Positions 1 through 64,000 of a stretch of 64,000 bases of DNA are shown here, in pieces. The notes beneath the pieces were generated by a model. It saw only the letters and a program-made list of their open reading frames with translations, searched no databases and was not told where the DNA came from. Location of the stretch: contig JAHRHY010000029.1 in the NCBI GenBank assembly GCA_019671135.1, forward strand, positions 62,001 to 126,000. Reading direction: 5' to 3'. The number at the start of each line of letters is the position of its first letter. Positions within the stretch are counted from its first letter, which is position 1. Made by a program: the position numbers and the translations under genes. The DNA comes from Linnemannia hyalina. Taxonomy: Eukaryota; Mortierellomycota; Mortierellomycetes; Mortierellales; Mortierellaceae.

Positions 1-1000
1 GGGCCAGGTGCGCCGGTTTGCGTGTCCCACAGCCGCACAGTCTCGTCGTCACTGCTCGATGCAATCTGGTGACCACTGGGAGAATAAGTCACGCTCAAGA
101 CACTGTTGGTATGGCCGCTTAAGACGGGGCCAGGTGCGCCGGTTTGCGTGTCCCACAGCCGCACAGTCTGGTCCCAACTGCCCGAAGCAATCTGGTGACC
201 ACTGGGAGAATAAGCCACGCTCTCAACACTGCTGGTATGGCCGCTTAAGACGGGGCCAGGTGCGCCGGTTTGCGTGTCCCACAGCCGCACAGTCTCGTCC
301 CGACTGCCCGAAGCAATCTGGCGTCCACTGGGAGAATAGGCCACGCTCATAACACTGCTGGTATGGCCGCTTAAGACGGGGCCAGGTGCGCCGGTTTGCG
401 TGTCCCACAGCCGCACAGTCTCGTCCCAACTGCCCGAAGCAATCTGGCGTCCACTGGGAGAATAAGCCACGCTCATAACATAGCTGGTATGGCCGCTTAA
501 GACGGGGCCAGGTGCGCCGGTTTGCGTGTCCCACAGCCGCACAGTCTCGTCCCGACTGCCCGAAGCAATCTGGCGTCCACTGGGAGAATAGGCCACGCTC
601 ATAACACTCAAGGTATGGCCGCTTAAGACGGGGCCAGGTGCGCCGGTTTGCGTGTCCCACAGCCGCACAGTCTCGTCCCAACTGCCCGAAGCAATCTGGC
701 GTCCACTGGGAGAATAAGCCACGCTCATAACATAGCTGGTATGGCCGCTTAAGACGGGGCCAGGTGCGCCGGTTTGCGTGTCCCACAACCGCACAGTCTG
801 GTCCCGACTGCCCGAAGCAATCTGGTGACCACTGGGAGAATAAGTCACGCTCATAACACTGCTGGTATGGCCGCTTAAGACGGGGCCAAGTTCGCCGGTT
901 TGCGTGTTCCACAGCCGCACAGCTTTGTCGTCACTGCCCGATGCAATCTGGTGACCACTGGGGGAATAAGCCACGCTCCTAACACTGCTGGTATGTTCTT
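1..1000 (-). repeat. Near-identical 126-bp WD40-coding tandem repeats
   Basis: Units of exactly 126 bp (42 codons, one WD40 blade) repeat with boundaries at about 108, 234, 360, 486, 612, 738 and 864, plus a more diverged last unit ending near 990. Each unit encodes a blade with the core SPSG(H/R)QIASGS and TVRLWDTQTGAPGPVLSGHT. Differences concentrate in a few codons: the residues after SGHT (SS, SY, LS, NS), the residue before SV (M, E or L), H or R after SPSG, and the R/W/D and Q/E pair before TVRLW. This mix of very high identity and a few variable surface positions is typical of unequal exchange in fungal NLR sensor repeats. Confidence 0.9.
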
Positions 1001-4000
1001 GTAAGGTGTGGGTTTTCGTCCAAGTCAAGGTATCGTACACACTGATCGTGCCGTCTGCAAGGCCAAAGACACAGGTTTTCCCGTTCGGCGAATATGAGCA
1101 GCAATACACCACATCAAGCTCCTGTACATACGGCCATTCGCCAAACTGTACGCCTGCCATCTGCGCCTTGCTGAAGTCGGCCTGACGTATCCATGTGTTG
1201 CGAAGATTTGCCTTCCTCAAATCTGCCCCTTCCAGCTGAGCGAAATCGAACTGCCCGCCACTCAAATCAGCTCGTGGAATCTGGATGCCTTTCAAATCCG
1301 CCCCATTAAATCGTACGCCAGCTCTGACCAAAATCGTGATGGCATTGGCCGCTGCCTTACGCATCGCTTTGTTGAATTTGGATTGTTCAATCATAGCGAG
1401 AAGTTGGTCCTTGAAGAGTGGCTCTTGCTGCACGCGGTCGGATAAAAAGTCCAGAACGGAGGGCTCTGCCACAAAACTTCTCCACGACAAAGGATGATCG
1501 GCTGTACAAGGCTGGGTTGTGACTGGCTCGACGTCCTCCTCTGGCACCAGTTGATCGTCAAAGCTGAAATCAGAGCTGACACTCCCCCGTCTAGCTGGAG
1601 CTGCAGCTTGAACGGATTTCTCCTTGCCTTCCTGGGGTTCAAAGACTGAGCGTGCAAAGAAATACTCTAGCAGGGACTTGTGGATGAAACGGTACTGGAT
1701 TCCACTGCGTGTAAGCGGACTGGCTTCCAGCAAGAGCTGACTCTCATTCTCTCGGGAGAAGAATGCTTCTTTCCATTTCCCATGGTCTTGTTTACGGGAA
1801 TAGGTCACCACAGGATTGCCCGCCTGGTTCTTGTAGATTGCACTTGCCATGTCCTTCAAGAAACTGATGCCGTTCTGAGTAAAGCCTTCATCGGTCAATC
1901 TGTTAAAGTCGGCTCGTGCTTGTGGGTTCAGGTCCTTGTTCCCAAGTCGTTTTTTTCCTTGCTCCAGCCAAAGCCCAACGAATTCGTCATACAGAGTGAC
2001 CCTCGTGACCCTGGTGGCCTTGAGATTATTGCCTGGATCCACGAGTCGGGGCAAAACCTCCAGAGAAAGCGTCAACAGGAATGGATTCTTGACCAGCTCT
2101 TGAAGACTGGGAATCTGGTCGAACACATCCACGTACTGTTTCGTGGTCCACAGCGGCGCCTTGGTGATCACATACTTTGCCAAGTAGTCATTGACTTGGG
2201 CCCTGGAGAAGGGAGTAATGACAGCCTCTTGAAACTGTGTGGTGTCGGTTGACGGCTGGAAGAGATCGCGATAGTCCATCCCAATGTATTCGCTACGGCA
2301 GCTGACCACCATCTGCACCTGCCATTCTCCTGTCTGGTTCAGGCGGTTGGTCGTGTACAGATTGTGTTTCTCTTGACTCTCGTCGTATCCATCGCAGATC
2401 AAGACAAACTTGCGCTGGGTCTTCAACTCTCGAATCTGAGAATCAGAGAGCTCAAACTTGCGCAGTTGCTTGGCAATCATATCCTGTTCTGGTCTGTCGA
2501 TGGCAGACAGGTTGATGTAAAGTGGGATCCGGCCTGTGGCTTTCTCGTACTTTAGCCACAAGTTGTGCTCGATCTCGCGATTGAATGTTGACTTTCCCGA
2601 TCCCGAATCGCCAAGTAGAAGCAGCACCTTCTGGTCGGTGCTGGCTAGGAACTCCTCGACCTTTTCCGTCAAGGCAAACAGGACGTCGTCCGACGCTTTC
2701 AAATTGGCCTTGGCTTGAGGGGGGATATAGACGGCATCTCCTCGCTCCTTCAGTCTCCGCTGCCTCAGCTTTCGCAAATCTTCCTCGACATCGGGCTTGT
2801 TCTGGACGCGATCTAGCAAGGTTAGGGGCGCGAATGGCGGTTGTGAGATCTTCAATGGGTGTTTGCTGGGACCCTGCTCCAGACAATCACTGTAAAGTGC
2901 TTGCCTTGCTTTATCGCCATTGCGTCCCAGTCTCTGCAGCACTTTTCTGGCAGTTGCGCTATCAAACGCTAGAGAAAATAGAAGATAAACATGCAGATGC
3001 TGTCAGATCGCCATTCATGCCATTGTCTCGTGGTCGTTGACAATGTAATTGCTTGCCACATCAGATCTTCATCACACACATACCTTGGATGGCGTTCTCA
3101 GACTGCTGCTGCAAGTGTAAAAGGATATCCAAGATCTTTTGCTTGATGTGTTCGTGATGGCCCCAGACGGCATCATTCTGATAGATCTCCGCCAGGAACT
3201 CTAGTGCGTCCTCACGCGACTCTGCATCCCAGGCTGTATTGGCTGCAAGATCTCCTAAGCGCTGGCACACTCCCCACTGAAAAGCAAGGCTGCGTCGGCA
3301 TGGAGCCTCGAGGACGAGGGTCCTGAACTTGGAGAGTTGGCCGTCCCGGAGCACCCTGTCTATGCCTCGCAAAGCCGAGTACCAGGAACGTTTGCTGTCA
3401 AAACTGAGACCATCTCTGAGTGCTTCAAACAGGCCCTGGCCACTGTCTACCAGTGCAGTGACATTGTTGTAACCATCTTGGAGAGTTTGGAAGACCTTGA
3501 CCGCTCCATCCAGGCCGTCTTCGATATGTCGTATGCCTTCCAGAAAGCTATCAATATCCAGGCCCTTCGCCGCCTTCACCAAACTGAAGACGCCCTGCAT
3601 CACGTTTCCTGTGCGCCGTTTTGTGGCCTGCCAGGGGCTTTCGTTGTCAGGTACACACTCCAGAGCCTGAAAGGCATAGGCGGCCAGGTACACCATATGG
3701 GGGTCGGCGCTGCCTTTCAGCTTGTCGATATATCCAGAAAGGCGTTCGTGAAGAGTTACACGATCCAAGCCCTCGACCTTGCAGTCGGCCATGGCGTCCA
3801 GGACGCGCGACACGGCCAACATGAGCTGATAGATATAGCTTTGAGTTTGCGCGTGGGTGGTTTGCAAGCGTGTATTGAGGACTCCCAGGATCTTGACTAG
3901 ATCAGCCGCCTCGAGGTAGCCCTCGTTCGCGCCCTGTACCAGCTTGGCCAGTCCCTCAAGAGAATGGATATCCAGCAAGGTGGATTTTTCAATGCTGCCG

Positions 4001-4911
4001 ATAAACAGTTCCAGCAGGCATCGAAAGTCGTCCCTGTTGAGGAATGGGGCCAAGCATGCGACCTCCGCAATAGCCGTTGGACCCTTCAACTCATCTCGGA
4101 TGAATGCGCGGACTAGATTCGTCGTCAAGGTGTTCAGCCTTTCCTGCTCGTCTTCATTGTTTCGTGTTGCTTGGACCCAGCTGAGGGCAGAGTTCTGACG
4201 AAGGTCGTCCGACGACGGCGGAGCTTTCAAGAGCCCAAGGCAATAGACAAGCTGGTGCGTGTTGACAAGACGCTCATCTGATTCTGGTAGCTTGTACTCG
4301 ATTACAGGCGGGTTCTTGTCTTGGACAAAAAAGTCACCAATGACAGACACGTCGATATCAATGGTGGCCGATCTGCAGAGCGCTGGCTGAGTTGCGACGG
4401 AATTTGAAGTCTCGAGTGGCGGCTGAACTGCGGTAGACGCTGTGGTCTTGAGTAACCGCTGGGTTGTTTTGGTGGTCTTGAGTGACGGCTGAGCAGCGAC
4501 AAAAACCGAGGCTTCAAGGGGCGGCTGAATCGCGATGGAAACTGCAGTCTCAAGGGACGGCAAAGTCGAGACGGACAACTCCTCCGCCTCGGTGTATCCC
4601 CACTCCTGTGCCTTCTTGTAGCTCTTTTTTGCTCTTTCCTGCTTCTTCAGTTCGTCCAAGAGTTTACTGAGCTTGACAAAAGCACAAGCGATACCATGGC
4701 GGAGATCCGTAACGTCCTGGACGGCCTCGGCGACTTTCACACCTTTCTTCATTTGGGATAACGATGCCTCCGCCTCCTCACATAGCACAAGCGCGATCTC
4801 GTGCTTCCCTTCCTCGCTGACGGTGCGGCCTTGCTCCAGATAAATGTTGACAAGCTCCAGCTCCTTCTGCGGCGGAAGGGGACTTCGCTTGGATGACACT
4901 TTGTTAAACAT
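1..4911 (-). CDS. NACHT P-loop NTPase with pentapeptide and WD40 repeats (NLR-like), partial at left edge
   Basis: The protein starts at the ATG at 4909-4911 and runs off the left edge. Exon 1 is 3084-4911. A GT-AG intron (2969-3083, 115 bp) joins it in frame to exon 2 (2968 to beyond 1). Exon 1 encodes about 609 residues of helical, repeat-like sequence with no domain I can name. Exon 2 has a Walker A motif GDSGSGKST (about 2586-2612), a Walker B-like LICDGYDE (near 2377-2402) and a downstream helical region, as in NACHT STAND ATPases. Pentapeptide-like A(D/N)L repeats follow at about 1160-1310, then at least eight WD40 blades. In this architecture NACHT oligomerises and WD40 blades sense a ligand. 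A role in non-self recognition or programmed cell death is inferred from fungal NLR families. A second GT-AG pair in the 5' UTR (donor near 5021, acceptor just before 4927) is likely. The C-terminus lies outside the window. Confidence 0.9.
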
Positions 4912-6979
4912 GTTGACCTGCGTGATCTGTTGTTAATGAGCAAAAGGGAATGGCGAGGTTAAATTTCAGTCTCGGGGAGGTTGACATGTGTAGGAGCGGG
5001 AAGTAACACAAACACACTTACAATGCTTGATGCGGCTATTGCTTGATAGGATGAAATGCGATTGAAAGTGCTGAATATAGCTGTTGAATGGGTAGTACGT
5101 AAGATAACATGAATGAATGCAAGCAGTTCATGCGTTGAAATTAGAGTCACGTCAGAGTCAATTGACAAACGAAAGGGGGGTTGACGGTGGCCCTTACTTT
5201 TTGAATCGTTTTTCTCGGGTCTTGGAACGAGCTTTTGCTTGTTTTTGCGTCCGGCAGTTATGACGGCTGTTGTAAAACAAAAGGACGGATCAGCAAATGC
5301 AGTTCTTCAAAGATGACCAGCTATGTCCGGTTCAAGGCGAACAATTGTCTATACCTGCGAATAAACCGTCGTTCTTTCTTTTTTTTATGTTTTTTTGGTG
5401 TTTTGTTTGCGTAATGTCGGCACCGAGCTCTGTTTGTGTCTTTCTGGCAATTGTCGCTACCCTATAACGAGTCAGGTCAGAAGAAAAATAATTAGACGTT
5501 GACCCTTCTAGATCGGACCTTTGAAGTTCACAAGGAAAAAGAAGAGAGCGGGATAATAGGTCTCACCAGGGCTGTTGCTCGGGAAGTTTTCTGACCAGGA
5601 GAGGGTAATAAAAGACGTGCGGTCGAAGCGGAGGTGGTTGTTGGTGTGGTCGGTTTCCTGAAAGTTTGAGGCTCCTTGCGCTGAATCGTTACCAAGGTGG
5701 GAACGTAAATTCGACAAGTAAAGCAACGACAAGATATGGATGGATGAACGAAGGAGAAAGAGAAAGAGATGGTTTAAGAAACAGAAAGACACAAAATTTC
5801 AACGCAGACCCTTTGACTCGAAATTTTCACACTGTGAGGCAGTGCAGATCACATTATTTTCATATACGAAGGTAGATCTAAGTCGTATGAACATTTCTGT
5901 GAATTTTTCACTGTTTCGTTCATAACCTGTGAAGATGGCCTCAAATGTTCATAGGGCTCTTTTTTCTGTCTCTTCCACTTGAAAACACATCACACCTCTC
6001 CTCTCCATAATCATGAGCTCAACGCGGCCATCTTGTTCCAGTCAAGGTGTGAACGATAGAGATGGCCCTCGGGGGACAATCGAAGGGAAAATGAAAATAA
6101 TACATGCGATTCGGCCTTCTTCCTTTGAATCTCTCTGTGAACCTTAGCAAAGTAAACCCTTCTGCACTGCCTCACACTGTGAAAAATTCAGAGTCCTCAA
6201 TTTCTCTATGCTTTGTTATTTATCAATCATCGTTGCACAAATAGATTTCAAGGGAACTGAGGAAAAATTCCAGGGCACTTGTGGACCGATCACTTACAAA
6301 GTTACACAAGAATCGACCGATCACTCTGTATCCACCCTTACACTTGCTCAATGACATTTTGTCATCTGTCACTGCTGTTTACTAATTGTCAACTGACGTT
6401 TTACTCTTTTGTTTTGCCAAATGTCGCCTCTCCCTCATTATTATCATTCGAGATAGCGCCGTGATGCTTTGTTCGCATGTTAGACCTTGTAATTTATTAA
6501 GGGCATTTTAAAAATATTCTTTCCACTACTTCGAGTAATCAATATCTTTCACATGAGTATTCCTGTGCAACAGATTATTAGATTGCCCCCTGCTTTACCC
6601 TGCCTTGTTCCTATTCTCCCTGTGTCACATCCATACACTTCCCCTGCTTTCCAAACACCTTCTCTGCCTCACCACCGTCCACTGTAACATAGACATATAA
6701 ATACTCCCCTTCCCCTGTACAATAAAGCACAATCATCACTGCTCCAATCTCTGTTCCTCTCTCGATCCTTCCTTCGTTCTCTCGATCCCTCTTTGACTGT
6801 TGCATCCTGGGCCAGCCGATCACTCGCTGTGCATTTTAAGCTCTATCTATGATTCTTGGAAGGAATTTCAATACCCTGTAGTTGGTGTATGATTATGCAC
6901 AAATTTGTATGCCAAATGGTCCTTGATTTAGATCAGCGCGATAACTTAAGGGGTTTGAATACTATGGTAATGGCTGCTA
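4912..6979. other. Intergenic region with 5' UTR intron signals and an inverted repeat
   Basis: No convincing protein gene is seen in about 2 kb. The part next to 4912 looks like the 5' UTR of the NACHT/WD40 gene, with minus-strand GTAAGT near 5021 and AACAACAG just before the start region. The remainder is AT-rich. It holds an inverted repeat (5819-5848 and 6161-6190) and one copy of a dispersed sequence containing TTCAAGGGAACTGAGGAAAA (about 6248), which returns at about 8518. Confidence 0.5.
5819..6190. repeat. Inverted repeat, 30-bp arms 312 bp apart
   Basis: The left arm (5819-5848) and right arm (6161-6190) are reverse complements with about one mismatch, centred on GTGAGGCAGTGCAGA. 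The spacing and lack of coding sequence fit a decayed MITE or foldback element. No target-site duplication was established. Confidence 0.55.
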
Positions 6980-8140
6980 TTATACACCCAAAATGGCTAC
7001 AGTCGAGTTGGTCTTGAATGCCTCAGACAGCGCCTGAGCTCCGTTGGGTCCGATCGAGTTGCCAGTCAAGTCCAAAGTGGTCAGAGTCGAGTTGGTCTTG
7101 AGTGCCTCAGACAGCGCCTGAGCTCCGTCGTCTCCGATCTTGTTGCTCTTCAAGTTCAAAGTGGTCAGAGTCGAGTTGGTCCTGAGTGCTTCAGACAGCG
7201 CCTGAGCTCCGTTGTCTCCGATATTGTTGATCTGCAAGCCCAAAGTGGTCAGAGTCGAGTTGGTGTTGAGTGCCTCAGCCAGCGCCTGAGCTCCGTTCTC
7301 CCCGATCGAGGTGTATTCCAAGACCAAAGTGGTCAGAGTCGAGTTGGTCTTGAGTGCCTCAGCCAGCGCCTGAGCTCCGTTGTCTCCGATCGAGTTGTAA
7401 CTCATTTTCAAAGTGGTCAGAGTCGAGTTGGTCTTGAGTGCTTCAGACAGCGCCTGAGCTCCGTTGTCTTCGATCGAGTTGTAAAACAAGTCCAAAGTGG
7501 TCAGAGTCGAGTTGGTCTTGAGTGCCTCAGCCAGCGCCTGAGCTCCGTTGTCTCCGATCGAGTTGTAAAACAAGTCCAAAGTGGTCAGAGTCGAGTTGGT
7601 CTTGAGTGCTTCAGACAGCGCCTGAGCTCCGTTGTCTCCGATCGAGTTGTAACTCATTTTCAAAGTGGTCAGAGTCGAGTTGGTCTTGAGTGCCTCAGCC
7701 AGCGCCTGAGCTCCGTTGTCTCCGATCGAGTTGTAACTCATTTTTAAAGTGGTCAGAGTCGAGTTGGTCTTGAGTGCCTCAGCCAGCGCCTGAGCTCCGT
7801 TGTCTCCGATCAAGGTTTTTTTTAAGATCAAAGTGGCCAGAGTCGAGTTAACCATTACACTCATAACTACATTGTCTTGTGCGGTTGTCGATGATTGTGT
7901 TTCATAGGCAGATCTCTGAATCTCCAGGCGTCGTATAAGGTGCTTGTTTTTCTCGACAGATTCCATGCTGATGCCAAGATTCGACAATACGACAAAGTTG
8001 TAGAGTGGCGGTGTAAATGAGTCGTTCCAATCCTGACTCACACGCGCGCAAGACGCGAGGTCTTTGAGGCCAAGGCTGCTGGCAATTCTTGAGCGAATCT
8101 CATGTAGATCGAGAGGATGTGTCCGGGACATCTTATTCAT
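6980..8140 (-). CDS. F-box-like N-terminus with NLRC3/RNI-type leucine-rich repeats
   Basis: This 386-residue single-exon frame starts at an ATG (8138-8140) and stops at 6980. Residues 8-60 resemble a fungal F-box-like segment (IASSLGLKDLASCARVSQDW). The rest is about ten 28-residue LRRs of the ribonuclease-inhibitor type, with the repeated pattern NSTLTTL, a variable segment, then IGDNGAQAL(A/S)EALKT. Such proteins act as substrate receptors or scaffolds. The specific role is unknown. The 84-bp repeat units are almost identical at the nucleotide level, so the repeat number is probably unstable. The variable residues fall in the concave-face segment just after LTTL (KMSY, DLFY, VLEY, GLQI, NLKS, DLTG). 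No intron is needed. The gene could be host or a member of an expanded paralogue set, which is common in Mortierella-like genomes. Confidence 0.85.
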   Translation of the reverse strand: MNKMSRTHPLDLHEIRSRIASSLGLKDLASCARVSQDWNDSFTPPLYNFVVLSNLGISMESVEKNKHLIRRLEIQRSAYETQSSTTAQDNVVMSVMVNSTLATLILKKTLIGDNGAQALAEALKTNSTLTTLKMSYNSIGDNGAQALAEALKTNSTLTTLKMSYNSIGDNGAQALSEALKTNSTLTTLDLFYNSIGDNGAQALAEALKTNSTLTTLDLFYNSIEDNGAQALSEALKTNSTLTTLKMSYNSIGDNGAQALAEALKTNSTLTTLVLEYTSIGENGAQALAEALNTNSTLTTLGLQINNIGDNGAQALSEALRTNSTLTTLNLKSNKIGDDGAQALSEALKTNSTLTTLDLTGNSIGPNGAQALSEAFKTNSTVAILGV

Positions 8141-9115
8141 AAGGAGGATTGTAACAAATGTGATGAGGATGATGATGAGGACACTAATAATGAGATCGCA
8201 GAAAGGTACGATAACGATGTAGGAATGGGGAAAAGGAAAATGTAAAGAAAGAACGAAATAATAAAGATGACAGTGATGTTCTGCTGCAAACAGTGAAACT
8301 CACCAGTGTGAAGGCGAAAAAAATAATGGGAGGAAAGAGAGGTGTTTTATTCAGCTTGACCTTTCTGGCTATTATATTGGTCAGCTAGGTCACATGGTTT
8401 CCAATTTGTCAAAGAAAAAGGATGCTGCTCCATTGCAGCACCCAATCTCAACAGTTCGGTGAGTATGAAGTGAACAAGAATGAGATGAAGTTGATCGATC
8501 ACGGTTGCACAAGAAAATTTCAAGGGAACTGAGGAAAAAATCCAGGGTATGGTTAGACAAGATCCCTTCGATTGATTCGGGAACATTCATGTTCCAGATT
8601 TTTACACGCGTTTCGTTTAGGGTCAATGTTCCCTTCACATTTACAAAAAATTGGGCAATGAGATCCCTCCCAATGTAAACATGAAAGAGAGAGGCTTTGG
8701 TGTGAGAAACATCAACATCTCTTTTTTTTTTTCCCATGGACTCATCATTCGCATTAAGCGAATGCCACTTTGAAAATTGCTCCATTAATTCGGATGCTCA
8801 ACACTCATGTCGACATGGAGCTCGACGATGATGTCGGATCCAAGAAAAAAAAAATGGGCAGATTCGTTGTTCTCTTCCCTCTTTTGTGCGTTTTAGTGAG
8901 GCAAAAGAAATAACAAAGGATTTGTCACAATGAAGGTTGGAAGCGCAACCTTCGTAAAAGCAATATGCACCAAAAAAGCCTGACAATCGAAGGAACAGTT
9001 TGCTTTGCCTTTGGCTTGCCTCCTGCATTGCCTTTTATATCTCTCTGACATGTACCAGGTTCGTACGGCAATGTACCCATTTATTTTGACAAGGAACAAC
9101 ATCATTTACGGACAT
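8141..9115. other. Intergenic region, no supported gene
   Basis: An ATG-initiated 131-codon minus-strand frame (8390-8785) has no recognisable domain and overlaps the dispersed repeat that also occurs near 6248, so I do not call it a gene. The interval ends where 28S rRNA similarity begins. Confidence 0.4.
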
Positions 9116-9158
9116 AGGGACAACTGACTTGTGGCAGCCAGGCGTTCATAGCGACGTT

Positions 9159-9194
<36 letters not shown>

Positions 9195-9238
9195 ACTGAA
9201 GCAGAATTCAGTAAGCGTTGGATTGTTCACCCACTAAT

Positions 9239-9293
<55 letters not shown>

Positions 9294-9660
9294 ATGAAAT
9301 GTTGTTGCAATAGTAATTGAACTTAGTACGAGAGGAACCGTTCATTCGGATAATTGGTATTTGGGCCTGCCTGAGCAGGCAATGGCCCGAAGCTATCATC
9401 CGTTGGGTTATGGCTGAACGCCTCTAAGTCAGAACCCGTGCTAGGACGCGACGATTACCGCCTTTTCCGATTTTTAGTTGAATACGAATAGATCCTCGGA
9501 TCCTGAATCATACTACGTAGGGTTATCTTGCAGAGCGGAAAGGCTTTGTGAGGTTCCTGCTAATGTTAATTTCAAATATTGGAAGAGATAAATCCATTGC
9601 AGACGACTTTAATTGGACGGGGTATTGTAAGCAGTAGAGTAGCCTTGTTGCTACGATCTT
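9116..9660 (+). pseudogene. 28S (LSU) rRNA 3'-terminal fragment
   Basis: The sequence follows the 3' end of eukaryotic 28S rRNA. It runs from the ACTGRCTTGTGGCAGCC segment through GTTCATAGCGACGTTGC and the sarcin-ricin loop AGTACGAGAGGAACC (about 9328-9342) to the terminal GGGGTATTGTAAGCAGTAGA region. Upstream 28S sequence is absent, so this is an orphan fragment and not a complete rDNA unit. Compared with the copy at 31661-32240, about 38 bp including the mature 3' end are missing near 9657. The short pyrimidine-rich spacer that follows leads into rDNA-spacer-like repeats. Confidence 0.92.
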
Positions 9661-9669
9661 CGAAAGAAC

Positions 9670-9888
9670 AACATCTCTCCTCTCTCTCTTTTTTTTTCTA
9701 TTCCGTCCGATTGAATTAAGGGCCGTTCAGCACATGCGCTGGGTCAAAGAGTTCTGTGTGCGTGTGTGCGAACTAAACCCGCTGTTCTATAGAGAAAGCA
9801 ACGTCTTTCTCTTCTCTCTCTTTTTTTTCTATTCCGTGCGATTGAATTAAGGGCCGTTCAGCACATGCGCTGGGTCAAAGAGTGACGT
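9670..9888 (+). repeat. rDNA 3' spacer-like tandem repeat, left part (interrupted by the Ty3 element)
   Basis: A unit of about 125 bp contains a CT/T-rich tract, TTCCGTCCGATTGAATTAAGGGCC, the GCACATGCGCTGGGTCAAAGAG segment and ACTAAACCCGCTGTTCTATAG. It occurs in succession after the 28S fragment and resumes at 15931-16032 directly after the retrotransposon. Being continuous with 28S and repetitive, it is probably 3' ETS/intergenic spacer of an rDNA unit. Confidence 0.7.
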
Positions 9889-10305
9889 TGTTACTCAGGG
9901 GAGAGGGTCGACGGCCAGAGTTGTAGGACCGCTGTTAGGTCCTCAATTGGTACGGAGGGGGGGGGGGAAGGGGTTGTAGGTTGGGGGGAGGGGAAGTGAC
10001 AATAGTGTCCTAAAAGAATCACACAAAACGATACACTGCAGCGTGCCAGCGAAACTCTTGTCAATACTGCTCTCGTCCAAGTGATGTGTAAAAGGACCTT
10101 GTATTCATATTATCAAAGAGGGGGTTGTTACCTGCAGCTTGCCAGCGAAACTCTTGTCAATACTGCTCTCGTCCAAGTGATGTGTAAAAGGACAAAGAGC
10201 AGACAAGAGGGCTCGGCGCACTACTAATACTATGTCTACTAAAGAATATGACTGCTAACCTAAGGCATCGCCGCCACTGCCTAGCCACCACATCTTTTTG
10301 TAACA
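9889..10305 (-). repeat. 3' LTR of the Ty3 element
   Basis: A 417-bp LTR that matches the copy at 15514-15930. It contains an internal direct duplication of about 63 bp (CTGCAG, then TTGCCAGCGAAACTC through TGTAAAAGGAC). It also contains a short stem, GGACCGCTGTTAGGTCC, that forms the centre of the palindromic relative at 22016-22562. Confidence 0.93.
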
Positions 10306-10354
10306 GTTTCTACCTCCCTCAGATGGGATGCCCGTCCCCTGACAATTCACATCT

Positions 10355-13300
10355 TCACTCCTTCCTCTCCTCCCTCACTCTCCTTTCCACTACTTTCTTC
10401 AACATATCACCACTCAGTGTCTCTACTCCTTCCTTGGTTCCGTAGTGAGTACGACCCGTCTTCACCCCATATGCGCCCGTTCGACCGACCCAAACGACCT
10501 CAAAAGGCCCCAACCAACGAGGGGTAAGCTTCCTCCCAAAGCCCGTCACAAACGCGAGATTAAAGACCCATACTCGTTCGCCCTTCTCGAACTTGATGAC
10601 CTTGACACGACGATCATAATAACGCTTCGCCTTCTCGTTCGCATTCATCCTGTTCTCGTATGCCAACTCTCGCAGTCCCTCGCGACGACAAACAAATCGG
10701 GCCATCGCTCCTTCCAGCTCCTCGTGCACAGGTTCAATTTCACCGGTGGTCGTAAACAGACGATCATCGCTGAAAGACTGGCGCAGTGCAGAACGGCCAA
10801 CGAAGCCCATCAGCGCTTCCGAGGGAGAGATCTTGGTGCTGCCGACGATGCGGTGGTTGATGTCGTAGACTGCCTTGGGTAAAAGAACGTCCCATTCGAC
10901 TCCTGCCGACACGCTCCTACGCAACCTCTCCTCGATCAACTTGTTGGTGGCTTCAACTTGACCTTGGCTCTGCGGATGTCTAGTGGACCCGACCAAGTGC
11001 TTGATGCCCCATGCCTCACACATCTCCTTGAACTCCGTCCTGAACGCTGGTCCTCCATCGCTTCGAATGACCACGGGAAGACCAAACCGACACATGATCG
11101 ACAAGAAAAGGGCTGCCTTGACACTTGCGGCACTCTTGTTCGGGATGGCACAGGCCTCTGTCCACTTGGTAAACGAGTCCGTAAACACAACAATCGACGT
11201 CATTCCTCTTGTCGTCCTGGGCAAATATTCGATCAGATCGACAAATAGAATCTCGAACGGAAAATCCGGCGTCGATGGATGAAGCTCGTTGTGCTTCTCT
11301 CTGGGTCCGAACTGCTGACACCGACGACATGACTTGACCCAATCGAACACATCCTTCCTCATCGTCGGCCACCACCCTTGAGCTCGAATTGTCGCCAGCG
11401 TAGCTTCCGCTCCATAATGGCCTCCAACGTCATGTGCCCACGACAGTTTTTCCTCCACCTCAGACTCCACTACGCACTGCTTCTCAACGTTGTCGGCATC
11501 CCGGTACAGTAACCCTTTCTGCGCGTCAACCCTAAAACGAAATGCCCTCCTCTTGGCCCTTCTTGCCTCGTTGTAGTCTTCCAGCCTCAGAGTTCCAGTG
11601 GTCAAGTAGGTAAATGTGTTCCTGTACCACTTGCACTCTGCCCATTTGCTGTCCATCGAAACCGCTCGCAGAGTCAGACACTCAGGCATCTCGTCATCAA
11701 TATCGTCCCCCGCAAACTCTTCTCTAACCGTCAGCCTACTCATGCCATCCGCGTTTCCATTCTTGATTCCAGGCTTGGTCCGAATGGTGAGGTCGAATTC
11801 CGCCAAAGTCATCTGCCATCTCGCTGGGCGTCCAGTCAAATCGGTCTTGGAGAACAACCACTTCAACGGCGCGTGGTCCGTAAAGACAACTACCGATCGA
11901 CCCAAAATGTATGGCCTGAACTTCTTGACCGAGAACACAATTGCCAGGCACTCCTTCTCGCTCGTGGAATAATTCAACTCGGGGCCATGAAGTGTCTTGC
12001 TGTAGAAGAATACAGGCCTGACCTCTCCGTTCTCGTCCTCCTGTTCCAGTACAGACCCAACCGCATAGTCACAAGCGTCGCATGGCATGATCCAATCACG
12101 CTCGAAGTCGGGACCTTTGAGAACTGGCGACGTCATGATCGCCTCCTGCAGGTTCCTCATCGATTCTATCTGCTCGTGGCCCATCACGAACACTACTCCC
12201 TTCCGCAACAACCGATTCAACGGCTCCGCCAGCTTAGCGTACACCCAGATGAACCGACGGTAGTATCCAGTCAACCCCAGAAATGCCCTCACCTGCCCTT
12301 TTGAGTCCATGATCACGAAATTGAGGACCTTCTCAACTTTGTCGGGCATGACCTGGATTCCATCTCGTCCAACGATATGTCCTGTGAACTCGACTTTGTC
12401 GTATCCGAAATGGAGCTTGGAGGCTTTGTATTTGACACCACCTTTCCTGGCTGCGGCGAATGTCCGATCCAAACCATCCAAGTGTTCGTCCCATTCCATG
12501 TCTCTATTACAGACGTCGTCCATGTATGCGTTCAACACGGTGCCGATCAGGTTGCCATAGACCTTCTGGACGAAGCGACTGAACGTGTGTGGTGCATTCT
12601 TGAGACCAAACGGCATGACGGTGTAAGCGTAGGTTCCGAACGGGGTCCTGAAGCCGAGATACTTGCGGTGCTCCTTCTTCACTCCAATAACGTAATATCC
12701 TTGAAACCCGTCCAGACTGGAATAGTAATGGTGACCGGCCAGCTCGTCTAGGATATGCTCGATGTTCGGGAGAGGCCAACTCTCTCTCTCCGTGACCTTA
12801 TTCAGACCGACATAGGCGACACACTTTCTGATGCTCCCATCCTTTTTGGACGCCAGGGACAATGGCGCGCACCATTCGGACTCCATCTCGACGATCTTGC
12901 CTGTAGCTAATTCCTCGGAAATACTCTTCTTGAGGAACTCCATCTCCTTGGGCGCGTATCGAGGCGACCATCCAACGTATACCGGCTTCGATCCAGGGAT
13001 GACATTGACCTCGTGCTCTAAGACGGTGGTGACCTCCAAGTCCTGCATGTCCATTGTAAACCGGTCTCTGTTCCGTTCCAGGAGCTCAACCATCTGTACT
13101 CGCTTCTCCATCTCCAATGCTGGGTTGATGTCGACTACTACATCTCCGACTTTGAACTGCGGCAACTCAGGCGACGACTCAGGCGACGACTCAGGTGACT
13201 TCACAGGCGACGACACCAGTGACTCCTTGCTCTGCAAGTTAACAGTCTCCACAGACCGCGCTTGGATCGATATGTCTGACAACTCGAAGGACCGCACTCG

Positions 13301-15460
13301 CATGGCTCGAAACCCTTCTTTGGCATCTCCTGTGGACTCATCCGATTCATACTCCTCATCCGAATCCTCATCGCTATAATCGTCGTCAGAGTACTCCTCA
13401 GACCCACTGGAATCACTGTGCGGTTCATCACTCGTGCCCAAATAAACGTTGACTCCTTCCTTGCGGACGTAGTATCGCTTTCCTCCACTGAAAGCAGCCC
13501 TGGCTCCCACGAAAGCTAGCCAGTCGTCTCCGAGGAGGAAATCGTAGGAGCGCTTGCAGTCGATCACGCCCATATCCATCTGCCCACCGAACCCTTGGAC
13601 ATAGAACTTGATGGGTCCAGTTGATCCTGCGAGGTTGTCAAATCGGCCATCAGCCAGCAGGATACCGCGGTTGGCTGGTTTGAGTTCGAGTCCGAGGTCT
13701 TGTGCTACATGGAGCCCCATCATCGTCCTATCATTGCCTGGGTCGATGATAGCATTCGGGTAACTACGGCCGTTGACTCTGACAGTGGTTACATCTCCTA
13801 GCGCCTTTCTCGAGACTGCGATACCCCGATTGGCCACAGTTATAGATGGTTGCGCAGCCTGCGCGGTGTTGCTCTTGGCCCTCGCCTTCTTTCGTCTCTC
13901 CCGGCTGTCGGCATACACGCGACTGACTGCTGCCTTGAGCTGCGACGGCATTCGGCCTCCATGCTTCGAGATAGTGGCGACGTCAAAGGTGAGGTTCTCA
14001 ATACTGGATACGAAGACTGGATCCGGTTCAACTTTCTGCTTGGGCCTTCTCTTCCTCACGGCATCCTCGCCAATCGCCTCCTCTGTCACTGGCTCTATCG
14101 TGACTACTCCGACAGGTCCACGCCGCCCTCTGTCGCTGCTCTCAATGTGCCCAATTCCTGCGGCGTCATTTAAGGTTCCAGACACAGGTTCTTCCTCCCA
14201 ATCCATGGCTCTATCAACGACTTTCGATTTTGCCGGGCTCATATCTTTCTTGGCCTTGGGTCCTACTGGAAGGTTCGATCGTTCTTGGCGCCGCTTTTGG
14301 TCGACCCCACCCATACTGCGTGTCGTCCTCTGCGCGGCCAAGGCGTGGTCGATTTCGATGCTCTGCACTCTCATCGAGTTTTGTTGGGTTACGGGGATAC
14401 TGTTGGGGCCTGTCGCTGGGGTGGTGGACTTGTTGGGGCAAACTCGGGCGACATGTCCTCTTTCATGGCAGTGATAACACTCAACAGCAGGGCATTCGTT
14501 GGCGTAATGGCCTTCTGCCTGGCACTTATGGCATAATCTGGGCCCGGTGGAAGCAGGAGTAGCGCTGGGTTGCACGACTTGGCGGCTGGCTGGCATCTCG
14601 ATGGCACCACCTCGAATGTGCTGGGCGAACCTAGTGTGGCCGAATACCTTGCGAGCAACGGCTACCGGAAGCCGAGCAATTGTGCGAGCGACTCGCCCGG
14701 CTGAGGTCTGGTCTTCCAACGATGCCAAACTCCAGGACTCAAACATCTTGACCATCTCATCAACTTCTGCTGTCAGCGTTTCGGGCTCGAAGTCCTTTCT
14801 GAAGGCTTGAAACTCTGCGGCAGGGATCTTGGTACCGGCAATCTCGATCGATCCAGTGGTATGCCTGGGTGCGAGCCTCTCAGCTTCCTTGCGGATCTTG
14901 TCCTCGTAAGTCTCCTCCTCATATTGGTTGTGGCGGCAATACTTGGCAAGTGCGGCGTAGGTCCCTGCTAGGGTCGGCTCGGGATCTCGGTTCTTAACCT
15001 TGAAGGGGTGCCCAGGCATCAACCCTCGACAGAACGCAATACTGAAAGTCGCCTCGGCGTCATCGGTCAGCGTATACAGGGTAGCATCAGGTTTGGACGT
15101 CAACTGTAGCAGCTTGATGTTGGCCTTCATCCTTGCAATGTACCGGTCTGTCAACTCTCCGGTCTTCTGCTTGATGCTCATTATCTCAGCATATGTACTG
15201 GCGGTCGTCCGTGGTCTGGCTATCTCCGCTCGAAAGTCAGTGGAGAACTTTTCCTTACTGCCGTCGGTGGCGAATTCCAACGCCCATCTCTCCACCCATC
15301 CTTTCGCCATACCAGTCGTCTTGAGCTTCACTACTCGCTGGTACGGAAGTTGGGTGATATCGGCAACCTGGTATACATCTGCGAGCCAGCTCTCCACATC
15401 CATGTCTTGAGCGTTCGTCCATGTCTCGAGGTTTGTGAGGTAAAAGGTCGGGTTTGCCAT
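10355..15460 (-). CDS. Ty3-type Gag-Pol polyprotein
   Basis: One frame of about 1,700 residues encodes, in order, a retrotransposon Gag region, two CCHC zinc knuckles (CHKCQAEGHYANEC and CYHCHERGHVARVC), an aspartic protease-like domain, reverse transcriptase with YMDD, RNase H, and integrase with the HHCC finger (CRRCQQFG) and a D-D-E core ending GQVEATNKLIEE. The frame is open to 15508, but the first ATG is at 15458-15460, so I use that start. The protease active site reads IDPGND where D-(S/T)-G is usual, a possible inactivating change. Order PR-RT-RH-IN identifies Ty3/Metaviridae rather than copia. No frame break is seen in the entire coding region. The C-terminus has no clear chromodomain. 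Confidence 0.95.
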   Translation of the reverse strand: MANPTFYLTNLETWTNAQDMDVESWLADVYQVADITQLPYQRVVKLKTTGMAKGWVERWALEFATDGSKEKFSTDFRAEIARPRTTASTYAEIMSIKQKTGELTDRYIARMKANIKLLQLTSKPDATLYTLTDDAEATFSIAFCRGLMPGHPFKVKNRDPEPTLAGTYAALAKYCRHNQYEEETYEDKIRKEAERLAPRHTTGSIEIAGTKIPAAEFQAFRKDFEPETLTAEVDEMVKMFESWSLASLEDQTSAGRVARTIARLPVAVARKVFGHTRFAQHIRGGAIEMPASRQVVQPSATPASTGPRLCHKCQAEGHYANECPAVECYHCHERGHVARVCPNKSTTPATGPNSIPVTQQNSMRVQSIEIDHALAAQRTTRSMGGVDQKRRQERSNLPVGPKAKKDMSPAKSKVVDRAMDWEEEPVSGTLNDAAGIGHIESSDRGRRGPVGVVTIEPVTEEAIGEDAVRKRRPKQKVEPDPVFVSSIENLTFDVATISKHGGRMPSQLKAAVSRVYADSRERRKKARAKSNTAQAAQPSITVANRGIAVSRKALGDVTTVRVNGRSYPNAIIDPGNDRTMMGLHVAQDLGLELKPANRGILLADGRFDNLAGSTGPIKFYVQGFGGQMDMGVIDCKRSYDFLLGDDWLAFVGARAAFSGGKRYYVRKEGVNVYLGTSDEPHSDSSGSEEYSDDDYSDEDSDEEYESDESTGDAKEGFRAMRVRSFELSDISIQARSVETVNLQSKESLVSSPVKSPESSPESSPELPQFKVGDVVVDINPALEMEKRVQMVELLERNRDRFTMDMQDLEVTTVLEHEVNVIPGSKPVYVGWSPRYAPKEMEFLKKSISEELATGKIVEMESEWCAPLSLASKKDGSIRKCVAYVGLNKVTERESWPLPNIEHILDELAGHHYYSSLDGFQGYYVIGVKKEHRKYLGFRTPFGTYAYTVMPFGLKNAPHTFSRFVQKVYGNLIGTVLNAYMDDVCNRDMEWDEHLDGLDRTFAAARKGGVKYKASKLHFGYDKVEFTGHIVGRDGIQVMPDKVEKVLNFVIMDSKGQVRAFLGLTGYYRRFIWVYAKLAEPLNRLLRKGVVFVMGHEQIESMRNLQEAIMTSPVLKGPDFERDWIMPCDACDYAVGSVLEQEDENGEVRPVFFYSKTLHGPELNYSTSEKECLAIVFSVKKFRPYILGRSVVVFTDHAPLKWLFSKTDLTGRPARWQMTLAEFDLTIRTKPGIKNGNADGMSRLTVREEFAGDDIDDEMPECLTLRAVSMDSKWAECKWYRNTFTYLTTGTLRLEDYNEARRAKRRAFRFRVDAQKGLLYRDADNVEKQCVVESEVEEKLSWAHDVGGHYGAEATLATIRAQGWWPTMRKDVFDWVKSCRRCQQFGPREKHNELHPSTPDFPFEILFVDLIEYLPRTTRGMTSIVVFTDSFTKWTEACAIPNKSAASVKAALFLSIMCRFGLPVVIRSDGGPAFRTEFKEMCEAWGIKHLVGSTRHPQSQGQVEATNKLIEERLRRSVSAGVEWDVLLPKAVYDINHRIVGSTKISPSEALMGFVGRSALRQSFSDDRLFTTTGEIEPVHEELEGAMARFVCRREGLRELAYENRMNANEKAKRYYDRRVKVIKFEKGERVWVFNLAFVTGFGRKLTPRWLGPFEVVWVGRTGAYGVKTGRTHYGTKEGVETLSGDMLKKVVERRVREERKE

Positions 15461-15513
15461 CTTGTTCTTGCTGTTGTACCAATTGCTGGCCCCTGCGTAG
15501 TTCACCAAAATAT

Positions 15514-15930
15514 TGTTACTCAGGGGAGAGGGTCGACGGCCAGAGTTGTAGGACCGCTGTTAGGTCCTCAATTGGTACGGAGGGGGGGGGGGAAGGGGTT
15601 GTAGGTTGGGGGGAGGGGAAGTGACAATAGTGTCCTAAAAGAATCACACAAAACGATACACTGCAGCGTGCCAGCGAAACTCTTGTCAATACTGCTCTCG
15701 TCCAAGTGATGTGTAAAAGGACCTTGTATTCATATTATCAAAGAGGGGGTTGTTACCTGCAGCTTGCCAGCGAAACTCTTGTCAATACTGCTCTCGTCCA
15801 AGTGATGTGTAAAAGGACAAAGAGCAGACAAGAGGGCTCGGCGCACTACTAATACTATGTCTACTAAAGAATATGACTGCTAACCTAAGGCATCGCCGCC
15901 ACTGCCTAGCCACCACATCTTTTTGTAACA
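15514..15930 (-). repeat. 5' LTR of the Ty3 element
   Basis: This is the promoter-side LTR for the minus-strand gag-pol gene and is 417 bp like its partner. Coding sequence begins only about 50 bp inside the LTR, so the leader is very short. Confidence 0.93.
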
Positions 15931-16032
15931 ACGTGTGCGTGTGTGCGAACTAAACCCGCTGTTCTATAGAGAAAGCAACATCTTTCTCCTTTCTCTCTTT
16001 TTTTTCTATTCCGTCCGATTGAATTAAGGGCC
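15931..16032 (+). repeat. rDNA 3' spacer-like repeat, right part
   Basis: This continues the array split by the Ty3 insertion: GTGCGTGTGTGCGAACTAAACC, the CT-rich tract and the TTGAATTAAGGGCC motif, in the same order as at 9755-9850. Confidence 0.7.
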
Positions 16033-16231
16033 AATTTACAAATGCCCTAGATCGTCGAGTTTGGCGTGCAAATAATGTTAAAACCCATGCTCTAACCTGG
16101 TCTTATTGCTTTTTAGTCTTCCGCTATTGCTGCTTCCTCTGCTTTCTCTGCTTCCCCTGCTTTCCTTTCCTCCCCAACTCTTCCGACTTTCCCTACTCTT
16201 CATGGTTCTAGACAAGTAGCCCCTTACGAGT

Positions 16232-16350
16232 ACCGGCCTTAATTGAGGGGGCATTGTAATTAGTAGATTAGCATTACTGCTATGATCTGCGAAGATTAAG
16301 CCCATTGTCATACAGATTTGTTTAAAAGAAAGACAACATCCTTCTGTCTC
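16232..16350 (+). pseudogene. Diverged 28S rRNA 3'-end fragment
   Basis: The order matches the mature 3' end of 28S in the copy at 31661-32240: a GGGCATTGTAATTAGTAGA segment, GCTATGATCTGCGAAGATTAAGCCC and ACAGATTTGTTT, followed by a CT-rich spacer. Many substitutions mark it as an old, non-functional copy. Confidence 0.6.
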
Positions 16351-16459
16351 TCTCATTTTTTTTTGTTTGAGGTGCATATTAAAGACTGTGGCTGTTTATG
16401 CAAAGCTCGTTCCGACCCTGGTCTTTGTATAGATATAGGCACTTTTATGTTCATGAAAA

Positions 16460-16501
<42 letters not shown>

Positions 16502-17066
16502 ATCTTTTCATCATTTATTAGTGCTAGTTGAACTTGGGGCTTTATGCTGCGCGATGATGATATCTACGAATCAACACCTCCTCTTCCTCATCCTCCTCTT
16601 CCTCCTCATCCTCTTCCTCCTTCTCCTCCTCGAGAAAGAAGTCATCAATATCATATTCTGCAAAGAAATCGTTCTCATCCTCCTCTGCCAGGTAAAACTC
16701 ATCCTCCAGATCCTGATCGAAAGGTTCTTCTTGACTTGCGGATGAGTCTTGCGATTTGGTAGGATCGATCGCCCCCGGCAGCTGTGCAAGTGCTTCTGGA
16801 CGCCAATACAGGTCCTCCGACTCCTTAGTGATATGGATGCGAACATCACTAGGAATATGCACAGATGCAAAGTCCACTGGATGGTCATCGACTCTCTCAG
16901 GCAGGTCGATAAAACGCAGATCGGCGACAGAAAAGGAAAGAGTTATGCACAATGGAAGTGGGGAGGGTCGGGCGATGGGGGGAAGGGGTATGATAACCAA
17001 GGGGGTGTGAAGTTAGCATGAGAGATGGCAGGCTACTAATCATTCATTGCATTGGATACAGTTTTT
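16351..17066. other. GT microsatellite and an acidic open frame of unclear status
   Basis: A (TG)n tract lies at about 16463-16492. A minus-strand frame open from about 17000 to 16542 has no ATG at its start. It encodes a plausible segment (ADLRFIDLPERVDDHP, then ITKESEDLYWRPEALAQLPG) and ends in a long E/D-rich tail. It may be a 3' exon of the gene at 17067-19355 or an exon of a lost neighbour. I found no convincing acceptor site that links it. Confidence 0.35.
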
Positions 17067-19355
17067 TTATTTTCTCGATACAATAGGACTCGTCAGCGCC
17101 GCGTTCCTTTCAGGTGTTCCTAGCGTTGGAAACACTGCATCCTGCACTGGCACTGCTCTTCTCTTTTCAAGACGATTCCTTGTGACATGGACCAAGGACT
17201 GGACTTGGAAGAGGTGAAAGAACACGTCAAGGTCCACATCCACCTCGCTCATCAACGCTGGCAATCTCACGGACGACAGGCGGGTATGAACAATGGTGTT
17301 GTTGATCTTGGCCGCCAAAAAGAACGTGACGTGGCGTCCCACTGTCTGGAAAGTCAAGAGCGGTGGTCCTTGGACAAGAACCTTGTGTACTTGATCGAGA
17401 GAGTCTTTGGAGAAAACGGCAAGACGCAGCACATCCGTGTTGACGGCCGCTGCCTTTGGGGTCGGTCCTTTGAGCTCACCATAAAACACTTCATCATTTG
17501 ACGCCGTCAGTCCAATTACATCCGGTTGACGCGACTGACCACTCTGTTGCAAATGCGTCTTCCGTGCCATCCCTACTCGCGTGCAAGCGTTGGCGCTGAG
17601 TGCAAAGGAATAAATGATAACAGATATTCAGTCAGTCGGTCTTGCATATTTCTATCAACATTGCAACCACATGTACTCCTCTTATACTTTTTTCATTTCA
17701 TTCCTTACCTGGTAAACTTGATCTCGTGCTGAACGGCCATAAATTCCTTCAAGATCGGGCCAACCACTGACATCAAGCAATCTGACTCGGACAGCAGGGG
17801 GCCCCAATTGTTGTATTGACGAAACACATGCAGCGCGAAGAAGAAGACCGGCAAGATCTGCTTCTCGTCACACTCTGCATACGACGACATGATCGCTTTC
17901 ACGACGGGCTTTGTGTCCACCGCGTCGACTGCATCCCGCTTCTCCTTGATTGCCAACGCCTTTTCGTCCATCAACAGCCCTTTCCACCTCTATTAGCGAC
18001 ATTCATAACAAGGAAAAGAAAGGGCGATTTGGTTAGCGCACTTTCTTGCACACCAACATGTATGATACCATCACTGTTGAAGCATTGCCTCTTACCTGCA
18101 CCCAGCTCGTCCACAAAAGCGTGTCTTCCTTGGCTCGTTGAAGGCCGTTGTCCCTCATATCTTGACTGTAAAACAACTCGACGACATCGGCCGTGATCGC
18201 TTTGATTTCCTGCTCCGAGAATCCGATGTGGGTCTTGTTCAAGTGTACTATTCCTGATAACAACCTATATATGTCGAGAGGAGACAAAAGGAATAGAGAC
18301 AACATATCAGTCACGGTGCATGGCATTTCCCTCAACTCGCTCCATTCTCAAGTACTTGTTGGATGCAACTTACGCAATTTCATCCACATTGGAATGGTTC
18401 AGCACAGCCCTCGTCTTTGCAGTTTCGTAGAGATTGGTCACTCGACGACCTCAGTCTTCGTCTTGCAGCCGCAGCTCGAACTGGTACGCCGGACGATCCT
18501 TTGCCCACGCAGGCAACGTACCACCGTCTTGAAGGCTCCCAAACATAATGTCCTGCAACGATCCTTCGCCACTGAAAAATGTGTCTGCCATTTCATCGAC
18601 ATTCCTGCCAAAGTCAAAGGATGGTGGTGGTGGTGGTGGTGATGGTGTCGACTCCTCTGGCGACGACGGATATGAACTTTGGCCCAGATCTTGCATATCC
18701 TCGACGTACGCGTACGATCGATCTGGAGTCCCAACAAGAGATGCATCTATACACACAAGAGCACATATATGACGCAAAACAAGGAACCCAAAACAAACCT
18801 TCGTTAGTTCGCTCACCTAGCATCATACATATGTTGCAACGCGGAACGCACAAAAAACACAAGATGTACCTCTGTCGTCATCGTCATCCTCATTACGAGT
18901 CCTTTTACGTGGTGACTTCTCACAGGTATCATCGACTTGGTCATCCCGACTGAACGTTGCTGCACTGGCGCTGTGACTCGTCGACGAATGCATCATGTGC
19001 TTCAACTGGCCGCCCGAGCGTATCCCAGCATTCACGGCCAGATGACTGGACACTACCTCAAATGTCGACAAGGATCTGAGCAACTCGAGCTGCTCCTTGC
19101 CACGGTCAGACTCACAGTACTGCAACAAAATACGCACGGACGATCGTAGCGGAAAGTGCCTTCGGGTCAAGATAACTTGCAGCCCTTCCACATAGCCTTT
19201 GGTATTGCCTCCATGACTAACCACCGCATAGGATCCTCATCGTAAAAGAATGGGTCCAGCTTCAATGACTTGTCCTTCACAAACGGGTTGGGCTTGTCCA
19301 TCCTAGGTCGATAGGCTGCTGGTGTACAGGCTGCTTCTGGAAGTGGTAGAGACAT
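17067..19355 (-). pseudogene. Decayed six-exon gene with a PD-(D/E)XK nuclease-like C-terminus
   Basis: Six exons can be joined in frame: 18870-19355, 18374-18746, 18096-18264, 17709-17989 and 17067-17595, with an unresolved break inside the first. Introns are 18747-18869, 18265-18373, 17990-18095 and 17596-17708, all GT-AG and 106-123 bp. The N-terminus starts MSLPLPEAACTP. The C-terminal exon has PDVIGL, then VFYGELKGP, the D...ExK pattern of PD-(D/E)XK enzymes, preceded by the SESDCLMSVVGPILKEF helix. Two lesions are seen: a frame change near 19172 with no room for an intron, and an in-frame TGA at 18451-18453 inside conserved-looking sequence (RLQDED, stop, GRRVTNLYETAKT). I recall similar multi-exon proteins as an expanded family of early-diverging fungi, with no established function. 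Both lesions could be sequencing errors. The DExK assignment rests on motifs only. Confidence 0.6.
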
Positions 19356-19997
19356 GTCGTTCGCAAACAAAAAACTATGAGTGACATGCAGAAAACAAAA
19401 AGTGAGAAAGGAAGTGTTATTCGTGCGAGCATATTACAGCATACACACATGAACGACAACACAAGTGTGCCTGCCCACAGACAAGCGACACTCAACGCTA
19501 CACCTGTGATGCACCTGTCCACAGACAGTATACACCAAAGCGACATCTCCTGCAGTCCGATGACACGTCAGGAGTATAGGGATCAGAGACACTGGCAGTA
19601 ATCTCGTCGCATCCCTACCAAGTACACTTGTTTAAAATACGAACGATTTTGCATTGCGCAAATGACACATAGTTGCCCATCGGAACATGAAAGTATCCCC
19701 TCCGAGCCATGGCAGTCAACGGAAAAGGGAATACATCAGCCCACAGATAATGTGCATCACTACCACTGAAGGCCTGATGAGAAACAAATACACAAAACAC
19801 GAACGGGATACACCTGCCCACAGACAAAATGCATCAAGATGTGGTGAATAAGAAATAAGTGACCCAGAGGGAAAGTGACCTTTTGAAAAGGTCACTTTTG
19901 GGCAACTGCACGTGACCCTTAAGAATGTCAACTCGACCAGAAAAAATACCTCGAGCCTTTCCTCATACCACACTCCACACTCAAGTCTCATAGCAAT
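19356..19997. other. Intergenic region with a short repeated motif and a 27-bp palindrome
   Basis: The motif ACCTGYCCACAGACA recurs irregularly (about 19468, 19517, 19739, 19810), like a decayed minisatellite. A perfect palindrome with 13-bp arms around one G (19872-19898, AAAGTGACCTTTT and its complement) lies 100 bp upstream of the mariner transposase and may belong to that element's terminal repeat. Confidence 0.5.
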
Positions 19998-21008
19998 ATG
20001 AAGCCTATAGCCCGTCAGGAAGCCAGAACCCAATTTCGAACAAGGAAGTTGGTCAGAGAAGTGGCGGATGCTTTACCAATCTCCATTGGAACAGTCATCA
20101 ATATCCGTAAAGAGGACAAGGAGAACATCCCAGCACCAAAGTATGGACCACCAACAAAAGTTTCAAAGTCAACAAGACGGGTCCTTGCCCGAAAATTTGA
20201 TACTGGCAAAGTTACAACAATCAAAGAAGGGCAAGAACTCGTCCAAAAGGCGGAAGGAATCCCGATTCATAAAACCACAGTATGGAGGATCACAAAACAG
20301 GAGGGCTTGAAAGGGTACAAGCAACAACGGAAGCCAGATCTCACAAAGATTCAACGTCTAAATCGATACAATTTCGCCAAGGCATATTTGAATTGGACTG
20401 TTGAGGACTGGAAACGGGTTATGTTCTCCGACGAGACCATTGTCAGTAGGATGAGATCCTTTGGGCCCAAAACCTATTACAAGAGAGCAGAAAACAAGAC
20501 CACTCAAGTTCACCACATCATGAAAACCAGGCAAGGAGGAAGAGGCAAGATTATGGTGTGGGGTTGCATTACTTATTACGGCGTTGGCGATGCTTGCTGG
20601 ATCCCGGGCAAAATTGACGCAGTTGTCTACGTCGGTGTACTCAAGGAATATGTTCTCGCTTCTCGCGACTGGTATGCCATGAGTCCAGCAAACTTCATCT
20701 TTCAGCATGACAATGCCAGCGTTCACACTGCAAAGATAGTAAAAGACTACCTGGACGAGTCTAAAACTGCGGTTCTGGAGTGGCCTGCTAATTCTCCTGA
20801 CCTCAATCCCATCGAGAACCTATGGGCATACATCAAATACCAACTTGCTCTGTACCAAGAGTCGCCAAGAACACTGGACGAGCTATGGGAACGTATACAG
20901 GATGTATGGACAAACACGCCTATGGAACTGCTCCACGAGTCGTATGAGAGTATGCCCAGGAGGATCAAACAGGTTTATGAACGTAAGGGGGATGTTACAA
21001 AGTACTGA
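19998..21008 (+). CDS. Tc1/mariner-type DDE transposase
   Basis: This intact 336-residue frame starts at the ATG at 19998. The N-terminal half has helix-turn-helix segments (EVADALPISIGTVINIRK and KTTVWRITKQEG). The catalytic part has FSDET, FQHDNASVHTA and SPDLNPIENLWAYIK, the three acidic residues of the DD34E signature. It cuts and pastes at TA sites. Clear terminal inverted repeats were not found. A weak match exists between 19872-19895 and the reverse complement of about 21079-21103. With no stops or frameshifts the protein could be active if its ends survive. The length is normal for the family. Confidence 0.93.
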   Translation: MKPIARQEARTQFRTRKLVREVADALPISIGTVINIRKEDKENIPAPKYGPPTKVSKSTRRVLARKFDTGKVTTIKEGQELVQKAEGIPIHKTTVWRITKQEGLKGYKQQRKPDLTKIQRLNRYNFAKAYLNWTVEDWKRVMFSDETIVSRMRSFGPKTYYKRAENKTTQVHHIMKTRQGGRGKIMVWGCITYYGVGDACWIPGKIDAVVYVGVLKEYVLASRDWYAMSPANFIFQHDNASVHTAKIVKDYLDESKTAVLEWPANSPDLNPIENLWAYIKYQLALYQESPRTLDELWERIQDVWTNTPMELLHESYESMPRRIKQVYERKGDVTKY

Positions 21009-22011
21009 TAACATAGGATTTGATCAATAGTAAAAGAAAATGAGAAGTGAGCGTAAGTGATCAAGTGCATCCTCTTTTTTCAAATGGTGATGACTTCGGC
21101 ACTTCGTCACCAGATCAGAATTAGCACACATGGTGATCACCATGAGAACGATGAGAATGGATGACGGTAATTCATTTGTGAATCCATCTGATGCCGATGG
21201 AGGAATTAGCATGAATGTAGAAAAACGTGAATCATCTGATCACTCAATGCTCAGCACTGTAATTACCTATGAAAAAGACACAAAAATCATGACAATATTT
21301 ATTCCATCCCCAAAATACAAGGTTTATCGAAAGGCTGACGCAGACTCTTTATCCCTCTCCACCTCTTGTCTTCTACCCATGATTATCCATTTACCTACCG
21401 TCTCAAGTCTCAAGTCTCAAGTCCACGTTTTTTGCTCCACGTTCGTTAGCCTATGATGTTGAAATACGAGTATTACACCGTTACATGCAGCACTATCAAG
21501 GACAACTCAGCGAGATAGAATTCAGCAACCCCCCCCCCCCAGGTCCATTCTTGTTCTTCCGTGATTCGTCCCGGATTCAAGCCATGACGCTTCATTCAGA
21601 GAACGGGCAAGATAGTGTCCGACTGGATCATGTCTACGGTGGTCACATGCTCTTAATTCGCTCAAAGTTTAAGAGGAGCCTTTATGATGTTTGCGTGGTG
21701 TGCTTAGACAAAAATGGAACAGCTATATTGAATATTTTGCGCCTCAATGACATGGATCACGAATTCTCGTTGTACAGCTTGAAAACAGATCTTGCAGACA
21801 AGTCGCGTAAGGACAGGTGAATAGTGAGAATCTATCCTGCAAGGTCACGCACGTTGTACCTTCAAATTGAGTTGAACTAACAGATCAAAAATATCATAAT
21901 ATCCACGCCACAAGTAAGTCAACACGCGTGCGTTCAGACCAGTCCAGTGGACGCGCGTAACTGACACTAAAGATTAAATATTAGGCCCCTTAATTGATAA
22001 AAAATTCCTGC
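21009..22011. other. Intergenic region, no recognised gene
   Basis: Two ATG frames on the plus strand (21130-21456, 108 codons; 21485-21820, 111 codons) have no recognisable domain. The second includes a C10 tract. I see no intron signals joining them. Confidence 0.4.
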
Positions 22012-22566
22012 ATATTGTTACAAAAAGATGTGGTGGCTAGGCAGTGGCGGCGATGCCTTAGGTTAGCAGTCATATTCTTTAGTAGACATAGTATTAGTAG
22101 TGCGCCGAGCCCTCTTGTCTGCTCTTTGTCCTTTTACACATCACTTCTTGGACGAGAGCAGTATTGACAAGAGTTTCGCTGGCGCGCTGCAGTGTATCGT
22201 TTCGTGTGATTCGTTTAGGACGCTACTATCACTTCCCCCCCCTCCAACCTACAACCCCCCTTCCCCCCCGTACCAATTGAGGACCGCTGTTAAGTCCTCA
22301 ATTGGTACGGGGGGGAAGGGGGGTTGTAGGTTGGAGGGGGGGGAAGTGATAGTAGCGTCCTAAACGAATCACACGAAACGATACACTGCAGCGCGCCAGC
22401 GAAACTCTTGTCAATACTGCTCTCGTCCAAGAAGTGATGTGTAAAAGGACAAAGAGCAGACAAGAGGGCTCGGCGCACTACTAATACTATGTCTACTAAA
22501 GAATATGACTGCTAACCTAAGGCATCGCCGCCACTGCCTAGCCACCACATCTTTTTGTAACAATAT
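22012..22566. mobile_element. Palindromic element made of two inverted copies of the Ty3 LTR
   Basis: The body, 22016-22562 (547 bp), starts TGTTACAAAAAGATG and ends with its reverse complement CATCTTTTTGTAACA. The two arms, about 265 bp each, are near-perfect inverted copies of the LTR part from GGACC to its TGTAACA end. They meet at the loop GGACCGCTGTTAAGTCC, which is present once in the normal LTR. A 4-bp direct duplication ATAT flanks it (22012-22015, 22563-22566), the same duplication size as the full element. The LTR internal 63-bp duplication is absent, so it derives from a sister LTR. It encodes nothing. Confidence 0.85.
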
Positions 22567-22682
22567 CAACAATCCAGAATCGCTCACGCAAATGATGCCT
22601 GACAGATATGGTAGGGAGAACGAACATAAAAGGATCAAAAAGCAACGTCGCTATGAACGCTTGGCTGCCACGAGCCAGTTAT
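22567..22682 (-). pseudogene. 28S rRNA fragment
   Basis: 22631-22682 matches the minus strand of 28S in the segment GGATCAAAAAGCAACGTCGC through the CTGCCACGAGCCAGTTAT region. 22567-22630 is a more diverged continuation. It begins within 5 bp of the palindromic LTR element. Confidence 0.7.
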
Positions 22683-24417
22683 TCTTTATCTTTACTTTTC
22701 CCAAATATTTCCCGCTGTATATTTATTTTCTTGGCAACGGCTGGACTAACAATTCTGAAATTGGGCACGCTATGAGACCTCGTCGAGAGCTATACAATGG
22801 TACTAAGAGAGCCTCGGGTACCTTAGTTAGTATGCGGAGAACGGGCACCTGAAACCAGAATTTGAAAAAAAATCTAAAGCCCACCTTCCAAATAGGGAAG
22901 GTGCACTATTCCCCTGTAACGCAGGTGGTTTGACATTTTATTTTTTTCATCGGTCTTGAAGGGTCGCGCCATGCTGGGAACCGAGTCAAAGAAGGATGTC
23001 AAACTGCTCGAATGGTGGCAGTCATGTACTTTATTCCTAGTCATTATTCGGAGAAATCGCAAAGAAACCCCTCGTTTTGCCCCGAATGACAGTTTATAAG
23101 CGGTATCTATCATCTCGCTGCTCACCTCTCTCTCTCCATTCTCTGCATCACCTCACCTGCTCGCCTCTCTTGATGACATAGTGGTGGATGACTGGAGAAA
23201 AGAGAGCAGTGGTGGCTGAGTGGAAAAAAAGAGAGCAGTGGTGGATGGGTGGAAAAAAAGAGAGCAGGTGCAATTTGGGCACCACGTGCAGTGCAACTAG
23301 TACATCTTGTTCTATGTATCGAAATACAGCCTATTAATAGCGTGGGCGTACACATAATCAAATGTGCAGCTTGAACACTTCATGTGCAGTGCTATTAGTA
23401 CACCTCCTGCATCTTAAAAATGTGATATACATACGTGCTGCGGTGCGCGTTCTGGTGCCCCTCGTCTACACCCACTCTGCAAGAATGCAAACGGACAACA
23501 CTGCCACAGACACTGAACCTTAACTTTGCCTTTTCAGCTTTGCCTTTTTTTATTGCCCATATTTGCACTCTTGACCAGGCTTTGATTAGATGGCAGGGTC
23601 ATCTGTGTTGCAAAGCGTAGCCTAATTACTGACACGGCCGAAGGTAACCATTTCTAATCCGACAACTAATTCAGCCATCCTGAGAATCCCAACCTAGTCA
23701 ATGCCCGACCAAGGGCCTTGTCGCCTCATGTACAGTGCTGTAAACCAGGCTGCCAGTGGTGACTCTCCATGTCCTTGCATCACCGAACATGTCATATCCG
23801 TCATAAGCAACACCTCGGGCCCTTGCATAAGCAGGATCTACGATTATTACAGCGGTCGAGTAGTTATGCTAACCTCGCCGAGTTTAGCTTCACGTGGCGG
23901 GTGCGTGTCGCCCTACGGAGTATTTCCCTTTTGGGGGCGCTTAGAGGCTTAGGTAGAAGTTATCCCGATGCTGTGGATGTTGTCGCCACACCACCATAGA
24001 TCTTTCAGTTCAGCTTCAGCCTGTCGGAGTGTTTGTAATCACGAGCTGGGCAAGGGAAATCTCTCGTGTAAGCAAAACCGATGCGATTCTAAATTTTTGG
24101 ACCAATGTGGATTGGGTTTGTGTGGCTTAGGGAGAAGTAGACTAGACTTGGAGGCGTTGGCGGTGGTGGTTGTGGCTAATAAGAGTGTCTGTATGGTGCT
24201 GTGCATATTCACTCCTGCTGTTCGAGAGACGGCAATCTTATTTTAAGCCATTTCTTTGGATTTGTCACTAAATGTAGTAGGAACAGAGATAAAGGCCAGG
24301 GGACAAGGACAAGGACAAGGAAGAGACAAGAGGGAACAGGAGAGCAAGGTTGAAAGGTGCAAGAATTGATAATGGTGTTATTACGAGGATTGGGGCTATA
24401 TATACAGAGTGGATGTT
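22683..24417. other. Intergenic region with a minisatellite, no supported gene
   Basis: 23181-23267 holds three units of 28-29 bp with the core GTGGTGGATG, a purine-rich middle and GAGAGCA. A CRTGTGCAGTGC...TAGTACA segment occurs twice (about 23285 and 23373). At 24298-24320 there is a short GACAAG tandem repeat. No frame longer than 92 codons has recognisable content. Confidence 0.45.
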
Positions 24418-24468
24418 GCTGACTGATGGGCGCTGACTAATGGAAGTGCTGACTAATGCGGTGCTGAC

Positions 24469-24610
24469 TATTGTGCCTTTCTAACAAATTCTAAAACTAA
24501 TCAGTGGAGAGCGGAGTGTACACAGGCGCGGAACAAAATTTTAGTTGTGAACAGCAACTTAATCAGGGTTTAGTTGTTCGAATTAATTATTTTGGTTGCA
24601 AGGCGCAATA
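24469..24610 (+). mobile_element. TA-type MITE, copy 1
   Basis: This 142-bp element (TA included) begins TATTGTGCCTTTC and ends GCAAGGCGCAATA. Its ends are imperfect inverted repeats within TA dinucleotides, as in Tc1/mariner-derived MITEs. Its interior is repeated in reverse orientation at 24651-24815. Confidence 0.65.
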
Positions 24611-24650
24611 ATAAGTGCTGACTAATGGGTGATGACTAATAGGTGCTGAC

Positions 24651-24815
24651 TATTGCGCCTTGCAACCAAAATAATTAATTCGAACAACTAAACCCTGATT
24701 AAGTTGCTGTTCACAACTAAAATTTTGTTCCGCGCCTGTGTTCACTCCGCTCTCCACTGAATTTTGTTGGATTAGTTTTAATTTTTTTGCCTCATTTTGT
24801 AAGAAAGGCACAATA
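24651..24815 (-). mobile_element. TA-type MITE, copy 2 (inverted)
   Basis: This is the same element as 24469-24610 in the opposite orientation, 165 bp, with an extra segment near 24765-24800. It starts TATTGCGCCTTGC and ends AGAAAGGCACAATA. Together the two copies could form a long hairpin with a 40-bp spacer. Confidence 0.65.
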
Positions 24816-24822
24816 ATAGGTG

Positions 24823-24972
24823 CTGACTAACAGTGTTTCTCAGAAATTATTCGCACCCTTTATTTCCCTGTAAAATGCGAATCGAATCGAAGTAGCATTC
24901 GCATTCGCATCATGTAAAACCAATGTAAAATCTATTTATTCGCATTCGCATTTGAGAAACATTACTGACTAA
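24823..24972. mobile_element. hAT-type MITE with 8-bp target duplication
   Basis: The element body 24831-24964 (134 bp) begins CAGTGTTTCTCA and ends TGAGAAACATTA. CTGACTAA is duplicated on both sides (24823-24830, 24965-24972). The interior is made of GCGAAT/ATTCGC repeats. It belongs to the same family as the element in the hexose transporter at 58999-59101. The duplication coincides with the local tandem motif, so it is less decisive here. Confidence 0.7.
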
Positions 24973-25187
24973 TAGGTACTGACTAATACGTGCTGACTTA
25001 TGAGGCGCAGTAGGACCTATGATCTTGTTACACTAAACTACCTGCGGCCAGATCCTAACAGTTACACATTTGTAATCTGCAAAATTTAGCCTGTCTCGTT
25101 TTAATATATATAGGTACCTTGCATCAGCCGTTATCAACCCCATCTCACAATCATCTACACTCGACAGATTCATACACAACAGCAATC

Positions 25188-26099
25188 ATGCCCTCACTCA
25201 CCTCTTTCTTGATAGCTGGCGGAACCGGTCGCCAAGGTGGTGCCGCCGTCAATGCGCTTTTGGCCGACCAGTCGAGTTCCATTCAACCCAAGGATATCTA
25301 TGTCCTGACCCGAAACACAGAAGGCGCTGCTGCTACCGCGCTGGCTACTCGCGGCGTCCAGCTCGTGCGCGGCGAACTCGGCCAACCCGACGCCATCTTC
25401 AAGGAGCTGTCTAGCCAGGGCGTCGACCTCAGCACCACCGGCGCGTTCCTGGCTCAAGCTCACGGACCTACAGAACTGACGGATGCAAACGGTTTCATCG
25501 ATGCTGCCATTACGCACGGCTTGTCGTATTTTGTCTACTCTTCCGTCGATCGCGGCGGCAAAGAACTCAGCGACCGCGACGCGTCCTACTGCAAGACCTT
25601 CTCTGACAAGTTTGAGATTGAGAATCACCTCAAAGCCGCAAGCGCAGACGGAAAGCACATCAACTTTACAATTCTGCGACCGACTTGGTTCGCCGACAAT
25701 GCTCTGTGGGGGTTCCCTGGAAAACTTTGCATGGCAGGATGGCGCGAAAACATGAAGGGAAAGCGAATGCAGATCGTCGTAACCAAGGACATTGGACGCT
25801 GGGCCGTCGAAGGTCTTTTGCGCCCCGACGCCTCCGGCATTCGAAACACGGCCATCAGCATTGCCAGCGACGAATTGACGTTCCAGGATATTGACGACAT
25901 CTTCCGCAAGGAGACTGGCGGCCCGGTCGGCGTCACTTATGGCTGGCTGGCGAGGTTGATGATCTGGATGGTCAAGGATTTGCGCACCATGTTTGCTTGG
26001 ATCAACGAGAGGGCCTATGGCGCTGACCTGGAGGAGCTGGCCAAGACGGTTAAGCCTACCACGTTCCGCGAGTGGGTCAAGGAAAGCGTAAAGGCTTGA
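25188..26099 (+). CDS. NmrA-like NAD(P)-binding Rossmann protein
   Basis: This 303-residue single-exon frame starts at the first ATG (25188-25190), which begins MPSLTSF. Residues 6-16 form a dinucleotide-binding loop (FLIAGGTGRQGG), the GxxGxxG motif of NmrA/HSCARG-type and atypical short-chain dehydrogenase/reductase proteins. Further family features are YVLTRN after the second strand, VYSSVDRGG in the position of the active-site strand, and a conserved ILRPTWFADN. Such proteins bind NADP and act as redox sensors or reductases. Substrate and partner cannot be told from sequence. A TATA-like TATATATA lies near 25104, about 85 bp upstream of the ATG. The gene is GC-rich against an AT-rich MITE-bearing upstream region, and the coding sequence shows no breaks. 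Confidence 0.9.
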   Translation: MPSLTSFLIAGGTGRQGGAAVNALLADQSSSIQPKDIYVLTRNTEGAAATALATRGVQLVRGELGQPDAIFKELSSQGVDLSTTGAFLAQAHGPTELTDANGFIDAAITHGLSYFVYSSVDRGGKELSDRDASYCKTFSDKFEIENHLKAASADGKHINFTILRPTWFADNALWGFPGKLCMAGWRENMKGKRMQIVVTKDIGRWAVEGLLRPDASGIRNTAISIASDELTFQDIDDIFRKETGGPVGVTYGWLARLMIWMVKDLRTMFAWINERAYGADLEELAKTVKPTTFREWVKESVKA

Positions 26100-27040
26100 G
26101 AAGCTTGGCAGTCTTTTATATTGTTACTGATTTCATGGAGCAAAAGTTGCTTTGGAACTCGAAAGGAGAAGCCGAGGTTGGTTGACATTTTGCCTTGTAA
26201 GGCGAATTTTCCGCATTAAAATCAAACGGCCCCTTAATAATCCACAAACGGTACACACTTGGTATTTAGATCAATGATATTAATGCCAAGGTCATGCCAA
26301 TGCAATGATCAGACAGGACTCGGAGGAATGCGTATTGCTTTTGTTATATTTTATTATGAAGGAAAGGAAAGGAATAAGAAAGTGTGCAGAATAGAGGCAG
26401 GGGACAGATGGAAGTGAGTTGTTGCAGACTGAGGAACAGAACAGGGGGGAACGGGGTCTATTTATGCTAGAAGCCGGAGGAACGGAAAAGGGTTGAGACG
26501 GGAACTGGGGACTGGGCTGGGAGCTGGAGGCAAATGGGCAAAGAGACAAAACGGAGGAAGGACAAGGTTGGTGACAGAATAATCCTAGGCAAATATACTC
26601 TTTACGGATAACAACCTAGGGTTCAATATAGCTCGTAGAAAAGGTATATGAGACAATGTAGCTACATCGTAGAGGATATATACATATTCCAAAAGGTACC
26701 CCTAGAACTGGAGTGACCTGGTGGCGGAGTCACGTGACGGGATAAAATGCAAGACGCGTTCAATGGAACTAGGAGAAAACCTATTCTCACGTTACCCGGG
26801 CAACCTGGGGCCTGGCTGTCTTGGGGCAAAACGTGGCAGCCGAAAGTTGTTGGACTGCGCTCGAATGCCAATCAGTTGTCCGACAATCAAAAGCGTAGCT
26901 TGGGATGGTGATAGAGAAAATTCAAGGCTATCTAGCAGTTCCTGGTTAGCGTTGCCGAATGTAATGACGGCTAAAGCCTATTATTCGACAACGCCAACCA
27001 TTATTCTTCCTTGCCAGGGACTCTATCTGTGAATCCAAAG
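26100..27040. other. Intergenic region, no supported gene
   Basis: The interval lies between the NmrA-like gene and the 3' end of the DIRS-like element. Short frames at 26292-26549 and 26721-27032 have no recognisable content. The 3' terminal repeat of the DIRS element should lie here, but I found no sequence related to the palindrome at 30852-31167. Confidence 0.4.
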
Positions 27041-28080
27041 TTAGGAAAGAATGGCTGTGGTGAAGTTGTTCGCCAGGAACCGCGAGATCCTGTAGAACGC
27101 TTCGACGATGGCTGGGGATGACCAGTTGCCGTGCGTGACAACGTCGTCTAATGGGATCCCCTTCTCCAGTGCGGCGGTCGTACCCACTGCTCGGGCCTTG
27201 TATGGTGGCTGGGTCTCGTCTCGTGGCATCAGCTGCATGATCTCTTGGATGTATTTGCGGATCCGATCCGAACTCAATCCCAGATTGGCTCGACGCACAT
27301 GTCGAATGAGAGGGGTGAAGGGTTCTGTCTCGACCTTGGGGTGTGTCGTCCTGGCAAAGCGATCCTGGTTCGAAGTACGTCGCCGATACTCGACATAGGC
27401 TTTGACCGGGCAAAAGAACTCGACCGGGTGTGGCTTGATGACGACAGGCTTGATAATCATTTGACCTCCTCGGTGTTCCTTGGGGAATACGACTGTGAGC
27501 TCCAGCTTGTCTCCGTTGATCTTGCACTGGGACGCATCCGTGCAGGCTAGGTCGTCCGGTCGCAGGAGACCGCATGTGGCCAAGAGGAAGCATGTCTTGG
27601 CGGTAAGGTCCTTGATGTCCATGCTGTGATTGTCGCCGAGTGCTTGAAGACCAGTCAATATCGGCGTCAGATCCACTGTGGCGTTATGGAGCCGTTTGAA
27701 GGTGCCTGTGCCCATCACCTTCATAATGTCCTTGAAGAGCTCATCCTCCTTGATCTTCAGTTGTTGCTTGGCGGGAAATAGCTGTAGAATGGCTGATTTG
27801 TAAGTGAGAACTGTTGTAAGCTTCCACTTTTTCTCTTCCAGTCCGTAGTCGAGAAAGTTCATGAGGTCCATGGCCGATGGGTTGAGAGGGTCCCGTTCGT
27901 GATCCTGCATCCACCGAATAAAAGCTTGTTGTCCGGGAACTCGTCTCTTGCGGCGTGACTGCGCTGCCCTTGAGTCGAATAACTTGGCGAGGACTCCTGT
28001 TCCTGCTCTCTTCTCTACTGCTTGCTGCCGTCGACGTTCCAGGCTGAGAGCGACCACATTGGATTCCTCTCGAGGATGTG
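27041..28080 (-). CDS. DIRS tyrosine recombinase
   Basis: The recombinase is the C-terminal part of a long minus-strand frame that ends at 27041. The plausible coding part starts near 28080. Features are an N-terminal SAM-like region (PGQQAFIRWMQDHERD), LLATCGLLRPDDLACTD with the first catalytic Arg, KARAVGTTAALEKGIPLDD with the second, THGNW, and FYRI carrying the nucleophilic Tyr. It would integrate circular cDNA without a target duplication. It overlaps the end of the RT frame. The much longer open frame upstream (to 30151) is mostly a shadow of the RT gene. Confidence 0.8.
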
Positions 28081-29838
28081 TGGACTGTTCCCCGGAGCTG
28101 GCAAGACTTGGCTCCTCAGGGTCCGTAGAGGCTTGTCGACCGACATGGCTGTGATCGTGGGGTACCAAAGCGCGCTTGTCCAGAAAGGAGTGATGACCGT
28201 CGCCTTGACCTTGTCCTGCTTGATCTTCTGGAGGACTTTGCTGATCAGAGACCATGGCGGACACGCATAGACTCTGTTCATGTTGGACCAGCAGCTGTTG
28301 AATGCGTCCTGGCTCCAGGCAGTTTCCTCTCGCTTCCATGAAATGTATCGAGGAACTTTGGCGTTCGTTGCTGTTGCGAATAGGTCGATGTGGTGTTGAC
28401 CCCATATCGACTCGAGGTGTTGAAAGAATGACTTGTCGATCGACCACTCCAGTTGCGTCGTCATCCTCCTGGACGGTGCATCTGCTGGATTGAACTGTGA
28501 GGGAACGTATGTCGTCTTGAGTCTCGTGCCCGTCTCCATGCAGTGGTTCCATATCCTGGTCGTCAGATCGAGTAGCGGTTGAGACCTCGTCCCGCCGAAT
28601 TTGTTGATCTGAGCGATGGTTGTCATGTTGTCGCAAATAACATGAATTGTCTTCCCGATAGTTTCTGGAAGGTGGACCAAGTGCCAAATAACCCGTAGCT
28701 CCTTCCAGTTGATGTGGCGTGGTTGCTCCAATGCACTCCATGTCCTGGACATCTCCTTGCCCTCGATCACAATCCCCCATGCCTCCTCCGAGGCATCGGT
28801 ATACGCGTCGACCTCCGTTGTCTGAGGCATGAATCCTTGACCGTTCCATTCCGACAGATGAGATCTCCACCAGCTGAGATTCTCCAGTGCCGCCGTATCC
28901 AATGTAACTGGGTCCGTCCACTTGCATTCGTTGGCCAGAGCAGCATTCTGAACCTGAATCAGATTCCTCGTCCTCAGTCGAGCCGGAAAGACTCCCACCG
29001 TCATCGCGATCGCCTTCCCGATAAATGCCGCCAGCCGCCGAAGTTGGATGGTCCCTGCCCTGATCATCTTCTCCGCTTCCCTGCGCAGGTCGCGGACCTT
29101 TGATCTTGGTACTGAGAGTGTCATGTCGGCGGTGTTGACCCTGAACCCAAGATGGTCGATACATTGGGTAGGGTCGAGTGTTGACTTGGTGTCCTTGATG
29201 AGGAAACCCAGTCGTTCCAGTTGTTCCCGAACCAGACGAGTGTGCTCCTTGGCCTCCTCCTTGGTCCTGGCTGCGATGAGGATGTCGTCGAGATATGCCG
29301 AGATCCTGATCCCCTTCTCCCTCGCCCACTTGAGAATTGGACGGATGATCTTTGTGAAGATGAAAGGGGAAAGTGACAGTCCGAAAGGCAGGGTTCGGAA
29401 CTGGTATGATGCCGCTCCCCATCTGAAGCGGAGGTACTTTCGAGATGCCGGATGGACTGCCACGTGCAGGAAGGCGTCGCTTAGGTCGATACTCGTAAGC
29501 CAGTCGCCTGGTCTGAGCATCCGGCAAATGTTGCTGAGGGTCTCCATCTTGAATTTTGGTGCTGTCAAGAACTGATTGAGTGGACGTAAGTTTAATACTG
29601 GGCGTAAGTCTCCTGTCTTCTTGGGAATCGTAAAGATACGACTGTAAAATCCCTTCCCACTGCAGCCTTCGATAGCCCTTTTTTGTAATAAGGAACGGAC
29701 CTCTGTATCGATGGCTGTACGTTCCTCCGGCGAAATGAACGGATCGTACTGAGGTGGTAGGCTTAGTGGCGGAGGTTGGTTGAATATGATACTGTAGCCC
29801 GACTTGATGATGTTGTTGACCCAGGTCGAATCCGTCAT
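28015..29838 (-). CDS. DIRS reverse transcriptase / RNase H
   Basis: The frame gives about 607 residues from the first internal ATG at 29838. It may begin further upstream, because protein-like sequence (GGRLLQFQEAWREMTD) precedes that Met. Reverse transcriptase motifs are TIPKKTGDLRPVLNLRPLN, SIDLSDAFLHV, RTLPFGLSLSPFIFTKI and SAYLDDILIAA with the YLDD box. RNase H motifs follow (DAYTDASEEAWG, NWKELRVIW, ICDNMTT, NPADAPSR). The frame is unbroken. Confidence 0.9.
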   Translation of the reverse strand: MTDSTWVNNIIKSGYSIIFNQPPPLSLPPQYDPFISPEERTAIDTEVRSLLQKRAIEGCSGKGFYSRIFTIPKKTGDLRPVLNLRPLNQFLTAPKFKMETLSNICRMLRPGDWLTSIDLSDAFLHVAVHPASRKYLRFRWGAASYQFRTLPFGLSLSPFIFTKIIRPILKWAREKGIRISAYLDDILIAARTKEEAKEHTRLVREQLERLGFLIKDTKSTLDPTQCIDHLGFRVNTADMTLSVPRSKVRDLRREAEKMIRAGTIQLRRLAAFIGKAIAMTVGVFPARLRTRNLIQVQNAALANECKWTDPVTLDTAALENLSWWRSHLSEWNGQGFMPQTTEVDAYTDASEEAWGIVIEGKEMSRTWSALEQPRHINWKELRVIWHLVHLPETIGKTIHVICDNMTTIAQINKFGGTRSQPLLDLTTRIWNHCMETGTRLKTTYVPSQFNPADAPSRRMTTQLEWSIDKSFFQHLESIWGQHHIDLFATATNAKVPRYISWKREETAWSQDAFNSCWSNMNRVYACPPWSLISKVLQKIKQDKVKATVITPFWTSALWYPTITAMSVDKPLRTLRSQVLPAPGNSPHILERNPMWSLSAWNVDGSKQ

Positions 29839-30099
29839 CTCCCTCCATGCCTCCTGGAACTGGAGAAGTCGACCTCCTACTAATCCGACTTCTCTCCCTC
29901 GTTTCCCTGGTCTGGCTGCTTCCTGCCTTGTCCGCTACCAGACTTGTTCTGAGGCTTGCCACCAGACTTGCCTCCGTCCGACTTGTAACCCGACTTGCCG
30001 AACTGTTGGTCCTTGCGTTTGTCGCCTGATCCTGAATTGTCCTTGCTGGATTGTTGTCAGGTTTTTTGTTCTTGTCCTTTGGAGGCTCGTACTTCTTAT

Positions 30100-30847
30100 A
30101 TGTCTTCCGAGCCAGATCAGCGGCTGCTTTTTTGGCAGCCAGTGATTCCAAAGTGAAAAGGGATTCCTCCTTGTCGTTGCCATGCTAGATGCCGAGTTCG
30201 TCGAGGTAAAGGTTCTCTCGCATCCGACTGATCCTGGAAGCGTCGTGGGCTGTTGATATGCGTACCGTGTTGAGGAGACCGAGTATCTTCTTGCCGAGCT
30301 CCGATTGATCGTCTCCATCTTCAAGGACTTCGAAAGCGAAAGTGTCGAAGAACCGGGTCGATTGAGCCAAAAATACTTGGATCGATACCAAATCGCGTTC
30401 GTGTCGCTTAGCCGCGTCTGTGAGGGTAACTTCGGAGTGCTGCAGAACCGGGAGAGGCTTGTAATCCATACCCTCAGTGTAGTGGTAGTCGTTCCAGTTG
30501 AAAACGTTGTGGTTCTTGGGTAGTTCCAAGTCGAAGAACTTGGGTTCGCCGATGGCTGGGTAAACCTTGAGAATGTCCTGGCGAAGCTTGATGAGGGTCG
30601 CTCGAGGGTTCCTGTAGACCAGTTTGCCGTCCTGCTCAATGGATTCGGCTTCCAGTTGTTGGATCCTGTTTTGCTGCTGCTGTAAAAGGGCCTGCTGTTG
30701 CTGCATAAAGACCTGTTGTTGCTGCATTTGCTCCTGAATAAGGCGAAGGGTCGTGTGAACGTCGATATCGACATCGGGGGCCGTGAGGTTGGATGCATGG
30801 GACATGGGGGAGGATCGTTCATTCAGATCCAAAATACAACGTGACAT
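30100..30847 (-). pseudogene. DIRS Gag-like protein with an in-frame TAG
   Basis: The ATG at 30847 (or the internal MSHASN) opens a frame with a Q-rich coiled-coil-like stretch (about residues 40-70) and a conserved-looking region ending LYLDELGI. A TAG at 30185-30187 stops it. The same frame continues with HGNDKEESLFTLESLAAKK and then a basic tail, so the stop probably replaced a Gln codon. A programmed readthrough is possible but not indicated by any motif. Confidence 0.65.
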
Positions 30848-30851
30848 CTTC

Positions 30852-31167
30852 TAGTCTCGAATCCATCCCTTCACTTTACGTGAGTTGGTCTCTCATTCCA
30901 ACATCTTCACGAAGTGAAGGTCTGGGTTTTTTCGATGGGTACCCGGCAGACCTGATTTTTTCGTCCTCATATGGGAGGTTGTTAAGGGTTCAGTGTGAGG
31001 ATTTTATTTGATGTGTGAGGCAATATCGAAACCCTTAACAACCTGCCATATGAGGACGAAAAAATCAGGTCTGCCGGGTACCCATCGAAAAAACCCAGAC
31101 CTTCACTTCGTGAAGATGTTGGAATGAGAGACCAACTCACGTAAAGTGAAGGGATGGATTCGAGACT
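30852..31167. repeat. 316-bp palindrome next to the DIRS Gag start
   Basis: Arms 30852-30988 and 31031-31167, about 137 bp each and nearly perfect, begin TAGTCTCGAATCC and end GGATTCGAGACTA, with a spacer of about 42 bp. Flanks ACATCTTC and GCATCTTC look like an imperfect 8-bp duplication. It could be a foldback MITE or a rearranged DIRS terminus. Confidence 0.8.
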
Positions 31168-31660
31168 AGCATCTTCCACATCTATGTCCTTCTTGATGAG
31201 GTTCATGGTGACAATCAGACAAGAGTATTTGTATAACAGCAATCACGTATGCTAACCATTGTAATATTCCGGGCGTAATAATCCTACGAATCACCGCCAA
31301 CTTTTCCAAACAGAAATGTACCATAGTTTTTTGCATGGATCTCTCCTGAATGTACATGTCCATCACCAGATCGCATCCTTCGCATCGAAATTAAAGGGAG
31401 TAATTCTTGACGATGATACTCCAAAACTTGTTCTTACTCTATAGCATCTCTGCCGTGAAATGCAGATGAGAGACTATTTTTTAAAAAATCGCATCTTGCT
31501 TGGTGCCTATTTATATTGTATCTCTCTTGCAAATTCGGATTGTATACTTCAACTCGAATGGTACACAGTTCGTTGACAGAGAGTTGGATGTTTTAAAAAA
31601 CCATTTCCGTGTGCCGTGTACGTGAAAAATCGCCAAAGAGAGAGAGATGTTGTTCGTAAG
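31168..31660 (-). other. Sequence downstream of the 28S fragment, no gene
   Basis: On the minus strand this follows the 28S 3' end, as transcribed spacer would. It begins with a CT-rich tract like that after the fragment at 9660. The rest is AT-rich without a supported gene. Confidence 0.4.
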
Positions 31661-32060
31661 AACAAATCTGTAGAACAATGGGCTTAATCTCAGCAGATCG
31701 TAGCAACAAGGCTACTCTACTGCTTACAATACCCCGTTCAATTAAAGTCGTCTGCAATGGATTTATCTCTTCCAATATTTGAAATTAACATTAGCAGGAA
31801 CCTCACAAAGCCTTTCCGCTCTGCAAGATAACCCCACGTAGTATGATTCAGGATCCGAGGATCTATTCGTATTCAACTAAAAATCGGAAAAGGCGGTAAT
31901 CGTCGCGTTCTAGCACGGGTTCTGACTTAGAGGCGTTCAGCCATAACCCAACGGATGATAGCTTCGGGCCATTGCCTGCTCAGGCAGGCCCAAATACCAA
32001 TTATCCGAATGAACGGTTCCTCTCGTACTAAGTTCAATTACTATTGCAACAACATTTCAT

Positions 32061-32115
<55 letters not shown>

Positions 32116-32300
32116 ATTAGTGGGTGAACAATCCAACGCTTACTGAATTCTGCTTCAGTATGATAGGAAGAGCCGATATCGAAGGATCAAAAAATCAACG
32201 TCGCTATGAACGCTTGGCTGCCACAAGCCAGTTTATAGATCCCTATGGTAATTTTCCCGATAAACCTATTTCGTGGGGTTTAAAAGGCCCCTATCATTAA
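31661..32300 (-). pseudogene. 28S rRNA 3'-terminal fragment
   Basis: The minus strand reads the last part of 28S: ACTGGCTTGTGGCAGCC, GTTCATAGCGACGTTG, the sarcin-ricin loop AGTACGAGAGGAACC (about 32015-32030), and the mature 3' end ACAGATTTGT at 31661-31672. Similarity weakens between about 32240 and 32300. Compared with the copy at 9116-9660 this one keeps the exact 3' end. Upstream 28S and 18S are absent. Confidence 0.9.
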
Positions 32301-32637
32301 GGGTCTTTCCACGTACAAAACGCGACACTTGAGGAAAGCAAAAACAAAACATCAGTAAAGTGCTTTTTGCCCTTTTTTCTCACCTTTTTCTTCCTCTTTG
32401 CACCTCCCATCACTGTTGCGTCTGTAACCCTCCACCACACCTCATCCGCACTTCATCCGCACCTCATCCGGGCTCCATCTTCACCCCATTTGCCCCTTCT
32501 CTTCCGCTCATTAAGTCGCTCAAGCCTATGAAAATATTATAGGTAAAAATAAGTGCTATTATTATCAATATTATTATCCAACGCCCCGCGTAACTAACTA
32601 ACTGTGTACTTATCGCGCTTTCTTACTGCTAGCCTTT

Positions 32638-34919
32638 ATGGACAATAAACAAGACAATACCGCGTTATTCCAGCCTTGCGGAATCGATGACCTTCGTGAG
32701 CGAGACGTAGCTGAGTTCCTTGAACCTCTTCCAGGATTTGCTCTTGCTTTGAAGGAAGACGAAAAAAAGTACGACGACGACGACGTCAAAGAGGAGCAGG
32801 AGACACTTGCACTCCTGTACCAAGATGAACCCGCCGCCCTCAACACCCTCAGGGCGCGTCTCGCTGGCGAAGCTCCATGGCTTGAAGGTTCTATTCCTTA
32901 TCCTCTTGTCACTCTGGAGAAACCTTATTCCCCGAGGAACGTCTATTTTGACTATGAACCCAAGATCTTTTACTATCCCGAACGAACGTACGAAGACTGG
33001 CTTGAGATGGATAGCATACAGCACCTATTTCACTGGCGGCTGGAGACGAATGAGGTGTGCTCGGAGGCCAGCCCATTCTCGTACACACAAACCTGGTACT
33101 GTCATTGCGCCGGCAAGCCCGAGATCAAGAAGAAGGCCGAGGGTAAAAAGCGTCGCCAGGTTTTCAAGACTTCCAAGCACTTGGGATGCCTCGCTCGTAT
33201 CTATATTCACAAGTTCAAGGACGGACATCCCCCAGCTCCTGGTTACCCCCCTGCCAATGCAAGCAAGCGTGTTCGTCTGACATATTATGGCCGCCATACT
33301 GGCCACGCCTTGGGCGATCTTGAGGGGTTCCAGCACCTGCGTATTAGCCAACCAGTCCGGGAAGCCATCCTGGGCTATATCAAGCTGGGCTTGAGAAAAC
33401 GAGCTATCAGGGACAAGCTTACCCTCCATTCCGATACTCTTCACAGCCGCCTGTCAAAGGGGACACTCACGCGCGATGACTTCGTGACAGCCGTCGACAT
33501 TGCCAACATCTACGATGCCTATTGGAAGGAGAAGAGCCAGGGACATTCGGACTGTCGTATATCGTTGTCCATTTGGGCGGATAGAAAGCAGGCTGAAGGA
33601 AACTTCGTCTTTCGATGGAACAAGACTACTGCAGGATCGACGAACAAATACGGTTATGGATTCTCTTCTCCTTGGCAGTTGGACAAGCTTCGAGCTTCTG
33701 GAGGAGCAGTCGGATTGGATTCAACACACAATACCTGCAAGGGCAGCGCCGAGCTTTACACCGTTATTGTCCAAGACCCTCAGACGTTGCGTGGAATCCC
33801 TGTGGGCTTTCTTTTGACCGAGGACAAGACCGCCGAGCCCTTGCAGGATTGGCTGATCGCTCTCGAGGCGTATGCTGGTATCAGCTTCCGCTACATCATG
33901 GCCATGGTGATCACGTTCGGATCCACCTTTGCCTTTGGCACGTTGTTCGAGCGTGGAGCACGCAGATCAAAAAACTGGTCACGAACGACAACCCGTTTCA
34001 GCAACAGCGCCTTCAAGCTGATGCCCGCCTGGTCCTGCACAAGATCATGTACGAGCGTGATATGAGGACAGCTAATGAGATGATCGTGGTGTTCCGACAA
34101 GTCTGGGGGGTGCTTTCGAAACCCTTGGTGGATTACATGGAGGATAACTACTTCAAGGAGCGTCGCCGCCAGCTCTGGATGAAGTCCTATCGTCAAGACG
34201 TCTACTACGCATCGATGGATACCAACAACTATGTTGAGTCTTGGCACAACCAGTTGAAGTCGAATCACCTCAAGCACCATTACCGAGCGCGAGCGGACCG
34301 CATCCTCTACATTCTCACAGAAGTCGTCCTGGAGACATTCAAGAAGGAAGAGTTCGGAGCAATCATCCGTGTTGGCCGTAGGACGAAAGGCGAGGTTCTC
34401 GACATTCTGCGCCAACGAGATGTCCAGGCTATGACAGAGGAGACCATCCAGAAGCATGTCCTTTTTCTTGACGGTCGTTACATTGTCGAGTCGATCACCT
34501 TTCCAGCCATTTATTACAGCTTGTCGCCAACTGATGGTTTGATCAACAGTTGCTCCTGCGAGTACTTTCTCCGGTACCGTCGTCTCTGCAAGCACATCCT
34601 TATGGCTATCCGCAAGTTCCCTGGCAATCTTCGCCTTCCGCTCAACAACAATTTCTATGTTTCAAGAACCCTTACCGTCCCCACGACCGTCATGGACTTC
34701 AAGCAGGAGGATATCAAGAGAGACGAGACGCTTGAAGAAGAGTGTGAACAAAATCGTATGCACGATGATGTTCGTGCTCTAGTGGAGTCCTTCTCTCGTT
34801 ATTCTCGGGTCTCAATTGTGAACAAGGAAACTATTCGTCTCCTTAAACAATTGGTTGACCATGGATGTTGTCTTCCTGAAAAGAAGGACAACAGCAAGCA
34901 ACGACAAACGCAGACATAA
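32638..34919 (+). pseudogene. MULE-type transposase with SWIM finger, internally deleted
   Basis: The frame starts at the ATG at 32638, and the N-terminus is acidic. A zinc-ligand-rich segment (TWYCHCAGKPEIKKK) and GLDSTHNTCKG, the first catalytic Asp of the MULE DDE domain, follow. Near 33900-33930 the protein changes frame. Sequence resumes as HLCLWHVVRAWSTQIKKL. The expected segment with the second Asp (about 30 residues) is missing. The last part holds DTNNYVESWHNQLK, and CSCEYFLRYRRLCKHI, a SWIM CxCxnCxH finger (about 34551-34600), ending at 34919. The protein is inactive by this reading. No terminal inverted repeats were identified. Confidence 0.8.
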
Positions 34920-35389
34920 CAAAATAGCACGCAATCTGAAATAAAGATTCTCTCTCTATATATACATGTTTATTCATCTATCTCTGTCGCTCTATTCTTT
35001 TTCTCCTTACCCCTTGGTTCTTTTTCACTCTTCTCTTCTTCTATTATAGACTCCCATTCCAAAACGCACTCACTCTTCTTTCTGGAAATCCCATGTTAAC
35101 ACTTGTAACCCATAGCTATCACTTAGGTAGAGAAAACAATTAAAATAAATACATATTGAAGGGTAGAAGAGGAGGATAGCTCATATAGGACACTTTTGGA
35201 GAATGTTGGAGATAGTCTTTCTTCGTTTACTCAGTCAATTCTCCACCAATCTCAATAAGAACTGTACCGACGTATTCCTGAGATCAAATTCTACAGATTC
35301 ATATTAATGGACAAGTGTCAAAAACAACGTTTTCAAAGTCGAAAAAACAAAAGTGTGAAAGACGACTACATTGATTTTTCATCATTGAC
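34920..35389. other. Intergenic region, no gene seen
   Basis: AT-rich, with a TATATATACATG stretch near 34958 after the MULE stop. No supported frame. Confidence 0.4.
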
Positions 35390-35706
35390 TACAGTCCTTT
35401 TTGCTGGTAATTGCACTTTTCATAGGAAAAACGCAATTTCTACTGAATTAAAAAAATATAAGGGTGTTATTCAGTCCATTTTTATTTCTGCTTGGATTTA
35501 CGGATCACATACCGCGCTACCTTTCGGTCCATCGCATCTTCACCCCCAAGCATCTTGACGTTGATGTAGATATGCAGCAAACTCTGCGAGGATATAAGGT
35601 GAATCAACCATCACAGATAGACTGAATAACACCCTTATATTTTTTTAATTCAGTAGAAATTGCGTTTTTCCTATGAAAAGTGCAATTACCAGCAAAAAGG
35701 ACTGTA
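35390..35706. mobile_element. Mariner-type MITE with perfect 85-bp inverted repeats
   Basis: The body 35392-35704 (313 bp) is flanked by TA (35390-35391, 35705-35706). The left arm 35392-35476 and right arm 35620-35704 are exact reverse complements over 85 bp, starting CAGTCCTTTTTGCTGG. The 143-bp centre is non-coding. TA duplication and CAGTC ends suggest mobilisation by a Tc1/mariner transposase. Perfect arms suggest recent movement or hairpin-based gene conversion. Confidence 0.88.
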
Positions 35707-36189
35707 GGTGGTTTTTTTACTTCCGCTTGAGCGGGTTGAAAATTACGCAATTGCGGAAATCTCATAAAAGAGAGCACAAATCAGTTCCGCTGTGTGTCCT
35801 GCCTCCCATATTCTTCAGGTTTTGACTTCCATGTCATTTGTCCTATCACATCTTTGAGGTTTTGACACCTATGTCTTTTGTCCTCCTGTATTTCTGAGGT
35901 TTTGACCGCATGGTCTTTTATCCTTGAAGTTTTGACCTATTGGTCTTTTCCCACTCATTTTTGATTGTGTCTGTCTTAGCGCACAATATGCGTGGGGTTT
36001 GTTCATTTTCCCACGTCCCTCATTTTTGTCTTTTCAACCTGGGTTAATTTCTGGCCAGGGGGTTGACGAAATACAGGGTTAGTTTTCATTTGACGAAGAA
36101 TTCTCTATTTATTAGTGTGCTCAATAAACTGGTCAACAACCACCTTCTTTCTCGTCATTCATTTTCCCCCTACATTTTGGCTATTGCAG
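35707..36189. repeat. Degenerate minisatellite GAGGTTTTGACnnnnTGTCTTTTGTCCT
   Basis: Between 35811 and 35950 four units of 36-44 bp share AGGTTTTGAC, a short variable part, and TGTCWTTTGTCCT. The remaining sequence to 36189 is AT-rich and may hold an intron before the Fanzor exon (CTATTGCAG at 36181-36189). Confidence 0.6.
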
Positions 36190-37982
36190 CCTTTTTCTGG
36201 AAGCGTACATCGCTGAAGGAAAGATTGGTGCGGTTGGGCGAGTTGGATAACTCGACCATCACCTCAGTGAATGACCTTGACACATGGATAGCAGGAAAAG
36301 AGCCCGGTTTTATCATCAAGAACTTTGTTGCCGACGTCGTCCCTCAAGGTCTCACAAGTCGGCAGCGGAAGCAAGCTGGTCATCGATCTGCGGTCATGCT
36401 GTGGTCCTTGGATCAGATCTGGAGTCACTTGGCGGATGTCCAGAATGAATGACTCGACCCCACTACCTATGCCACGAAGGGATATGTCCTCCGAAGCTCT
36501 CGAAAGACCGACGGGTTCAGGATACAGTTGTTGACATTTAAGTTTCGAGAGCTTCAGGATGTTCGATTTCGCCTTATCGCAGAGGACAGGCTGCCCTCAA
36601 GATTGACTTCGACTGTTGGCGGAGTCGATTACTTCCTATCCGAGATCAGAAATGTCATTACCAGTAAGGACGACGTCGCTAAATATTGGCCAGGAGTTCA
36701 ACCCGAGGAGATCAAGACGTTGACTTTGGACGGCGGGAAGACGTGTGTCATTGGCGCCTTTGCGGATATTCCGGACGACTCGCTCAGGACTGGAAACGGC
36801 AAGGAGGTCGACAGGGTAACTTCAAGCATGGAAGGGATTGTTGCTACCTCTGTGGAACCGACAGCAACGTCAACATCCTCTATCTCTCTTCCTATCCCCA
36901 CCTCGGTTTCAACCCAAGATCAACAGACAACTTCCTCGCCTCTGGTGTCGACAAGGACGGTGTTTCAAAATCTGACGGTAAAACAAAAGGCGGTGTATCA
37001 ACCAACATTCCGCTTCCGTCGGTGGCTGGAGGGCGAGAAGCAGACGTTGCTGGATGTGGGTGAGGAACAGCGAACGATTGCAGGAATCGAGACTGAACTT
37101 CCACCTTTGAAAGGCGAGGGGGCGAGTGTGATCAACTACACTGCAGAGCTGAGGCGAGTCGAAGAGAGACTATTGGAGTTCTATGCGGGCTGAGACCAGC
37201 TGTACAAACGCCACAAGTGGGACATGGAGCGTGCCCGTCAGTATGAGTACCAATTGCTTGCCGATCGCCTCCTTGGTATCGTTGGAGGAAGTATTGGGCG
37301 TCGATATGATCCAGCAAACCCTGTCTTGATTGGAGTAGGACTGGGCAAGTTCTCGATTAAGAGTGGACTCTCCTCTCTTGACTCCACTTTCCTATCTTTT
37401 TTTGTGCAGAAGGTAACCATTGATCCAAGAATATCATTAAGGATTGACACCTGCGAATACTTGTCATCCGCAAAACAAACAAAAAATAATTAATATGATT
37501 GCACGTTTCCTTCAAATTAGGCACGGTCGTTGGGTTACCTGGTCGTTGGACTCAATGAGTATTATACGAGCAAGAAATGTCCTCACTGTGGGCTATTCGT
37601 CGCCCTGGTCACCCTCCGCCGTTTCTTTTGCCCAACCTGCCACGTTTATCACCACCGTGACGTTATGGCGGCTGAGAACATGGCCAACCTTGTGCGAGGA
37701 TATCTTGAAAAGCAGCAGCGCCCAGAGTACCTCCAGCCTGTGACTCCGGACGGATCTTTTCCTTGGATGGCTAGTGCTGGCGCAGGATCGAGAACACTCT
37801 CGAATACAACCCCTGGAAGCGGCAGCAGCGGGAGCACTACCACAACGAGTCAATCGTCAGGACATCGAAAACGGCTTGCCTCTACCTCAAGCACCACGGA
37901 CGGAACTCAAGGCCGACCAAAGAGATCAGCCATTGCCTCTAGCTCAAGCCCGGCGCACGGTGGAAAGGGTGCGCGGAAGTAG
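36190..37982 (+). pseudogene. Fanzor (TnpB-like RNA-guided nuclease), 5'-truncated with two in-frame TGA codons
   Basis: The reading frame runs from about 36190 to an intron at 37413-37520 (108 bp, GT-AG, phase 0) and ends at 37982. Fanzor hallmarks are TTYATKGYVLRSS-like sequence, RuvC-I TLTLDGGKTCVIGAFAD, FKRHKWDMERAR-like YKRHKWDMERAR, RuvC-II LIGVGLGKFS, then NEYYTSKKCPHCG with the zinc-ribbon pairs CPHC and CPTC, and RuvC-III HHRDVMAAENMAN. Catalytic Asp residues and the alternative Glu in NEYYTS are present. TGA codons at 36450-36452 and 37191-37193 interrupt an otherwise continuous frame. The N-terminal part is missing or in unseen exons. A low-complexity S/T-rich tail follows the nuclease. 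No guide RNA region or transposon end was identified. Confidence 0.82.
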
Positions 37983-38366
37983 TCTAGTTTTTCATATTCG
38001 TGTGTTGGTTCGCCCACACATATTAGTGCTGGTAGGGGGGCAGTGGATGCGATGATAATTCGCTTCGGTGACGTAATTATGGCGCCCATTGTCCCCAGCC
38101 AGTGTGGCGAGACGTCATGACCCACTTGACTCCATCCCTCCTTCCCTCCATTCTGCATTCGTCCTAGGTACCGTCTCTGCCCACGCTGACAGCTGAAGAT
38201 ACATGATACGGTGGTCTTTTTTTCATTGACATCCTACTCCATCTTTTCTCTCTTTCTTTCCACTTCTCACCAAAAAACACCCTTCGGCACTTGAACTGCT
38301 CCAGGCACACAGATTGGCACCGAAGCACCCCAAAAGCAACCCCAAAGCCACAGACAAAGATACAAG
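37983..38366. other. Intergenic region between Fanzor remnant and next gene
   Basis: This contains the presumed 5' UTR and promoter of the three-exon gene that follows. CT-rich and CA-rich stretches are seen. No frame was supported. Confidence 0.4.
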
Positions 38367-39731
38367 ATGGAAACCCTGAAGCGAAAGGTGATTGACACCG
38401 ACACCATCGAGTCTGCCTCTGGCAGCAGCACGCCTTCTAAGGTCCCGAAGATTCACGATGTGTAAGAATATCGTTCCCCTTGTTTATTCCCAAACCGCAA
38501 ATTCTTCTTGCGCTCTCTTTTTTTTTTTTTCTTGAGGTTTCTTTCATTGCTGTCTGGAGTTCGAACAAAAAAAAGAAAAAGTCAAGTTGACTCTACGTTC
38601 TTTTCTTTTTCGTTTTCTTTTCTTCGTTTTCTTTTCTTTTCTTTTTTTTCTTTTTTTCTTTTTCTTTTTTTCTTTCGTCTTTTCTTCTTCTAATAGCGGG
38701 GCGGAGTTCAAGGAGTTGAGAAGACTGATGGAGCTTGCGCCGGACCAGATTGGGTCGACGGCGGCGGAGTTCCACGGGCACTTTGACAAGATTGCGAAGT
38801 ATCTGATGAACTCGGTGGCGATGGTGATCAACGACAAGCACTACTACAGGCTGGTGGAGATCGAGTTCTACCTCAATGGCGGGAAGCACCCGGACGTGTT
38901 CACCCACAGCGACAAGGACCAGAAGACCTGCGGCGAGTGGTACTTCCACAAGATGAACGGGTCTTACAAAGGCGGGTCCTACAAGGGCGTAGACATCACC
39001 TTTGGGAGGCATGACACATGCTTCGGGGGGATCCTGATTCGTGGGATTCAGCTCTCCAATGACCCGACGGCGATAATCATTGAAGGTCCGTGCCTGGTGG
39101 TGGACCAGGTCCTCAAGCACACCAACTCCAAGATGATCATCAACCTGGTGAACAACGCCAGCTTCTCCAAGTCCATCTTCTCCGAGACTTCTCTCCTCAG
39201 GATTGTTCCCACCAAGCAAAAGATCATCCGCCCGCTTATCAAGGGCCCCAGGTACAAAATCAATGCCAAAAACAAAATGAACCAAACCAAAAAAAAAAAA
39301 AAAAAAAAAAAAAAACGAACACACACACACGCACAAAAACAAACAAACAAAAGACAAAAACAAGGAAAACAACATAACACCGAAACACAATCCTCATTAG
39401 GGTCGGACTCACACTGAAAAAGACAGACAAGGAGAGGGTAGACTATCTTATGAAGGAATACAGGTACTTGAACATCCCTGAGCAGCACTCTAAGGGCAAG
39501 CCGTACATCATCCTGGCGCTGCACAGGCAGGGCAAGACGCTCCAGCAGATCTGCGACATCACAAAGACCAAGCAGATCCACGCCTCGAGGTACATCGACC
39601 TTTACGAGAAGAACAAGAACACCCCGGACTTCTTCATCGGCAAGACCCTCAACACCAACCTCATGTGCGAGATCTATGCAGCCATCCGCAAGGGCCAACC
39701 TCCAGCATTTGTTGAGAGAGATAGAAAATGA
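38367..39731 (+). CDS. Conserved three-exon protein of unknown function
   Basis: Exons are 38367-38461, 38697-39251 and 39401-39731. Introns 38462-38696 (235 bp, long T/C tract) and 39252-39400 (149 bp, A tract) are GT-AG and keep frame. The protein of about 326 residues starts METLKRKVIDTD and has a Ser-rich N-terminus. Its central domain (YYRLVEIEFYLNGGKHPD, FTHSDKDQKTCGEWYFHK, YKGVDITFG, GGILIRGIQ, EGPCLVVDQVL) recalls proteins of methyladenine-glycosylase-like fold that I have seen in many eukaryotes. No catalytic residue can be assigned, so I give no function. The C-terminal exon is basic (YRYLNIPEQHSKGKPYIILALHRQGKT). Strong codon periodicity in all three exons and conserved-looking motifs support a real host gene. 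It sits between two Fanzor loci. Confidence 0.8.
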
Positions 39732-39974
39732 GATATATATATATATATTACAGTATGTACTGTATTAGATTGTTGAACAGGGTGCTGGAAGTGAATTCAG
39801 CGAGCAGCTAACTCAAACACAAGACACAAAATTGTCGTCATCGCTGTTGTGAATAAAGAGCAGCAGGGGATTCCACAACAGAAGGTGACGTTCAAAGATC
39901 ATATGGTATCCCTTCGTCCATCATTAGTCATTGACAGACTAGGATAAAAAAACTATAGTTTCAATCTATAGAGG
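39732..39974. other. Convergent intergenic spacer
   Basis: The 3' flanks of the plus-strand three-exon gene and the minus-strand Fanzor gene meet here. A (AT)n stretch lies at 39733-39748. The spacing is 243 bp. Confidence 0.5.
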
Positions 39975-42900
39975 TTATGAGCTTTGCGGCGACGGTCTTG
40001 CAAGGGAAGGGGGGCGTCCGAGATGCTTAAGATAATGCTTGCCGATGATAGCAATGTTGTGCGCGCCCACCAAGTCTCGGTGAATCCACCGCCCGCATTT
40101 TACACACGCGCAAGTTCTCATCGAGGGCTTAGCAAGTCTTGTCGTCTCACCCTTGGAAACGCAGGTTGGGCACATTGTGGATGTGAGATATTCATCCACC
40201 AACGCTACCTTGTACCCAAGGGCCATGCTCTATCAATTTTAAAAAGGACAAATGAATTAATATACATGTGTATCCAGATCGCCATGGTATTGAAGGGACA
40301 TATGATACTAGTAGATACGACCACCCGTACATCTTCTTCTTTCTACTCTCTCCTTTCTCATTATTACCTTCTGCTGTAGTCTGCGCAAGAACGTCGTGTG
40401 GACCGATGTAAGGTTGAGCCCTGTCCGAAAAGTCGCGTTTCCCAACGCGAAGAGGACCCTACGCCCTCCCAGTCTTCAATGCTTCTTTCACAAGTCGGAG
40501 CACGCCTGCCACCGCCATGTCCAGCTCTGACAATTTTGCCATTCTATGTTGGTATACGGCCTTCTTCCAGTCCGACGATGAGTAGAATCCATGGATGATC
40601 GGCTCCAACTCGAAATACTGCCGTTGCGCGGATTTGAGGGCGTCCTCTGAGTCGTATTTTGTTGAATGGAGCGCATTCTCAAGATCATGCATCGAAGGTA
40701 GAAAAGTTGCCCTGTTCTTGTCATCCGTCTTCCTCGTCCAAAGGCTCGCGTCGACATTATCTGCGGGACCGGCTGCTGGGTGTTGTCGCCTCCATTCCTG
40801 TTCCCATGCTCTGAAGGCGAGTGTTGGCTGATACAGTGATGCGCGCTTTACCAACAAGTTGACCACAGTTTTGTCATCGAGACGCACACAGAACGCACCG
40901 CTCACGACTTCGCCTGGATCGATGCCAATCACCGCCACCGACTCCAAGTCTTGACCGAATGCTTCAATTATCGACTGTCGGGTTGGGTACTGGTTCTCAA
41001 TACGTCGTAGAAACTCCTTACGACCCGGCGCCTGCCGACTCTTGGTGAGGTCATAGGCCAAAAGTTGCAGCTGATGGCCGTCCGTGCGGATGAAATTGTT
41101 CAATGCATACCGAAAGGAAGACTGTGCGCCTTGGATGTGAGGAGGGGTCGGCAATAGTGGGGGGTTGGAAGGCAGCGGCACCGTAGATGCTGAGGAAGAC
41201 GACGACGATCCGGCCGAGATGGATGCATTGTGTCGGGTTCGGTAATAGTTAATTCGATCAGTCAGGTGTCGTGCAAGTGGTCCTTGGTCATAGATGGTGG
41301 GGTGGGCAGCCTTGAGTTCACCCATTGTCGCACTTCGTTTCCCGTATGTTGTTTGTTGTTTGTTTGCGAGCCGAACCGTATTTCGATCTCCAATGAAAAG
41401 CATCTTGATGAGGTTCCCGAATGACGTATTGACTTGTTGGTTGGCCCAGTCGTGGGTATGAGGGCCGCCGCTCCAAATCAATCCGACTTGACCTGCATCT
41501 CTTCCCCAAAGGATACGCATCAGTCCCTCCTCCCTAACGTCGATAAAGCTGTCTGCCATCTTGGACTGGGTACAGAAACGGGGTCGGTTTGCCGCTGGAA
41601 GTGTCATGAGATAGTTCCAGCATGATCGGATGTGTCCAGGCTGATAGACAATTTTTTTCGATTTCTTCCTGGGGTTCTCGTCATCGGCGTCATCGTCTAG
41701 AATAGTACCGTCATCGTCTAGAGTAGTGCCGTCATCACCAGGTTTGTCTTCATCCTCCTGTTCGACTTTTGGAAGTAGGGCGGGATCGAACTCCAACTTC
41801 TCCATCTAATATTGCAAAAAGAAAAAAAGGCACAATATTAGAATATGCAATACACTCTCTCCAATTATCAATGGCGCTTCATCAACGAATTGGGCGATTA
41901 GTACCTTTGTGCGTATAGTCTGTGGGAGCTTCCTATAATGCAACGTCATAGCCAAACAGATATTGGGCGCCAGATCATCGATGACAACACCGAGGGGTAT
42001 GCTGGATGGGTTAACAGCCTTGAATCCCGGATGGAACCCCCTGAAGGCCGCAAAAATCGACACTGCCTCCGCCTGTGCTTCCTTCGACTTTGGTTTGTTG
42101 GCTGTAGGTCCTAGTGCTTTTGTCGAATCTCGGAGAACAAACGACAACAGATTCCCAATAACAATCTCTGCCCAGTCTGAATCCAGAATATCCTCCAGAA
42201 AGGACGTCGGCGGCGAACTAGAGAGTAGCTCTCCAAGGATCCGCATTTCGAGCATCTTGTAGACAAAATGCTTGGCAGTATTGACGATAGACACATCCAT
42301 ATCAAGTCTCTGAGCAACCATGTCGACGTTCGCCTGGGTGAGATCGGTAGCTCGTTTCAGGCACCCCTTGACTGATCCAGTGGTAAGGGTGACAGTGGCG
42401 AAAACAGACTTGAATGACTTCTTCAGAGCAGCATAACCAGGCCTGTCCTGGTGATAGCCAAGATGCTTATTCTTCTTCTTTTTCTTGGCTACAGGGGCAG
42501 TGGCAGCTTGTTCGTTGGTGGCAGTGGGATCCTTTGGCTTGTATGGTCGAGGGGTTGATGGTTTCAGACCAGACAATTCTATGTCCTCGACGGGGCTGGC
42601 GTTCTCGAGGTTGACCGTTTGGGGTACGTATCGATCTGCTTGATCCGTCCGGGATCGGAATCTAGAAATAAACGCGCCAATGTTATGAAGAATAATATTA
42701 GTACAGAAGCAATAGAAGTCAATACAAGTGGCTGGATATAACTGAAGATGACGCTAAAAAGTACTTACTTTGTCCTCTGCCATTTCTGCCTTCTCCTTGA
42801 CCGGGCGCGTGAGCCATGGCGCCTTTCTTGTTTTTTACTCTTTTTGTAGAGTGGAGGTGCTTGGTCGATAATAGATGCGGGCGCTGATGATCCTGTATGT

Positions 42901-44272
42901 GATGTTTGGCTCCTTGTGAATCGCTCCCAGTTGGTCTTCGCCTTTTTCATCTCAACTTCCTGAATGATAGTCGTGACAAGGCTGTGGATATCGGGTGTGC
43001 TGGAAGTCGTTTCGGTCCCACCCATAGGTAAAGGATGCTCGGTGCACATCACGAACGCCTGAAGGGCATGATCGAACTGGCTGTCTTTTACGTTCTTCTG
43101 GTACTGAGTCATCTCGACCCTGTTCAAGGACCTTTTGGCGTGTTTCTCATACAGTCGCATGTGTCTCCCATATTGGAGGTAGGACTCCTCTGCGATCTCC
43201 TGGAGCTTGTCGGCGCTGTCGTATACAATCTTCAAGTACTGAATGACGTGGTGTTTGAATTGTCCAAGTCGCTCCTGATCGCTCAATCCGTCGAGTCCGT
43301 CCAATGTAAACGTCCAAACAATGTCAGCGTTCGACACCAAGCCATAGTAAGGAACGCCGTCGGTATAGTCGTTTGTTGTTAATATACCAAGAAGAAGAAG
43401 GTGGGCTGGAGTGGGGAGCTGGTGTCGATCCATAAGGTCCTGCTTCTGGAATGTTTTCCACTGACTGCCGACAGGAATAGTGATCGATGTAGAGGCCTCA
43501 TAGACCAACAAGTCAGAGTCTTTGGTGATGATTCGTACATCCTCCGGCTTGACGGCATTATTGAGACAACGGGCAATACAGCAGTCAGCTTGGTGGGGGC
43601 AGCGACATATTGTCCACCCCAGATTCTGAAGAGCATCCAGCACTTGTCTCGCGGCATCGGGTGGTGCCCGATAAACAGACTTTAGGCGCCGGTATAGCCG
43701 TTTCGTCCCTTTGATCTTGTCTTCGTCGTAGTCCTCCATGAGTTTTCTCATCCGCGTTGTTAGATCACGGTCCCGTTTCTGATGGGCGTGCCCTTTCTCG
43801 ACCGAACGGGGACCGTCGGCATGGATTGTTGTGCGCCCCTGTGAGACTTTTTTCGTGAGGATGTCGTGAATAACCTGGCCTATGTGGCCATAGTCCTATT
43901 GGAAACACAAAGCGATGAGATAGTATTAGGTATATTTCTTACAGCAGCTTTGTCTTTGCCGGTTGTATTTGAAAATCGAATGTACTTACAATGCCTTTGT
44001 TTTCGGTACGTGTTGTTGTGAGAGTACCATTGCTGTCGAGAAAGATCTGAGCTGGTCCTCCTTGCAATAGGTGTTGGACCTGTGTCATAAGGTTTGTCGG
44101 AACCGAGCCAGGAGGATCGCAACAAACACAGGACCGGTCGATGTACTTGTGCCTGAGGGAGCTCCCAATGTGAGGCGAGCATGTTTGATGGGTGGACTCC
44201 CCGACTCGGTCCCCTCAGACCCAGATGGCGAATGTGGATGTTTTTGTTCGCCTGGTAGTCCAGAAGCGCCAT
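39975..44272 (-). CDS. XPG/FEN-like nuclease domain joined to Fanzor nuclease, five exons, two suspected frameshifts
   Basis: Exons on the minus strand are about 43990-44272, 42769-43895, 41905-42661, 40368-41805 and 39975-40229. Introns 43896-43989, 42662-42768, 41806-41904 and 40230-40367 are GT-AG and join in frame. The N-terminal part has IHADGPRSVEKGHAH and RIITKDSDLLVYEA, the metal-site strands of XPG/FEN1/PIN-like 5' nucleases. The usual EA(E/D) motif reads CPHQADCCIA. The C-terminal half is Fanzor: RuvC-I VIGIDPGEVVSGAF, RuvC-II ALGNATFRTG, alternative Glu in DEYLTS, zinc ribbon CPTC and CACVKC, RuvC-III IHRDLVGAHNIA. Two frame breaks are suspected: near 40464 in a GGGAGGGCG run (creates a TAG) and near 44220 at the N-terminus. 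All catalytic Asp/Glu residues of the RuvC fold are kept. It may have been functional recently, or the breaks are errors. The start is uncertain. Confidence 0.75.
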
Positions 44273-45204
44273 CACAATCTATTCTTTCTAATGCAGAAGG
44301 GCCAGGCCGATCGATCGGGAAACTGTCCGCCCGGAACTGTGGTCGACACTGGCATTGTTCATCCATTCCAATTTGATTTTACTTCCAGTAGCAAGCGGGT
44401 CTGATTGGAACTTCGAGACCTGCCCTCCACAACGTCCTCTGCGATGAGAACTGATTTACGTCGGACAGTCTCCAGATTCTAACCTACAGACTATGCTACC
44501 TGTATGCTCGATGCCCTCGATCCGTCTCTATCGTTTCTGCGGAGTACTATGCCCACCTGGTCGCGCAGCGAGCACGTTTCCACCAAGGGCGTGAATTGGA
44601 GCAAGGCCACACCTTCGGAAGGATTGAGTGAGTCGATTACCTACGCGCCCGTAAAGCAGCAGCTTCAGAAGGGTATGTTATATACGAACCGTGCTAAGAC
44701 GTTGAAGAGATATCTACATGGCAGAAAGCTGACCCTTTCGTCTTGCTTTGCTTTTTCTGGTGATGTGGTTTATGTGAGCCCGGCCCTTCAACCATTTGCT
44801 ACCCTTGCTTGTCTGCAACTGCGCTCGTGGGACCTCCCTTCCCCATCGCCCACAATACCGATTGGCTTGTTTTGAACTACATTTCGATAAAAAATAATGA
44901 AAGTTAACGATGGGTGCCCGTGAACGTTGGTTGGTTGTGACCGCCGCGTCCGTGTATTGATTTTTATTTTTTGCTTTATGAGGAAGTGAAAATGCTTGTG
45001 GAGCGTTTCAAAAAGCTAAAACAAAAAAAAAGAATGATTGTCCACAGTGTTTTAAGCATTGGCGAGTTCAAGAAAAAAAAAAAAAAAAAAAAAAAAAGAC
45101 GCTCTCTATTCCTCAAGGGGTTGTTGAGATCAATCAGTCCTTATCATAAGCGAGGCCTGGTTCCACTGTTTAGTGCGATGGTCCCTTGTGATTGTCCGAC
45201 TCTA
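44273..45204. other. Intergenic region with an unassigned frame and a long A tract
   Basis: A plus frame 44504-44875 (123 codons) begins [11 protein letters not shown] and has a possible donor AAGG|GTATGT near 44671, but nothing in it is recognised. A 30-base A tract (45071-45099) precedes the 3' end of the promethin-like gene. Confidence 0.35.
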
Positions 45205-45884
45205 TTAGCCGTTGGCTCGTCGACCGCCCTTATTAGCCCTCCGCTTGGCCTCCCGGATCTGTCGCTTAGCCTTGCGCAAGTCACCATGTCCCCAGGTCAT
45301 ACTCAGGACTGCACAGGAAATGAGGTACCCGACATAGGCGACCATGCTGACCAACCCGACGCCGCAGGCAACCAGCAGCGAGACTCCCAAGGCTGGGAGC
45401 AGGAAAACCAAGCTGAAAATTGCGAATCCTACCTAAACAGAGATAAGGTGATGATTGGCACATGTAGATGATGATGGGTTAGGGTAAGGAGTTTCGGATC
45501 AGTTTCGTCTATCAGGTTTTGGTATTCGAGTGCGTATCATCATTGTCATTGTGCCAAAGAAACATATCTCACTTCAACAATGGTAAATCCAATCCCTCCA
45601 ACAATCAAGGACCCAAGGGTGACAAACCCCATGAAGCCCATGAAGCAGCCCAGAGGAAAAGCCGACATGGCTCCAAACCCAACGACCCCAACCTTGACAC
45701 TGGTGGGGGCTTGGACATATAGATTCTTGAGGTATCCCGCGGGAGGGAAAACATAGTGCTGGACTATACCCATCTAGTTGACAGACTCCAGTGCCGATTG
45801 AGCTTTGCTGGCGACGATCTGGGGGGCTTTATGGGCGGCGTTCCGGGCTTGGTCGACTTTTCGCTCGATGTTCGTTGTGGCCAT
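45205..45884 (-). CDS. Promethin/LDAF1-like lipid-droplet protein (in-frame TAG near N-terminus)
   Basis: Two exons, 45573-45884 and 45205-45432, are joined across a 140-bp GT-AG intron (45433-45572), phase 0. The N-terminus MATTNIERKVDQARNAA predicts an amphipathic helix. Four hydrophobic segments follow (including VGVVGFGAMSAFPLGCF, GSLIVGGIGFTIVE, GFAIFSLVFLLPALGVS), then a basic tail rich in K and R. This is the layout of promethin/LDAF1, which acts with seipin at ER sites of lipid-droplet formation. A TAG at 45774-45776 separates SALESVN from MGIVQHYVF in the same frame, so either the CAG codon was lost or translation starts at the ATG at 45771-45773, which would still give all the membrane segments. 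Host gene likely. Confidence 0.72.
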
Positions 45885-46415
45885 GGTGCTGGTGTTGGTG
45901 GTAACTTGCGGGTGGTTTTGCTGGGGTGGTAGTGACTGGAGATGAAGGACGTGTGGGGTGAGGCTAGAGCAGCAGGATTGGGTTGAAGAGACAGACTCGG
46001 GTGGTGATACTGGTGCGTGAAGGGGTGTGGATAGGAATAGTCAAAATGGAGGCGATCGTTGACCGTGTTGCAGTTGAAGAAGAGACGAAGGGGTGGAAAG
46101 AGCAGGAAGTGGGAAGAGGAAGTGAACATGAGAGCTGAGTTGTGACTGAGAAAATTATGGTTACCTACGATATCCAAGCATTACTTGCATTGAGGGAAAG
46201 TGATGAGAGATCGGAGCATTTCAAAAAATTAAGTGCGATAGAGGCAATGGATGCGTCGTGTTGAGAGACATTACGCGTTGATTTGTTATCTTTTGAGCAC
46301 GATAAAGAGAAAGGCAAGATAGAATCTCGAGGGCAGAGAGGCAATAAGGAGATCACGAGGACTCTCGTCGAACCTAATCTGGGATGGCTGTGTCGCCAGC
46401 AATCGTTGCATGTCT
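45885..46415. other. Intergenic region, no supported gene
   Basis: The presumed promoter and 5' UTR of the promethin-like gene are CA-rich. No other frame is convincing. Confidence 0.4.
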
Positions 46416-46760
46416 TCAACGAGAGGCGACGAGCCGGAGCTGGAGGGGTCGGAGGCGTTTGTTAGAGGAAGCAGTGTCGGCGATGTCCTCATCCTCGACG
46501 TCAACTGCTCGTTTTGGACTGCATGAAGCCTGCTGTGTAGATGTTGTTGTGTGAGTAGACATGCCCGCGTCATCGGCGTCGGTTGCTCGCTCTGGGCCGG
46601 ATGAAGTCTGCTGTGTCGATGTTGTTGCGTGGTTAGACATATGACGTCGGGCCGACTTTGCAACGAACTGCACCGTTTCATGGAAACTCAGCGCGTTCAC
46701 CAACGCAAAAAACATCGATGATAAGTTGACTTCGCATCTCTTGGTCTGATCTTTCTTCAT
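46416..46760 (-). CDS. Small uncharacterised ORF with an internal duplication
   Basis: A 114-codon ATG frame begins MKKDQTKRCEV. It includes a duplicated block of about 29 residues: ATTSTQQTSSGPERATDADD and TTTSTQQASCSPKRAVDVED, seen in the DNA as a tandem repeat at about 46470-46640. No domain is recognised. Coding status is uncertain and introns cannot be excluded. Confidence 0.3.
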   Translation of the reverse strand: MKKDQTKRCEVNLSSMFFALVNALSFHETVQFVAKSARRHMSNHATTSTQQTSSGPERATDADDAGMSTHTTTSTQQASCSPKRAVDVEDEDIADTASSNKRLRPLQLRLVASR

Positions 46761-48285
46761 TCCGTTCCCAGCGAGTCGCTCTTCTTTTTTTCCTTTCTAT
46801 CTTGGAGTCAATTTCATTTATGGAGGTTGATTCACACTCTCTTATTCTGAGTGAGAGGCGTCTGAATTGTCAGAGGGTTTTGACAACATTATCTTTTATA
46901 AAGGCTCGGCTCTGAGACTATTTTATCCACACTTATTGTTCTGCCTGTCCATCTCGCTGACGTTTAAAAGTGAAGGAAAAGTGATAGGAAGATAAGTTGA
47001 TATGGAAGTTCCTCTCGTGGTGGTTCCTCTTTTTTTATGTGACGGAGTGGGTGCTCTCTCAGCCTCTCCGTGTTTTTTTTGTAAATATGGAGAGGACCCT
47101 GCTCGCAGAATCAATCGAAGGGATAAATTTCGACCACAAAAAGCGGTCGAAAACAGACGAAGGGATAACATCTGTTATGAGTACAAACTATCTTTTCTAT
47201 CTTTTCAATGCAGATCAACTGCACCACAATGCTGCGTCATTTCTGGTTGCTTACCTCTTGAAATTAATATCCAGACCTTTGATGCTCAAAACTATTATAT
47301 ATCGGAGGAACAGTGGCAGGCTGCAGATTGTAGCATAGAGTGGCAGATCAATTTCTTGTGGCTATTGAAAAGAATACTATTCTACTACGCACTCAAAGAA
47401 AGCAAGAGAGTGGAGAAGTACAACAGTTTGAAAGATCAGCCTAGTAGCAAAGTGTTGCGGTACGGGGTTTTTATTTCTATTTTACCCCGTCTTTTTATTT
47501 AACGAAGAAGTGCTGCTAGCGACCACATCACCACATGACAGATGGTCGCTGCTCAACTATCACCTCCGTGATTATTTATAATAATTATCATCGTGATTAC
47601 TTGCCACCTCCGTGATTAGCTATCACCTCCGTGGTTAAATATCACTCCAGTGGTGTAAAATAATAAAACAACTCTTTTCTTCTCGTTGACAACAGACCCT
47701 ATAGTTCTCAAAAGTGATTGAAGTCTCAGAAAGATATGGTTCGTGATGAGCATCATCGCCTTGTTTGATTACTGGCCGACCGCTTTCCTCGGGTGTTTCA
47801 TTTTGGCTTGGTTGGTGTATAGAATGTCGGAAGATGAGTCCGTAGACTCAAAACACGAGGAGGGGTACTGGGTGGAAGGGTACTGGGTCTCGTCTGCAAC
47901 GAGGCATGTGTCCATTCTGCTGTGTTGCCGCCACGGCTTCTCTTGTAAATATCGCTGTGGAGTTTCCATCCTGGCTCTCTGCATCTGCGGGTGTATTCAT
48001 GTCAGAGTTCCACTCCGGGTACACATGACTATGGGCCACCGCCTATGGTCCACTGGGTATACATCCAGGCTACGTCATGTTGACTAGTTCTACTTCGAAC
48101 TATAGGATAAGGTCACAGGCCTGGTCCATGATGCAATACTGACACATGATTAGTAAGCCGGCCCCGCAACACATACATAAATAGTTATAGTCAGTACCTA
48201 GATAGTTCAGCAGTTCATAACTCACTTTTTATTAAACACTCAAAAAAGCACACAACGCCCTCAAATCCTTTACAGGGGGGGGGGG
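46761..48285. other. Intergenic region with short dispersed repeat, no supported gene
   Basis: A plus frame 47002-47502 has 166 codons and no recognised content. 47553-47660 holds a CTATCACCTCCGTGATTA motif three to four times, partly diverged. Another frame at 47743-48087 is not convincing. Confidence 0.35.
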
Positions 48286-49763
48286 TGGCATTCGATATGT
48301 TTTTTTTTTTTTTCTTTTTCGTACACAATTTTATTTCTCTGACAAACAGCATAGAGAAGTTATTTGGAAGTAAAAGGGAACTACAGACCAAACTCTTCAG
48401 TGCACCATCCACCAGTCGCAGTCCGGTCCAGAACCTGGCTCTGCGCAACAATTGTCGCTGCTCTTCACAGCTTAAACGGAAAAAAATAAAACTAGATACG
48501 AATGAAGGGGATTCTTCCCATCCTAGCGAAGAGAGACAAGGCGATGAGCACGGTATTCGTTGACGGCCTCGGTGGCCCGGCGACGTATCCCAAGGGCGAC
48601 GGTCTTGCGGCGACTAGAAATTGACTTGATGCGTGCGACTGCATTGGCGGCCTGAGTATCGGTCATCAAAAGAATGGCAGCCAGTTCTTGTGGTTTCCTG
48701 GCAAGTTGACTCCGGTATCGGCTTCTGAGCCCGTCATACTTTGTATTGTCTGCCGATTGTTTTTTTCCTGGTGTCGCTGTTGATGCGAAGGATCTCGGCA
48801 TCGCATTCGGCCGCGGGACGGAGGAGACGCTCTCTGCAGGTGTTGTCCAGGGTGTCGACTGCCCGCTCAAAGACAATGTCGGTTGTATCCGACGGGGGAG
48901 GTGAGAGTGTGATGAGAGTTGCTGGAGTGGCGGACAATGTTGGAATGGGAGAACGTGTTGGAGTGGGAGAACGTGGAGTAGTGGGGGTATTGGGTGGAGC
49001 ACCTGTCAGAGAAGGGCTAAGACTCGAAACTGGAGTGGGGACAACGACGACATGCGAAAGGACGGGAGATGATAATGGCGAAGGAGTGGATGAGAGTGAA
49101 GGGGAAGGTGACTGAGGAGAAGGTGACTGAGGAAAGATGGGCTGAGGGAGAGAGAGAAGAGAAGGCAGAGAAGAGAAGGCAGAGAAGAGAGAGGAGAGAG
49201 AGGAGAGAGAGAAAAGAGAGAAGAGAGAGGAGAGAGAGAAAAGAGAGAAGAGAGAGAAGGATCAAAGAGAATAGAAGAGACTGGTGCTGAGAAAAGATCA
49301 AGAGGGTCGAAACTGGAGAACGGAGAGAGGGGAAGCAAAGAAAGAGGGGCAAGGGAGGAAGAGGAAACAGAAAGAAGAGGAGGAAAGGTAGAAGGAGAAG
49401 AAGAGGTAAAGAGGGAAGACGCGATTGAAAAGAAGAAATGTCAAATATAAGAGAGGGATCGGAAGAGAAAGGTACACCCAAGTGGGGCACAGACAACAAG
49501 AGAGAAGATAACAAGGGATCAAGTTCAGAGGGAGAAGAAGAAAAAGAAGGAATAGTAACAAGTGGCTCACAAGACAAGGCAGGACAAACATCCAACTCTG
49601 CGGCAGCGGGAAAGGAAAAAGAAGAGGAAGAGGAAGCGTAAAAGGAATAAAAGAAGATGAAGAAGAACCAGAGCATGACCCTTGCAGGCAACACTACTTA
49701 TCCCACGCCCTCTTATCATTAACAAAACCTGCCTTGCCAGTAATAACAAACCCATTCCCACGC

Positions 49764-52700
49764 TCATCTGAGCGATCGATTGCGCGTGTGGTTTTTGTTT
49801 TGGCCTGGGCTGCATCTGTGAAAAAATTTTGTTCTTTTTTCGCCCTTTGCTTTTTTTCGCCCAAGGATGTGTCTGGGTACAAAAACCCCCCTGTTATCGC
49901 ACTCGACCTTTTTTCCTTTTGTATTTTCTTTATACACACCCTCAAGTCTCACCTCATCACCTCCATTGCTTTTCTTACCGCGACCCTCGCCAACTTCAAC
50001 ACCACCTCCTTCAGCAACAACTGATGGAGCTGCAGTCGCCAAAGGATGGAGGCATACCTGTATGGGGTCGACAAACGTACCAAGGTCTAGTACTGTCGTC
50101 GCGGTGGTTCTGCTGAACGCAAAGACATTGGCTGGAGGAACGATGTCCACGCCTCTTTGTTGCCCTTGTCGGCGTTCGATGGCCCGATTGATCAATGGCT
50201 CTTCTTCGGAGGAGGAGCCGTCTTCGTACAACACCTCTGGACCTGTAGGCGTGATAGGGTGGTCCTCCTCGACGATAAGGGAAGACACCGTGGCATCAAC
50301 GGAGACAGCAGCTGGCAGAGACAAGGTGACGACTTTCACCAGTTCCTTGAACCAACGACGGACAGGACCTTTCAACTTGTACTGTGTTCGGATGTCTTGC
50401 CAAGGAGCCAGAGATTGGCCATCATCTGTCAACACATTATCCAGAGTGACAATTCCGTCCAGGAAGAGTCGGTGGGCGATTTTTGGGTATACGCCTGAGG
50501 GCAAGAGGAGGCCGATGTATCGAGAAACGTTGACAGGGATCCCTGGCGACTGGAAGGTGATGCCCCTTTCGACCATGAGGCGGCAGACGTGCCCGAAGAA
50601 ATTGTTGCGAAGGAATTGAGCTCCAATGGTTGGTACGTCAAAGGGGGATACCGTAAGGCGACACTCTGCTTGATGGGCTGTTGCTCGAGACGCCATCACC
50701 ATTCCCAGCAGATCCTGGTCGTTTAGCCGTAGATGTGCAGTTGAGACTTGCTCCTCGACCATGGCATCTTCAAGGTCTCGGAGGCCGTACGGTCGACGAT
50801 GGAACAGGATGCTGGTCGGCAAGCCGAGGGGCAGCCTTACCTTCTGGCGAACGACGCTGGTGTACTGGCTGACGATGGTCTTTGTCTCGCGAGGGCTAAG
50901 GATTGTCACTGACAGCCGGTAAAGTATCCGTGGCAGCAGAACATTGTTGAAGATGTAAATGCACTGTTTGTCGGTAATAGCCTTCCGCGAGAGTATCTGA
51001 CACATCGTTAGCACCTCCTCCTTCACTAGCCGGCGTGTATGGGCTCCCTTTCCGTCAGCAGAGAACCACACACCCAGGACCCTGGCAGCAGTGGCAGGAG
51101 GTAGAGCGGTCACCGTATCCGCACCGAGTCTAATAGAGGAATCAGCAGAGGTAGAATTGACCACGATTAGTTCTGATTTTTTTGGGTTAATCTCAATACC
51201 ATGTAATTGAAAGAAACTCATCGCTTTGTTTGTGATCTCTTGTAGCTTAGCCTTAGACGGTGCCATCCAGTCCGTGTCGTCTATGAAGGCAAGGCAGGCA
51301 ATGCGGAGCGGGGTGTCAGGATGCAGGGAGTCGAACGTTGGGTTCTTGTGGAACGCCTGCAGGTCAGCCCTGTTAACCATAGGGTAGCCGAGGTTGGACT
51401 GACAGATCTGGTCAAGGAGAACCTCATAGACGATGCGGCAAAGTAGGGGACACTCTACTCCACCCTGATCCAGGCCGCAGAGAGGAGAGTACTCGTCCGT
51501 GAGTCCGTATGCGGTGATGATGCGGTTGGTCTTGTTTCTCGCGACGTAAAGGCACAGGTCGATAAACCCCTGCGGGATCTTGAGGTGTCGCAGACCGAGT
51601 TCCAGCATTCCACCTCCCTGACACGATACCGAATCAAAGCACCGCTTCATGTCCTGCAGCAGCACCCGGACCTCTTTCTTGTACTCTCTGGCATCCTCGA
51701 GAACCGCGTTCAGGATATGGATCGGGTCCTTGGCCATGGTTCCCTTGAGCACCGAAAAGTTGGGGCCACGAAAGATGGAGTGGCGAGACAGCACCACGGT
51801 AAGCCGTTTTACCATGATGGAGAAGAAAATCTTCCTTCCGTGCTCCAACAGTGTAATAGGACGCACCTCACTAATCCTTCCTGACCACACCGGCCCTTTC
51901 GGTATGCAATAGATCACCCCCTTCAGCCAATCCTCCGGCATTGCTCCTTGTACAAAGCACGCCTGAACCAGGACGACAAATAGTGCTTGGGCAAGGGGCC
52001 CAAGCCTCTTCAAGAGATCTCCTGACACCTTCGAATGTCCTGATGCCTTGCCTATTGGAGCCGCCGCCACCGCTGCACACACTTCTGCATAGTCAGGTAT
52101 CTCCATCACTGTGTCGTACCATTCCGCCCGAATGTCCTCCCTTGGTTGGTATGCCTCCTCCCATTCTGCGTTCAATGGTTGTGTAGGTCGTTCCTTGTGG
52201 AAAGTATCGCAAAAATACTGACGAACTCGTGATTTGATCTCGCTTGGGTCGTCAATGACATAGATGACAGGAGAGGCGTTTCCGGCAGCGTCAGGATTGA
52301 TAGGGTCATCATCGATAATGAAATGGTCGAGGTTAACACGTCCTGAGGCAATGTCGAGTATTCCTCGAATCGTCTGCCTTGTATGTGTCTGAAAACGGAG
52401 GTCGCGGTTCTCTATATGGGTGTTGATGATATCCTGCACATTTGCGGCATAATACTCCTGATGGTCCAGTCTCGCTTGCCGCCAAGGCCTTTGCACTTCT
52501 CGTATCCAGCGGTCCCACGTCTGCGTCGATGCCTCCATGTCCGGTACAATGCTCAGTCCTAGTTGCGTTCCGTTCATGTGGTACCAGTCGACAATCTTGC
52601 CATGCACACCCTCCTTGGTCGTCCCCTCCGCCAGTTGTAGTTCGATGAATGTCACTCGTGCGGACCATATGACGCCCCCAATCTCGTGGATCTTGTTGAG

Positions 52701-53876
52701 TAGGAGCTCTTCGCCTTCGGGGGGAGGGGGCCGACCACCGGTGCGAGCGCTAGGAAGGTGTGCAAATGCAGAAGACATGACAGTATCACAGAGTAACTCC
52801 CAGGCAGCATTCAGAGGGAAACGCCGCAAGTCAATCTCCGAGAAGGGAATCATCGCTTGACCGAGTTGAAAAGCGGCGGGGAACTGAGGAACATTGTCCA
52901 GCCGTCCATAGGAGCCGAGACAGCGTTCTATTTGTTCCGCAAAGGATTCCCAGGCGTCGTTGTCGGCATCTTCTGGCAGGAGCTTTTTGTCCTTTGTCCG
53001 CTGTGCGGCCAGTTCCGCTTGGTTTGCTGGTCGGATCTGGGTGTGGAGGTCGAAGGTTGCTAGAAACATGGAGTGGTCGCTGCTTTCGAAGTCGTCGGGC
53101 TCATAAGTGTTGGTGCGGAGCAGGTACGAAGCCAAACCCGAGGATGCCCATACCATATCTATACGGCTGGTGTCTGGACTGTTTGGAAGATGGAATGTGA
53201 AAAGAGGGGTAGTTGGATGTAAGGAGCGGAAAGTATCGACAAAGCCACGACTCGACAACCATGGATACAAGCTGAGCTCTGGAGTCGAGGTCGTTCTGTT
53301 GGTGGAGTTGCGGTCGATGGCCGGATTGACAGCGCCATTGAAATCGCCTAGCAGAAGGACATGAGCGCCGTCTACTCTGTGCTTTTCGATCTGAGTGGTG
53401 ACCCATTCATGGAGTTGTTGGAAGTCGGCGGGGTATGTGTTGGAGCCTTCGGGAGGGAAGTAACAGTTGATGACTGCCAGTTGGAATCCATGCTTGAAAC
53501 CGAAGCGGACACCGATGCCACGTCCGTCCTTATCCGAGAATGTTGCTGTGAGGTATGTTGCCCATGATTTGTGGATGACAAAGCCGACTCCCTTCCCATG
53601 AAAATGCGTTGATGTGTGGTTCCAGAGACCGGTGTAGTGGTTGCTGCTGCGGCGATGAAGAAGATGCTTCTGCTTGTCCGCGTGAATCTTTGTCTCCTGC
53701 ACACCGAGAATACTGATATTATGTTGGTTTGCGCGTTGCGTTAAATAATTGAGATAGTTGACTTTGTTGCCACCTCGGACATTAAACGTTGCCACTGTGA
53801 AAGTGCGGAAGGGGTCGTGGAAAGGACTGGGGTCGTAGCGCCCAGGGGTGTATGTTGGTGTTGGTGTGTTTGGCAT
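49764..53876 (-). CDS. LINE ORF2: AP endonuclease and reverse transcriptase
   Basis: A 1,370-residue frame starts at the ATG at 53874-53876. The N-terminus is an exonuclease/endonuclease/phosphatase fold (ATFNVRGG, GVQETKIH, LLLGDFNGAVNP, SRIDMVWAS, ESSDHSMF), which nicks target DNA. The reverse transcriptase follows: RPITLLEHGRKIF, LLQDMKRCFDSVS, GLDQGGVECPLLCRIVYE and LAFIDDTDW with the FIDD box. Both enzymes are complete and the frame is unbroken. The start overlaps the ORF1 stop as TAATG. The C-terminal region after the RT is not recognised. It would carry out target-primed reverse transcription. Confidence 0.93.
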   Translation of the reverse strand: MPNTPTPTYTPGRYDPSPFHDPFRTFTVATFNVRGGNKVNYLNYLTQRANQHNISILGVQETKIHADKQKHLLHRRSSNHYTGLWNHTSTHFHGKGVGFVIHKSWATYLTATFSDKDGRGIGVRFGFKHGFQLAVINCYFPPEGSNTYPADFQQLHEWVTTQIEKHRVDGAHVLLLGDFNGAVNPAIDRNSTNRTTSTPELSLYPWLSSRGFVDTFRSLHPTTPLFTFHLPNSPDTSRIDMVWASSGLASYLLRTNTYEPDDFESSDHSMFLATFDLHTQIRPANQAELAAQRTKDKKLLPEDADNDAWESFAEQIERCLGSYGRLDNVPQFPAAFQLGQAMIPFSEIDLRRFPLNAAWELLCDTVMSSAFAHLPSARTGGRPPPPEGEELLLNKIHEIGGVIWSARVTFIELQLAEGTTKEGVHGKIVDWYHMNGTQLGLSIVPDMEASTQTWDRWIREVQRPWRQARLDHQEYYAANVQDIINTHIENRDLRFQTHTRQTIRGILDIASGRVNLDHFIIDDDPINPDAAGNASPVIYVIDDPSEIKSRVRQYFCDTFHKERPTQPLNAEWEEAYQPREDIRAEWYDTVMEIPDYAEVCAAVAAAPIGKASGHSKVSGDLLKRLGPLAQALFVVLVQACFVQGAMPEDWLKGVIYCIPKGPVWSGRISEVRPITLLEHGRKIFFSIMVKRLTVVLSRHSIFRGPNFSVLKGTMAKDPIHILNAVLEDAREYKKEVRVLLQDMKRCFDSVSCQGGGMLELGLRHLKIPQGFIDLCLYVARNKTNRIITAYGLTDEYSPLCGLDQGGVECPLLCRIVYEVLLDQICQSNLGYPMVNRADLQAFHKNPTFDSLHPDTPLRIACLAFIDDTDWMAPSKAKLQEITNKAMSFFQLHGIEINPKKSELIVVNSTSADSSIRLGADTVTALPPATAARVLGVWFSADGKGAHTRRLVKEEVLTMCQILSRKAITDKQCIYIFNNVLLPRILYRLSVTILSPRETKTIVSQYTSVVRQKVRLPLGLPTSILFHRRPYGLRDLEDAMVEEQVSTAHLRLNDQDLLGMVMASRATAHQAECRLTVSPFDVPTIGAQFLRNNFFGHVCRLMVERGITFQSPGIPVNVSRYIGLLLPSGVYPKIAHRLFLDGIVTLDNVLTDDGQSLAPWQDIRTQYKLKGPVRRWFKELVKVVTLSLPAAVSVDATVSSLIVEEDHPITPTGPEVLYEDGSSSEEEPLINRAIERRQGQQRGVDIVPPANVFAFSRTTATTVLDLGTFVDPIQVCLHPLATAAPSVVAEGGGVEVGEGRGKKSNGGDEVRLEGVYKENTKGKKVECDNRGVFVPRHILGRKKAKGEKRTKFFHRCSPGQNKNHTRNRSLR

Positions 53877-53877
53877 T

Positions 53878-56252
53878 AGAGTTCCTTTTCGCTTCCGGAG
53901 TCCTGGCCGTTGTTGTTGTTGGCATTGGGGTTGGAAGATGGGGTGTAGGAAGGGGTGGGACCCAGGCTGCCATGTTCAGGAGGACCCGTGTAGTTGGCGC
54001 CTTCCGACGAAGTCACGCTGGCGTATTGGAGTTCCTCTCCATGAACGATGACGGTTCGGTCTCCTGTTTGTTGCTGTTCGATCCTGTCTTGAAGTGCCTT
54101 ATAAGCGCCCTCGCGCTCTTGGAACTGCTCGCTCATGGACTGGATCTTGGCCTTCATCTCCTTGTTCTCCTCCATCAAAACTGCTACCAGCTGTTCGAGT
54201 TGAATCTGCGTCATTGGAGTATGAACGGTGGTGGAGGCGTTGAGGTGTTCTGTGTGGGCCTGTTGTTGTTGATTGGCAATGATTGCGTAGTGGCGTCTTA
54301 CCCTTTGGATCTTTGTTAGTCCCCGTCTCCTGGGCAATTGGCAACTTCCTATTGCCACCGCTCTCGTCTCGCTCCTTGTCTCCTTTCGCCTTGGAGTTGC
54401 CTCCCAGTGAGTGTGGGCGAAGGGTGCATGTATAGTAGGAATTGTTGCCAGTAGATGGTGTGCTTGGACGAGTGTGGGTGTCACAGTGGGCCTGTGCCAC
54501 CGGGACATCGTGTTGTTGAAAGGCAGGGGCGACTGATTGTGGTGAAGAGGGGATGGAGTCGGGAACAATAATGTTGCAGTCTGTAGCATCAGTGATCTCG
54601 ACATCCTTGGGTTCTTCCGCGACTGCTGGCTTGAATGGAGTTGTGGCGCCCGTTTGCGCCACCCCCAGTCCATTGAGGAGAAGGTCCAACTTGGTGTTGA
54701 GTGAGGCCATGTCGGTGCGAACAGATGCAAGGTCGGCTCTATGCTGTTGGTTCATCTTTGCAAGCTGACTGTTGAAGTATGCTGTCCAGTCTGTCGACGC
54801 CGTGGCTGGGACAGTGGAGGTTGAGTGGGCAGCCTGTGGTTTAGGAACAGAAGAGGGGCGGGCCGTCATTGGAGGAGTGGAGGAAATGGAGATGGGATTG
54901 GAAGCCGCAGATCCTTTGGTTTTCTGGGGGGAAGAGACCGCAGAAGCATAGCTTCTGCTCTGCGAGGAAATAGTGGTGGAGCGTTGAGGTGTTGACTGCT
55001 TGGAAGGGATAGACGATGTAGCAGTGGGGATGGGCACTTGAGTGAGGGGAGAGCGGGGTGAGGAATGCGGGGTAGAACGAGTGGAGGGTGCATTACCTCT
55101 GATAATGGCTGCGTTGGCACGACGAGTAGCTTTATGGTTGAGCATGGCGCGAAAATCAACATACTCCCGTTGGAAGTGACCGGGTCTTCCGCAGAAGAAG
55201 CAGGTGCGCTCGTTAGTGTTGAGCCAGATGGTTTCCTTGCCATCGAGAGTGATCTTGGTCCTGAGGGTATATTGCTGCTGCTGGACAGTTGAAAATTTGA
55301 CATACGCCTCAGGCTGTCGGGTTTTGGTTGTCAGACTGAGGGGGATGGTGATAGGGTGATAGGGTCGGACAGCATTGGGGGTTTTGATCTCGCTGTCAAA
55401 GACATTCTTGAGATCTGCAGGGGTGGTGCCGCGAGGCAAACCAGCGAGCTTGACCGTGAGAGAAGGATCAAAGGGGATATCGGTGGTACCTAGGCGGGTG
55501 ATGGTACCCACATCGTCCTGCACAGCCAGGCAAGTCGCGCATTCATCCTTGAGCTGGGCCACACTGGTTGCTGAGCTGAAGATGACAAGGGCCTCCTTCA
55601 TAGTCATCTTGCTATTAAAGGTGGTTGTGATAGATTGAATCTCGCCATAGTCCTTCAAAGCAGCGCGGACGTTGGTATTGGTAGTGTTCCAGGCGAGCGA
55701 ACCAATTTTGATTTGACGCTCTTTTTCCACGGCCTGTGCGGTGGCGGTGTGCGCCTCGAAATAGATCCTGCGGGGCTGTTGACCGTTGTTATCAACGTTC
55801 AGTTGACCACCGTGCTTGCAGGCAGCGGCGACATCAGTCGCGGAAGACACATTGAAGAGGAGGTACTCAACTGGGGGAGGAACATCATCAACTTGGGAGG
55901 GAACATCATCCGAGTTTTCTTTTGGCGGAAGCAAGAGGGCGGTGGTGAAGGAGCCAAGCTTGACAGGGGCCACCTCGGCCAATGCGTTTGTCACCCATTT
56001 GCACATGTAGGCCATGTTCTTGGACTCTTCCTTAAAGTATGAGACTGGAAATCTCAACGTATGAGGAACTCGAGGGCGGGTGACCGTGATGAAGTCAGTG
56101 TGCTCGGGAAACACACCGTGCTTTTCACCAAAAGCCACCTCTTCATCGTTAAGGATTACGGAAGACGACTCGCATGGGTCGGTGTCGACCTTCATTTTGT
56201 CGTCTTCGCCGGGGTCAGGGTGGAACGGGGGATGCTTGGCAAGGTTAAGCAT
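53878..56252 (-). CDS. LINE ORF1: nucleic-acid-binding protein with zinc knuckle
   Basis: The probable start is the ATG at 56250-56252 (MLNLAKHPPFHPD). The frame is also open 5' of it through the neighbouring element, which I take as chance. A central region with two RRM-like halves (KIGSLAWNTTNTNVRAALKD and KLAGLPRGTTPADLKNVF) is followed by CFFCGRPGHFQREY, a CCHC knuckle whose last Cys is Tyr. One frame break near 54303 (AAAGGG run) is needed to reach the C-terminal coiled coil (QIQLEQLVAVLMEENKEMK) and the stop at 53876-53878. That stop overlaps the ORF2 start. Without it the frame ends at 54099. ORF1 protein binds LINE RNA. Confidence 0.8.
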
Positions 56253-56456
56253 GTCGAATGAAATTAAGTTTTTCTTTTTTTTTTTTTTTTTTTGGAATGC
56301 GAATGAGGGAATGAGGAAAAAAAATATATATGAATGAGCAGAAAATTGAGGGCAAATGGGATTTCCCGAGGTGTCGGGTTGGAGACTCGAGGAATAGGGA
56401 TAAAAGGGTTTTTTGTGTTTTGAAGTTGCTGGTACTTTTGTGGTACGAAGGAAAGA

Positions 56457-56683
56457 TGGCATTCGACATTTTTTTTTTTTTTTTTTTGTCCACGATTTTA
56501 TTTCTCTAAAGAACAATTCATGTAGGTAATCCAAAAATAAAACGGCTATTTGTGAGGACCCCTTCCCAGTACACCATCCCCTAGTCACAGTCCGGTCCTA
56601 ATAACGCTGGCTCTGCGCAACAATCGTTGTCGCTCTTCACGACAAAAACGGAAGAAAATACAAAAGCGGATGGCATTCGACAT
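56457..56683 (-). mobile_element. 5'-truncated copy of a related LINE at the same target motif
   Basis: The body 56470-56670 (201 bp) matches the last 190 bp of the full-length element (T run, TTTTATTTCTCT, CACCATCC, CAGTCCGGTCC, CTGGCTCTGCGCAACAAT) at roughly 70% by eye. TGGCATTCGACAT flanks it on both sides (56457-56469 and 56671-56683). Confidence 0.8.
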
Positions 56684-56796
56684 GTGTAATGTGTTTGGTG
56701 ACAACTCCTCCCCCTCGCCAGTGAGGTTCTTTTTTTTTGTTCTTTCTTTGAGGCCTGGCATTCTATATATGTTTGGTGACAATCACTTACTTTTAA

Positions 56797-56912
56797 GTTA
56801 CGGCCGTACACAACTAAACCCACCGCATCCCGTCCGATCTGCGCAGTTAAACAGTTGATGGCATAGTCAGTACTATGGTGGGGGACCACATGGGAATACT
56901 ATGTGCTGTAGT
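56797..56912 (+). rRNA. 5S ribosomal RNA gene (variant)
   Basis: About 116 bp follow the 5S layout: GTTACGGCCGTACA at the 5' end, CATCCCGTCCGATCTGCGCAGTTAA in the A-box/loop region, GTCAGTACTATGGTGGGGGACCACATGGGAATACTATGTGCTGTAG at the 3' end, and a T run after 56912 as the RNA polymerase III terminator. It differs from common 5S sequences in several stem positions, so it could be a variant or a decaying gene. TGGCATTCTATATATG and TTTGGTGACAATCAC lie just upstream. Confidence 0.8.
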
Positions 56913-56939
56913 TTTTTTTTTCTTTTTTTTCTTTTTTTT

Positions 56940-57095
56940 CTACCAGTAGGTCGTCATGGTCTGGTAAGTCTCGCAACCATCGGAAAACTGATCTAACTTG
57001 TCACGATCATCTTTCAGGGTGGAGTAAAATGCCTCCGGGTCGTCGACATCATACTCTACCGAGTCGTAGTCGTCGTAGTTATCTGGATAAGCCAT
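56940..57095 (-). CDS. Small acidic ORF (51 codons), tail to tail with the 5S gene
   Basis: The ATG at 57093-57095 opens a 51-codon frame, MAYPDNYDDYDSVEYD and on to TYW, stop at 56940-56942. Composition (D/Y-rich then mixed helical) is protein-like but unrecognised. It ends about 27 bp from the 5S terminator, inside T-rich sequence. Its length makes chance possible. Confidence 0.35.
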   Translation of the reverse strand: MAYPDNYDDYDSVEYDVDDPEAFYSTLKDDRDKLDQFSDGCETYQTMTTYW

Positions 57096-57417
57096 GCTGG
57101 AGTTGGTTGGTGGGCAAGGAGATTCAAGGGGTCAAGAGGACGAGTAAGAAGTGAAATTCCAATGGCCAGGGCATGAGTGTAACCTTTTTTTTCTGATGCG
57201 TTTTTTTTAACAAAAGATGGTTCTGGACCTGTGACCATCCAAAATATAGTTTGACTTAAGTGCTTCCTGCACGTGGCATATATTTGATTATGATTACTAT
57301 CGATGTTTGATTTGAGTGAGGCCAATGTGACATCTATCTTTAATTCCATATGTTATGTACGAGTAAAAGTGATGGAAATTGAAAAAAAGTTGCTGTGCAA
57401 GCTTAGAAGTATTTCCT
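57096..57417. other. Intergenic region upstream of the small ORF and 3' of the transporter
   Basis: No supported gene. Short T runs at 57186 and 57206. The 3' UTR of the transporter probably lies here. Confidence 0.4.
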
Positions 57418-59127
57418 TTAAGCAGTAGTTTGCTTCTCCTCCATGTTGGCGAAGGTGGTGGTGGGCTTCCAGGCAGCAGACTTGCGAGGAGAGACTTCAT
57501 CCAACATTTGGTCAACCTGTTCAAGAGTAAGACCTTTGGTTTCGGGAACAAGGAAGTAAGCGTAGACAATGCAGACGGCGCAAAGAGCACCCCAGAGGAA
57601 GAAGACGCTGGATTGCATGTTGGCATATTCGGTACCGACCAAGTAGGGAGTGATATAACCGATGATGAAGTTCCAGAACCAGTTGGAGGCAGTGGAAAGG
57701 GCGACACCACGGGAACGGATGGAAAGAGGGAAGATTTCACCAATAAGAACCCAGGCACCGGGACCCCAGGTGGTGGCAAAGAAGAAGATGTAGATGGCAA
57801 TGAAAGCAATCTGGGCGTTGACAGCGGAGATGTTGTTGGCGATGGTGACTTCATCAACAACGTGGGTGTGGTTGAAACCAACAGTGACACCGATGACAGC
57901 GACAATGAATTCACAGACAGTCATACCGATGGCACCCCAGAGAAGCATGGAGCGACGACCGAAGCGTTCGACAAGCCAGAAGGATAAAGGAGTGGAGAGC
58001 ACGTTGACGAGGGTGAAGATGAGGGACATGAGGAAGGGGTCGCTGACGGCGCCAGTTCCTTTCAAGAAAATGGTAGAGTAGTAGAAGACAAAGTTGACAC
58101 CAGTCCATTGTTGCATCATTTGAAGAGAGATACCCAGGAGAGTCTTGCGGACGTTGGAGCTAGCGAGACCGACGGAGCCGCTGAAGCAGAGGAGCCAGGA
58201 GCCAATGTAGCCAGTCTCGGGGGTCATGCGCTTTTCATATTCGTGGTTGGCACGGATTTCGTTCAATTCAGCCTCGATGTGGTGAGAGTTGGGGTCTTGA
58301 CCACGGACACGGCCCAAAGCCTTGCGAGCTTCCTCGACCTTTCCCTTCTTGATGAAGTAACGGGGGGATTCGGGGAGGAACATCAGACCGACACCAAGGA
58401 TCAAAGCCCAGAGCATTTGCAAGCCAATGGGGATACGGTAAGAGCCAGAGTTATCGAGGTTTTCGGTGCCGTAGCTGACGCAGGCAGCGAGAAGCAAACC
58501 AATGGTGATGCAGAATTGGTAGCCAGAGACGATGGCACCACGGACCTTCTTGGGAGCAATTTCAGACATGTAAAGAATGATAATGGCAGAGACGAAACCA
58601 ACACCGAGACCAGCAACGGTACGACCAACGACAAGAAGAGCAAGACCAGCAGAGGCAGTTTGGAGGGCGACACCAACAATAAAGACAGCGCTACCAAGAA
58701 TGATGGTAAAGCGACGACCAAAGTAATCAGCAAGATCACCAGCGATGAGAGCACCGCAGAAGGTACCGGCTGAGAGAATAGAGACGATAAGAGATGATTG
58801 CCAAGGCAAAAGCTTGTCGGCATCGGGGCCGCTGATCATCTTGATGAAGTAGTCCATACCCTGAACACCACCAATGTATCCGGAATCGTAACCGAAGAAG
58901 ATACCTCCGAAGGAGGCGAAAACGCACATGGCGTAAGTGCGCCATGTAACTGGGGCTTCGACACGGTCAAGGTTTTCGGCGGCGACCACACCAGTTTCTA
59001 GTGTTTTTCAAATGCGAATGCGAATAAAGAGGTTTCTATTAATTTTACATGATGCGAATGCGAATGCGAATGCGAATGTACTATGTTCTTGAGAAACACT
59101 ACCAGTTTCGGTGTCTTGTTTGGACAT
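57418..59127 (-). CDS. MFS hexose transporter
   Basis: Two exons: 59103-59127 (ATG and eight codons, MSKQDTET plus one base) and 57418-58997. A 105-bp GT-AG intron (58998-59102) is essentially a MITE. The protein of about 530 residues has twelve predicted membrane segments, GRR-type motifs after TM2 (DYFGRRF) and TM8 (ERFGRRSM), PESPRYFIKKGK after TM6 and PETKG at the C-terminal side, the signatures of sugar porters. QQWTGVNFVFYYST is the TM7 sugar-selectivity segment. It imports hexoses by proton symport at the plasma membrane in this family. Codon use is strongly biased to C-ending codons, suggesting high expression. If the MITE is not removed, reading from the ATG meets a TGA within it after about 36 codons. 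Confidence 0.93.
58991..59109. mobile_element. hAT-type MITE inside the hexose transporter N-terminus
   Basis: The body 58999-59101 (103 bp) starts TAGTGTTTTTCAA and ends TTGAGAAACACTA, 13-bp inverted repeats with one mismatch. CCAGTTTC is duplicated on both sides (58991-58998, 59102-59109), the 8-bp size of hAT. The interior is GCGAAT repeats. It is the same family as 24831-24964. On the gene strand the TSD/MITE junctions read G|GT and AG|, giving intron boundaries exactly at the element edges. Confidence 0.88.
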
Positions 59128-59242
59128 GATTAATTAGAGAAGGAAGATAATATTTTTTTTTCTTTGCCAAAGTACCGCCTTTTTATCCTGTAACCTCCCA
59201 CAACTCTCCGCCCGAGAGGAGACTAAAGAAAAGAGTGCTTGG
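59128..59242. promoter_or_regulatory. Transporter upstream region
   Basis: The minus-strand sequence upstream of the ATG at 59125-59127 is AT-rich with A runs. No clear TATA box was assigned. It abuts the large tandem repeat. Confidence 0.35.
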
Positions 59243-60158
59243 GGAATGAACTCAAAAACAAGGTTACATGGCCAAGTGGTGTCCACGACAAGTTTGGCCG
59301 TTTCGCCTAGCTTTGAACTATGTTCGGTCTCGACCGTTTTGTAAGGTATCTGCGGTTTAGTAAACGAACGAGAGTACAGGGCCAAAAACCCTTCAGGACG
59401 TTTTCTTCTCGTCTTATCCTTATCATTTGCTTATCTGCAGCTTATTTTGTTTACTTTTGCCTGGTTTCAACGCGTGGAATGGATCTGGTACCGTAATCGT
59501 TCGCTTTCTGCTGTTTTCAGTCGCTTGTGCTCTTGTCCACTGGCGTACTGATAACCGTTTGTGATATTGGCATGACTACCTGTCCTATGGAATTGTCTTT
59601 CATTGGAATGAACTCAAAAACAAGGTTACACGGCCAAGTGGTGTCCACGACAAAGTTTGGCTATTTCGCCTGGCTTTAAACCATGTTCGGTCTCGACCGT
59701 TTTGTAAGGTATCTGCGGCTTAGTAAACGAACGAGAGTACAGGGCCAAAAACCCTTCAGAACGTTTTCTTCTCGTCTTATCCTGGTGGTCCAGTGGAATG
59801 AACTCAAAAACAAGGTTACACGGCCAAGTGGTGTCCACGACAAATTTTGGCCATTTCGCCTAGCTTTAAACCATGTTCGGTCTCGACCGTTTTGTAAGGT
59901 ATCTGCGGCTTAGTAAACGAACTAGAGTACAGGGCCAAAAACCCTTCAGAACGTTTTCTTCTCGTCTTATCCTTATCATTTGCTTATCTGCGGCTTATTT
60001 TGTTTACTTTTGCCTGGACTCAACGCGTGGAATGGATCTGGTACCGTAATCGTTCGCTTTCTGCTGTTTTCAGTCGCTTGTGCTCTTGTCCACTAGCGTA
60101 CTGATAACCGTTTTGTGACATTGGCATGACTACCTGTCCTATGGAATTGTCTTTCATT
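59243..60158. repeat. Composite tandem repeat, order A-B-A-A-B
   Basis: Unit A (about 178 bp) begins GGAATGAACTCAAAAACAAGG and ends TTTTCTTCTCGTCTTATCC. Copies are at 59243-59419, 59605-59783 and 59795-59972. Unit B (about 187 bp) begins TTATCATTTGCTTATCTGC and ends GAATTGTCTTTCATT. Copies are at 59420-59604 and 59973-60158. Copies are more than 95% alike by eye. Open frames inside are antisense to nothing recognised. Confidence 0.9.
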
Positions 60159-60839
60159 GGTGAATTCGACACATAGACAGCACGCGATAAGAAGGAGGCA
60201 CAAAGGCAACACAGAGTCTTCTCTTTGGCCATCGAACGAAAAGCAAAAAAAAATCTGTGGGGTTGAATGAATTAAAGAATACATTTTTTCTCCTGCGCTT
60301 TCATCTCCACAACCTTTAAAACGCTTTCATTCTTCTCAATAGGCTGTGGAGAACAGAAAAAAGTGGAGAGATAAGAACGAGCATGTCCAACCCTCAACTC
60401 CAATCTCCTCTAAATGCATCATTTGCATCGTTTAGTGTGGAGAGATAAGCAGAGCATGGTGGATTGTCCCTCTTGCCACTTCCTTCTGCGCCATCTGTTT
60501 GTTTTGTGTGCGTTCTTCTGAGCCTCCTGCGCCATTTGCTTGTCCTGTGGTAATTTCCTTTGAGCCACTTCCTTTGTGCTATTATAGTTTTATTTCAATT
60601 AGCCCCAAAAGCCACAATTGCAAAGCCACAGCAAATGGAAGGTGGAGTATTTCCTACAAAACCAATCATTTGCAATCTTCGGTGACGTTTCATTTTGATG
60701 ACGTCCATCCTTCTTGCCTGTTCCATCACCGTTCTTGCCTGTTCCATCACCGTTCTTGCCTATTTCATCATCCTTTTTACCTATTCCATCAGCTCGCTTG
60801 TCAGTTACCTCATTTTTTTTAAGATAAAGATTAATTGAG
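60159..60839. other. Intergenic region with a 20-bp minisatellite
   Basis: At 60706-60800 the unit TTCTTGCCTGTTCCATCACCG repeats about four times and ends 40 bp upstream of the next ATG, so it is in the presumed 5' UTR or promoter of the small gene that follows. Confidence 0.6.
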
Positions 60840-61130
60840 ATGGAGAAAGCTAGGGAGTTGCTGAAAGAAGTGTTGGGGGATGATAAGCTGTTAAACGCGG
60901 TCGGGTATCATGATGGGGAGACAGGAACACGTTACCTCATTCCATCAGATACTCTGGAAGCTGCAACTTTCAGAGAGCTGCTGACAGAACATGAACGAGA
61001 AGCTTTTGCCAAGGAAAACTACAGCTACACCCTCACATATGACGGCGATAAGAACCTCACGTCAGCTCAGAAAGGCCCTATGTGGGATAAGAACCAGCAT
61101 GCGAAGCCCAACAAGACCGCTACCAACTAG
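60840..61130 (+). CDS. Small protein of unknown function (96 residues)
   Basis: The ATG at 60840 begins MEKARELLKEVLGDD. The sequence is mixed and well composed (RYLIPSDTLEAATFRELL, EREAFAKENYSYTLTYDGD), ends AKPNKTATN, and has no predicted signal peptide or membrane segment. I recognise no domain. The frame has a good start context after an AT-rich leader, with TA-rich sequence downstream and a polyadenylation-like AATAAAAATA at 61195. A genuine small gene is plausible. Confidence 0.5.
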   Translation: MEKARELLKEVLGDDKLLNAVGYHDGETGTRYLIPSDTLEAATFRELLTEHEREAFAKENYSYTLTYDGDKNLTSAQKGPMWDKNQHAKPNKTATN

Positions 61131-61597
61131 GCCGCTGCGATCTATTGCTCGACCAACCTTAGTTGGGATGTGTGTATGTAGACAACCTGGTCCAATAAAA
61201 ATATGATACTACCCACGCTTTCATCTCTTTCATAGTGGCCAGCGAGGAGATCATGACTATGCAATCCGTTTTTAATCCCTCTTTTTTCATCGAGTTATAT
61301 CCATCTTCATCCACATCATCTATTTGAGACTCGATTAAAATTCTCAAAACACCTTTTTCCCAGCTCTCTTAGTCTACTAAAAGTTGCGCATCCCATGGTG
61401 TTCTTGTAATAGCAACAGAGATACAGGGTGTCAGAGTGGGTTCAATGGGACAAGAGGACGGATGCAAAAGAGATATTGTTTATTGTACAGGGCAGTGCCA
61501 TATCCCTTCAACCGTTTTTGAATCCAATTTTTCTTTTTCTTTTTCAATTTATCAGGGTTTCCAATAAAACGGGTTGGGAAGGGTCTCGTGTCGTCTA
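61131..61597. other. Intergenic region, no supported gene
   Basis: The 3' flank of the small gene and 5' flank of the piggyBac-type gene. No terminal TTAA plus inverted repeat pair was found here. Confidence 0.4.
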
Positions 61598-63669
61598 ATG
61601 AAAACAACGAGGGTTGTCGTTTCCCAGCTCGCCTCATTACCACCTTCGCTGTCAAATTCGACCTTTTTTTTCTCTCTCATCATCTCCAAAGCCTCCGTTA
61701 CTGTCTCCCTCACAAAGAAAACTTCGCCCAACCTGCTCATGCACCCAAGCTTCGAGTTCCTACGTTCCTTTGACGTTTCTAACGGTCAAGGTACTAGCAC
61801 ACTCACTTCCGAGGAGACAGAGGAGTTGTCGTTTTCGGTCATTTGCCGAACTCGAGAGATTGCCGGTGAGGATGATTCCGATGATGAAGAGCGACCACCA
61901 GAAAGAGAGCAACCGGCGGGAGAGGAGGTGTCCCCTGCACCCTTAGCTCTCGCGAAAGCGAAGAGGGCTGTCAAGAAAGCGAAGAGGGCTGTCAAGAAAG
62001 TCACCCGCGAACCCACAGAACTCCCAGCCGTCCCTGACTTCAAGGACGTCTTCAAACACCAAAAAACAGTATGCTCAGCACAAACCAACCTTCCCCTTGC
62101 ACTTCAACTCGACAGCGAACTATCACCATTGACAATTTTCACACTCTTCTTCTCCGACCCGGTATTGACGGATTTGGCAGACAACACTAACGCATATGCA
62201 GCATCAAAAGGAGCCGGCACAGGAGAGGGATCGCGCCAATGGGTAAAGACCACACCTGACGAACTGCGCACATTCCTCGGCATCATTGTCTACATGGGCA
62301 TGTTCAGGCAGAACTCTGTCTCTGAGTATTGGTCAACCTTCTCTGAATGTCCTCAACACAACATCACTAACTTCATGTCCCTCGTCCGCTTCGAACAACC
62401 GAAGCGTTTTTTTCGTGTCTCCAACCCCAACGAGCCTGAGCAACATTGGTTCTCAAAAGTAGAACCTCTTTCGACCAAACTCGCTACCGACTTCGCTCGT
62501 TACTACGTTCTCTCCACCAATGTGTCCATCGACGAGATGATTGTTCGCTTTTCAGGAAGGAGTGCTCACACCGTACGCATGAAGGGTAAGCCTACCCCCG
62601 GAAGGCTACAAGATTCTCGCTCTTTGTCAATCAGGATACACCTATTCCTTCCTCTACACCCCTCGCATCAAATCCATCATTGGCATAGACAGGATAAACG
62701 AGCTTACTCCAACCTCTTCCGCTGTTGTTCGTCTCGCCAAATCACTCCCCTACAAGACTCGTCCATTCAACATCTACATGGACAACTATTTTCCAACATC
62801 CCGCTTTTCAAGCACCTACGTGGACTCAACATCGGCGCATGTGGTACCACCCGCATCAACTCAGCCTGCTTCCCTGACACTTTGAAAGTGGGTAAGAGTG
62901 AGAAACTACAATGGAATACCCTGACAGGAGTTGTTATCGACAAACAAGTTCTTGCCGTCGTTTGGATGGATAATGCACCCGTCACCATGCTGAGTACCAT
63001 CCACAAAATCAACACGGATGATGACTTCATTGAGCGTATTCGACGCTGCCCTCGCAACACTAGCACTAACGCAGCCAATGCTCGGGCAATATTCAATGGT
63101 AAGCCCAGAGCGGCACTCAAAATCCCCAAGTTGATTGATGACTACAACCACAACATGAATGGCGTCGATGTCAGTAACCAGTTCAGGGCATATTACAGCA
63201 CCCAATTAACCGTGTTCAGGACGTGGATGCCTCTCTTTTTTGGATTCTCGACACCACCATCGTCAACGCCTATCGAATCTATGTCGTCCAAAAAGGATCC
63301 CTTTCTCACAAAACTTTCTGTCTCAGGTTGGCATGGGATTTGATCAGGAAGGGAGCAGAAAGCAAACAGCACATGGACTACAGCAAACGGACACGAGTTC
63401 ACAGAGCCACCAAACCAGAACCAACCAAGAAGATATATGTTACCAAAAATTGCTCTGATCTGCCCACCATCCGTTTCACCCCAGGACCCCACTCACCCAT
63501 AATTCTCGACCAAAAATCCAACTGCTTGTTCTGTCGCTTCAGAGCCACTGTCTTCGACGACAAAAACCACGATAGAAAAACTCAAACAGTCATAGCCTAT
63601 GAGATCTGCAATGTTGCCTTGTGTATGTCAAAGGCCCGCAATTGCTTCAGAGAATTCCATAAATCGTAG
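61598..63669 (+). pseudogene. piggyBac-type transposase with three frameshifts
   Basis: From the first ATG at 61598 (an alternative start is MHPSFEF at 61739) the protein has an acidic N-terminus and a duplicated KKAKRAVKK block. piggyBac catalytic segments appear in order: SIDEMIVRFSGRSAHT (first Asp), IYMDNYF (second), VVWMDNAPVTM (third), then a C-terminal cysteine-rich domain (CLFCRFRATVFDD, ICNVALCMSKARNCF). The frame changes near 62598 (CCCCC run), near 62812 (CTTTTC) and near 63237 (T7 run). The total of three indels in homopolymers fits pseudogene decay or homopolymer error. TTAA termini were not found. Confidence 0.82.
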
Positions 63670-64000
63670 TTGTAGTTGACACCATAACCAGTAATGAGAA
63701 GCACCCCTCTGATACTAATGCAAGATAATAACAGATATGAAGAACAAAAAAAAAAGGCCCCTAATGCCTAAAACACCCCTTTTCGGATTGGTAACATATG
63801 GCGGTGCATGTGACTAGCACGAATTTTTTGAATGTGTGAACGGTCAAGGGGTACAGGGTCACGCCAAAAAAAAAAAAAAGACCGCCTGTCGCGTCGCGTC
63901 GCTAGGGAGCAAATAAAATGTCCTTGGGCTGCCTTTTCCCACTCCAACACCTTTGCCAAGTTCGCTCATGGAATCCTAAGTGGACATCGTTGATCAGGAC
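63670..64000. other. Right-edge non-coding sequence
   Basis: Contains A runs at 63748 and 63866 and a short GTCGC repeat (63889-63902). No supported gene. Confidence 0.4.

What the first reader, a model, noticed from the sequence alone, without database searches (positions are those of the whole stretch)
58991..59127. A hAT-type MITE has apparently become an in-frame spliceosomal intron in a hexose transporter
The 103-bp MITE lies after the eighth codon of the transporter. With the 8-bp target duplication GAAACTGG (gene strand), the junctions read G|GT and AG|G, so donor GTAGTG uses the last G of the upstream TSD and the first T of the MITE, and acceptor TAG uses the last A of the MITE and first G of the downstream TSD. 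Removing 58998-59102 (105 nt) adds six nucleotides of TSD, two codons, and keeps the frame: MSKQDTET, E-T, GVVAAENL. If unspliced, the frame meets a stop inside the element. The reading frame of the other 500 codons is intact, which would be unlikely if the MITE had killed the gene. The element thus behaves like an introner: a transposon that makes a new intron.
Basis: partly seen in the sequence, partly recalled or inferred. Interest (0 to 1): 0.88.

Follow-up and report, generated by a model that had tools for sequence, protein, structure and literature searches.

The report
Transposon probably turned into an intron
In a soil fungus, copies of one small jumping DNA element sit inside two well-conserved genes, each placed so that the splicing machinery could cut it out again, which looks like new introns being made from a transposon, although no RNA has been examined.

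Summary
A 103-bp MITE (58999-59101) with perfect 8-bp TSDs GAAACTGG interrupts codon 9 of a conserved, single-copy sugar transporter; orthologs show the uninterrupted N-terminus. The host genome (51.5 Mb, Mortierellomycete by homology) holds 16 copies found by similarity, at about 11 independent sites, plus two truncated ones.

One of them gave an independent second case: at C5:715274-715376 it splits a conserved single-copy 1066-residue TPR/Sel1/zf-MYND gene. There the upstream TSD supplies a donor (GTACGA), and the element's last A plus the TSD's first G the acceptor TAG; removing 111 nt restores the ancestral protein exactly. The only other clear coding insertion makes no junction GT and lies in a gene copy with four further in-frame stops. 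Both intact genes show no excess of changes at conserved residues. Both copies lie in the same orientation and share two substitutions that create a TTAAT branch-like motif and a GTACAT donor.

Splicing is inferred; no RNA was available. Introners are known; a TIR/TSD-bearing, hAT-type one in an early-diverging fungus appeared in none of the listings seen.

The parts
58999..59101 (-). 103-bp hAT-type MITE, forward orientation relative to the transporter gene
   Evidence: TIRs, 16 genomic copies, TSDs
58991..58998 (-). downstream TSD copy (GAAACTGG in gene sense); its first G (58998) completes the acceptor TAG
59102..59109 (-). upstream TSD copy (GAAACTGG in gene sense); its last G (59102) starts donor GTAGTG
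   Evidence: donor score -2.99 bits
58998..59081 (-). candidate intron B, 84 nt, donor GTACAT inside the element (59076-59081); adds nine residues
   Evidence: donor score 2.45 bits; shorter than the 16 predicted introns of 97-275 nt
59038..59042 (-). TTAAT, branch-point-like YTRAY motif 41 nt from the 3' splice site
   Evidence: function inferred
58998..59000 (-). acceptor TAG, from the element's last two bases and the first base of the downstream TSD
59008..59010 (-). in-frame TGA met if the element is not removed
57418..59127 (-). sugar transporter gene (Sugar_tr, PF00083), start codon at 59125-59127

Best explanation
A small family of non-autonomous hAT-type transposons inserts with 8-bp target duplications. 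When the duplicated site starts with G on the sense strand, the element's last A and that G form a TAG acceptor. A GT donor then comes from the duplicated site itself (MYND gene), from its last G plus the element's first T, or from inside the element. The spliceosome removes the insert and the gene survives. Shown: the insertions, the TSDs, conserved single-copy host genes, the GT and AG positions, open frames after removal and stops without it. Inferred: that splicing happens, which donor the transporter uses, and that TTAAT is the branch point.
For: Two insertions in two conserved single-copy genes, each with in-frame GT-AG removal and a stop when unspliced. In the MYND gene removal can be seamless. 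No excess of unique changes at otherwise invariant columns: transporter 1 (eight others 0-24), MYND 9 (eleven others 6-31). Lengths 102, 105 and 111 nt fall within 97-275 nt of 16 predicted introns, and 14 of those 16 end TAG. The one other clear coding insertion, without a junction GT, is in a pseudogene. Both intact-gene copies are forward and share TTAAT and GTACAT.
Against: No RNA. GTAGTG (-2.99 bits) and GTACGA (-0.18) are weak donors against the genome's own; the best one in the transporter, GTACAT, gives an 84-nt intron shorter than all 16. Some GT-AG pair restores the frame at 1177 of 1576 and 2509 of 3178 random positions, so restoration alone proves little. A looser motif, YTNAY (TTTAT), is in the forward orientation of all ten copies compared, so TTAAT may not be special. 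Both insertions may be too young for decay.
Confidence: 0.62

Rival explanations
1. Two recent loss-of-function insertions: the element is not removed, both genes are damaged in this strain, and too little time has passed for the frames to decay.
For: TSDs are perfect. The MYND copy has only one change not seen in the other 103-bp copies compared, the window copy three. Donors are weak.
Against: It needs two independent hits in single-copy conserved genes that both happen to offer 0 or +2 residue removal, possible at 179 of 1576 and 622 of 3178 positions.
Confidence: 0.22
2. The transporter is made from a downstream start codon and the element is simply an upstream insertion, unspliced.
For: An in-frame ATG follows, about 20 codons after the insertion (MCVFASFGG).
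Against: It removes the conserved N-terminal tail present in the orthologs and cannot explain the MYND gene, split near residue 436 of 1066.
Confidence: 0.08
3. The insertions are absent from part of the nuclei or are assembly artefacts, so the genes work from uninterrupted copies.
For: The assembly shows one copy of each locus; other nuclei or strains were not available.
Against: Perfect 8-bp duplications at 8 of 11 independent sites are the mark of real transposition; no second copy of either gene was found.
Confidence: 0.05

Closest known systems
Introners with TIRs and/or TSDs (Gozashti et al. 2022, PMC9860276; passages seen)
   Same: Non-autonomous DNA element that becomes an intron, with splice sites shared between element and TSD; some families add codons (12 bp in Aureococcus).
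   Different: Here 2 probable introns in a family of about 18 copies; the main text has no mention of hAT or Mortierella (0 hits each).
Introner-like elements of ascomycete fungi (as described in PMC9860276, passages)
   Same: Repeated new introns in fungi.
   Different: Those lack TIRs and TSDs and have been read as RNA-copied; this one has both and looks like a DNA transposon.
Transposon-bearing recently gained fungal introns (PMC8476143, section 8 read)
   Same: Fungal new introns holding DNA transposons (Kolobok-H, PIF/Harbinger, TcMar-Fot1).
   Different: hAT is not in the named list; those are 15 introns in 12 genomes, not repeated copies of one family.
Ds elements spliced out of maize genes (recalled, from no call)
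   Same: hAT element in an exon removed as an intron with splice sites at its ends.
   Different: Individual plant alleles with other elements.

Membership tests
hAT superfamily MITE | 8-bp target site duplication | tested here: met
   perfect at 8 of 11 independent sites, counting L015-L020 as one
hAT superfamily MITE | short TIRs of hAT type | tested here: met
   13-bp TIR TAGTGTTTYTCAA; that TAGTG fits hAT is recalled
hAT superfamily MITE | autonomous partner with hAT transposase and the same ends | tested here: inconclusive
   PF05699 (1.2e-13) in an ORF beside an identical 13-bp end at C24:108601; the far end was not fetched
hAT superfamily MITE | many short, non-coding, near-identical copies | tested here: met
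   16 copies, 91 or 103 bp where complete, 84-96% identical to the window copy; two more truncated
Introner | element ends coincide with GT-AG sites so that removal keeps the frame | tested here: met
   two genes; but most random insertions allow some restoration
Introner | removed by splicing, shown in RNA | not testable with these tools
   no RNA data
Introner | same family found as intron in several genes | tested here: inconclusive
   2 probable introns; a third coding copy is in a pseudogene
U2 spliceosomal intron of this genome | donor close to the genome's consensus | tested here: inconclusive
   GTACAT 2.45, GTACGA -0.18, GTAGTG -2.99 bits against 16 predicted introns, kept because they start GTA
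U2 spliceosomal intron of this genome | TAG/CAG acceptor, YTRAY upstream, length in range | tested here: met
   CACTAG, TTAAT at 41 nt, 102-111 nt; the 84-nt option is below the range

The most novel reading that the evidence does not exclude
This is an introner caught at birth. In one subfamily of an ordinary hAT-type MITE, two substitutions, G23A (making a GTACAT donor) and C61T (making a TTAAT branch point), turned the element into a portable intron. The two copies that carry both are exactly the two inside intact conserved genes, while copies without them lie outside intact genes. It would be a TIR/TSD introner in Mortierellomycota, built stepwise from a normal transposon.
Probability: 0.27. 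Interest if true: 0.82.

Novelty: new variant of a known kind. Interest (0 to 1): 0.62.

Why it matters
How new introns arise is an old open question, and introner families are usually seen only after they have spread widely (inference from the copy numbers in PMC9860276). A family with about 18 copies, two probable introns, a spliceable-looking subfamily differing at two positions, and an insertion in a dead gene for contrast would let the first steps be tested directly by RT-PCR and a reporter. It would also extend introners with DNA-transposon ends to an early-diverging fungal lineage; the ascomycete ones lack such ends.

Tried and rejected
Looking for more decayed copies: the core pattern with up to 3 mismatches gave the same 16 copies, so no older introns from this family were found; two truncated copies (L053, L056) were seen only through the TIR pattern, so 16 is a lower bound.

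Family B (134 bp, 7 copies): no clear coding insertion among the 7; one (L060) lies in a 177-codon open frame of unknown status and has no matching TSD; not followed.

L013 has the right duplication on the strand of a transposase-like ORF copy, but that copy ends 7 bp before the duplication (its intact neighbour matches DDE_Tnp_4), so it was not counted. L014 lies outside the adjacent minus-strand ORFs, so it was not counted either.

A first list of chaperonin introns by profile coordinates was too ambiguous. A codon-usage model gave 21 introns in 8 of 10 genes, two genes giving no path. Five of the 21 that do not start GTA were dropped as likely mispredictions, which biases the donor table towards GTA. 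A larger intron sample (proteasome genes) could not be fetched.

RNA folding of the element was unremarkable, z -0.06. Pattern scans of viral and prokaryote contigs found nothing. The idea that only the TSD configuration could restore the frame was rejected: in the transporter 15 of 29 GT-AG pairs, and in the MYND gene 35 of 143, gave a long open frame, many by deleting conserved residues. The MYND half was empty through a missing stop codon in my input and was redone. One search crashed and was rerun. Two proteins with internal deletions (P0008, P0010) and one lacking its N-terminus (P0122) were left out of the constraint counts.

Full report
What was checked. The element lies at 58999-59101 and is flanked by perfect 8-bp duplications, GAAACTGG in the sense of the sugar transporter encoded on the minus strand. 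The window is C22:62001-126000 of a 51.5-Mb genome. The ten best listed homologs of the transporter are from Mortierella, Podila, Haplosporangium, Entomortierella and Dissophora (120 of 7587 hits listed), so the host is a Mortierellomycete; the species was not determined.

The family. A search with the element gave 16 copies. The core pattern with up to 3 mismatches gave the same 16 and 0 control matches. The paired-TIR pattern gave 14 and 0 control matches. Complete copies are 91 or 103 bp. Six of the 16 (L015-L020) share their flanks, so about 11 insertions are independent, and 8 of these 11 have perfect 8-bp duplications. Two truncated copies (L053, L056) come on top. Two further MITE families have similar ends. 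An ORF with the hAT dimerisation domain (PF05699, 1.2e-13) lies beside an identical 13-bp end at C24; its far end was not seen. Together these fit a hAT-type MITE.

The host gene in the window. The transporter is single copy; the next match in the genome is 36% identical. Orthologs begin MSKQDTETGVVAAENLDRVEAP or a close variant, as do the joined flanks. The N-terminal tail varies by a few residues among orthologs, so a small addition is plausibly tolerated (inference).

An independent second case. I tested the flanks of 11 loci (10 independent sites; the truncated L024 was not included) for long open frames across the empty site, and found one more intact gene. At C5:715274-715376 the element interrupts a gene whose parts match TPR, Sel1, HEPN_DZIP3 and zf-MYND. 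The 14 best relatives listed, from Podila, Gryganskiella, Linnemannia, Mortierella and unnamed sources, are 85-91% identical over the second part. It is single copy; the only other match is 34% over 80 residues. All 11 orthologs aligned read straight through the site without two extra residues. Unspliced, the frame stops at once. Two junction pairs work. The 105-nt pair (GTAGTG...TAG) adds Tyr-Glu. The 111-nt pair uses donor GTACGA, supplied by the upstream duplication GGTACGAG, and restores exactly 1066 residues. The second is the usual introner arrangement, in which the mRNA does not change.

The contrast. A third copy (L021) lies in the coding part of a Sel1-family gene on C8, judged from paralogs. 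Its duplication is GTCCTGGA in gene sense, so no GT forms at the junction, although the TAG acceptor does. That gene copy has a stretch out of frame and four further in-frame stops, compared with its paralog. It is one case, and the gene may have been dead before; its nearest paralog also carries a stop.

Signals in the element. Of 18 copies, 17 can be read at position 23 and 17 at position 61. G23A (GTGCAT to GTACAT) occurs only in L009 (the window) and L010 (the MYND gene). C61T (making TTAAT) occurs in those two and L011. In ten copies compared, a forward YTRAY motif exists only in those three, 41 nt from the 3' end; but all ten have the looser TTTAT at 27 nt, and all ten have a YTRAY in the reverse orientation. 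Both intact-gene copies lie forward relative to their gene. Shared descent could explain the shared changes.

Donors. Sixteen introns predicted in this genome's chaperonin genes are 97-275 nt long. They end TAG in 14 of 16, have G at +5 in 12 and T at +6 in 15, and 14 of 16 have a YTRAY motif 12-70 nt from the end. Against them GTACAT scores 2.45, GTACGA -0.18, GTGTTT -2.6 and GTAGTG -2.99 bits. The sample is small, predicted, and limited to donors starting GTA. In the transporter all three of GTAGTG, GTGTTT and GTACAT give an open frame with the TAG acceptor. In the MYND gene the internal GTACAT does not restore the frame with any acceptor tested.

How much is chance. I placed the majority element (the sequence of L013) at 1576 and 3178 positions of the two coding sequences, in both orientations. 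Some GT-AG pair restored the frame at 1177 and 2509 positions in each orientation. A change of 0 or +2 residues was possible at 179 and 622, a seamless one at 81 and 139. In forward orientation 423 and 533 insertions stay open even unspliced. A duplication of the form G......G is offered by 58 and 183 positions, one starting GGT by 45 and 29. The rule G......G was read off the first locus, so the second is the fair test: about 0.06 for G......G, or 0.009 for GGT chosen afterwards. This is suggestive, not overwhelming.

Constraint. At columns otherwise invariant, the transporter has 1 unique change (eight others 0 to 24) and the MYND protein 9 (eleven others 6 to 31). There is no sign of decay, but recent insertion would give the same.

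Known or new. Introners that take splice sites from TSDs are known, and some add codons (PMC9860276, passages). That paper says that ascomycete introner families have no TIRs or TSDs, and its main text contains neither 'hAT' nor 'Mortierella'. A study of 644 fungal genomes names Kolobok-H, PIF/Harbinger, TcMar-Fot1, Copia and Gypsy in recently gained introns, not hAT (PMC8476143, section 8 read; passages). Seven literature searches listed no introner in Mortierellomycota; two searches listed only 10 of 169 and 12 of 136 papers. Passages of two listed papers showed nothing relevant (PMC7466969; PMC9503022). Passages of PMC11782384 treat direct repeats at introns in general. The algal mechanism paper of Huff et al. 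2016 was not held. I call this a new variant of a known kind, with splicing still to be shown.

Noticed in passing
window 24831-24964: A related 134-bp MITE (family B) with perfect TSD CTGACTAA; 7 copies in the genome, 96-100% identical to this one.
   Followed up: partly
L052, L055, L057, L004 (C17:97619, C48:40246, C12:18956, C6:823953): A third, GATTC-rich MITE family with the same TIR; the L004 copy lies next to ORFs that look Crinkler-like by eye (recalled).
   Followed up: no
L054 (C24:108601): hAT transposase ORF (PF05699) beside the same 13-bp TIR; candidate autonomous partner.
   Followed up: partly
L046 3730-4853 (C6): Broken-looking hAT transposase ORFs (PF05699, 2.9e-7) about 100 bp from MITE copy L011.
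   Followed up: no
L015-L020 (C50, C28, C12, C7): Six MITE copies share one flanking sequence, three of them within 25 kb of a contig end, as in a duplicated subtelomere (the subtelomere reading is inference).
   Followed up: no
window 61574-63343: A long ORF that resembles a piggyBac-type transposase by eye (recalled, not scanned).
   Followed up: no
window 59241-60160: A repeated block of several hundred bases upstream of the transporter, seen by eye.
   Followed up: no
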